DNA from: an uncultured Bacilli bacterium
GTDB taxonomy: Bacteria > Bacillota_I > Bacilli_A > RF39 > UBA660
Direction of reading: 5' to 3'
DNA length: 34,941 nt
NCBI GenBank assembly: GCA_944358115.1
Contig: CALVQH010000008.1
Location: forward strand, 1-34,941
Shown one piece after another: positions 1-34,941 of the stretch. The position numbers were made by a program, and so were the translations under genes. The notes beneath the pieces were generated by a model. It ran no database searches, had not been told where the DNA came from, and worked only from the letters and a program-made list of their open reading frames with translations. How positions within the stretch are numbered: the stretch's first letter is position 1; each line of letters opens with the position of its first letter.

Positions 1-105
1 TTTTTTGAACAACTCAATTATACGACTTGAATCACTTTTTTTCTATCAAAACGTTTCACATCAATTGTAACACTACATTTAACTACAGTTTCAATTCATT
101 TTTTC

Positions 106-134
106 TTGACAAAGGCATAGAATAAAGATATAAT
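106..134 (+). promoter_or_regulatory. Sigma-A promoter of the infC-rpmI-rplT operon
   Basis: A consensus TTGACA (106-111) is separated by exactly 17 bases from a consensus TATAAT (129-134). Transcription should start near 141. Nothing is recognised in bases 1-105 upstream. Confidence 0.88.
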
Positions 135-140
135 GTTATA

Positions 141-283
141 GAAATTGAAAAAGGAAAGCGAATTTTATTCCACCTGATGAATTAGTGTTCATAGGTAAAA
201 AGCCGTAATAATAATTTATTAATGTGTTTTTTAAGGTGGAATATGATTATTCTACCTTTTTAATTATATGGAGGTGCGTAAAT
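141..283 (+). promoter_or_regulatory. L20-type leader with attenuator upstream of infC
   Basis: The segment TTCCACCT (168-175) can pair perfectly with AGGTGGAA (234-241). That same AGGTGGAA is also the 5' arm of a local hairpin, AGGTGGAATA (234-243) with TATTCTACCT (248-257), loop TGAT, followed by a T run (257-261). The two pairings exclude each other, so the long-range helix would act as antiterminator and the hairpin as intrinsic terminator. In Bacillus subtilis infC-rpmI-rplT is controlled by L20 through a leader of this kind (established knowledge). The SD GGAGGTG (270-276) follows the terminator. Assigning this leader to the L20 class is inference from position and folding. Confidence 0.72.
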
Positions 284-808
284 ATAGCAAGTGTGAATAA
301 GGAGTTACCAATTAATGAGCAAATCAAAGTAGATGAACTAATGGTAATTGGCCCAAATGGGGAACAAATGGGACTCAAAAAATTAGAAGATGCCCTAACT
401 TTAGCAAGATATGCTGGCTTAGATTTAGTTTTAATGAATGATAATGGATCGCTCGCTGTAGGAAAAATAATGGACTACAACAAATACCGTTATGAACGCC
501 AAAAGAAACTAAAAGAGCAACAAAAGAAACAAAGAGAAACGAACAAAGAATTAAAAGAATATCGCTTGTCGACAACAATCGATGTTCATGACTTTGAAAC
601 AAGAGTCAGAAATGCCAAAGAATATTTAATTAAAGGACATCGAATTAAAGCTTTTATTCGTTTTAAAGGTCGCCAAATGGCTAGACCAGAATTAGGCGAA
701 GAAGTATTACTAAGATTTGCCGAAAGTTTAAGTGAAGTTTCAAGTATAGAAGCAAAGCCAAAACTAGATGGTAGACAAATGTTTATGCTATTAGCACCCA
801 AAAAATAG
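284..808 (+). CDS. infC: Translation initiation factor IF-3
   Basis: IF-3 binds the 30S subunit, keeps it apart from 50S and enforces selection of the initiator tRNA and start codon. The protein has the usual N-domain beginning at NKELPINEQIKVDELMVIG, the lysine-rich linker helix, and the C-domain (IRFKGRQMARPELGE, ending DGRQMFMLLAPKK). About 174 residues is normal for the family. The only well-placed SD, GGAGGTG at 270-276, sits 7 bases before an in-frame ATA (284), so I take ATA as start. An in-frame ATG at 224 lies inside the attenuator and would add about 20 non-homologous residues; GTG at 293 is too far from the SD. Rare starts (AUU and relatives) are a known autoregulatory feature of infC. 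It is followed by rpmI and rplT in the standard order. Confidence 0.93.
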   Translation: MASVNKELPINEQIKVDELMVIGPNGEQMGLKKLEDALTLARYAGLDLVLMNDNGSLAVGKIMDYNKYRYERQKKLKEQQKKQRETNKELKEYRLSTTIDVHDFETRVRNAKEYLIKGHRIKAFIRFKGRQMARPELGEEVLLRFAESLSEVSSIEAKPKLDGRQMFMLLAPKK

Positions 809-821
809 TAGGAGGATTATT

Positions 822-1016
822 ATGGCAAAGTGCAAACAAAAAACACATAAAGCAAGTAGTAAAGTTTTAACAAAGAAGAAAAATGGTACATTAACTTACA
901 AAAAGTCAAATGGAAACCATAAGACAAACAAAGATTCAGCAAAACAAGTACGTCAAAGAAGAAACAAAGGAATTTTAGGAAAAGGAGAAGCTAGCAGATT
1001 AAAATCTGTTATCTAA
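822..1016 (+). CDS. rpmI: 50S ribosomal protein L35
   Basis: A small, highly basic 64-residue protein beginning MAKCKQKTHKASSKV and ending RLKSVI, matching bacterial L35 in length and composition. It is part of the large ribosomal subunit. A clear SD (GGAGG near 811-815) precedes the ATG, and the gene lies between infC and rplT as in most bacteria. It shares the attenuated promoter upstream of infC. Confidence 0.95.
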   Translation: MAKCKQKTHKASSKVLTKKKNGTLTYKKSNGNHKTNKDSAKQVRQRRNKGILGKGEASRLKSVI

Positions 1017-1031
1017 TAAGGAGGCAAGAAT

Positions 1032-1592
1032 ATGACAAGAGTTAAAGGCGGAACAGTTTCCAAAACAAGAAGAAGAAAAGTATTAAAAGAAGCAAAAGGA
1101 TATTTTGGAAGCAAACATAGATTATATAAAACAGCACAAGAACAAGTTTTCCATAGTGGCGTTTATGCTTTCAGAGATAGAAGACAAAACAAACGTAATT
1201 TTAGAAAATTATGGATTACAAGAATTAATGCTGCTTGCCGTGAAAACGAAATTAGTTATTCTAAATTCATGAATGGCCTATCAAAAGCTGGTATTGAAAT
1301 TAATCGTAAAATGTTAAGTGAAATGGCAATTGATAATCCAAAAGCTTTCGCTGAATTAGTAAAAGTTTCTAAAGATGCTTTAAATGGTAAAGTAACAGCT
1401 CCAAAAAAGGAAAGTACTTCATCAGCAAAAGAAGTAAAAACGGAAGCAAAAGAAACGAAAAAAGAAGAAGCAAGCGGAAAAAAAGACTATAGTAAAAAGA
1501 CTTTAGCTGAATTAAAAGCTGTAGCCAAAGAACAAGGTGTAAAAGGCTATAGCACAATGAAAAAAGACGAATTGTTAAATACTTTAAAATAA
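1032..1592 (+). CDS. rplT: 50S ribosomal protein L20 with C-terminal Rho_N-like extension
   Basis: Residues 1 to about 118 are a complete L20: basic N-tail [19 protein letters not shown], then [22 protein letters not shown], ending near [13 protein letters not shown]20 is an early-assembly 23S rRNA binder and the likely effector of the upstream leader. Ordinary L20 stops there, but this one runs to 186 residues. The extra part is a Lys/Glu/Ala-rich linker (about 120-150) and a compact tail (about 152-186) containing [16 protein letters not shown] and [10 protein letters not shown], which has the pattern of the Rho N-terminal/SAP-like helical fold. The role of the tail is unknown. SD AAGGAGG precedes the ATG and a strong terminator follows. 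Confidence 0.95.
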
Positions 1593-1651
1593 AGAACATG
1601 AATATGTAAGCCCTCTATTAGGAAACTTACATAAATAGTTCTTTTTTTTTT
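1592..1651 (+). terminator. Terminator of the infC-rpmI-rplT operon
   Basis: Nested arms AAGAAC (1592-1597) with GTTCTT (1638-1643) and ATGTAAG (1604-1610) with CTTACAT (1626-1632) are followed by about ten Ts. The hairpin begins at the last base of the rplT stop codon. Confidence 0.85.
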
Positions 1652-1661
1652 GCTTATTTAA

Positions 1662-1670
1662 TGATATAAT
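1662..1670 (+). promoter_or_regulatory. Extended -10 promoter for the kinase-alaS pair
   Basis: TGATATAAT is a TG-N-TATAAT extended -10 element, 19 bases before the ATG at 1690. No good -35 box is seen; the region upstream is the T run of the preceding terminator. Confidence 0.55.
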
Positions 1671-1689
1671 CATGAATAGGTGATTAATT

Positions 1690-2220
1690 ATGAAAATCTA
1701 TTTAGTAGCGGGTAAATCTGGCTCTGGCAAAGGAGAAGTTGCTAAAATTATAAATGAATATTATTTATCTTTAGGAAAAAAAACAATTATTACAGGATTT
1801 AGTAAATACTTAAAAATGTATGCCAAAGAAATTATTAAGTGGGATGGAAAAGAACCAAAGCCTCGTAAATTTTTGCAAGACTTAGGAGTAACTATTAGAG
1901 AAAATATGGATATGCCTCTATTTTTTGTTAATCGAATGATCGAAGATATAAAAGTTTATCAATTATATTATGATGTTGTAATTATTGATGATGTAAGACT
2001 ACCAATTGAAATTGAAGAATTAAAGAAAAAATTTAGCGAAGTATATGCGATGTATGTGATTAATCAATTTGCTCCAAGCAAATTATCACTAGAAGAGCAA
2101 ATGCATGAAACCGAAACAGCATTAGAAAATTATAGTAATTTTGATATTACGATTGTCAATGACAACATTGAAAAATTAGACAATCGCGTTATTGCTTTTT
2201 TAGAGGAGGAACAAAAATGA
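1690..2220 (+). CDS. P-loop nucleotide (deoxynucleoside monophosphate) kinase-like protein
   Basis: 176 residues with an N-terminal Walker A (AGKSGSGKGEVAKI, about residues 7-20) and a Walker-B-like strand (YDVVIIDDVRLP, about 97-108). The overall length and layout match the deoxynucleotide monophosphate kinase / dephospho-CoA kinase-like superfamily; I cannot assign the substrate. SD AGGTGA (1678-1683) precedes the ATG by 6 bases. The stop overlaps the alaS ATG by 4 bases (ATGA), so the two are translationally coupled. A role in nucleotide metabolism is inference from fold only. Confidence 0.65.
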   Translation: MKIYLVAGKSGSGKGEVAKIINEYYLSLGKKTIITGFSKYLKMYAKEIIKWDGKEPKPRKFLQDLGVTIRENMDMPLFFVNRMIEDIKVYQLYYDVVIIDDVRLPIEIEELKKKFSEVYAMYVINQFAPSKLSLEEQMHETETALENYSNFDITIVNDNIEKLDNRVIAFLEEEQK

Positions 2221-3968
2221 ATTTAAAAGATGAATTTATTAAATATTTTGTTGAACATGGTCATGTCGAAATACCAAGTGCCCCATTAATACCCGAAAAT
2301 GATCCAACTGTCTTATTTAATACAGCGGGTATGCAACCTTTAATTCCTTATTTGCTAGGAGAACCACATCCAAAAGGAAAAAGATTATGTGATGCCCAAA
2401 AATGTGTTCGTTTGACTGATTTAGATGACATTGGTGACAAAACTCACCATACTTTCTTTGAAATGTTAGGAAATTGGAGTTTAGGAGATTATTTTAAAAA
2501 AGAAAGCATTGGTTACAGCTTTGAATTTTTAACAAAAGTGTTAAACATTCCAATAAAACGATTGGCAGTTACGGTTTTTGCTGGTAATGATGAAATTCCT
2601 CGAGATGAACTATCAGCAAGTATTTGGCAAGAATTGGGAATTCCTAAAGAAAGAATTGCTTATTTAGGAGTAGAAGATAATTTTTGGATTGCAGGTGAAT
2701 CTGGTCCATGCGGAGGAGATACCGAAATTTTTTATTTCCGTTCTGATGATGAAATTCCTACTAAATTTGATCCTAAAGACGATCGTTGGGTTGAAATATG
2801 GAATAATGTTTTCATGGAGTTTAATAAAGATGAATCAGGAAAAATTACCGAATTAGCCAAGAAAAATGTCGATACTGGTATGGGATTAGAACGAGTAGTA
2901 GCAGTCCTAGAAGGGGTAAATGACAATTATAAAACATCGATTTGGAAAGAAATTTTAACGTCCATTGAAAAAGTAAGTGGCAAACCTTATGAAGGAAATG
3001 AAATAAGCATGCGAATTATTGCAGACCATATCCGTACGAGTGTCTTTATAAGTGCTGATCCAGCAGGGATTAAACCAAGCAATACAGATCAAGGATATAT
3101 TTTAAGAAGATTAATTAGAAGAGCAATTCGCCATGCTAAAAAACTAGGAATTGATACTTCTACTAATTGGATGGAACCAATCGCTTTAGAAGTTATTAAA
3201 AAATATGAAAATTATTACACCGAAATTAAAGAAAATAAAGAAGTAGTATTAGATGTATTAAAAAATGAAAGTATAAAATTTAATCGGACACTTGAAAAAG
3301 GGTTAAGAGAATTTGATAAAGTAGTAAGTCATTTACAAGGAAATACCATTGATAAAGATAATGCCTTTAAATTATATGATACTTATGGATTTCCAATTGA
3401 ATTAACCGAAGAAATGGCCAAAGAACAAAATTTGAAAGTAGATACCAAAGGATTTGAAGAAAAATTCCTTGCTCATCAAGAACTATCAAGAACTGCAAGT
3501 AAAGGAAAATTTAAAGGTGGTTTGATGGGCCATAGTGAAATTGAAACCAAATACCATACTGCCACCCATCTTTTAAATGCAGCCTTAAAAGTGGTAATTG
3601 GTCCTGATGTTCATCAAAAAGGAAGCAACATTAATGAAAGTAGAATGCGTTTTGACTTTTCTTGTGACCATAAATTAAGCGAAGAAGAAAAAAAACAAGT
3701 GGAAGATTTAGTGAATACTTGGATTAAAGAAGATTTACCAGTAACGATGGAAGTAATGAAAAAAGAAGATGCCATAAAAAGCGGAGCCGAAGCCATGTTT
3801 ATTGAAAAATACGCCGACATGGTAAATGTCTATAAAATTGGTGAGGTATCCAAAGAAATATGTGGAGGTCCTCACGTAGAACATACGGGATTGCTTGGCC
3901 ACTTTAAAATTACCAAAGAAGAAGCAAGTAGTGCTGGTGTAAGAAGAATAAAGGCTATTTTAGAATAG
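2217..3968 (+). CDS. alaS: Alanyl-tRNA synthetase, short form lacking the C-Ala domain
   Basis: AlaRS charges tRNA-Ala and hydrolyses mis-charged Ser/Gly. The class II catalytic core starts at once (PSAPLIPENDPTVLFNTAGM) and the tRNA-recognition region follows (ADHIRTSVFISADPAG, GYILRRLIRRAIRH). The editing site is present: zinc ligands in HTATH (447-451) and CGGPH (549-553). At 583 residues it is roughly 290 shorter than the usual ~875. The protein ends directly after the editing domain (AGVRRIKAILE), so the C-terminal C-Ala/DHHA1 oligomerisation region is absent, and the stretch between the recognition and editing domains is reduced. Short AlaRS forms are known in other reduced genomes. It is coupled to the upstream kinase; its stop codon lies inside a terminator hairpin. 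Confidence 0.94.
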   Translation: MNLKDEFIKYFVEHGHVEIPSAPLIPENDPTVLFNTAGMQPLIPYLLGEPHPKGKRLCDAQKCVRLTDLDDIGDKTHHTFFEMLGNWSLGDYFKKESIGYSFEFLTKVLNIPIKRLAVTVFAGNDEIPRDELSASIWQELGIPKERIAYLGVEDNFWIAGESGPCGGDTEIFYFRSDDEIPTKFDPKDDRWVEIWNNVFMEFNKDESGKITELAKKNVDTGMGLERVVAVLEGVNDNYKTSIWKEILTSIEKVSGKPYEGNEISMRIIADHIRTSVFISADPAGIKPSNTDQGYILRRLIRRAIRHAKKLGIDTSTNWMEPIALEVIKKYENYYTEIKENKEVVLDVLKNESIKFNRTLEKGLREFDKVVSHLQGNTIDKDNAFKLYDTYGFPIELTEEMAKEQNLKVDTKGFEEKFLAHQELSRTASKGKFKGGLMGHSEIETKYHTATHLLNAALKVVIGPDVHQKGSNINESRMRFDFSCDHKLSEEEKKQVEDLVNTWIKEDLPVTMEVMKKEDAIKSGAEAMFIEKYADMVNVYKIGEVSKEICGGPHVEHTGLLGHFKITKEEASSAGVRRIKAILE

Positions 3969-3979
3969 TCTTTATTTTT
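3951..3979 (+). terminator. Terminator overlapping the alaS stop codon
   Basis: AAGGCTATT (3951-3959) pairs with AATAGTCTT (3964-3972), one G-T pair, loop TTAG, then TATTTTT. The alaS stop codon (3966-3968) is inside the 3' arm. Confidence 0.7.
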
Positions 3980-3990
3980 GAGTAAAAATA

Positions 3991-3999
3991 TGGTATGAT
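3991..3999 (+). promoter_or_regulatory. Extended -10 promoter of the PfkB-family kinase gene
   Basis: TGGTATGAT fits TG-N-TATGAT. No convincing -35 is seen at 17 bases. The SD AGAGGTGG lies between it and the ATG at 4024. Confidence 0.5.
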
Positions 4000-4023
4000 T
4001 AATAACATAGAAGAGGTGGAACA

Positions 4024-5118
4024 ATGACGATACTAAGCATAGGAAGAACAAGTTATGATATTACCTGTCCAGTAGATGAATATCCCGTAGAAGGAACAAA
4101 ATATTTATTAAATGAAAAGATAGAATCCGGTGGTGGTACCGCTGCCAATGTTGCTTATTTATTAGGAAAATGGGGAGAAACTTCTTATTTTGCAGGTGTT
4201 GTAGGAAGTGATGATTATGGTTCTCAAATTCGTAAAGAATTAGAACAAGCAATGGTAAAAACAGATTTAATGGAAAACTCATACGAAATCGGAACTCCTG
4301 TATCAGTCATTTTAGTCAACAAGAAAAAGGGAACAAGAACGCGTTTTGATATTGTAAGTGCCACCCAACCTGGATTAAAAAAATATGAATACACCATTGC
4401 TCCTGATGTCATTTTTACTGATGGAAAAGAGTATAGTGCGACAATTAACGCCTTAAATAAATTTCCTAAAGCTATTAGCGTGTTAGATGCTGGTCGTGTT
4501 GATCGTGATTTACTAGAGCTTTGCAAATACGTAAATTATATTGTTTGTTCGAAAGGCTTTGCTGAGGCCGTAAGTGGTCTAAAAATTGACTATAATAATT
4601 CATCTACACTAGTTCAAGTATATAAAAAATTAAAGGATCGTTATCCCAATAATAATATTGTAGTAACACTAGAAGAAATGGGCGCAATGTATAGTTATAA
4701 TGGTGAAATTCGTATTATGCCCGGAATTAAAACCAAAGTAGTTGATCCCAGCTGTTCTGGAGACGTTTTCCATGGTGCTTTTGTTTACTGTATAGCCAAT
4801 AACTTTGATCTAGAAAAAACAATTACTTATTCTAATATTGCTGCTGGCTTGTCAGTTGGGAAAATGGGAGGAAGACCATCTTTTCCAAATTTAAAAGAAG
4901 TCATTAATTATTATAACCAGAAATTTAATATTGTCGAAGCACCAAAAGAAGAAGTAAAACCAATTGTTACGAATGAAGAAAAACTACCAGATATTCCTGA
5001 TCCTAGTACGATCAAAATTCCAACAGAATCTGCTACCGAAGCATTTGATTCAACGTTTTCAATTGGCGGTGCCACGATCCCTGTAGTACCACCTAATAAT
5101 AACAATGGAAATGTTTAG
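4024..5118 (+). CDS. PfkB-family (ribokinase-like) sugar kinase
   Basis: 364 residues. It phosphorylates a sugar or nucleoside using ATP; the substrate cannot be told. PfkB signs: N-terminal strand ILSIGRTSYDITCPV, the GGGTAANVAYLLGKWG substrate-lid motif (about 38-53), and signature 2 VDPSCSGDVFHGAF with the catalytic base Asp247. The kinase domain ends near residue 305. The last ~55 residues (proline, threonine, asparagine-rich, ending PPNNNNGNV) look disordered and are unusual for the family. It overlaps the Smr gene by 14 bases. It has its own extended -10 promoter. Confidence 0.85.
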   Translation: MTILSIGRTSYDITCPVDEYPVEGTKYLLNEKIESGGGTAANVAYLLGKWGETSYFAGVVGSDDYGSQIRKELEQAMVKTDLMENSYEIGTPVSVILVNKKKGTRTRFDIVSATQPGLKKYEYTIAPDVIFTDGKEYSATINALNKFPKAISVLDAGRVDRDLLELCKYVNYIVCSKGFAEAVSGLKIDYNNSSTLVQVYKKLKDRYPNNNIVVTLEEMGAMYSYNGEIRIMPGIKTKVVDPSCSGDVFHGAFVYCIANNFDLEKTITYSNIAAGLSVGKMGGRPSFPNLKEVINYYNQKFNIVEAPKEEVKPIVTNEEKLPDIPDPSTIKIPTESATEAFDSTFSIGGATIPVVPPNNNNGNV

Positions 5119-5369
5119 CAGTTCTTCTCCGGTTTTAAATGTTCACGGAGAAACAACCGATACGGTAGTTTACTTTTTAAATTCTTTTATTCGGGATAAT
5201 GTCAAACTGGGTAACACCTATGTTGGCATTATCCATGGAAGAAGTTCTAATATTTTACGAAATCGGGTTCATGAATTATTAAAGAAAAATCGTGATGTCG
5301 ATTCTTTTCGACTTGATATATGGAATCCAGGTGACAGTTGTGAAGCTAAAAATTGACAAAAAGCAATAG
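5105..5369 (+). pseudogene. Small Smr-domain protein, apparent frameshift at 3' end
   Basis: The in-frame product (5105-5356, 83 residues) has the Smr signature: LNVHGETTDTVVYFLNSFI, VGIIHGRSSNILRNRV and VDSFRLDIWNPG. Smr domains act as nicking endonucleases or RNA-binding modules, alone or at the end of MutS2. The family normally ends in a strand of the form G-T-I-V-x-L-K. Here the reading frame gives DSCEAKN instead, but the next frame from 5331 reads VTVVKLKIDKKQ and stops at 5367-5369. So a small indel near 5327-5333 appears to have displaced the last strand. It may still make a slightly shortened protein. No SD is visible; it starts inside the 3' end of the kinase gene (ATG 5105 or 5111). 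Confidence 0.65.
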
Positions 5370-5393
5370 TAAATGACTAATTTTTACGTCGAT

Positions 5394-5422
5394 TTGACAA
5401 AAAAAGTAAAATATGCTATAAT
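5394..5422 (+). promoter_or_regulatory. Sigma-A promoter of the gene at 5454
   Basis: Consensus TTGACA (5394-5399), 17-base spacer, consensus TATAAT (5417-5422). An SD-like GGGGGT (about 5441-5446) follows before the ATG at 5454. Confidence 0.88.
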
Positions 5423-5453
5423 GTTCATGTAATTGAAATAGGGGGTTAAAAAA

Positions 5454-5873
5454 ATGAAAGGTTATGTTTTAGATTACATTAACGAAAATGAATTCAAAAA
5501 ACTAGAAAGAGCATTAAAAAAATACAACATGTTAGCGTTTAAGAAGCTAAACTTTGAGTATTATCCAGCACTTAGAAATGGTAATTTTGTTGGGGAATTA
5601 ATTAGTACCAACAAAAAAGACCATACTGAAAAGTATGAACTTAAATTGCCAAGTGATAAAATGTTTGCTCAAGTTCATGGAGAGGTAAAACTTTATTATA
5701 CGGTATATTTAAAAGAAGGAACAATTATGCTCGACACCATTACACCAACAGAAATTTTATTAGAAGGGCATATGAGTGAGCTTGCAACATATAAAGGAAT
5801 AATGATATCAAAAGCAAATGCTTCAAAAGACAAATTTAAAATTGATTTATTAAATATGTTACAAGAAAAGTAA
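5454..5873 (+). CDS. Conserved-looking hypothetical protein
   Basis: I do not recognise this 139-residue protein. It begins MKGYVLDYINENEFKKLERALKK (N-terminal helix), has no signal peptide or membrane segment, and its middle alternates charged and hydrophobic residues like a beta-rich cytoplasmic fold (KLYYTVYLKEGTIML, 79-93). It has a perfect consensus promoter and its own strong terminator that overlaps the stop codon, so it is probably a well-expressed single-gene unit. No function is proposed. Confidence 0.7.
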   Translation: MKGYVLDYINENEFKKLERALKKYNMLAFKKLNFEYYPALRNGNFVGELISTNKKDHTEKYELKLPSDKMFAQVHGEVKLYYTVYLKEGTIMLDTITPTEILLEGHMSELATYKGIMISKANASKDKFKIDLLNMLQEK

Positions 5874-5884
5874 CATATTTTTTT
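5852..5884 (+). terminator. Terminator built into the end of the 5454 gene
   Basis: AAATATGTTAC (5852-5862) and GTAACATATTT (5870-5880) form a perfect 11-bp stem with loop AAGAAAA and a T run (5878-5884). The hairpin includes the stop codon at 5871-5873 and ends six bases before the next ATG. Confidence 0.85.
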
Positions 5885-5889
5885 GGTGA

Positions 5890-6711
5890 ATGATGAAAAA
5901 GGAATATATATTTAAAAACATAGAGGATGAGCCCTTTATTTATGATTGTAAAATAAAGGGTATCGTTGATAATTATCGTAACACGTTAAAACTTGCAAGT
6001 TATTTTATTATGGCATTTTTAAAAACGCCTCGCTTTGTTTTGGAATTAATCAAAGAAGAGTATAGCCAAAATAATTTTAAAATTGTTTTAAAAGTGATTG
6101 TTAAAAGCAAACAAGCCATTATCATCATCACGAGTGAATCTCTAAAAATTCAATATGAAAAAGAAGAATTAACAATTACTTCGAACTGGGATCATGAATT
6201 CTTATATGCATCCTTAAATCAATATCAAGTAATATTACCAGATAGAAAAATAACAGAGCAAATTCTTCATCACCGCTTAAAAATAGAAATTGAAATCAAA
6301 GATAAAATATGGAGTTTAGATATTCCTTATGAAACAAGCAATTATTTGCACCCTTACTATTTTGCTAGTATCAAAGAATCTACTTCTATTATGGATTTAA
6401 AAGAATTTTATAAAGAGCATTTTTTTCTAAAACAAACCAGTTTTGAAAAAGGTCTGGCAACTACACTATGTATTACCAAACAATTAGCAGATAGTCAAAA
6501 AATTGTATTAGATGAATTTTCGATCCTAGATGGTTTTGTCGATAAATACATATTAAGCTCTTTTAATGAAGGATTATTAATTCAAGCGATTGGTAAACCC
6601 AATGATTCTAATAAAATCACTATTTCGGGTTATCAAGTTCCTTGCCATACCAATATTAATGAAGAAATTGAACGGTTATTAATTCGCAGCAGAAAAGTAA
6701 ATTTTAAATAA
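5890..6711 (+). CDS. Hypothetical protein
   Basis: 273 residues, unrecognised. No signal peptide. A hydrophobic patch (LKLASYFIMAFLKTPRFVLEL, about 34-54) is too interrupted to call a membrane helix. The middle is beta-like (KIVLKVIVKSKQAIIIITS). Start is ATG 5890 or 5893; the upstream GGTGA is very close, so initiation is weak. It begins right after the previous gene's terminator and no separate promoter is obvious, so it may depend on read-through. It precedes sufS by 73 bases, but nothing links it to Fe-S chemistry. Confidence 0.65.
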   Translation: MMKKEYIFKNIEDEPFIYDCKIKGIVDNYRNTLKLASYFIMAFLKTPRFVLELIKEEYSQNNFKIVLKVIVKSKQAIIIITSESLKIQYEKEELTITSNWDHEFLYASLNQYQVILPDRKITEQILHHRLKIEIEIKDKIWSLDIPYETSNYLHPYYFASIKESTSIMDLKEFYKEHFFLKQTSFEKGLATTLCITKQLADSQKIVLDEFSILDGFVDKYILSSFNEGLLIQAIGKPNDSNKITISGYQVPCHTNINEEIERLLIRSRKVNFK

Positions 6712-6784
6712 AAAAGGCGTTTATTATAAGTAAAAAAGGGAAGACGGAATAAAATAAGATAGTTAAAATGGAGGTGAACAAAAA

Positions 6785-7981
6785 ATGAATAGAGAAGATT
6801 TTCCACTTTTAAAGGAAGATATTATTTATTTTGATAATAGTGCCACAAGCTTAAAACCAAAGTGTGTCATTGATAAAATGAATGATTATTATACTAATTA
6901 TCCTGCCAATGCTCATAGAGGGGACTATGATTTATCCTATAAAGTTGATCAAGAATATGAAGAAACTCGCACGCTAGTAAAAGATTTGATTCATGCAAAA
7001 GAGTTAGAAGAAGTAGTTTTTACAAGTGGTACCACCGCATCTTTAAATATGATTGTAGATGGCTTTTTTGCTAATCTTTTAGAAGCGGGAGATGAAGTAT
7101 TGTTAACAAATAGTGAGCATGCCTCAAATGTCTTACCGTGGTTTCGTCTTGCCAAAAAAAATGGTATTCAAATTAATTACATTCCCCTAGATAGCAATTA
7201 TTATGTTACCCTAGATAATTTAAAAAAGGTGATTACTCCGAATACGAAAGTAATCAGTATTGCGGGAATTACCAATGTCATTGGGGATATTAGACCAATC
7301 AAAGAAATAACAAAATTTGCTCATGAACATAATATTTTTGTTGTCCTTGATGGCGCTCAAATGGTTCCTCACATGAAAGTAGATGTGGAGGATTTAGATG
7401 TTGATTTTCTAGCTTTCTCAGCTCACAAAATGTGTGGACCAACTGGAGTGGGTGTTTTATATGGCAAAAGAGAGCTTTTAGAACATTTAGAGCCAACCTT
7501 TTTAGGCGGTGGGATGAATGAATCATTTGATAATCCCAATGAAGTCTATTTAAAAGGCCTTCCAGCTAGACTAGAAGCCGGAACACAAAATATTGCTGGA
7601 GTGATTGGCTTTGGGGAAGCGATAAAGTATTTAAATAAAATTGGCTTAGATAGTATTCACAAACAGGAATTAAATTTGCGAAAGTACTTAATTGATAAAC
7701 TAATTCCTCTAAAACACATAGATATTATTAATATTGAAAGCGATAGTGGAATTGTAACATTAAATGTAGCCAATGTTTTTAGTCAAGATGTCGCTTATTA
7801 TCTAAATAAATATAACGTCTGTGTCAGAGCTGGCAATCATTGCGCCAAAATCTTAAAATCAAGTGTTGGCATCAACAATACGGTTCGTATTAGTTTATAT
7901 TTTTATAATACATATGAAGAAATTGATAATTTAGTTGAATTATTAAGTGATTATGATAAAATAATAAAAGAGATGATTTAA
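6785..7981 (+). CDS. sufS: Cysteine desulfurase, SufS type
   Basis: A PLP enzyme that removes sulfur from cysteine and holds it as a persulfide for Fe-S cluster assembly or RNA thiolation. 398 residues, normal for group II desulfurases. Motifs: FDNSATSLKP near the N-terminus, NAHRG, the PLP lysine Lys215 in SAHKMCGPTGVGVLYG, and the catalytic Cys353 in RAGNHCAKIL. SD GGAGGTG (6770-6776) is 8 bases before ATG. sufU follows one base after the stop codon, the classic Bacillota pairing in which SufU takes the persulfide sulfur. I see no confident promoter in 6712-6784. Confidence 0.93.
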   Translation: MNREDFPLLKEDIIYFDNSATSLKPKCVIDKMNDYYTNYPANAHRGDYDLSYKVDQEYEETRTLVKDLIHAKELEEVVFTSGTTASLNMIVDGFFANLLEAGDEVLLTNSEHASNVLPWFRLAKKNGIQINYIPLDSNYYVTLDNLKKVITPNTKVISIAGITNVIGDIRPIKEITKFAHEHNIFVVLDGAQMVPHMKVDVEDLDVDFLAFSAHKMCGPTGVGVLYGKRELLEHLEPTFLGGGMNESFDNPNEVYLKGLPARLEAGTQNIAGVIGFGEAIKYLNKIGLDSIHKQELNLRKYLIDKLIPLKHIDIINIESDSGIVTLNVANVFSQDVAYYLNKYNVCVRAGNHCAKILKSSVGINNTVRISLYFYNTYEEIDNLVELLSDYDKIIKEMI

Positions 7982-7982
7982 T

Positions 7983-8399
7983 ATGGATGATTCAAGAAAA
8001 ATAATAATGGAAAATTATCTTCACCCCAAAAATAAAGATAATCCGCATGAAGGGTACACCAAAATGAATACAAGAAATGAATCTTGCATTGACAATATTG
8101 ATTTATTTATCAAATGGGACAATGATCGTATCGCTGATATCACATTTGAAGGGGAAGCATGTGCCGTTTCTATTTCTTCAACATCAATTATGATTAAAAA
8201 CTTAATTGGCAAAACGAAAGAAGAAGCCTTAAATTACATTAAAGAATTTCACAAAATGACCAATGGAGAACCTTTTGATAAAGAAGTATTAAAAGAAGCA
8301 GTTGTTTATGAAGAAATCAGTAAACAAGGCAATAGAAAAGTATGTGCACTTCTTCCTCTAAAAGGAATGGAAAAAGCTATTTTAGAAACTCTAAAGTAG
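7983..8399 (+). CDS. sufU: SufU zinc-dependent sulfurtransferase
   Basis: 138 residues. SufU accepts sulfur from SufS by binding at its active site through a zinc ion. The zinc ligands are all visible: Cys35 and Asp37 (ESCIDN), Cys60 (GEACAVSISSTSIM) and Cys121 (NRKVCALLPLKGME), spaced as in Bacillus SufU. The extra insert of ~20 residues before Cys121 that marks SufU rather than IscU fits TNGEPFDKEVLKEAV. No sufB, sufC or sufD is in the window. Its stop codon is within a terminator hairpin. Confidence 0.9.
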   Translation: MDDSRKIIMENYLHPKNKDNPHEGYTKMNTRNESCIDNIDLFIKWDNDRIADITFEGEACAVSISSTSIMIKNLIGKTKEEALNYIKEFHKMTNGEPFDKEVLKEAVVYEEISKQGNRKVCALLPLKGMEKAILETLK

Positions 8400-8406
8400 C
8401 TTTTTT
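8373..8406 (+). terminator. Terminator overlapping the sufU stop codon
   Basis: AAAGCTA (8373-8379) pairs with TAGCTTT (8397-8403), continued by an inner TTTAGA/TCTAAA stem, then a T run to 8406. The stop codon TAG (8397-8399) lies in the 3' arm. Confidence 0.8.
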
Positions 8407-8407
8407 C

Positions 8408-8436
8408 TTGCTATTTAATCAATTATCTTCTATAAT
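8408..8436 (+). promoter_or_regulatory. Sigma-A promoter of the 8458 gene
   Basis: TTGCTA (8408-8413), 17-base spacer, TATAAT (8431-8436), directly after the sufU terminator. Confidence 0.72.
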
Positions 8437-8457
8437 AAAAGAAGTTGGGTGAGAAAT

Positions 8458-9021
8458 ATGTTAGACATCTTTCAGGAATTAGAAATAATTAACCGTTTAA
8501 TCGAGGAAGATACTTATAAATTAGAAGCTTTAAGTAAATTTTATCATGAGAGTATTGTAGCCAATTTTGAACATCAAGTAGATTATCAAAATATCGATAT
8601 TTGCTTAGACCATATGAGTTATGGGGATTATTCTAAAATGATTTCTCAAAGTTTAAGAAAAATTATGAATGATATTGCCTCTGAAAGTCAAAATTACTAT
8701 CGAACAATCAAAGCTTTAAAAGTGATTAAAACCTCTTTTCAAAATCAAATTTTATCTATTTCTAGAATTGCTATTTCTGATTTTTTAATGATATTAGAAA
8801 AATTTAACTATCATATATTGATGGAAGAAAATATCCAAGCAATAGAAGTATTTTGTATTCAAGATAATGAGCTATGTTTAAACTCATCACTAGTAACATT
8901 ACCAAGTGAAATCATTAATTTTTTATTTTTCTACATGAATGAAAAGAGTAAAAATCCAGCGACGTATATCGAAGAATCATTCCAAAATTTTGAATTACAA
9001 AAAGAACAACGGCGAAACTAG
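8458..9021 (+). CDS. Hypothetical, mainly helical protein
   Basis: 187 residues from the ATG at 8458, which has the SD GGGTGAG four bases upstream; an in-frame GTG at 8449 lies inside that SD and is a poorer start. I do not recognise the family. Predicted by eye to be helical: MLDIFQELEIINRLIEEDTYKLEALSKFY, then MISQSLRKIMNDIAS and later long amphipathic stretches. No membrane segment, no signal peptide. It has its own promoter and sits between sufU and the serS T-box. Confidence 0.65.
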   Translation: MLDIFQELEIINRLIEEDTYKLEALSKFYHESIVANFEHQVDYQNIDICLDHMSYGDYSKMISQSLRKIMNDIASESQNYYRTIKALKVIKTSFQNQILSISRIAISDFLMILEKFNYHILMEENIQAIEVFCIQDNELCLNSSLVTLPSEIINFLFFYMNEKSKNPATYIEESFQNFELQKEQRRN

Positions 9022-9066
9022 ATTAACATTTTGCCAATCATATTCCAAATAATAAAAAAATAATAA

Positions 9067-9095
9067 TTGTCATCAATAAAAAAATATGATATATT
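9067..9095 (+). promoter_or_regulatory. Promoter of the serS T-box leader
   Basis: TTGTCA (9067-9072), 17-base spacer, TATATT (9090-9095). The transcript would start near 9102, just before stem I of the T-box. Confidence 0.7.
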
Positions 9096-9101
9096 ATTAA
9101 T

Positions 9102-9300
9102 GAAAGCAAAAGAAAGATAAGTAATATCATGAAATTAATAGAAAGCTTATGGTTGATGGAAATAAGTAATTAAGTGATATGAAATCTCCTTTCTAGTGGG
9201 ACTAATCACCCCCGGGTAAAACCGTTATCAAAAATAAGAAAATAAAAGGATGGTACCGTCATAAATTGACTCCTTTCATAGACCATTCTTTTTTATTTTT
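9102..9300 (+). promoter_or_regulatory. T-box riboswitch (serine) controlling serS
   Basis: The conserved T-box core AGGATGGTACCGTC (9247-9260) precedes serS. Stem I is visible: AGAAAG (9111-9116) with CTTTCT (9189-9194), then a specifier-loop left strand containing AGTA, then ATATCA (9124-9129) with TGATAT (9175-9180). The right strand of the loop, 9181-9188, reads GAAATCTC and holds a serine triplet TCT (9185-9187), with TCC at 9187-9189. The exact register is uncertain, since ATC would follow GAA directly. The terminator pairs AGGATGGT (9247-9254) with ACCATTCT, followed by Ts. T-boxes bind uncharged cognate tRNA and let transcription continue when the amino acid is short. Confidence 0.9.
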
Positions 9301-9317
9301 AGAAAGAAGGAAGAAAA

Positions 9318-10604
9318 ATGATTGATATTAAATTAATAAGAGAAGAAAGAGAGTTAGTAAAAGAAAATATTAAAAAGAAATTTCAAGACGAGAAATTACC
9401 CCTTGTTGATGAAATTTATGAGTTAGATATTAATTACCGAAATGCCAAAAAAGAAGCCGATGAATTACGAAGCGAAAAAAACAAAAAGAGCGACCAAATT
9501 GGTGCGCTAATGCGGGAAGGAAAAAAGAGTGATGCTTTAAAAATCAAAGAGGAACTTGGTGAAATCTCATTTAAAATAGCCAACCTAGAAGCGAGTGAGG
9601 AAAAATTGGCAAGTGAAATCAAAGAAAAAATGATGCAAATTCCCCAAATAATTGATGATTCTGTTCCCATTGGTAAAGATGATTCTGAAAATGTGGAATT
9701 AGAGCGTTTTGGTGATCCAGTTGTACCAGACTATGAAATCCCTTATCATGCTGATATTTGTGAAAGTCTAAATGGTCTTGATAAAGAAGCTGCTGGCAAA
9801 ACAAGTGGTAATGGTTTTTATTATTTAATGGGCGATATTGCTAGACTTCATTCGGCTATGCTTACTTATGCTCGTGATTTTATGATTGATAAAGGCTTCA
9901 CTTATTGTATCCCTCCATTTATGATTCGTAGTGATGTGGTAAACGGCGTAATGAGTTTTGAAGAAATGGATGCCATGATGTATAAAATTGAAGGAGAAGA
10001 TTTATTTTTAATTGGTACGAGTGAACACTCTATGATTGGTAGATTCAAAGGAGAAATCGTACCAGAAGAATCTCTTCCTATTACCCTTACTTCTTATTCT
10101 CCATGTTTCCGGAAAGAAGTAGGTTCACATGGCCTAGAAGAAAGAGGGTTATATCGTGTTCATCAATTTGAAAAAGAAGAAATGATTGTTCTATGTAAAC
10201 CAGAAGATGCGATGAGTTGGTACGATAAAATGTGGCAATACACCGTTGAATTTTTTAGAAGCCTAGATATTCCTGTCAGAACGCTTGAATGTTGTTCAGG
10301 TGATTTAGCAGACTTAAAAGTAAAATCGTGTGATGTAGAAGCTTGGAGTCCAAGACAACAAAAATATTTTGAAGTAGGTTCATGCTCCACACTTGGAGAA
10401 GCACAAGCAAGACGTTTAGGTATTCGGATGAAAACAAGTGAAGGAAATAAATATGTGGCAACTCTAAATAATACCGTACTTGCTTCTCCACGTGGCCTAA
10501 TCGCTTTCCTTGAAAACAATTATCAAAAAGATGGAAGTATTAAGATTCCTAAAGTTTTACAACCATACATGGGTGGAAAAGAAGTATTAATTCCTAATAA
10601 ATAA
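9318..10604 (+). CDS. serS: Seryl-tRNA synthetase, variant form
   Basis: 428 residues. An N-terminal coiled-coil arm (about 30-100) for tRNA binding is followed by a class II catalytic domain. Motif 2 is FRKEVGSHGLEERGLYRVHQ and motif 3 is SPRGLIAFLEN. The serine-binding region reads IGTSEHSMIG where textbook SerRS has a TAE motif, and later SPRQQKYFEVGSCSTLGEAQ. This is a divergent SerRS type that I recall from some Clostridia; the serine T-box in front supports serine identity. SD AGAAGGAAG precedes the ATG. A terminator follows directly. No second serS is in the window. Confidence 0.9.
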   Translation: MIDIKLIREERELVKENIKKKFQDEKLPLVDEIYELDINYRNAKKEADELRSEKNKKSDQIGALMREGKKSDALKIKEELGEISFKIANLEASEEKLASEIKEKMMQIPQIIDDSVPIGKDDSENVELERFGDPVVPDYEIPYHADICESLNGLDKEAAGKTSGNGFYYLMGDIARLHSAMLTYARDFMIDKGFTYCIPPFMIRSDVVNGVMSFEEMDAMMYKIEGEDLFLIGTSEHSMIGRFKGEIVPEESLPITLTSYSPCFRKEVGSHGLEERGLYRVHQFEKEEMIVLCKPEDAMSWYDKMWQYTVEFFRSLDIPVRTLECCSGDLADLKVKSCDVEAWSPRQQKYFEVGSCSTLGEAQARRLGIRMKTSEGNKYVATLNNTVLASPRGLIAFLENNYQKDGSIKIPKVLQPYMGGKEVLIPNK

Positions 10605-10614
10605 TTAAAACTTT

Positions 10615-10642
10615 AAAGTAGATTCTATGCAATCTACTTTTT
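10615..10642 (+). terminator. Terminator after serS
   Basis: AAAGTAGATT (10615-10624) and AATCTACTTT (10631-10640) form a perfect 10-bp stem with loop CTATGC and a T run. Confidence 0.85.
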
Positions 10643-10683
10643 CTATGTTATAATGAATAAAATGGTATAGGAGTTGAGTCGAA

Positions 10684-12024
10684 GTGTCAAAGTTAAAAAG
10701 TGTGTTAAAAAGTAAGAAGTTTTGGATTATTTTTATTGTTATAATCCTTCTTTTTCTTACTTTTATAATTTTTCAAGTAGATAGGGAAAAGAAGGAAACC
10801 ATAAAAAATCCTTATGAAGTATGGGTTGGAGATGGAGATGAATTAGAACTTATTATTCGCTTTTGGGAAGAATATGATGAATGCTCAAGTTTTCCAGGCA
10901 CTCATATTTGTAGTGATAAAACATTAAAAATTTATGAATTAGAAATTCTTCATAGTAATTTAGCAGATGCGTTTTCAGGGTATTCCGTTGGTGATAAAAC
11001 AGCAATAAGTGAAGTGATTGTTACCTTTTTAGATTATGCTTTTGCAAAGGATACCATAGAGGAAGAGATCAAAATTATTAGTGATTATAAGTTCGATACA
11101 GATTTTGAAAATACGATCAAAGAGCATTTTAACGATGTAAATATTGAGTTTTCTTATGGAGGACTTAGTTATACGGGGGATCCACAAGATAGCTTACTTT
11201 ATTATACAATTACTTTTGATACCAATGGTGGTTCACCAATTGATAGTATTGTTGTAGCAGATAATACTACAATAGAAAAGCCAAGTGATCCAACCAAAGA
11301 GGGATATACTTTTATATACTGGGAGTTAGATGGCGAAGAATATGATTTTACAACCCCAGTAACAGAAGAGATGACTCTAACTGCTGTTTGGAAAGAAAAT
11401 AAGAACTCTTCTAGTAATAATTCATCAAATAATACAGCTAATAATAATTCCAATAACGCAAACAACAACACAACTTCATCCAGCAAAATCAATCTAAATA
11501 ATAATATTAGTGTTACCGAATATCATGTAAATGATGGAACGATGGATTGCTTTTATTATATGTTCGTAACTAATTTAAAAGAAGTTTTCCCAAGTGCTGA
11601 TATTACCAAAATAAACAGTAATCCATCTGAAGTAGATTTCTGGTATAACAAAGACAGACAAGATTATGAAGTAAGTACAGAGGAAATAAATGAATATCTA
11701 AATAATGGCTCTTTAAAAATCAATACATCAGCTGAAAATAACTTTAAAAAGGTTTTAAATAAATATAAAAATGGCAATTATAAAGGAATAGCTAATGTAA
11801 GTTATACCGAAGAAAATCATCGCTTTAGTTTTTCCTACGACTATATTTCCTTTAATGGTTTAAATGTTTCTTCAAATGGAGAAACTGCCAATAAAGAAAT
11901 TAAAAATGCCCTTTCTAGTTCAACTAGATTTAATGGCCCTTGTGGTAGTGCTAGTCATTATGAAAACAAGACTTTAACTGAAGATTTATGTAACAAATAC
12001 AATTTAGACTGCGACAGGTGGTAA
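10684..12024 (+). CDS. Membrane-anchored extracellular protein with InlB-type repeat
   Basis: 446 residues from GTG at 10684, with SD AGGAG (10669-10673) ten bases upstream and a -10-like TATAAT at 10649-10654. A basic N-terminus and one membrane helix (about 12-29, FWIIFIVIILLFLTFIIFQ) predict an N-in, outside-C topology. One Listeria-Bacteroides/InlB B-repeat lies at about 172-238: ITFDTNGGSPIDSI, then KEGYTFIYWELDG and TLTAVWK. A Ser/Asn linker follows (about 240-272), then an unrecognised C-terminal domain containing four cysteines that could form disulfides. First gene of the surface operon; two bases separate it from the CHAP gene. Binding or adhesion is inference from the repeat. Confidence 0.8.
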   Translation: MSKLKSVLKSKKFWIIFIVIILLFLTFIIFQVDREKKETIKNPYEVWVGDGDELELIIRFWEEYDECSSFPGTHICSDKTLKIYELEILHSNLADAFSGYSVGDKTAISEVIVTFLDYAFAKDTIEEEIKIISDYKFDTDFENTIKEHFNDVNIEFSYGGLSYTGDPQDSLLYYTITFDTNGGSPIDSIVVADNTTIEKPSDPTKEGYTFIYWELDGEEYDFTTPVTEEMTLTAVWKENKNSSSNNSSNNTANNNSNNANNNTTSSSKINLNNNISVTEYHVNDGTMDCFYYMFVTNLKEVFPSADITKINSNPSEVDFWYNKDRQDYEVSTEEINEYLNNGSLKINTSAENNFKKVLNKYKNGNYKGIANVSYTEENHRFSFSYDYISFNGLNVSSNGETANKEIKNALSSSTRFNGPCGSASHYENKTLTEDLCNKYNLDCDRW

Positions 12025-12025
12025 G

Positions 12026-12973
12026 ATGAAAAAAATATTAAAATTAGTTGTACTATTGGTAGTATTAACTTTTGGCTTTACAAGTCCTGTTAGGGCAGCA
12101 TCAAACCCCTATGGAAAATATCAATCTTTATATGGAATAAACACAGTTAGATGTACTTGGTATGCATGGCAGCAAGCTTATGAACACACTGGTGTCGCTC
12201 TACCTAGTTGGGGTAATGCCCAAACCTGGTATAATAGCGCCATAAATGATGGCTACAAAGTAGGGAGTGAGGCAAAGCCAAATTCGATAGTAGTTTACTC
12301 ATCTAGTGATGGTTATGGCCATGTTGGCTTTGTTGTTTCGGTAGAAGGAAATATCATGATAGTAAACGAAGCTGGAATCGTAACAGAAGAAAACGAAGGC
12401 ATTGTAAACGGATCAAAAAAATATACAACCGCTGGTAACTTAATTGGTTTTATCTATCTAGAGGAGGCCCGAACGAATAACAAGACATCTTCCAATAATA
12501 CGAATGAATTGGATGCAAATAACAATACGACAACAGAGAAAAAATCTAGCAATAATAATCTAGCTAAACTAAGTATGGATGGCCTAGATTTCACTTTTAA
12601 TCCTGAAATAACCGAATATCAAGTAGAAGTAGACTATGACACACCAATTATTAAAATTAGTGCTACTCCAGAAGAAGATACGGCAACGATTTTTGGAACA
12701 GGGGAAAAAGCTTTAAAAGTGGGAGAAAATAATTACACCATTACAGTTACTGCTGAAGATGGCTCTCAAAAAGAATATAGTATCAAAATTACTAGAGCGA
12801 TGCCTCAAACACTCGATCATATAGAAGTAAAGGAAGAGAAGAAAGCGGATATCAATATTTTCTTATTAGGAGCAATTCTTCTTCTAATCTGTCTCGCCAT
12901 AATAGGAATCATTGCTTTAATGAAAAGAAAGAAGAGAAATAAAAAAGGAAGTGTGAAAAATGAAGAAAAATAA
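12026..12973 (+). CDS. Secreted, membrane-anchored CHAP-domain cell-wall hydrolase
   Basis: 315 residues. Signal peptide 1-24 (MKKILKLVVLLVVLTFGFTS, cleavage likely after PVRA). The CHAP domain (about 35-150) has its nucleophile Cys43 in VRCTWYAW, His99 in GYGHVGFVV, and the third polar residue at Asn114/Glu115. CHAP enzymes are amidases or endopeptidases that cut peptidoglycan. An Asn/Thr-rich linker follows, then a cadherin-like beta-sandwich (about 178-258, LSMDGLDFTFNPEITEYQVE to EYSIKITR), and a C-terminal membrane helix (about 274-297) with a basic tail. It would sit on the outer face of the membrane facing the wall. It overlaps the protease gene by 14 bases. Confidence 0.87.
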   Translation: MKKILKLVVLLVVLTFGFTSPVRAASNPYGKYQSLYGINTVRCTWYAWQQAYEHTGVALPSWGNAQTWYNSAINDGYKVGSEAKPNSIVVYSSSDGYGHVGFVVSVEGNIMIVNEAGIVTEENEGIVNGSKKYTTAGNLIGFIYLEEARTNNKTSSNNTNELDANNNTTTEKKSSNNNLAKLSMDGLDFTFNPEITEYQVEVDYDTPIIKISATPEEDTATIFGTGEKALKVGENNYTITVTAEDGSQKEYSIKITRAMPQTLDHIEVKEEKKADINIFLLGAILLLICLAIIGIIALMKRKKRNKKGSVKNEEK

Positions 12974-14957
12974 AAAAATAATATTAGGAGTGGTAATTGC
13001 TCTTGCGCTCTTATTCATTATCATTTATTTAGCTTTTTTTAAGAAATCAGAACCAAATGAAGAAGAAAGAGTCAAAAAATTACTACAAGATTATGAAACA
13101 GAAATCGGTTCTTTGAGTAATTATACTTTATCTAACCAATATGAAGACACTTACAAGTTAACGCAAAGTTTTAACGGGATTGAAGTATATGGTGGGGGAT
13201 TAACAACAATCGAAAAAGATGAAAAAGTAGCTAAAATTTTAAATTATTCTTATCAAATTCCTGATGACTTTAATACTAATCCCCAAAGCAAACAAGAGGA
13301 TATACTTGCAGTTGCTAAAGACTATGCTGGTGAAGATGCCTTACTTTTAAATAGCAAGCTAATGATCTATCCTCTAAGTGCAACTGAATTTACTTTAGCT
13401 TATCTCTTTGAATTTGCAAATGGAACTTTAATTATTAGCGATAAAGACCAATCAATCATCAGTAGTCCTAGTGTATTTGACACAACCACTTTATATCGTG
13501 AACCTCTAACAGAGGATGATATAAAAGAGTATCAAATAGCCAATCAACAATATCAATTATATGACCGAACAAGAAATATTGAAGTATATACAATTAAAGA
13601 TAGCTACGAATATATTCCCAGCATTAAGTTTATGCAGAATAATACAAGCTACTATAAAGAAATTACTTGGAAAAACACAGAACAAGCAAATGAGTTAGAT
13701 TCTTATATTGCTATTAAAACAATGCAAAATATAGCCAAAGTATATGATTATTACAAAGAAAATTTTGACTTTCGCTCTATTAAATTAAATGAAAATTATA
13801 AATTGAAAGTATATACCAATCTAGATAAAATCAAAGATGGAAACTCTTATTATCCTTTTTCCAATAATGCAGCCTTATTTTATTTTAATTCTGAAGATTT
13901 ACGCATTTATTTTGGCTCTGAAAATTTATTTAATGAAGACTTAGAAGTAGTATCTCATGAATATACCCATGGCTATTTTAGATTGATTGTTGAACCAGAT
14001 GGAAGTGAGTATAATAATGCGATAAATGAAGGATATGCAGATACAATGGGCTTAATCATTGGGGCTTATTATCGTGATGGTTCTTTAGATGGCACCATTG
14101 CTAATCGAAATGTAGCAGATAGTACCTTCAAATTAAGTGATTATACCCTTGATACCGAAGAACATGATGCAAGTTTTTTAATCTCTCGTGTAGCTTATTT
14201 AATGAGTATCGATGAAAAACTAAATATGGATCTTTATGACTTAGGAAATTTATGGTTTAAATCATTATATAATTTACCTAAAAATATTGTAAATTATAAT
14301 GATGTAGAAGCCTCTGTTTTAACAGAAGCTATCATTCTCGGTTATAGCAAAGAAGAGATAAAAAGAATGGCTAAAATCTTTGAAAGTGTAGGTTATCCTA
14401 ATTTATATGATATCATCATGAAAGACGTAGTAAATATAAGATATGGACATACTTCTGTATCGGAAGAAAATAGCAAAATAAATGAAGAAGAAATTTATAT
14501 GTCTTACTTAAAAAATAAAGAATATGAAAGCCTAACAGCCGATTGGATAACGGCTCCCACTAAATACGCTTTATATGATTTAGATGGCAATGACATCTTA
14601 GAACTCATGATTATCTCTGATGATTATGGTTTTGGCAATACGCTTATTTTAACCTATGATCCAGTAAAAGAAAAAATAGAAAAAATTTGGGATCAATATA
14701 TTTATGGTGGCCTAAGATATCATGAAGGAAGAAAAGAAATTGTTTATAATCAAACAAAACCATTTGCAGGGTCAAGTGAAGCTACCTTTACCAGTTTAGT
14801 AAATGGTGAAATAGTAACAGTAAGAAGTGTATATCAAGATGGCGAAACTTACTATACGTTAGAAGGAAAAGATCGAAAAGAAATTACGAACGAAGAATAT
14901 AGAGCATATTTTGATGACTTAATTTACTTTGATGAAAAAGATTTAAGTAGTATTTAG
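12960..14957 (+). CDS. Membrane-anchored M4 (thermolysin-like) metalloprotease
   Basis: 665 residues with an N-terminal membrane helix (about 6-28) and extracellular remainder. An FTP-type propeptide region (about 45-110, FNGIEVYGGGLTTIEKD) precedes the peptidase. Zinc site: His333-Glu334-Tyr-Thr-His337 (HEYTH) and Glu357 in NEGYAD, exactly 24 residues after the first His as in thermolysin; Asp361 and a catalytic-His equivalent His402 (EEHDASFLISRVAYLM) are also present. So it looks active. The C-terminal ~125 residues (from about 536, YALYDLDGNDILELMI) resemble a calcium-binding-like beta domain seen on secreted proteins. It is translationally coupled to the CHAP gene; it may process wall or operon proteins (inference). 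Confidence 0.87.
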   Translation: MKKNKKIILGVVIALALLFIIIYLAFFKKSEPNEEERVKKLLQDYETEIGSLSNYTLSNQYEDTYKLTQSFNGIEVYGGGLTTIEKDEKVAKILNYSYQIPDDFNTNPQSKQEDILAVAKDYAGEDALLLNSKLMIYPLSATEFTLAYLFEFANGTLIISDKDQSIISSPSVFDTTTLYREPLTEDDIKEYQIANQQYQLYDRTRNIEVYTIKDSYEYIPSIKFMQNNTSYYKEITWKNTEQANELDSYIAIKTMQNIAKVYDYYKENFDFRSIKLNENYKLKVYTNLDKIKDGNSYYPFSNNAALFYFNSEDLRIYFGSENLFNEDLEVVSHEYTHGYFRLIVEPDGSEYNNAINEGYADTMGLIIGAYYRDGSLDGTIANRNVADSTFKLSDYTLDTEEHDASFLISRVAYLMSIDEKLNMDLYDLGNLWFKSLYNLPKNIVNYNDVEASVLTEAIILGYSKEEIKRMAKIFESVGYPNLYDIIMKDVVNIRYGHTSVSEENSKINEEEIYMSYLKNKEYESLTADWITAPTKYALYDLDGNDILELMIISDDYGFGNTLILTYDPVKEKIEKIWDQYIYGGLRYHEGRKEIVYNQTKPFAGSSEATFTSLVNGEIVTVRSVYQDGETYYTLEGKDRKEITNEEYRAYFDDLIYFDEKDLSSI

Positions 14958-14965
14958 GAGATTCA

Positions 14966-15474
14966 ATGAAAAAAAGTTTATGGATCATATTTATAATAGT
15001 AGTAATAGCATTAATTACAGCAGGTCTTATTTATGCTCATATAATAGCGCAAGATAATTACAATCATAAAAAAGAAGAACCATTATTAAATGATATAAAT
15101 TTAGAAGAAATAACTGACGAAAATGGCTTAATCTTTAAAATCACAAGAAATGATGCTTATTCGGATTGCAATTTTGTTTTTCTAAAAGTATTAATGATGG
15201 AATCTACCAATTAACAACGACACAACTGACCCAAAACAGCAAAATCATTCATCCCATACTTGAATATGGAAAGCCAACCACAGGAACATATACATATGAT
15301 ATCAAAGAGATATTTCTCAATTTAAAAAAGGCAAATAAAAAATATTATATCATTACAACGGGAACCGGCGAAACTTATACGACCGATCAAGAAAATGAAA
15401 AATTAAATGAATTTTTAGAAGAAATTGATGTTAATTTAGATGCTTGCTTGCAAAAAAAAGCAAAAGAGGAATAG
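14966..15474 (+). pseudogene. Small membrane-anchored protein gene split by a frameshift in a T run
   Basis: The first frame (14966-15214) encodes a membrane helix (SLWIIFIIVVIALITAGLIY, about 4-23) and an extracellular stretch up to SDCNFVF, then leaves frame. A second frame (from about 15166 to 15474) continues naturally: SKSINDGIYQLTTTQ to LDACLQKKAKEE. The break is at TTTTGTTTTTC (15172-15182); one more T in the five-T run, or a ribosomal -1 slip there, gives one ~169-residue protein. Two cysteines, one each side of the break, could pair. SD GGAG precedes the ATG by five bases. Last gene of the surface operon. Real mutation, phase-variable tract, programmed shift and read error are all open. 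Confidence 0.7.
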
Positions 15475-15511
15475 GAGGCGTAGGCAGATTATACGATAAT
15501 CTGCTTTAATA
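15473..15511 (+). promoter_or_regulatory. Ribosome binding site separated from its start codon by a perfect hairpin
   Basis: The SD AGGAGG (15473-15478) is 33 bases from the ATG at 15512. Between them lies a perfect inverted repeat, GCAGATTAT-ACG-ATAATCTGC (15484-15504). If folded, it leaves about 12 bases between SD and start. No in-frame start codon is closer: the frame is closed by TAA at 15497. Confidence 0.55.
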
Positions 15512-15877
15512 ATGAGGAACATAGAAGAAATGTTATATTCTTTATCGAAATCTAAATTTAGAAGTAGTTTTCATTTAAAAGAAAAAGAGAGAACTTACAT
15601 TAAAGAAAAAGGTTTAGATGTAATAAGAAAACACGCTTATGATTTATTAGAAAAAAGACTTGCTCCGGCTTGTATTCCTAATGACGGAAAACAAACACCT
15701 ATGAGAGGGCATCCTGTCTTTATTGCTCAGCATGCCACTGCTGCATGTTGTAGAAATTGTCTTGCCAAATGGTATCATATTCCCAAAGGAAGAGATTTAA
15801 CCAAAGCAGAATTAGATTACATTGTAGATGTAATTATGTCCTGGATTCAAAAAGAAATGGAAAATGGCAAAAAATAA
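15512..15877 (+). CDS. DUF4186 family protein
   Basis: 121 residues matching the DUF4186 family over its whole length: FRSSFHLKEKERTYIKEKGL, RLAPACIPNDGKQTPMRGHP, VFIAQHATAACCRNCLAKWY, and a C-terminal helix DYIVDVIMSWIQKEME. The conserved Cys and His residues (HATAACCRNCL) suggest metal binding or a redox site. The family has no established function to my knowledge. No membrane segment. The start is set by the SD-hairpin arrangement just upstream. It is 47 bases before an unrelated ABC exporter operon. Confidence 0.85.
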   Translation: MRNIEEMLYSLSKSKFRSSFHLKEKERTYIKEKGLDVIRKHAYDLLEKRLAPACIPNDGKQTPMRGHPVFIAQHATAACCRNCLAKWYHIPKGRDLTKAELDYIVDVIMSWIQKEMENGKK

Positions 15878-15924
15878 TAGTATTTATAAGTTTAATCCTG
15901 TATAATGTTAGTTGAGGTGCAAAA

Positions 15925-16683
15925 ATGTTAAAAGTAGAAAATATCAAGAAAAAATTTACTAAATTAACCAAAAAGAAAGAAAAAATTGAGTTTTATGCCA
16001 ATAATGGCATTAGTTTTGAAGCACATGATGGCGAAATCATTGGTATTTTAGGGCCCAATGGCGCTGGTAAAACAACTCTTTTGCGAATTATTGCTGGTAT
16101 ACTAGAACCCACAAGTGGCTCAGTTACTTTTGATAATTTAAACTATCATGATAATGAAACGGAGATTAAGAAAAATATTGCTTATTTATCTGGAAACACT
16201 AAAATCTATAACACCTTAAGTTGTTATGAATTGCTTCACATGTGTGCAGATATCTATGATGTAAATAAAAATGAAGCAGAAAACAGAATTAGAGAAATCA
16301 CCAAAATACTCAATATGGAATCTTTCCTTTACAATCGGATTGGTTCTTTATCAACAGGTCAAACCCAAAGAGTAAATATTGCTCGTTGTTTAATTCATAA
16401 TCCTAAATATTATATTTTAGATGAGGCAACAAGTGGCCTTGATATTATGTCTAGTGAGATAATCCTAAACTTTATTAAGGAGGAAAAGAAAAAAGGCAAG
16501 ACCATTTTATATTCTACACACTATATGGAAGAAGCCGAAAATATTTGTGATAGAGTAATCATGATCAATAAAGGGGTTATTATGGATGAAGGAACCCCAG
16601 AAAAAATCAAAAAAGATACAAATACAACCAACTTAAGAGATGCATTCTTTAAGTTAATAGAGGGAGATAGCAATGAAGAATAA
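15925..16683 (+). CDS. ABC-2 type exporter, ATP-binding subunit (NatA-like)
   Basis: 252 residues. Walker A GPNGAGKTT (43-51, Lys49), a Q-loop region, signature LSTGQTQRVNIARCL, Walker B YYILDEATSGLD and H-loop STHYMEEAENICDRV. This is the typical single-domain ATPase of ABC-2 exporters; NatA-like (sodium efflux) is the closest named type, but the cargo cannot be told. TATAAT at 15901-15906 is a plausible -10, and the SD GAGGTG (15914-15919) is five bases before ATG. It overlaps the permease gene by 11 bases. Confidence 0.88.
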   Translation: MLKVENIKKKFTKLTKKKEKIEFYANNGISFEAHDGEIIGILGPNGAGKTTLLRIIAGILEPTSGSVTFDNLNYHDNETEIKKNIAYLSGNTKIYNTLSCYELLHMCADIYDVNKNEAENRIREITKILNMESFLYNRIGSLSTGQTQRVNIARCLIHNPKYYILDEATSGLDIMSSEIILNFIKEEKKKGKTILYSTHYMEEAENICDRVIMINKGVIMDEGTPEKIKKDTNTTNLRDAFFKLIEGDSNEE

Positions 16684-17818
16684 TGTATGGAATATATTAA
16701 AAAAAGAATTAAGAGAAATGTTTCGTGATAAAAAGTCTCTTGCTATGATGCTTGTAATCCCGATATTTATTCCCTTACTCATCATTGGCATGTCAGCTTT
16801 ATTTGAAAGTGAAATGAGCATGCCAATCACGGATTATAACACCATTGGTTTTAATTATGAGTTAACTCAGGCAGAAGAAAGTATTATAAGTGAATTAGAT
16901 ATCAATCCGGTGATAGATACCGAAGCAAATCTAGAAGAAAAATTCCAAAATGGCGAAATTGATTTATATGTAACGAAAGAAGAAAATATCTACACCATAA
17001 ATGGAGATGATAGTGATACCAGTACTTATGCTTCTAATTTAGTCGAAAATTATTTTAATGCCTACAAAAATTATTTACAAACGGATTATCTTGCCAATCA
17101 TAATATTAATCCTGATGAAGTATTGAATATGATTGTATTAGAAGAAAATATCAAAACAGAAGACAATTTCTTTTCTAGCTATGTCATTAATTACGCCTTT
17201 TTATTCATCATTATGGCCATTACTGTATCAGCAACTTATCCAGCAACAGATGCAACGGCTGGTGAAAAAGAAAGAGGAACGCTAGAAACACTTCTTACTT
17301 TTCCAATTAAGAGTAGAGATATCATTATTGGTAAATTTTTAAGTGTAACGCTATCTTCTATTATTACAGGTATGTTAAGTTTACTCTTAGCAATTATTTC
17401 TCTAAAAATAGCAAATAACATGTTTACAATTTATGAAGGAGTAAATCTAATGTTACCATTATCAAGCCTTATTTTTGCAATTGTGGTTATTATTGCTTAT
17501 TCTTTCTTAATAAGTGGTTTATGTATTGCTATTGCCAGTAAATCAGCAACTTTTAAAGAAGCACAAAGTGCTTTAACTCCACTTACTTTTATTTCTTTCT
17601 TTCCTGGCATGATAGCTTTTATGATTGGTATTACCACAACTAACCTTTATGCGTGTATCCCATTTTTAAATTACACTTTAATCTTTACTGATATTACAAG
17701 TGGTAACATAAATTATATTCATATCTTCTTAATGCTTCTATCAACGATGATCATCATTGCCGTAATTTTAAAAATCATTATCAAACAATATAAAAGTGAA
17801 AGAGTGTTATTTGGTTAA
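16673..17818 (+). CDS. ABC-2 type exporter permease (NatB-like)
   Basis: 381 residues. An N-terminal elbow KELREMFRDKKSLAMML and first membrane helix (about 25-45) are followed by a large extracellular region (about 46-170), then five hydrophobic segments to the C-terminus. The cytoplasmic motif GEKERGTLETLLTFPI between helices is the ABC-2/NatB hallmark that couples to the ATPase. Partner of the preceding gene. Its stop (TAA) shares its last base with the ATG of the next gene. Confidence 0.86.
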   Translation: MKNNVWNILKKELREMFRDKKSLAMMLVIPIFIPLLIIGMSALFESEMSMPITDYNTIGFNYELTQAEESIISELDINPVIDTEANLEEKFQNGEIDLYVTKEENIYTINGDDSDTSTYASNLVENYFNAYKNYLQTDYLANHNINPDEVLNMIVLEENIKTEDNFFSSYVINYAFLFIIMAITVSATYPATDATAGEKERGTLETLLTFPIKSRDIIIGKFLSVTLSSIITGMLSLLLAIISLKIANNMFTIYEGVNLMLPLSSLIFAIVVIIAYSFLISGLCIAIASKSATFKEAQSALTPLTFISFFPGMIAFMIGITTTNLYACIPFLNYTLIFTDITSGNINYIHIFLMLLSTMIIIAVILKIIIKQYKSERVLFG

Positions 17819-18462
17819 TGGAAGAATTTCAAATAATGCTAAAGGAAGAACCGCTTACTGTTAAAATTATCCGGAAAAACAATAAAAATATTTATTTTCG
17901 CTTTGATGAATTAGGAAATTTAATTGTAACTGTTCCTATCCGGATCAGCATTAAAAAAATTAAAAAATTAATAGAAGAAAATGAAAAATCATTAGTAAAA
18001 TTAAGAAATCGTATGAAAAGAAAGCAAGATGAAGAAGGACAAATTAGACTATTAGGTCTAAAATATGATGTGAAACTAGATCCTAATAAGAAACAAATTG
18101 AGATGGATAATGGCATTATTTATTGTAATAGTGAGGCTGAATTAAAAAAATATATAGGAAATTTAACCAAAAAAGTATTTCAAGAAGAAATTGAAAAAGT
18201 ATTACAAATCATGCCTAATATTCCAAAATTTACTTTAAAAATCCGCAAAATGAAAACAAGATGGGGTGTATGTAATTATGTGAAAAAGACGGTTACTCTA
18301 AATTCAGAACTAATTAAATATGAAAGAAAGATTATTGATTATGTTATTATTCATGAATTTAGTCATTTTGCCCATCATAATCATAGTGCCGCCTTTTGGT
18401 CTTTAGTAGCAAAGTATGATCCTAATTATAAATTAGCCAGAAAGGAGTTAAGAGAAGAATGA
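17818..18462 (+). CDS. YgjP-like zinc metallopeptidase domain protein
   Basis: 214 residues. The C-terminal HEFSHFAHHNHSAAFW (from His179) gives an HExxH zinc site with a further His, and MKTRWGVCN upstream is also conserved; both mark the YgjP/DUF45 family. These proteins are predicted cytoplasmic metallopeptidases of unclear substrate. N-terminal half is beta-rich (VKIIRKNNKNIYFRFDELGN). It is within a fully overlapping gene run and shares 4 bases with the downstream methyltransferase gene. Confidence 0.85.
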   Translation: MEEFQIMLKEEPLTVKIIRKNNKNIYFRFDELGNLIVTVPIRISIKKIKKLIEENEKSLVKLRNRMKRKQDEEGQIRLLGLKYDVKLDPNKKQIEMDNGIIYCNSEAELKKYIGNLTKKVFQEEIEKVLQIMPNIPKFTLKIRKMKTRWGVCNYVKKTVTLNSELIKYERKIIDYVIIHEFSHFAHHNHSAAFWSLVAKYDPNYKLARKELREE

Positions 18463-19205
18463 AGATTGATTCTGTAAATAACAGCAAAGTAAAAGCATGG
18501 TCAAAACTAAAAGAAAAAAAATATCGTGATGAAGAGAAAAAATTTTTAATTGAGGGAGATCATCTAATGAATTCTGCTATGGTAAAAGGACTCGTCTTAG
18601 AAATTATTTCTCCAGATAATACTTTTGCCATACCTGGCATTCCTTTTTATGAGGTAACTCCTTTAATCATGAAAAAACTATCTAGTCAAGTGAGTAGTAC
18701 TAATGTAATCTGTGTTTGTAAAAAAATGCCGGAAAAAAAGATTACAGGAAATGTTTGCATGCTCGATCACATTCAAGACCCTGGCAATCTTGGGACAATC
18801 ATTAGAAGTGCAGTAGCTTTTAACATAAATACTTTAATACTTAGCAAGGATACTGTCGATTTATATAATGAAAAAGTAATTAGAGCTAGTGAAGGAATGC
18901 TATTCCATTTAAATATCATTCGTCGCGATTTAAAAGAAATACTACCTAGATTAAAAGAAAAAGAATATCAAATATATGGAACTGATGTTTTAAATGGCAC
19001 GAATCTAAAAGAAATTTCTTTTGCTAAGAAAAATGCTATTATAATTGGAAATGAAGGCAAAGGAATGCAAGAAGAATTAAAAGAATATTGTGATACTTTA
19101 ATTCATATTGATATTAACTGTGAAAGTCTAAATGCTGGGGTAGCGGCTAGTATTATCTTTTATGAGGTGAGTAAAAATGGAAACAATGAAATTGTCAAAA
19201 AATGA
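18459..19205 (+). CDS. SPOUT (TrmH/SpoU-type) RNA methyltransferase
   Basis: 248 residues. N-terminal RNA-binding domain (FLIEGDHLMNSAMVKGLV) and C-terminal trefoil-knot methyltransferase with the three SpoU motifs: DPGNLGTIIRSAVAF, IIIGNEGKGM and SLNAGVAASIIFYE. It transfers methyl from S-adenosylmethionine to a ribose 2'-OH in rRNA or tRNA; the exact site cannot be assigned. Its 3' end overlaps the next gene by 29 bases. The location before rimM-trmD fits an RNA-modification cluster. Confidence 0.88.
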   Translation: MKIDSVNNSKVKAWSKLKEKKYRDEEKKFLIEGDHLMNSAMVKGLVLEIISPDNTFAIPGIPFYEVTPLIMKKLSSQVSSTNVICVCKKMPEKKITGNVCMLDHIQDPGNLGTIIRSAVAFNINTLILSKDTVDLYNEKVIRASEGMLFHLNIIRRDLKEILPRLKEKEYQIYGTDVLNGTNLKEISFAKKNAIIIGNEGKGMQEELKEYCDTLIHIDINCESLNAGVAASIIFYEVSKNGNNEIVKK

Positions 19206-19515
19206 AGCAGATGCTTATGTTTTAAATATATTAAAAGCAAATATTGATTGTAGTGATGCACTTTCTATTATTACGAGTATAGATGGTAATAAAGTGTATT
19301 ATGAATTAGAAGATGAAATAGAATATCAAGAAATAAAACACAAACGACTTACACCACTAAGTTATTTAGAATATATCATGTTATTAAAACAAGCGCTAGC
19401 TGAAAAAGGCTATACCAATGCTTTTATAAAACCAATAGTAAGAAAAGAAATAATAAAATATGAAGTATCCTTCCACCTTTATGAAAAAAGGATAAGTAGG
19501 GGGTTAAGAAAATGA
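19177..19515 (+). CDS. Hypothetical protein between SpoU methyltransferase and rimM
   Basis: 112 residues, not recognised. The start is supported by SD GAGGTGAG (about 19164-19171) just upstream, within the previous gene, so the 29-base overlap is real rather than a miscalled start. The sequence looks like a small alpha/beta cytoplasmic domain: N-terminal helix SKNEADAYVLNILKAN, strands around NKVYYELEDEIEY, helix SYLEYIMLLKQALAEKGY. In many Bacillota this operon position holds the small KH-domain protein, but no GxxG motif is visible here. It overlaps rimM by 4 bases. Confidence 0.68.
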   Translation: METMKLSKNEADAYVLNILKANIDCSDALSIITSIDGNKVYYELEDEIEYQEIKHKRLTPLSYLEYIMLLKQALAEKGYTNAFIKPIVRKEIIKYEVSFHLYEKRISRGLRK

Positions 19516-20003
19516 ACTTAATACAGATTGGTAAAATTGTAAATACGCATGGAATTAAAGGAGAAGTTCGCCTACTAAGTAATTTTGCTGAAAAAGAGTT
19601 AATTTTTAAAAAAGGTTTTTCTGTTTATATTGGCGAAGAAAAGCAAAAAGAGATAATTGAAACATATCGCCATCACAAACAATTTGATATGCTTACCTTT
19701 AAAGGAATCAGTAATATTAATGAAGTTTTAAAATACAAAGGAAAAAAGATATATATTAATAAAGAGGATTTACATTTAAAAGAAAATGAATATTTATTAG
19801 AAGATTTAATAGGAATGAAAATCATTTGTAATAAAGAAGAGCTAGGAACTGTTAATGATATTTTAGAAACACCAGCCGGAAAATTATTATCGATAACATT
19901 TGCAAAAAATTATTATATCCCTTATAATAATGTTTATATAAAACAAGTGGATATCAAAAAAAAAGAAATACACGGCGAAAATATTAAGGATTTGATATTA
20001 TGA
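19512..20003 (+). CDS. rimM: 16S rRNA processing protein RimM
   Basis: 163 residues. N-terminal IGKIVNTHGIKGEVRLLSNF is the RimM signature, followed by the FKGISNINEVLKYKGKKIYI strand and the C-terminal PRC-barrel-like domain (NEYLLEDLIGMKIICNKEELG to YIPYNNVYIKQVDIKKKEI). RimM helps mature the 30S head by binding S19. It overlaps trmD by 4 bases, as in most bacteria. rpsP and rplS, the usual outer partners, are not present here. Confidence 0.9.
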   Translation: MNLIQIGKIVNTHGIKGEVRLLSNFAEKELIFKKGFSVYIGEEKQKEIIETYRHHKQFDMLTFKGISNINEVLKYKGKKIYINKEDLHLKENEYLLEDLIGMKIICNKEELGTVNDILETPAGKLLSITFAKNYYIPYNNVYIKQVDIKKKEIHGENIKDLIL

Positions 20004-20665
20004 GAATTGATATTTTAACATTATTTCCGAAAATGTTAGAAGGGTTTATAAATGAAAGTATTATCAAAAGAGCAAGAGAAAAAGGCTTAGTGGAAATTAA
20101 TTTGATTAATATTCGTGATTTTACTCTTCTAAAAAATGGCCAAGTAGACGATACTCCTTATGGAGGCGGAAGTGGTATGGTACTCATGTGTGAACCCGTA
20201 GTAAGAGCAATTGAATCGGTAAAAACACCAGAATCTAAAGTATATTTAATGTCTCCTCAAGGAAAAGTTCTAACCGATTCTCTGGCTGAATCTCTTTATC
20301 AAAGTACCAAACATCTCATATTCGTATGTGGTCATTATGAAGGCTTTGATGAGCGAATTAGAAATTTTGTAGATGGTGAAATCAGTATTGGCGATTATGT
20401 TTTAACAGGAGGAGAAATACCAGCCATGGCTATCACCGATTGTATTACGAGATTTATTCCTGGTGTGATAGAAGAAGAATCTTTCCAAAATGAATCATTT
20501 AAAAATAATTTACTAGATTATCCGGTATATACAAAGCCAAGAGAATTTAGAGGACTAAAAGTTCCTGAAGTACTACTAAATGGTGATCATAAAAAAATAG
20601 AGGAATACCGGAAGCAAGAACAACTTAGAATTACCAAAGAAAAAAGGCCAGATTTATTAAAGTAG
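20000..20665 (+). CDS. trmD: tRNA (guanine37-N1)-methyltransferase
   Basis: 221 residues, slightly shorter than the ~240 norm. The knot motifs are clear: MRIDILTLFPKMLEGF, DDTPYGGGSGMV, YLMSPQGKVL, FVCGHYEGFDERI and EISIGDYVLTGGE. TrmD methylates G37 next to the anticodon and prevents +1 frameshifting. It is the end of the coupled RNA-modification run with rimM. The next gene follows after 8 bases. Confidence 0.94.
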   Translation: MRIDILTLFPKMLEGFINESIIKRAREKGLVEINLINIRDFTLLKNGQVDDTPYGGGSGMVLMCEPVVRAIESVKTPESKVYLMSPQGKVLTDSLAESLYQSTKHLIFVCGHYEGFDERIRNFVDGEISIGDYVLTGGEIPAMAITDCITRFIPGVIEEESFQNESFKNNLLDYPVYTKPREFRGLKVPEVLLNGDHKKIEEYRKQEQLRITKEKRPDLLK

Positions 20666-20673
20666 GTGGGAAT

Positions 20674-21132
20674 ATGAAGAGTTTTACAATAAAAAAGATA
20701 GAAAAGCAATATGAACTAGAAAGTTTTAATTATCATATAACCGGTTTTCATTATCCTATTAAAAAAAATAAATCTGGTAGTTTAAAAGTAAAAGAAATCA
20801 TTATTGTGAACCCAGAAATTACTTCCAATTTAATTTGTTATCAATTTAATAAAAAATATCAAAAAATAGTCGACTATTTTTTTAGTAATAGTGATTTTGA
20901 TGATGACAGTACAGGCACTCATTTAATGCTAGCCCTAGATGAAGTCGCTCATCTTCGAACACTTATGATTAATAAATATAAATATTTTTTAAAAAAGCAA
21001 ACAGAAGAAGAATTATTAAAGAAATTAAAATTACTAGAAAATGAATTACGAATTAAATTAATTGATTTTAAACTCATAAAAGAACAAGCTTTAACTCATA
21101 ATAATATTGAAGAGAAAAGTAAAAGTAGATAA
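20674..21132 (+). CDS. Hypothetical protein downstream of trmD
   Basis: 152 residues, not recognised. N-terminal half beta-like (MKSFTIKKIEKQYELESF, VKEIIIVNPEITSNLICYQF); C-terminal half a long, charged, probably coiled-coil helix (KKQTEEELLKKLKLLENELR). DSTGTHLMLALDEVAHLRTL (about 76-95) is the most distinctive stretch. It occupies the place of rplS but has no resemblance to L19. SD GTGGG precedes the ATG. No terminator is seen between it and the tRNA promoter. Confidence 0.68.
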   Translation: MKSFTIKKIEKQYELESFNYHITGFHYPIKKNKSGSLKVKEIIIVNPEITSNLICYQFNKKYQKIVDYFFSNSDFDDDSTGTHLMLALDEVAHLRTLMINKYKYFLKKQTEEELLKKLKLLENELRIKLIDFKLIKEQALTHNNIEEKSKSR

Positions 21133-21138
21133 AAACTC

Positions 21139-21167
21139 TTGCAAAAGAATAAAAAATAAGTTATAAT
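21139..21167 (+). promoter_or_regulatory. Promoter of tRNA-Arg
   Basis: TTGCAA (21139-21144), 17-base spacer, TATAAT (21162-21167), 20 bases before the mature tRNA 5' end. Confidence 0.75.
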
Positions 21168-21187
21168 CATATACAGCTGGTAGTTAT

Positions 21188-21264
21188 GACTCCGTAGCTC
21201 AGCTGGATAGAGCAATCGCCTTCTAAGCGATCGGTCGGGCGTTCGAATCGCCCCGGAGTCACCA
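21188..21264 (+). tRNA. tRNA-Arg (anticodon UCU)
   Basis: A 77-base cloverleaf. Acceptor GACTCCG (21188-21194) pairs with CGGAGTC (21254-21260); D arm AGCTCAGCTGGATAGAGC; anticodon stem ATCGC/GCGAT with loop CTTCTAA and anticodon TCT (21222-21224); T arm GGGCG-TTCGAAT-CGCCC; discriminator A and encoded CCA (21262-21264). It reads AGA, a codon used very often in this window. Confidence 0.97.
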
Positions 21265-21275
21265 TTTTTGAAAAT

Positions 21276-21296
21276 AAAGTCCATTTGGACTTTTTT
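21276..21296 (+). terminator. Terminator of tRNA-Arg
   Basis: AAAGTCC (21276-21282) and GGACTTT (21287-21293), loop ATTT, followed by a T run to 21296. Confidence 0.82.
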
Positions 21297-21926
21297 CTTT
21301 TGCTTTTTAAATTCGTTAGGTATTTACTTTTACCTATTAAAGATGAAAATAAAAGAAACCATTACATCAATTTATGCATTAAAAATAATTTATCAAAAAG
21401 GGAACTTATTAACGAAATAAAATCAAATTCATATGAAAGATTAGTAAATAAACCTAAGAAAATTGAAATAGAATTGCCAAAAACATATTCTACTATTACC
21501 GATATGAAAAATCCAATCATTATTCCTATTAGTCATGAAGTTAAAAATGAACACGATTTAGAACTAAATATTTTAGCAAATTTAGATTATTTCTTTAAAC
21601 AGTTAGGGCAGGGTTTTGCCTATATTGCTTATCAATATAAGTTAGTCAAAGATAATCATAATTATTTTATTGATATTTTACTTTTTAATATTGAACTTAA
21701 TTGTTATGTCGTACTTGAATTGAAGCTACGAAGCTTAAGAAAAGAAGATAAAGCCCAAATGGAGTTTTATATGAAATTAGTCGATGAACAAGTAAGAAAA
21801 CCATTTCATAATAGAACGATTAGTATTATTCTTTCTAAAGAAAGTGAAGGGTTTATTGTTAATTTCATTAAAAGAGAAGATATAATCCCTTTAAATTATG
21901 AATTAAAAAGTGGCAGTTATAAATAA
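21285..21926 (+). pseudogene. 5'-truncated YhcG/DUF1016-type PD-(D/E)XK nuclease remnant
   Basis: The frame carries the second half of the YhcG/DUF1016 family: KRNHYINLCIKNNLSKREL, then the nuclease domain LGQGFAYIAYQYKL, FIDILLFN and YVVLELKLRSL with the PD-(D/E)XK-type Asp and Glu-x-Lys residues. The usual N-terminal DUF1016_N helical domain is missing. No credible start exists: the frame opens at TTG 21285 inside the tRNA terminator hairpin, the next in-frame ATG is about 70 codons in, and no SD is seen. Most likely a remnant whose 5' part was lost at the tRNA gene. YhcG-type proteins are linked to phage defence and DNA restriction (family knowledge). Confidence 0.68.
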
Positions 21927-22001
21927 AAAATATTTATATAAATGATTAGTACAACAAAAGCTAAAATTATAGTATAATAAGAAAAAGAAAGAAGTGTTAT
22001 C

Positions 22002-23342
22002 ATGGAACAAGCGTCTTTATTTGATATTCCTACGAATGAGCCATTAGCATCACGTATGCGCCCACGTAATTTAAATGAATTTGTTGGTCAAGATCATTTA
22101 CTTGGAGAAAACAAATTGCTCAGAAAGATGATTGAAACCGATCATATTTCGTCTATGATTTTCTGGGGCCCTCCAGGTGTAGGAAAAACAACATTAGCAC
22201 GTATTATAGCAAGTGAAACAAAGTCAAAATTTATTACATTCTCCGCTGTTACTTCTGGTATCAAAGAAATAAAAACGGTAATGGAGGATGCCGAAAAAAA
22301 CAAAAAACTAGGAGTAAAAACCATTGTATTCGTAGACGAGATTCATCGTTTTAACAAAGCACAACAGGATGCTTTTTTACCATTTGTTGAAAAGGGATCC
22401 ATTATTTTAATAGGGGCAACCACCGAAAATCCCTCTTTTGAAATCAATAACGCTTTATTATCAAGATGTCGTGTTTTCGTTTTAAAAGAATTATCAAATG
22501 ATGACATTTTAGTTCTCCTAAAAAGGGCTTTAACAGATTCTCGTGGCTTTGGTAATCAAAAAATTGAAATATCCGAAGATGACTTAAAAGTGATTGCTAA
22601 TTTTGCAAGTGGAGATGCCAGATCTGCTTTAACAACATTAGATATTATTATTACCAATGGAACTACGAATGCCGATGGCATAGTTCATATCACTCCTGAA
22701 AATATAGAAGATTGTTTAACAAAGAAGACACTTTTATATGATAAAAATGGCGAAGAACACTACAATATTATTTCTGCTCTACATAAATCCATGCGCAATA
22801 GTGATCCCGATGCAGCCGTCTACTGGCTTGCTCGCATGTTGGAAGCTGGAGAAGATCCTCTTTATATAGCTAGAAGAATTACCAGATTTGCCGCCGAAGA
22901 TATAGGACTTGCGGATACCAATGCCTTAAATGTAGCAATCAATGTTTATCAAGCCTGTCATTTCATCGGAATGCCGGAATGTAATGTCCACTTAGCTGAA
23001 GCAGTTATTTACATGTCTTTAGCTCCCAAATCAAATGCTTGTGATGTTGCTTACCAGCTTGCTAGTTCTGATGCCAAAAAAATGCTGGCTGAACCAGTAC
23101 CACTCATCATTCGTAACGCTCCAACTAAATTAATGAAAGAGCTAAATTATGGTAAAGGATATCTCTATGCGCATGATACTCAGGATAAATTGACAACCAT
23201 GGAATGTATGCCTCCATCACTAGTAGGGAAAAGCTATTATCATCCTAGCACCCAAGGAAATGAAGTAAGATTTAAGCAAAGATTAGAGCAAATAAAAGAA
23301 TGGAAAAAAGCTCACCGAAATGCAGATCAAAAGAACCAGTAG
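22002..23342 (+). CDS. rarA: Replication-associated recombination protein A
   Basis: 446 residues, normal for RarA/MgsA. An AAA+ ATPase related to clamp loaders that acts at stalled replication forks. Motifs: LASRMRPRNLNEFVGQDHLL, Walker A GPPGVGKTT (56-64, Lys62), Walker B VFVDEIHRFNKAQQDAFLP, sensor 1 GATTENPSF, and the C-terminal tetramerisation region with YWLARMLEAGEDPLYIARR and SLVGKSYYHP. A -10-like TATAAT lies at 21973-21978. Single-gene unit. Confidence 0.95.
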   Translation: MEQASLFDIPTNEPLASRMRPRNLNEFVGQDHLLGENKLLRKMIETDHISSMIFWGPPGVGKTTLARIIASETKSKFITFSAVTSGIKEIKTVMEDAEKNKKLGVKTIVFVDEIHRFNKAQQDAFLPFVEKGSIILIGATTENPSFEINNALLSRCRVFVLKELSNDDILVLLKRALTDSRGFGNQKIEISEDDLKVIANFASGDARSALTTLDIIITNGTTNADGIVHITPENIEDCLTKKTLLYDKNGEEHYNIISALHKSMRNSDPDAAVYWLARMLEAGEDPLYIARRITRFAAEDIGLADTNALNVAINVYQACHFIGMPECNVHLAEAVIYMSLAPKSNACDVAYQLASSDAKKMLAEPVPLIIRNAPTKLMKELNYGKGYLYAHDTQDKLTTMECMPPSLVGKSYYHPSTQGNEVRFKQRLEQIKEWKKAHRNADQKNQ

Positions 23343-23367
23343 CGTTCTTTTTCATAAAATATAAATA

Positions 23368-23420
23368 GTTAGGTACTTGACAATTAATAAGAAAAAGAGT
23401 ATATTTGTTAGGTAGCTAAC
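23368..23420 (+). promoter_or_regulatory. Promoter with duplicated candidate MarR operator
   Basis: TTGACA (23377-23382), 17-base spacer, TATATT (23400-23405). Two related sites flank it: GTTAGGTACTTGAC (23368-23381), overlapping the -35 box, and the palindrome GTTAGGTAGCTAAC (23407-23420), covering the likely transcription start. They agree at 11 of 14 positions and lie 39 bases apart. Binding here would block RNA polymerase. The SD AAGGAGG follows immediately. Confidence 0.75.
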
Positions 23421-23435
23421 TAAAAGGAGGATAAA

Positions 23436-23879
23436 ATGAAACCAAACGTCATTGAAGAATTAAAAAAATTAGACGTGAAAATCGCCAAAAGATTATTTAA
23501 AGAGGCTAAACATCAAGATATCAAAAGACCACCCAGTCCTTTACAAGCAAGAATTCTAAAATACTTGTTAGAACACAAAGAAGAGATAGTCTGTCAAAAA
23601 AATTTAGAAGAATATTTAAAAGTAAGTAAAGCAACAATCTCGGAAGTACTATTAACAATGGAAAAAAGTAAAATCATTGAAAGAATTAGCTTGCCAACTG
23701 ATGCCAGAGCCAAAAGAATTGTTTTAACCAGCACTAGCTCCGAAAGATTTCAAGAATTAGAAAATAATTTTGAAGCGATCAACAATCAATTAATAAAGGG
23801 TTTATCCAATCAAGAGTTAGCACAATTTTTCAATATTTTAAACAAAATGCAGAAGAATATAAAAGAGGAAGGAGAATAA
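23436..23879 (+). CDS. MarR-family transcriptional regulator
   Basis: 147 residues with the winged helix-turn-helix layout of MarR: PPSPLQARILKYLLEHKEEI (helix before HTH), EEYLKVSKATISEVLLTMEK (recognition helix), and wing IERISLPTDARAKRIVLT, then the C-terminal dimerisation helix. MarR proteins usually repress their own operon and are released by small ligands. It is first in an operon with two ABC exporter genes (one base between its stop and the first) and has palindromes at its promoter, so autorepression of an efflux pump is likely. Confidence 0.88.
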   Translation: MKPNVIEELKKLDVKIAKRLFKEAKHQDIKRPPSPLQARILKYLLEHKEEIVCQKNLEEYLKVSKATISEVLLTMEKSKIIERISLPTDARAKRIVLTSTSSERFQELENNFEAINNQLIKGLSNQELAQFFNILNKMQKNIKEEGE

Positions 23880-23880
23880 A

Positions 23881-25641
23881 ATGTTTAAATTATTAAAAAA
23901 CTTAACCAAAAAAGATTATGGCTTTATTGTAATTAGTACACTATTAATTATATTCCAAGTCTGGCTAGATTTAAAATTACCAGATTATATGGCGAATATT
24001 ACTACGATTATTGAAAGTGGTACCGATTCTTTAAGTGGCATCTTAAAAAATGGGGGATACATGCTTCTTTGTGCTGGAGGAAGTTTAGTAGCGGCAATAA
24101 TTGTTGGGTATATTACTTCCATGATATCTGCCAAGTTTTCATCTAATGTACGAAAAAAATTATATAACCAAGTCGAAAATTTTGGCATGGAGGAAATTAA
24201 GAAATTTTCTACAAGTAGCTTAATTACACGTACAACCAATGATATTACCAATGTTCAAATGCTACTTTCTATGGGCTTACAATTATTAATTAAAGCCCCA
24301 ATTACAGCTGTATGGGCAATTTTTAAAATTTTAAATAAAGGTTGGGAGTGGAGTCTCCTTACTGGTATTGCCGTATTTATTCTATTATTTATGATTGTTC
24401 TACTTATGATTTTAGTTATCCCAAAATTCAAAGTAGTCCAAAAATTAATTGATAAAATTAATAATACAACCAGAGAACAATTAACTGGTATTCGTGTGGT
24501 AAGAGCCTTTAATGCTGAAAAATATCAAGAAGAAAAGTTTGCTGAAGGCAACAACGAATTAACTAAAATTCAAATGTTTAACCAACGAATGATGAGTATT
24601 ATGTCTCCAATCATGTATTTAATCATGAACTTGCTTACATTAGGAATCTACTTTATCGGAGCTAATTTAATTAATGAAGCAGGTATGTTAGATAAAATTG
24701 AAATCTTCAGTAACATGGTTGTTTTCTCAAGCTATGCAATGCAAGTAATTATGGCCTTCTTAATGCTATCCATGATATTTATTATGTACCCAAGAGCAAG
24801 TGTATCGGTATCAAGAATTAATGAAGTATTAGATACAACTTTTTCTATTAAGGATGGTACCTTTACTGGTAAAACCAAAACTGTAGGAAAAGTAGAATTT
24901 AAAAATGTATCTTTCAAATATCCGGATGGAGAGGAATATGTTTTAAAAAATATTTCTTTTGTTGCCAATAAAGGGGATACGGTTGCTTTCATTGGTTCAA
25001 CAGGCTCTGGTAAATCAACATTAGTAAATTTATTACTTCGTTTTTATGATGTAACAGAAGGTCAAATTTTAATTGATGATGTTGATATCAAAGAATATAA
25101 ACTAGAAGAGTTATATAATAAATTTGGCTATGTTCCTCAAAAAGCGATTATGTTCCGTGGAAGTATTACCGAAAATGTAAGTTACGGAAATAATGGCAAA
25201 GAAAAAACAAGCAAAAATAAAATTGAAGAGGCTGTAAAAGTAGCCCAAGCAGAAGAATTTGTAACCAAACTCAAAGACAAGTATAATTACCAAATTGCTA
25301 GAGGAGGAACCAATTTATCTGGTGGCCAAAAGCAAAGAATTTCCATTGCTAGAGCGATTGCTAGAGATCCTGAAATCTTTATTTTCGATGATTGCTTTAG
25401 TGCTCTAGATTATAAAACTGATTATTTACTACGTCATGAATTAAGAGAATATACGCAGGATGCAACAAGCTTAATTGTTGCCCAAAGAATTGGTACCATC
25501 AAAAATGCCGATTTAATATTAGTTTTAGATAGTGGTGAATGTATTGGTAAAGGAACGCATAAAGAACTTTTAAAAACTTGCCAAGTTTATCAAGAAATTG
25601 CCTATTCTCAAGCATCAAAGGAGGAACTAGATAATGAATAA
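23881..25641 (+). CDS. Heterodimeric ABC exporter, subunit with degenerate ATP site
   Basis: 586 residues: six membrane helices in the first ~320, then an ATPase domain. Walker A GSTGSGKST (372-380), signature NLSGGQKQR, Walker B IFIFDDCFSALD, in which Asp504 replaces the catalytic Glu, and H-loop position Gln535 (VAQRIG) replaces His. Both changes define the non-hydrolysing site of heterodimeric exporters such as BmrCD, TmrAB and TM287/288. The partner gene starts 8 bases before this one stops. Family role: efflux of drugs or lipophilic compounds; the actual substrate is unknown. Confidence 0.9.
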   Translation: MFKLLKNLTKKDYGFIVISTLLIIFQVWLDLKLPDYMANITTIIESGTDSLSGILKNGGYMLLCAGGSLVAAIIVGYITSMISAKFSSNVRKKLYNQVENFGMEEIKKFSTSSLITRTTNDITNVQMLLSMGLQLLIKAPITAVWAIFKILNKGWEWSLLTGIAVFILLFMIVLLMILVIPKFKVVQKLIDKINNTTREQLTGIRVVRAFNAEKYQEEKFAEGNNELTKIQMFNQRMMSIMSPIMYLIMNLLTLGIYFIGANLINEAGMLDKIEIFSNMVVFSSYAMQVIMAFLMLSMIFIMYPRASVSVSRINEVLDTTFSIKDGTFTGKTKTVGKVEFKNVSFKYPDGEEYVLKNISFVANKGDTVAFIGSTGSGKSTLVNLLLRFYDVTEGQILIDDVDIKEYKLEELYNKFGYVPQKAIMFRGSITENVSYGNNGKEKTSKNKIEEAVKVAQAEEFVTKLKDKYNYQIARGGTNLSGGQKQRISIARAIARDPEIFIFDDCFSALDYKTDYLLRHELREYTQDATSLIVAQRIGTIKNADLILVLDSGECIGKGTHKELLKTCQVYQEIAYSQASKEELDNE

Positions 25642-27409
25642 TAGACGAGGAAATAATGAAAAACCAAAAGATTTAGTTTTAGGAACTAAAAAGTTGTTAT
25701 CCTATCTACATCGCTTTATGCCAGTAATAATCATTGCTTTTATTGTATCAGCACTAGGCTCTGTCTTATCGATTATAGGCCCAGATAAATTATCAGAATT
25801 AACCGATATTATTACAGAAGGACTACTAACTGGAATTGATTTATCAGCAGTTACCAAAATAGCAATATTTCTACTAACATTGTATCTATTTAGTGCTTTA
25901 TTTAATTTTATCTCTGGTTTTATTATGGCAACGGTTGCCAATAAATTTGCCAAAGAATTAAGAGAGAAGATATCAAAAAAAATCAATCGCTTACCTCTTA
26001 AATATTTTGATAATCACAGTTATGGTGATATTTTATCAAGGGTAACAAATGATATTGATATGATTGGCCAATCAATGAATCAAAGCTTAGCTTCTTTAAT
26101 TGGCGCTATTACACTCTTTATTGGTACGATTATCATGATGTTTGTAACCAATTGGGTAATGGCATTAACAGCAATTATTGCTTCTTTAATCGGATTTATC
26201 TTTATGTTTATCATCTTAATTAAATCCCAAAAATACTTTGATTTAAGACAAACAGAATTAGGTAAATTAAACGATCATATCGAAGAAATTTATTCCTCAT
26301 TAAATGTAGTAAAAGCTTACAATGGAAAATTAGAAGCAAAAAAAGATTTTAATGAATTAGATCATGCTGTTTATGTTGCTAATTTAAAAAGTCAATCTTT
26401 ATCTGGTCTTATGCAACCAATCATGAGTTTTATTGGTAATTTTGGTTATCTAGCTGTTTGTATTGTAGGAGCAGTGTTAGCAATTAATGGTCATATTACG
26501 TTTGGCGTTATCGTGGCATTCATGATTTATGTAAGATTATTTACAAGTCCACTTACACAAATTGCGCAAGGAGTAACCAGCATGCAAAGTACCATCGCTG
26601 CTAGTGAACGAGTATTTGAATTTCTAGAAAGTAAAGAAATGCCTGAGGAAAAGGCTACTGCTCATTTAGATAAGTCCAAAGTAAAAGGAAATATCTCTTT
26701 TGATCATGTTAAATTTGGCTATAATAAAGACAAAATGATTATTAAGGATTTCTCATTGGATGTTAAGTCTGGCGAAAAAATTGCGATTGTCGGTCCTACG
26801 GGAGCTGGTAAAACAACTTTAGTAAACTTACTCATGAAATTTTATGATATTAATGATGGGGATATCAAAATTGATGGTATTTCAACCAAAGATTTAACGC
26901 GTGAAAATATTCATGATTTATTTATTATGGTCTTACAAGATACATGGCTCTTTAATGGTACGATAAGGGAAAATATCATTTACAACAAAGAAAATGTAAG
27001 TGATGAAACAGTAATAGATGCGCTAAAAACAGTAGGGGTATATCATTTTGTTAAATCATTACCAGGAGGATTAAATTATGAGATCAATGATTCTGAAAGT
27101 ATTTCTGCTGGTCAAAAGCAACTTTTAACCATTGCTCGTGGTATGATTAAAGATGCTCCATTCTTAATACTAGATGAAGCAACCAGTAGTGTCGATACCC
27201 GTACCGAAGAATTAGTTCAACAAGCTATGGATAAATTAACAGAAGGAAGAACTTCATTTATCATTGCTCACCGTTTGTCTACCATTAAAAATGCTGATAA
27301 GATATTAGTAATGAAAGAGGGAAATATTGTAGAACAAGGCACTCATGAAGAATTATTAAAGAAAAATGGTGCTTATGCCGAACTATATAATTCTCAATTT
27401 CAAAATTAA
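25634..27409 (+). CDS. Heterodimeric ABC exporter, catalytically canonical subunit
   Basis: 591 residues: membrane domain, then ATPase with Walker A GPTGAGKTT, signature ISAGQKQ (Ser491-Ala-Gly-Gln, departing from SGGQ), canonical Walker B LILDEATSSVD with Glu515, and canonical H-loop His546 (IAHRLSTI). Its imperfect signature faces the degenerate Walker site of the partner, so one site should be dead and the other, made from this Walker B and the partner's LSGGQ, active. An N-terminal cytoplasmic stretch rich in Arg/Asn (NNRRGNNEKPKD) precedes the first helix. Ends in a bidirectional terminator. Confidence 0.92.
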   Translation: MNNRRGNNEKPKDLVLGTKKLLSYLHRFMPVIIIAFIVSALGSVLSIIGPDKLSELTDIITEGLLTGIDLSAVTKIAIFLLTLYLFSALFNFISGFIMATVANKFAKELREKISKKINRLPLKYFDNHSYGDILSRVTNDIDMIGQSMNQSLASLIGAITLFIGTIIMMFVTNWVMALTAIIASLIGFIFMFIILIKSQKYFDLRQTELGKLNDHIEEIYSSLNVVKAYNGKLEAKKDFNELDHAVYVANLKSQSLSGLMQPIMSFIGNFGYLAVCIVGAVLAINGHITFGVIVAFMIYVRLFTSPLTQIAQGVTSMQSTIAASERVFEFLESKEMPEEKATAHLDKSKVKGNISFDHVKFGYNKDKMIIKDFSLDVKSGEKIAIVGPTGAGKTTLVNLLMKFYDINDGDIKIDGISTKDLTRENIHDLFIMVLQDTWLFNGTIRENIIYNKENVSDETVIDALKTVGVYHFVKSLPGGLNYEINDSESISAGQKQLLTIARGMIKDAPFLILDEATSSVDTRTEELVQQAMDKLTEGRTSFIIAHRLSTIKNADKILVMKEGNIVEQGTHEELLKKNGAYAELYNSQFQN

Positions 27410-27433
27410 AAGTCATAGTTTTCTATGGCTTTT
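27408..27433. terminator. Bidirectional terminator shared by the ABC operon and gerM
   Basis: AAAAGTCATAG (27408-27418) and CTATGGCTTTT (27423-27433), one G-T pair, loop TTTT. A-rich and T-rich flanks make it work in both directions. It overlaps both stop codons: TAA 27407-27409 (plus) and the minus-strand TAG at 27423-27425. Confidence 0.78.
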
Positions 27434-28373
27434 CATTTGCTTTAAAAGTTTCTATCACTTCATCATCTACTTTAAAAATAACTTCATCGACATGTAAGGT
27501 ATCTTGGATTGATAGAGAAATGGAGTATTTTACTTCTTCTAAAATATTTTGCTCGGTAAAATCATCAAAAATAGCGTTATTAAAACTAAGAGTTACTTGA
27601 TTTTCTAATTCTTCGTAGCTTTCTAATTCCACACTACTAGCAAGATAACTCATTAAATTGGTTTCGTAAATAGGACTTGATTTTAATTCATCGATGATAA
27701 TTTCAATTTTATTATCTCCATGATCATTTTCTAATTTAGTGACAGGTACATAATAGATAAAATCATCAAATTCCCCAATATAATAAACTGTTGTTTTTGT
27801 TATATCTTTTAAATTCGTAATATCATAAATTTTATTAATTCCATAGCTTCGATCTAGTGTATTCGGTAGATGAATATGACTTTGTGGTAATTCTTCTAAT
27901 TTTTCTCCTTCAACAAAAATCATAATTTGTTCAATTCCATTAATATCTGTTAAAGTATAAATAAGGGATTCTATTAATTTTTCTTCCATCTCTTTTTTAA
28001 CTTGTAGTATCTCTTGTGAAAAATTTAGTTTTAATAATCCATTTTCTAAAGAAATATCTATTAATTTTGTATTTTGAGGAATAATAGGCTCGAAGTGTTC
28101 ATTTAAATATTCACTTTTATCACTTCCAATGGTTAAGGCATCAATAAGTTCCTTTGCTAAACTAATTTCATCTTTTCCTGTAGTAGCAATCGTTGTTCTA
28201 ACAATATATTGATCGGGATTTAATAAATAAATAGGGGTGGCATCCACACTTACATACTCGATATCTTGATGGATGGGCATGTATTCTTCTTCTGGTAAAA
28301 AATATAACACCATCACAATAAGAAGTGCCATAGTAGAAACCATAATTCTTCTTAAAGCTGATTTTTTAAGCAT
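27423..28373 (-). CDS. gerM: GerM-like spore protein with two GerMN domains
   Basis: 316 residues. A basic N-terminus and hydrophobic helix (about 10-27, MVSTMALLIVMVLYFLP) anchor an extracellular/intermembrane part. Two GerMN modules follow (about 50-170 and 190-310), the first with LAKELIDALTIGSDKSEYLN and LKLNFSQEIL, the second with IIIDELKSSPIYETNLMSYL and VTLSFNNAIFDD. GerM is a mother-cell sporulation protein involved in spore cortex formation, germination and the SpoIIIA-SpoIIQ complex in Bacillus. Unlike Bacillus GerM there is no lipobox Cys; it looks membrane-anchored. It follows gerE, as these two lie near each other in Bacillus, but a terminator separates them. SD GGTGAT is upstream. 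Confidence 0.85.
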   Translation of the reverse strand: MLKKSALRRIMVSTMALLIVMVLYFLPEEEYMPIHQDIEYVSVDATPIYLLNPDQYIVRTTIATTGKDEISLAKELIDALTIGSDKSEYLNEHFEPIIPQNTKLIDISLENGLLKLNFSQEILQVKKEMEEKLIESLIYTLTDINGIEQIMIFVEGEKLEELPQSHIHLPNTLDRSYGINKIYDITNLKDITKTTVYYIGEFDDFIYYVPVTKLENDHGDNKIEIIIDELKSSPIYETNLMSYLASSVELESYEELENQVTLSFNNAIFDDFTEQNILEEVKYSISLSIQDTLHVDEVIFKVDDEVIETFKANEKP

Positions 28374-28420
28374 AATATCACCAATAAATATATACGTAAA
28401 AACTTATCTTTTAAGTACTA

Positions 28421-28442
28421 AAAAAATCTCCAAATGGAGATT
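28421..28442 (-). terminator. Terminator of gerE (minus strand)
   Basis: AATCTCC (28425-28431) and GGAGATT (28436-28442) with loop AAAT; read on the minus strand the stem is followed by a T run (28426 down to 28421). Confidence 0.72.
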
Positions 28443-28445
28443 AAA

Positions 28446-28652
28446 TTATATTTTTATTTCGCCTAATTTCACTAATTCCACAATTGCTCCCGCTCTTCCT
28501 TTCACTCCTAATTTTTGAATGACATTAGATACATGATTTCTTACTGTTTTTTCACTAATTTTTAGAAGATCTGCTATTTCATTGGTTGTTTTATTCATAA
28601 CTAATAATTCAAATACTTCTTTTTCTCGATTAGTTAAAATACTTCTTTTCAT
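28446..28652 (-). CDS. gerE: Sporulation transcription factor GerE
   Basis: 68 residues from the ATG at 28652 (an in-frame TTG at 28661 overlaps the SD-like GAGTGAT region and is less likely). Nearly the entire protein is a LuxR-type HTH: LTNREKEVFELLVMNKTTNE, IADLLKISEKTVRNHVSNVI, QKLGVKGRAGAIVELVKLGE. Length and sequence match Bacillus GerE (74 residues) closely, with no receiver or ligand domain. GerE is the last mother-cell regulator, activating and repressing late coat genes. A sigma-K-like promoter is upstream, as in Bacillus, and its own terminator follows. Confidence 0.92.
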   Translation of the reverse strand: MKRSILTNREKEVFELLVMNKTTNEIADLLKISEKTVRNHVSNVIQKLGVKGRAGAIVELVKLGEIKI

Positions 28653-28688
28653 TGGAATCAATCACTCATTTCTATTATGTTTCTAGTG

Positions 28689-28716
28689 TATTTTATGAGG
28701 ATTCCTCCAATTTGGT
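28689..28716 (-). promoter_or_regulatory. Sigma-K-like promoter upstream of gerE
   Basis: On the minus strand, AC (28716-28715), 17 bases, then CATAAAATA (28697-28689) fits the sigma-K pattern AC-N16/17-CATA-N3-TA. Bacillus gerE is transcribed by sigma-K. The motif is short, so chance occurrence in AT-rich DNA is possible. Confidence 0.5.
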
Positions 28717-28732
28717 TAAATAGAAAGCCTAA

Positions 28733-29227
28733 TTAACTAAATTTAACCGTAATATACATGTCTTGTTCATATAATTCTTGAATACTGCGAATAATTTTGT
28801 TTGCTAAAGCAGCATCATGAGTCGTACTAGCAATCGTAACCGTAATATTAGTATTTTCGATTTGGACAACAGAATCAAGTTTATATTCATCTTTAATTAA
28901 TTTGATAATTTTTTCTTTTTCGCTTTCTGTTTTCTGAATCATCTGTAACTCTTCATAAGCATCATTTTTTTCTTGAAGGGTAGCCGTATCACTGAGTAAG
29001 ATACTTTCAAGTTCTTCTGTTCTTGCCAAAAGTTCCTCTTCATCAGCAACCTTTAAAGCAACTAACGTATCATTTTCTTCGGATATCACAACATCAGTAG
29101 CATCACTTACATCACTATTTACATTTAAAGTGGATAAAGTATCATCCGACATGGTTAAATAATAAATACTAAGAACCATAATTAAAGAAAAAAGGGTTAA
29201 AAACCATAAATTTTGTTTATTAATCAT
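28733..29227 (-). CDS. spoIIIAH: Stage III sporulation protein AH (SpoIIIAH-like)
   Basis: 164 residues. MINKQNLWFLTLFSLIMVLS opens with one membrane helix (about 7-25), then an acidic linker and coiled coil (EEELLARTEELESILLSD) and a C-terminal ring-building-type domain (DSVVQIENTNITVTIAS, HDAALANKIIRSIQELYEQD). SpoIIIAH on the mother-cell membrane pairs with SpoIIQ on the forespore to form the channel between cells. In Bacillus it is the last of an eight-gene operon; here it stands alone, with a sigma-E-like promoter directly upstream and an unrelated gene divergent. SD AAAGGAAG precedes the ATG. Confidence 0.88.
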   Translation of the reverse strand: MINKQNLWFLTLFSLIMVLSIYYLTMSDDTLSTLNVNSDVSDATDVVISEENDTLVALKVADEEELLARTEELESILLSDTATLQEKNDAYEELQMIQKTESEKEKIIKLIKDEYKLDSVVQIENTNITVTIASTTHDAALANKIIRSIQELYEQDMYITVKFS

Positions 29228-29255
29228 TTTAGAGCTTCCTTTCTAAACCTACTAG

Positions 29256-29285
29256 ATTATATGAGAGCAAGATAAAAATATGTAC
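29256..29285 (-). promoter_or_regulatory. Sigma-E-like promoter upstream of spoIIIAH
   Basis: On the minus strand, GTACATATT (29285-29277), a 13-base spacer, and CATATAAT (29263-29256) resemble the sigma-E pattern (ATATT, 13-15 bases, CATACAAT; 7 of 8 at -10). A sigma-A reading would need a 20-base spacer. Bacillus spoIIIA is sigma-E dependent. Confidence 0.55.
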
Positions 29286-29312
29286 AAAAAGATAGTCTTA
29301 TGAAAAATTACA

Positions 29313-29321
29313 TGTTATAAT
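29313..29321 (+). promoter_or_regulatory. Extended -10 promoter of the CmpB-family gene
   Basis: TGTTATAAT is a TG-N-TATAAT element 19 bases before the ATG at 29340. No good -35 is visible. Confidence 0.55.
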
Positions 29322-29339
29322 TAAACAAGAGGGATGTTT

Positions 29340-30101
29340 ATGAAAGAAATATTAGTATATGGTAGTTTAATTTTTTATTTTTGCTCCTTTATTGGTTATT
29401 TGCTAGAAGTATTCTGGTGTTATTTAGGATCAAAAAAGTTTGTAAATCGTGGTTTTCTATGTGGCCCAGTTATTCCTATATATGGCCTAGGCGCTGTTTT
29501 AATTTTATTTTGTTTACTACGGTATTATGAAGATCCTGTTGTTGTTTTTGTCTTTGGTGTGATTATTACAAGTGCCCTAGAATACTTTGTTTCTTTCTTA
29601 CTTGAAAAAATATTTCATAATAAATGGTGGGATTATAGTAATAGAAAGTATAACATAAATGGTCGCATTTGCTTACAAAATTCCTTTGCCTTTGGTATTC
29701 TTTCCTTACTGATAATTTATGTAGTAACCCCAGGATTTTATTTCCTATTTAGTTTATTCCCATTTAAAGTATGGTGCATATTGACGATTATCTTTACGGT
29801 CATCTTTGTATTAGATGTGATATATTCTGTTATTATCGCTTATAATCTTCGCAATCGAATTATTATTGTCGAAGAATTAAAAAATGAAAAACTGGCGATG
29901 ATACCAGTTATATTTGAAAAAAGATTAAAAGAGAGTATTGAAGGATTTAAAGCTTTCCCATCAAGACTTTTAAAAGCATTCCCAAATCTAGATAATAATG
30001 TCTTTGAAATGATGAAAAAGTATCGGGAAGAAGCAAAAGAAAAAAGCAAGAAACTAAAGAAAAAGGGGAAAGCCAAAAAGAAAAGGGCAGCTAAATATTA
30101 G
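29340..30101 (+). CDS. CmpB-family (putative ABC-transporter type IV) membrane protein
   Basis: 253 residues from the second ATG (29340); the SD AGAGGG (29328-29333) directly abuts the first ATG at 29334, so the second is better spaced. The family signature is clear: GYLLEVFWCYLGSKKFVNRG, FLCGPVIPIYGLGAVLILF, SALEYFVSFLLEKIFHNKWW and WDYSNRKYNINGRICLQNSF. Five or so membrane helices, then a highly basic cytoplasmic tail ending in Lys/Ala repeats. The family's function is not established despite its name. Its stop codon overlaps, by 4 bases, the end of the convergent XRE gene. Confidence 0.85.
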   Translation: MKEILVYGSLIFYFCSFIGYLLEVFWCYLGSKKFVNRGFLCGPVIPIYGLGAVLILFCLLRYYEDPVVVFVFGVIITSALEYFVSFLLEKIFHNKWWDYSNRKYNINGRICLQNSFAFGILSLLIIYVVTPGFYFLFSLFPFKVWCILTIIFTVIFVLDVIYSVIIAYNLRNRIIIVEELKNEKLAMIPVIFEKRLKESIEGFKAFPSRLLKAFPNLDNNVFEMMKKYREEAKEKSKKLKKKGKAKKKRAAKY

Positions 30102-30319
30102 TTGTCCTTTTCAAATACCATTTTTATATTATGTTTTTTACATATTTCTAAAATCGTTTCAAAATAAAATCTAGCATTACCTGTTTCAATATTTTTTATT
30201 CCATGTCTACTTCGACGATTAAGTTCTTTAGCTAGTTCTTCTTGAGTAAGCCCAGTCCACTCGCGGATGATTTTAAATGTTTCATGTGGTTCATAATCAT
30301 TGGCTAATAGCTTCATCAT
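30098..30319 (-). CDS. XRE-family helix-turn-helix regulator
   Basis: 73 residues. HTH from about 15 to 55: FKIIREWTGLTQEELAKELN, then RSRHGIKNIETGNARFYFET. No further domain, so it is a minimal Cro/antitoxin-like regulator; no toxin partner is seen beside it. Start ATG at 30319 has the SD GGGAGGT (30334-30328) 8 bases upstream, and TATAGT (30351-30346) is a possible -10. It is divergent from the surface-protein gene, whose promoter carries a palindrome that this protein may bind (inference). Confidence 0.82.
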   Translation of the reverse strand: MMKLLANDYEPHETFKIIREWTGLTQEELAKELNRRSRHGIKNIETGNARFYFETILEICKKHNIKMVFEKDN

Positions 30320-30374
30320 TTTTGTTTACCTCCCGAATTAAGGTTACTATAAAAAAACAAAGAATATTCAGAAA

Positions 30375-30408
30375 GTACCTTGACAAGGTACAATATTATT
30401 GTTATAAT
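30375..30408 (+). promoter_or_regulatory. Promoter of the surface protein gene with palindromic operator on the -35 box
   Basis: TTGACA (30380-30385), 17-base spacer, TATAAT (30403-30408): a consensus sigma-A promoter. The -35 box is inside GTACCTTGACAAGGTAC (30375-30391), a perfect inverted repeat with a single central base. Two further GTACC copies lie downstream at 30423-30427 and 30434-30438. Confidence 0.82.
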
Positions 30409-30498
30409 TCTATTATCATAGAGTACCCAATAAGTACCATTATATGTATTTGTTTTATCACAGTAAATGAAGCAATACTTCATGAAAGGAAGCGTATC

Positions 30499-31746
30499 AT
30501 GAAATTCGAGGTATTAAAACAAAGTCATTTAAAAAGAAACATTTTGATTGGAGTAGTAGTCGTACTTATATTAATAGCACTCATCCTCACATTCACAAGA
30601 GCTAAATATCGAGTAACCGAATCAATACCATTGGTAAATGGAACAATTAATTATAGTTTAGCTGATTTAAATATTGTTGCAATTACTGTAGATGGAGAAG
30701 CAAGTGATACGATACCCGAAGGCAATTATAAATTAACGGAAGAAAGCTATTGCACAGTAAACGACGAAGAAGATAGTAGCATAACTTTAAATTATGATAG
30801 CAGTACGCAAACATTAAGTGTAATTCCATTTACAACCAAAGGAACAAAATGCTATTTAGATTTTGAAAAGTTAAAAAGCGCAGCAGATACAATAGAAGAA
30901 CTATATCCAAACAACCAAGATATATTAGCCTATGATGATTATAATAATTTAAGATATATTAGTGCTAATCCGGATAACTACGTATATTTTAACTGCGATG
31001 ATTATAATAATTTGAACTCTAGTTCTTGTGAATTATGGCGAATCATAGGAGTATTTAATGAAGATACACATGGTATAAACGGAACAAAACTAGTAAAATT
31101 AGTACGCAATGATTCATTAGGCAATATCGCTTGGGATATTTATGATGGTAATAATTATACAAACAATTGGGAAACAGCAAATTTGCAAAAAGACTTAAAT
31201 GATAATTATTTACTAGGAAACACAATAGAAAATGAAAAGGGAATTACTCCAACAACAAGAGAAATGATTAGTACAATTACTTGGAAACTAGGAGGAACTA
31301 CTATAAACAATGATAGCGAAGAAGAGACATCAAGAACTTTTTATACAATAGAAAGATCAGAAACAGTATTTAATGATAATCCGACAACATGGATTGGGAA
31401 AATAGCATTAATATATCCAAGTGATTATGGGTATGCAACAAGTGGAGAAAATACAACAAGTAGAGAAATATGCCTAATAACAGCATTATTTAATTGGAAT
31501 TCAGCAAGTTTTAGCGATTGTAAAAATAATGATTGGCTCTATAACGGTGATGAAAAATGGACAATTACACCGGGTTCTCAATCTTATTTAGCATTTCATG
31601 TTGACAACGACGGTCATATTTATGCCAGCTCAGATGGGCTAGGTGAATTAAGAGACGTGTATCCAACAGTTTATTTATCATCATCCGTTGCTATTACCGG
31701 TGGTGAGGGCACAGAGCAAAATCCCTATACTTTAGCTCCTAATTGA
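30499..31746 (+). CDS. Membrane-anchored surface protein, function unknown
   Basis: 415 residues from ATG 30499, which has the SD AAAGGAAG just upstream; the open frame extends to 30277 but only through the promoter. A basic N-terminus and one membrane helix (about 13-34, NILIGVVVVLILIALILTFT) leave the rest outside. Distinct blocks are NPDNYVYFNCDDYNNL with CELWRIIGVF (about 154-185), a middle part with paired cysteines, and a C-terminal DVYPTVYLSSSVAITGGEGT / NPYTL block. The W-R-I-I-G-V block and C-terminal VYL-GG-GT-NPY pattern are ones I recall from many surface proteins of uncultured gut Bacillota; their role is not known. A divergent XRE gene probably regulates it. Confidence 0.78.
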   Translation: MKFEVLKQSHLKRNILIGVVVVLILIALILTFTRAKYRVTESIPLVNGTINYSLADLNIVAITVDGEASDTIPEGNYKLTEESYCTVNDEEDSSITLNYDSSTQTLSVIPFTTKGTKCYLDFEKLKSAADTIEELYPNNQDILAYDDYNNLRYISANPDNYVYFNCDDYNNLNSSSCELWRIIGVFNEDTHGINGTKLVKLVRNDSLGNIAWDIYDGNNYTNNWETANLQKDLNDNYLLGNTIENEKGITPTTREMISTITWKLGGTTINNDSEEETSRTFYTIERSETVFNDNPTTWIGKIALIYPSDYGYATSGENTTSREICLITALFNWNSASFSDCKNNDWLYNGDEKWTITPGSQSYLAFHVDNDGHIYASSDGLGELRDVYPTVYLSSSVAITGGEGTEQNPYTLAPN

Positions 31747-31831
31747 TTAAAGGGTTTCACTTTTATCTTTTCCTATTCATAAACGATCGCACACAAAATC
31801 AGATAAGCTCAGTAAAACTTATGACTGAAAA

Positions 31832-31858
31832 TTTTTGCCACTTGTGGCATTTTTTTTC
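31832..31858 (+). terminator. Terminator after the surface protein gene
   Basis: TGCCAC (31836-31841) and GTGGCA (31844-31849) around TT, with flanking A/T pairing and a long T run to 31858. The rest of 31747-31831 shows nothing I recognise. Confidence 0.8.
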
Positions 31859-31871
31859 ACTACAGTTTATC

Positions 31872-31900
31872 TAGACTTTGAAGTAATGTTTTGATAAAAT
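31872..31900 (+). promoter_or_regulatory. Promoter of lepA
   Basis: TAGACT (31872-31877), 17-base spacer, TAAAAT (31895-31900), just after the preceding terminator. Confidence 0.5.
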
Positions 31901-31916
31901 ATTATTGGTGTTAAAT

Positions 31917-33719
31917 ATGAAAAAAGAAAACATTCGTAACTTCTCAATTATAGCTCATATTGATCATGGTAAAAGTACGCTTGCTGACCGTATTTTAGAA
32001 TACACCGGTGCACTAGATAAAAGAGAAATGAAAGATCAAGTTCTAGATAATATGGATCTTGAACGAGAAAGAGGCATTACAATTAAATTAAATGCTGTTG
32101 AATTACACACGAATTACAACGGGGAAGAATATATTTTAAATTTAATTGATACTCCCGGTCATGTCGATTTTTCTTATGAAGTATCTCGTAGTCTAGCCGC
32201 TTGTGAAGGAGCCATATTAGTAGTAGATGCTGCCCAAGGAATTGAAGCACAAACCATTGCTAATCTCTATCTTGCCCTAGAACAAAATCTAACGATTATT
32301 CCCGTCATTAATAAAATAGATTTACCAAATGCTGATATCCCAAGAGTAACCGAAGAGTTAATAAGAGTATTCGGCTTTAAAGAAAGTGAAATCATTCTTT
32401 GTAGTGGTAAAACCGGAGAAGGAGTACCAAAGTTAGTGGAAGAAATTATCAAACGCATTCCGGCACCTAAAGTAGATCCAAATGCCAAAACAAGAGCATT
32501 AATCTTTGATAGTAAATATGATGCTTATCGTGGTGTCATTGCTCTTGTAAAAGTAGTGGATGGTTCTCTACATATTAAAGATCATATTAAATTAATGCAA
32601 AGTAATTCCGATTTTGAAATTGTCGAATTGGGGGTTTCAACTCCCAAAGAAGAAAAAAGAGAGGAATTAACAGTAGGAGAAGTTGGTTATGTTTGTGCAA
32701 GTATCAAAGATATTAGCAAAGTAGAAGTAGGAGATACGATTACGTTATTAAGTGATCCGGCAACTGAAGCCATCAAAGGATATAAACCGATGAAACCTAT
32801 GGTATATTCCGGCTTATTTCCTGTAGAACCTAATCGCTTTGAAGACTTAAAAGAAGCATTAAATAAATTAAAACTAAATGATGCTGCCTTAAATTTTGAG
32901 GCTGAAACATCTGATGCTTTAGGCTTTGGTTTTCGTACTGGATTCTTAGGCCTACTTCATATGGATGTCATTATGACTCGAATTGAAAGAGAATTTGGAA
33001 TTGATATTATTGCAACGAGTCCTAGTGTAATTTATGAAGTTAAACTCACAAATGGTGAAATCATTAAAATAGATTCTCCTAATAAAATGCCTGAACGTGG
33101 TAATATCATCTGGATTAAAGAGCCATTTATTTATACGAATATTATTGTTCCAAGTGAATTTATTGGCCCAATTATGGAATTATGTCAAGATAAACGTGGT
33201 AAATATAAAAGCATGGAATATATTGATGAGAAACGTGTTAATATTCACTATTATATTCCTCTATCCGAAATTGTTTATGATTTCTTTGATAAATTAAAAA
33301 GTTACACCAAAGGATATGCCTCATTCGATTATGAAATATCTGGCTATGAAACTTCTGATCTTGTTAAAATGGACATTTTACTAAATGGCGAACCGGTCGA
33401 TGCCCTAAGTATGATTGTTCACAAAGATTTTGCTTATGATAGAGGAAGAAAAATTGTAAAAAAATTAAAAGAATTAATTCCAAGACAGATGTTTGAGCTT
33501 CCCATTCAAGCGAGTATCGGTTCAAAAGTGATTGCCAGAGAAACGATAAGTGCGATGCGTAAAAACGTCCTTGCCAAGTGTTATGGTGGCGATGTATCAA
33601 GAAAAAGAAAGTTATTAGAGAAACAAAAAGAAGGAAAAAAGAGAATGAAAATGGTCGGTTCGGTAGAAGTACCACAAGAAGCCTTTTTAGCTGTTTTAAG
33701 TGGAGATGATGAAGTATGA
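31917..33719 (+). CDS. lepA: Elongation factor 4 (LepA)
   Basis: 600 residues from the ATG at 31917 (a TTG at 31905 is in frame but unsupported). A translational GTPase that back-translocates or remodels stalled ribosomes and aids 30S assembly. G1 AHIDHGKST (13-21), switch [13 protein letters not shown]3 [13 protein letters not shown]4 NKIDLPNAD. LepA-specific features follow: [18 protein letters not shown] and the C-terminal domain with [20 protein letters not shown]. The SD is weak (GGTG). The next gene overlaps by 4 bases; hemW lies beyond it, the conserved lepA-hemW order. Confidence 0.96.
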
Positions 33720-34168
33720 AAAAATATAGTGTAGCAGATATAAACGAAAATAATATCACAGAAATAGCAACACACTTTTTAGAAAGTGGCTTATCACTAA
33801 GAGCTTTTGCTAGTACTTTTTGTACATTTTCTCATGTAACCTTAAGAAGCAAATTTTATAGGTTGCTTCCCCTTGTAAATACCAATCTTTATGAACAAGT
33901 AATAGCAAAATTAGAACAAAATAGAGCTAAGAATATCAAAGAAGATCCAGAATCACGATTAAGAGTTCTCTTAGCAGTAAAATACCTTATAGAAAGTGAT
34001 TTAACCATTCCTGAAATTGCTGAAAAACTTGGTAGTACAGAATTTATAATTTATCGAGATTTAACAACGAGAATGATGGAATTAGAAGAATTAAATAATG
34101 ATGTGAAAAGACAAGTTCTTTTAAAACTGCAAGATCATAAAAGATACAATTTAATTCAAAGAAGGTGA
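33716..34168 (+). CDS. Putative regulator with two SpoIIID-like helix-turn-helix modules
   Basis: 150 residues. Residues about 82-143 resemble Spo[24 protein letters not shown], then [20 protein letters not shown] and [10 protein letters not shown], following the SpoIIID pattern KYI-E-T-IA-G-S-DLT-R-V-L-H. Residues about 12-63 repeat the same layout: [55 protein letters not shown]. So this looks like a fused duplication. SpoIIID (about 93 residues in Bacillus) is a mother-cell DNA-binding regulator. Here the gene is translationally coupled to lepA and stops 4 bases before hemW, an unusual place. DNA binding and a sporulation role are inference. Confidence 0.65.
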
Positions 34169-34172
34169 ACAA

Positions 34173-34941
34173 ATGGAAAAGATAAAATCTGTCTATATTC
34201 ATATTCCTTTTTGTAATAGCATCTGTTCCTACTGTGATTTTTGCAAAGTGGTATACTCTCATGATTGGGTTGGCCCTTATCTAAAAAGACTAGAAGAAGA
34301 AATTGATAATGCTTATATGGGAGAAGAAATTGAAACGCTTTATATTGGTGGAGGAACTCCAAGTTGCCTATCAATGGAAGAATTAGAGAGTCTGTTTCAA
34401 GTGATCGACAAATTAAAGAAATCAAAAACAATCGAATTTACTTTTGAATGTAATTTAAATGATATTGAAGAAGAAAAATTTAAGTTTCTGTATTCTAAAG
34501 GGGTTAACCGCCTAAGTATTGGGATTGAATCCTTTGATCCAGAAAAGCTAGAATTCATGAAAAGAACCAGCAATTTTAAAGATGCCAAAAAAAAGATGCA
34601 ACTATTAAGAAATATTGGCTTTCAAAACATAAATCTTGACTTAATGTATGCAATTCCGAATGAAACAATTAAAGTATTAAAAAAAGATGTAAAAAAAATA
34701 TTAAAATTAAAACCAGAACATATTAGTACTTATAGCCTCATCATTGAAAAAAATACATTAGTTGGTCTAAATAAAGTAAAGCCAATTGAAGAAGAGCATG
34801 ACTTTAAAATGTATGATACGATTTGTAAAAAGTTAAAGAAAAAAGGCTATCTTCATTATGAAGTATCAAACTTTGCTAAAAAAGGATATGAATCTAAGCA
34901 TAATTTAACCTACTGGAATAATGAAGAATATTATGGCTTTG
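34173..34941 (+). CDS. hemW: HemW-type radical SAM protein (partial, runs off the window)
   Basis: 256 codons are visible and the frame is open to the edge. N-terminal SVYIHIPFCNSICSYCDF carries the radical-SAM cysteines Cys14, Cys18, Cys21 (CxxxCxxC) of the 4Fe-4S site. IETLYIGGGTPSCLS, VNRLSIGIESFD, NLDLMYAIPNET and HYEVSNFAKKGYESKHN are all family motifs. HemW is a haem chaperone once annotated as oxygen-independent coproporphyrinogen oxidase. SD GAAGGTGA precedes ATG 34173. It follows lepA with one gene between. Confidence 0.92.
   Translation, partial: MEKIKSVYIHIPFCNSICSYCDFCKVVYSHDWVGPYLKRLEEEIDNAYMGEEIETLYIGGGTPSCLSMEELESLFQVIDKLKKSKTIEFTFECNLNDIEEEKFKFLYSKGVNRLSIGIESFDPEKLEFMKRTSNFKDAKKKMQLLRNIGFQNINLDLMYAIPNETIKVLKKDVKKILKLKPEHISTYSLIIEKNTLVGLNKVKPIEEEHDFKMYDTICKKLKKKGYLHYEVSNFAKKGYESKHNLTYWNNEEYYGF

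Follow-up and report, generated by a model that had tools for sequence, protein, structure and literature searches.

A conserved gene pair encoding a putative CHAP wall hydrolase and a membrane partner with an undescribed C-terminal domain

The window, a stretch of 34,941 nucleotides, is one of the 69 contigs of a low-GC genome, which is incomplete and totals 1.3 Mb. It harbors a two-gene module, which is conserved and looks obligate as a pair when gene order is compared among relatives. The module codes for a membrane-anchored protein, hereafter called the partner, and for a putative CHAP wall hydrolase directly downstream. The pairing, the domain architecture, the intact catalytic residues and the loss of a self-cleavage site in CHAP-linked partners are apparent from the sequences. 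We propose, with a probability of about 0.6, a function in which the tethered hydrolase is positioned or gated by its dedicated membrane partner. A sequence-only reading had joined four genes of this locus into one unit. Anchored surface proteins, a wall hydrolase among them, do form an undescribed set here, but the unit had been wrongly delimited. How cells control their wall hydrolases has long been asked, and the controllers known to date stem mostly from a few model organisms. To these the pair adds a candidate controller that is tightly linked to its hydrolase and has an undescribed, confidently predicted domain; it belongs to a large uncultured family of bacteria.

Genes of the locus

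The module is preceded by the housekeeping genes infC, rplT, an alanyl-tRNA-synthetase-like gene and serS, and followed by a DUF4186 gene, an ABC-2 transporter, rimM and trmD. Unless stated otherwise, all features are located on the plus strand. The serS gene (9318..10604; TIGR00414 above cut-off) and the DUF4186 gene (15512..15877; PF13811, E 3.2e-52) form the upstream and downstream borders of a variable slot. Three large open reading frames of the earlier four-gene set are real (10684-12024, 12026-12973 and 12960-14957), but the fourth gene is not intact. Domain searches with Pfam returned the expected domains above cut-off, namely Flg_new/B-repeat in the first product, CHAP and Cadherin-like in the second and Peptidase_M4 in the third. 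Anchoring by one hydrophobic helix each was likewise borne out (residues 6-36 of the partner, 272-303 of the CHAP protein, 3-31 of the M4 protein and 1-30 of the small ORF); the CHAP protein carries an N-terminal signal peptide in addition.

The partner gene (10684..12024), delineated by ORF, Pfam and structure, encodes a B-repeat ("InlB-repeat") membrane protein of 446 aa. From the N- to the C-terminus it consists of a TM anchor deduced from hydropathy (residues 6-36; 10699..10791), an RsgI-like periplasmic or SEAL-fold ectodomain lacking the Asn-Pro cleavage motif (about residues 42-165; 10807..11178), a Listeria-Bacteroides (internalin B-type) repeat (residues 174-235; 11203..11388; PF09479, E 1.6e-15), an Asn/Ser linker and a new C-terminal domain of 182 aa (residues 265-446; 11476..12021), which ends in CDRW. 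Direct reading of the junction revealed that the hexanucleotide AGGTGG (12016..12021) represents the final two codons of the partner (Arg-Trp) as well as the apparent Shine-Dalgarno sequence of the hydrolase gene. The TAA stop codon is separated from the following ATG by a single base, and the two genes do not overlap. The resemblance of AGG TGG to a ribosome binding site suggests translational coupling.

The CHAP gene (12026..12973) encodes 315 aa comprising a signal peptide, the CHAP domain (PF05257, E 2e-16; 60.7 bits versus a Pfam cut-off of 26), a Cadherin-like domain (PF12733, E 1.3e-13), a C-terminal TM helix and a basic tail. The catalytic residues Cys43 and His99 are intact exactly at the positions claimed before. 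Cysteine and histidine were found in 29 of 29 readable orthologue rows, and Glu115 in 32 of 32. On these grounds the protein is probably an exported, membrane-anchored peptidoglycan hydrolase with a Cys43-His99-Glu115 active site. Cadherin-like repeats matching that of the CHAP protein also occur, in some 25 copies at least, in a reading frame of about 5643 aa in another genome (G035:C8, L017).

The third gene (12960..14957) encodes an M4 (thermolysin-type) metalloprotease of 665 aa with an N-terminal TM helix and an FTP-like propeptide, and overlaps the CHAP gene by 14 bases, as reported. Assignment to M4 is backed by PF01447 (E 1.1e-9; 39.3 bits versus a cut-off of 22.4) and by the zinc site, in which the HExxH motif (HEYTH, residues 333-337), Glu357 at +24 and His402 are all present as described in the sequence-only reading. 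A phmmer comparison of the M4 protein with PDB gave no match.

Conservation of the pair and turnover of its neighbours

Within the genus, partner and CHAP genes adjoin in 11 of 36 genomes, always in the same order and behind serS. Full-length CHAP orthologues (59-66% identity) and partner orthologues with the C-terminal domain (C-domain) were restricted to the same 11 genomes. The order sample contributed 22 further loci in 7 further genera with the CHAP gene directly 3′ of the partner gene, which brings the total to 33 loci (8 genera, all of one family), a count from draft genomes throughout, in which contig ends hide some neighbours. The CHAP start codon is usually located 1-5 bases past the partner stop codon. 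A search for CHAP domains in the same genomes retrieved near-whole-domain matches beside C-domain genes; the other matches were mostly partial and derived from different CHAP proteins. Across the genus the borders of the slot between serS and DUF4186 recur and the pair stays together, while the remaining contents vary. Flavodoxin-like proteins, SDR (short-chain) dehydrogenases and small TM proteins were encountered there, and in G029 the slot is almost empty. The association of partner and CHAP genes exceeds chance, which does not apply to the four-gene set; the adjacency inside one family is due in part to shared descent.

The linkage of M4 and CHAP genes, by which the four-gene proposal could be judged, was not conserved, while the same comparison strongly favored the InlB-repeat/CHAP pair. 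Relatives of the M4 protease were detected in 2 of 60 relatives and, counting the window genome, in 3 of 288 genomes of the order, and the other members share 36-37% identity with the window protein. An M4 gene in the serS-DUF4186 slot, adjoining CHAP, is confined to the window genome, and none was present in any other pair locus read. Three other M4 neighbourhoods (G014, G222 and L063) differ from that of the window and from one another. The M4 gene adjoins a gene for a WG-repeat protein in G014 and for an unrelated enzyme in G222. On L063, a Bacilli metagenome contig, two tandem TM-anchored M4-type proteases are encoded near a HerA-like ATPase (L063:4842-9811). A search of plasmids and viral contigs for M4 relatives found none. 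The M4 gene is thus a species-level, lineage-specific addition behind the pair and outside the conserved unit.

These data bear on the idea that the hydrolase and the InlB-repeat protein are substrates of the M4 enzyme, which would process or shed them. Both active sites are intact, and the 14-base overlap suggests co-expression in the window organism; against this stand the single genome with an M4 gene beside CHAP, the 3 carriers among 288 genomes and their unrelated neighbourhoods. We consider M4 control of the two proteins very unlikely and would give a working role of the protease in the unit just as little credit. As a conserved system, an M4-controlled unit is refuted by the gene neighbourhoods compared here. 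The notion of protease-controlled wall remodelling or shedding likewise found no comparative support, and the missing self-cleavage site in the RsgI-like domain of the CHAP-linked partner points away from shedding.

The small membrane protein had been taken for an intact fourth gene (14966..15474), but this region divides into two ORFs, 14966-15214 and 15166-15474, which differ in frame. In the sister genomes G030 and G028 a single reading frame of 165-169 aa covers both halves, and the window gene is therefore frameshifted, unless the assembly is wrong. The frameshift near 15190 may reflect decay or an assembly error. The small gene of G009 (L071:2820-3331) is also broken, at a different place from that in the window genome (G000). 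As the small gene accompanies some CHAP loci and is missing from others, it is a facultative neighbour; together with the solitary M4 gene this led to rejection of the four-gene operon on comparison of the relatives' neighbourhoods. A TM-anchored DUF1287 protein is encoded in this slot in G004 and G020, directly 5′ of the small-gene homologue (L078:3463-4874 and L079:3568-4973). This protein may be NlpC/P60-like, which would make it a second putative hydrolase beside the small membrane gene.

Ectodomain and C-terminal domain of the partner

The N-terminal part of a full-length AlphaFold2 model of the partner was of fair quality (pLDDT about 80). In comparisons with Foldseek and VIA-align, residues 42-170 corresponded to the periplasmic domain of Bacillus subtilis RsgI (8t9n; Z 10.4; 110 residues aligned at rmsd 2.9) and, with Z 7.2-7.7, the ectodomain to three RsgI proteins of C. 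thermocellum (8her, 8u9o and 8hep). Residues 171-240 matched the internalin B-repeat (Z 9.6 to 2y5p). One partner orthologue scored with Pfam RsgI_M (E 6.6e-4, under the curated cut-off). The model thus indicates an RsgI periplasmic (SEAL) fold for the N-terminal ectodomain. With internalin-type surface proteins the partner has one B-repeat in common; in contrast to these it is anchored by a TM helix and not to the wall. It displays no leucine-rich repeats, and PF09479 is its sole Pfam domain.

RsgI periplasmic domains self-cleave (PMC12203970). The cut can be located between Asn and Pro, since the chains B of 8her, 8u9o and 8hep start with the proline of Asn-Pro-Ser. Genuine RsgI proteins of the genus, read from L133 and L134, retain Asn-Pro (IGIDVNPSLEL in L133); alignment rows L122-L126, which represent wrong ORFs, were disregarded. 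In contrast, the motif is absent from the window partner and from all CHAP-linked forms. Conversely, all 15 proteins with an RsgI-like domain lacking Asn-Pro adjoin CHAP.

The partner resembles RsgI anti-sigma-I factors (PF23750) in having a TM helix followed by the same ectodomain fold, and it might accordingly be regarded as a TM sensor, which reads the state of the wall and relays it into the cell through regulated intramembrane proteolysis, with CHAP as output or input. RsgI proteins are known sensors, here too the fold adjoins the membrane, and C. thermocellum RsgI8 has no Asn-Pro motif either, so loss of the motif alone does not exclude signalling (PMC12203970). Unlike RsgI, however, the partner has no cytoplasmic anti-sigma domain, since only a few residues precede the TM helix that starts near residue 6, and a Pfam match to the RsgI N-terminus is missing. 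Its neighbours are serS and CHAP and not a sigma (SigI) gene. Finally, 17 of the 32 CHAP-linked partners are devoid of the RsgI-like domain, which is therefore dispensable for the role of the pair. Together with the loss of Asn-Pro, these features make inward signalling most improbable. Common to the CHAP-linked partners are the TM helix and the C-domain, nearly always accompanied by the B-repeat.

A profile built from the last 182 residues of the partner was searched in 337 genomes of the order. Relatives of the C-domain occurred in 44 of them, distributed over 18 genera of one family. In a phylum-wide sample of 392 genomes only two carriers were present, again from the same family. The proteins fall into three classes. 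The first comprises TM-anchored proteins directly followed by CHAP (the 33 loci in 8 genera, 32 of them tabulated). Members of the second class are likewise TM-anchored and have an RsgI-like domain in which Asn-Pro is retained (VKINPL etc.); the third consists of lipoproteins of about 210 aa. CHAP was linked to none of the 6 tabulated members of the second class and to none of the 6 of the third, as opposed to 32 of 32 in the first, a sorting far from random that is counted, however, on related sequences. Phylogenetically, the C-domains of the CHAP-linked proteins group into two well-supported clades (18 and 14 rows), which would fit either an old coupling with a loss or two independent origins. 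The free lipoproteins without CHAP imply that the C-domain must have another binding role as well. They were found in L137, L146, L147, L148, L170 and L171. Proteins from L149, L152, L156, L167, L169 and L118 combine an RsgI-type ectodomain containing Asn-Pro with a short cytoplasmic tail without anti-sigma domain; they are possibly self-cleaving surface proteins.

In the full-length model, calculated from 11 alignment rows, the C-domain was poorly resolved (pLDDT about 50). A model of residues 265-446 based on 45 sequences reached a pLDDT of 91.1 and a pTM of 0.85. Comparison with PDB and viral model libraries returned no confident match to a known fold; the best VIA hit had a Z of 4.7 (a partial ferredoxin-like match), and Foldseek reached an E of 0.17 at best and a probability of at most 0.25. 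Sequence searches against Pfam, NCBIfam and PDB gave only scattered chance-level matches. The C-domain is thus undescribed, and with weak matches only, its fold is not thereby proven new. All 45 members terminate in Cys-x-Arg/Lys-Trp, and Cys436 and Cys443 are invariant (45 of 45). Cys289 and Cys420 covary, being both present in 30 and both absent in 14 members with one exception. The invariant and the covarying cysteines suggest two disulfides, which probably stabilise the domain. The explanation that the terminal Arg-Trp is kept solely as Shine-Dalgarno DNA was rejected, as lipoprotein forms without an overlapping gene share the ending; the terminus is therefore conserved at the protein level.

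Proposed role of the pair

The strongest rival to a partner that positions or gates the hydrolase is an adhesin or binding protein sharing an operon with an autolysin through a common surface role, with neither contact nor mutual regulation. Co-transcription could reflect such joint surface use. B-repeats and Cadherin-like domains are indeed common among the surface proteins of these genomes, and linkage alone does not prove contact. The distinctness of the CHAP-linked class, with no Asn-Pro, no lipoproteins and CHAP directly downstream in every tabulated case, and the persistence of the pair amid changing slot contents speak against this reading. We regard a shared role without contact as possible but rather doubtful.

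We favor a tethered hydrolase with a dedicated partner. According to this proposal, the hydrolase would be exported, held in the membrane by its C-terminal TM helix and active in cutting peptidoglycan. Translation of the partner would immediately precede that of the hydrolase, the genes being about one base apart, and the partner would reach outward from its membrane anchor via the B-repeat to end in the new C-domain. Most likely this domain would bind either the hydrolase or a ligand of the wall or surface, and in this way the partner would position or gate the hydrolase at the cell surface. A more specific version is tentative: an RsgI-type sensor ectodomain may have lost self-cleavage on coupling to the hydrolase, with the new C-domain binding and gating CHAP or a wall target. 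If true, it would represent a new mode of cell-wall hydrolase control. The contrast between paralogues that keep Asn-Pro and have no hydrolase and those that lack it and always have one provides a testable idea on RsgI-type ectodomains outside sigma-factor signalling.

Known CHAP hydrolases of the PcsB/ScrM/SsaA type (PF05257) share with the window protein the CHAP fold, the Cys-His-Glu residues and export. NCBIfam matches to PcsB (E 9.8e-10) and ScrM (E 1.5e-8) were both far under the equivalog cut-offs, and PDB neighbours of the CHAP protein include PcsB (4cgk) and the CHAP structure 2k3a. In contrast to this type, the window hydrolase has a C-terminal Cadherin-like domain, a TM anchor and a dedicated membrane partner. 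PcsB has an N-terminal coiled coil, for which the window protein leaves no room. FtsEX-PcsB is an example of a wall hydrolase with a membrane partner. Another is EssH of the T7SS (PMC13059805). The general principle is that a membrane protein or machinery governs or localises a CHAP hydrolase. Unlike in these systems, the window partner is a single-pass protein of unrelated domain composition, and its control of the hydrolase is a proposal.

Pairs of a wall hydrolase and a partner gene are also a known effector-immunity layout. By analogy the hydrolase might attack neighbouring cells with the partner serving as immunity protein. The C-terminal TM anchor and the high conservation of the hydrolase, which is not polymorphic, speak against such antagonism, as do the location among housekeeping genes, the lack of orphan partner arrays and a search of viral contigs that yielded no C-domain relatives. 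Of all readings we judge this one the least plausible, with hardly any weight.

Two further genes of the window were noted. A protein of 273 aa without Pfam match (5890-6711) is only 31-38% identical to the homologues at the same position; the adjoining genes show much stronger conservation, and this protein appears to be fast evolving. On the minus strand, a protein with a Germane (sporulation/germination) domain is encoded at 27423-28373 (PF10646, E 9.7e-26).
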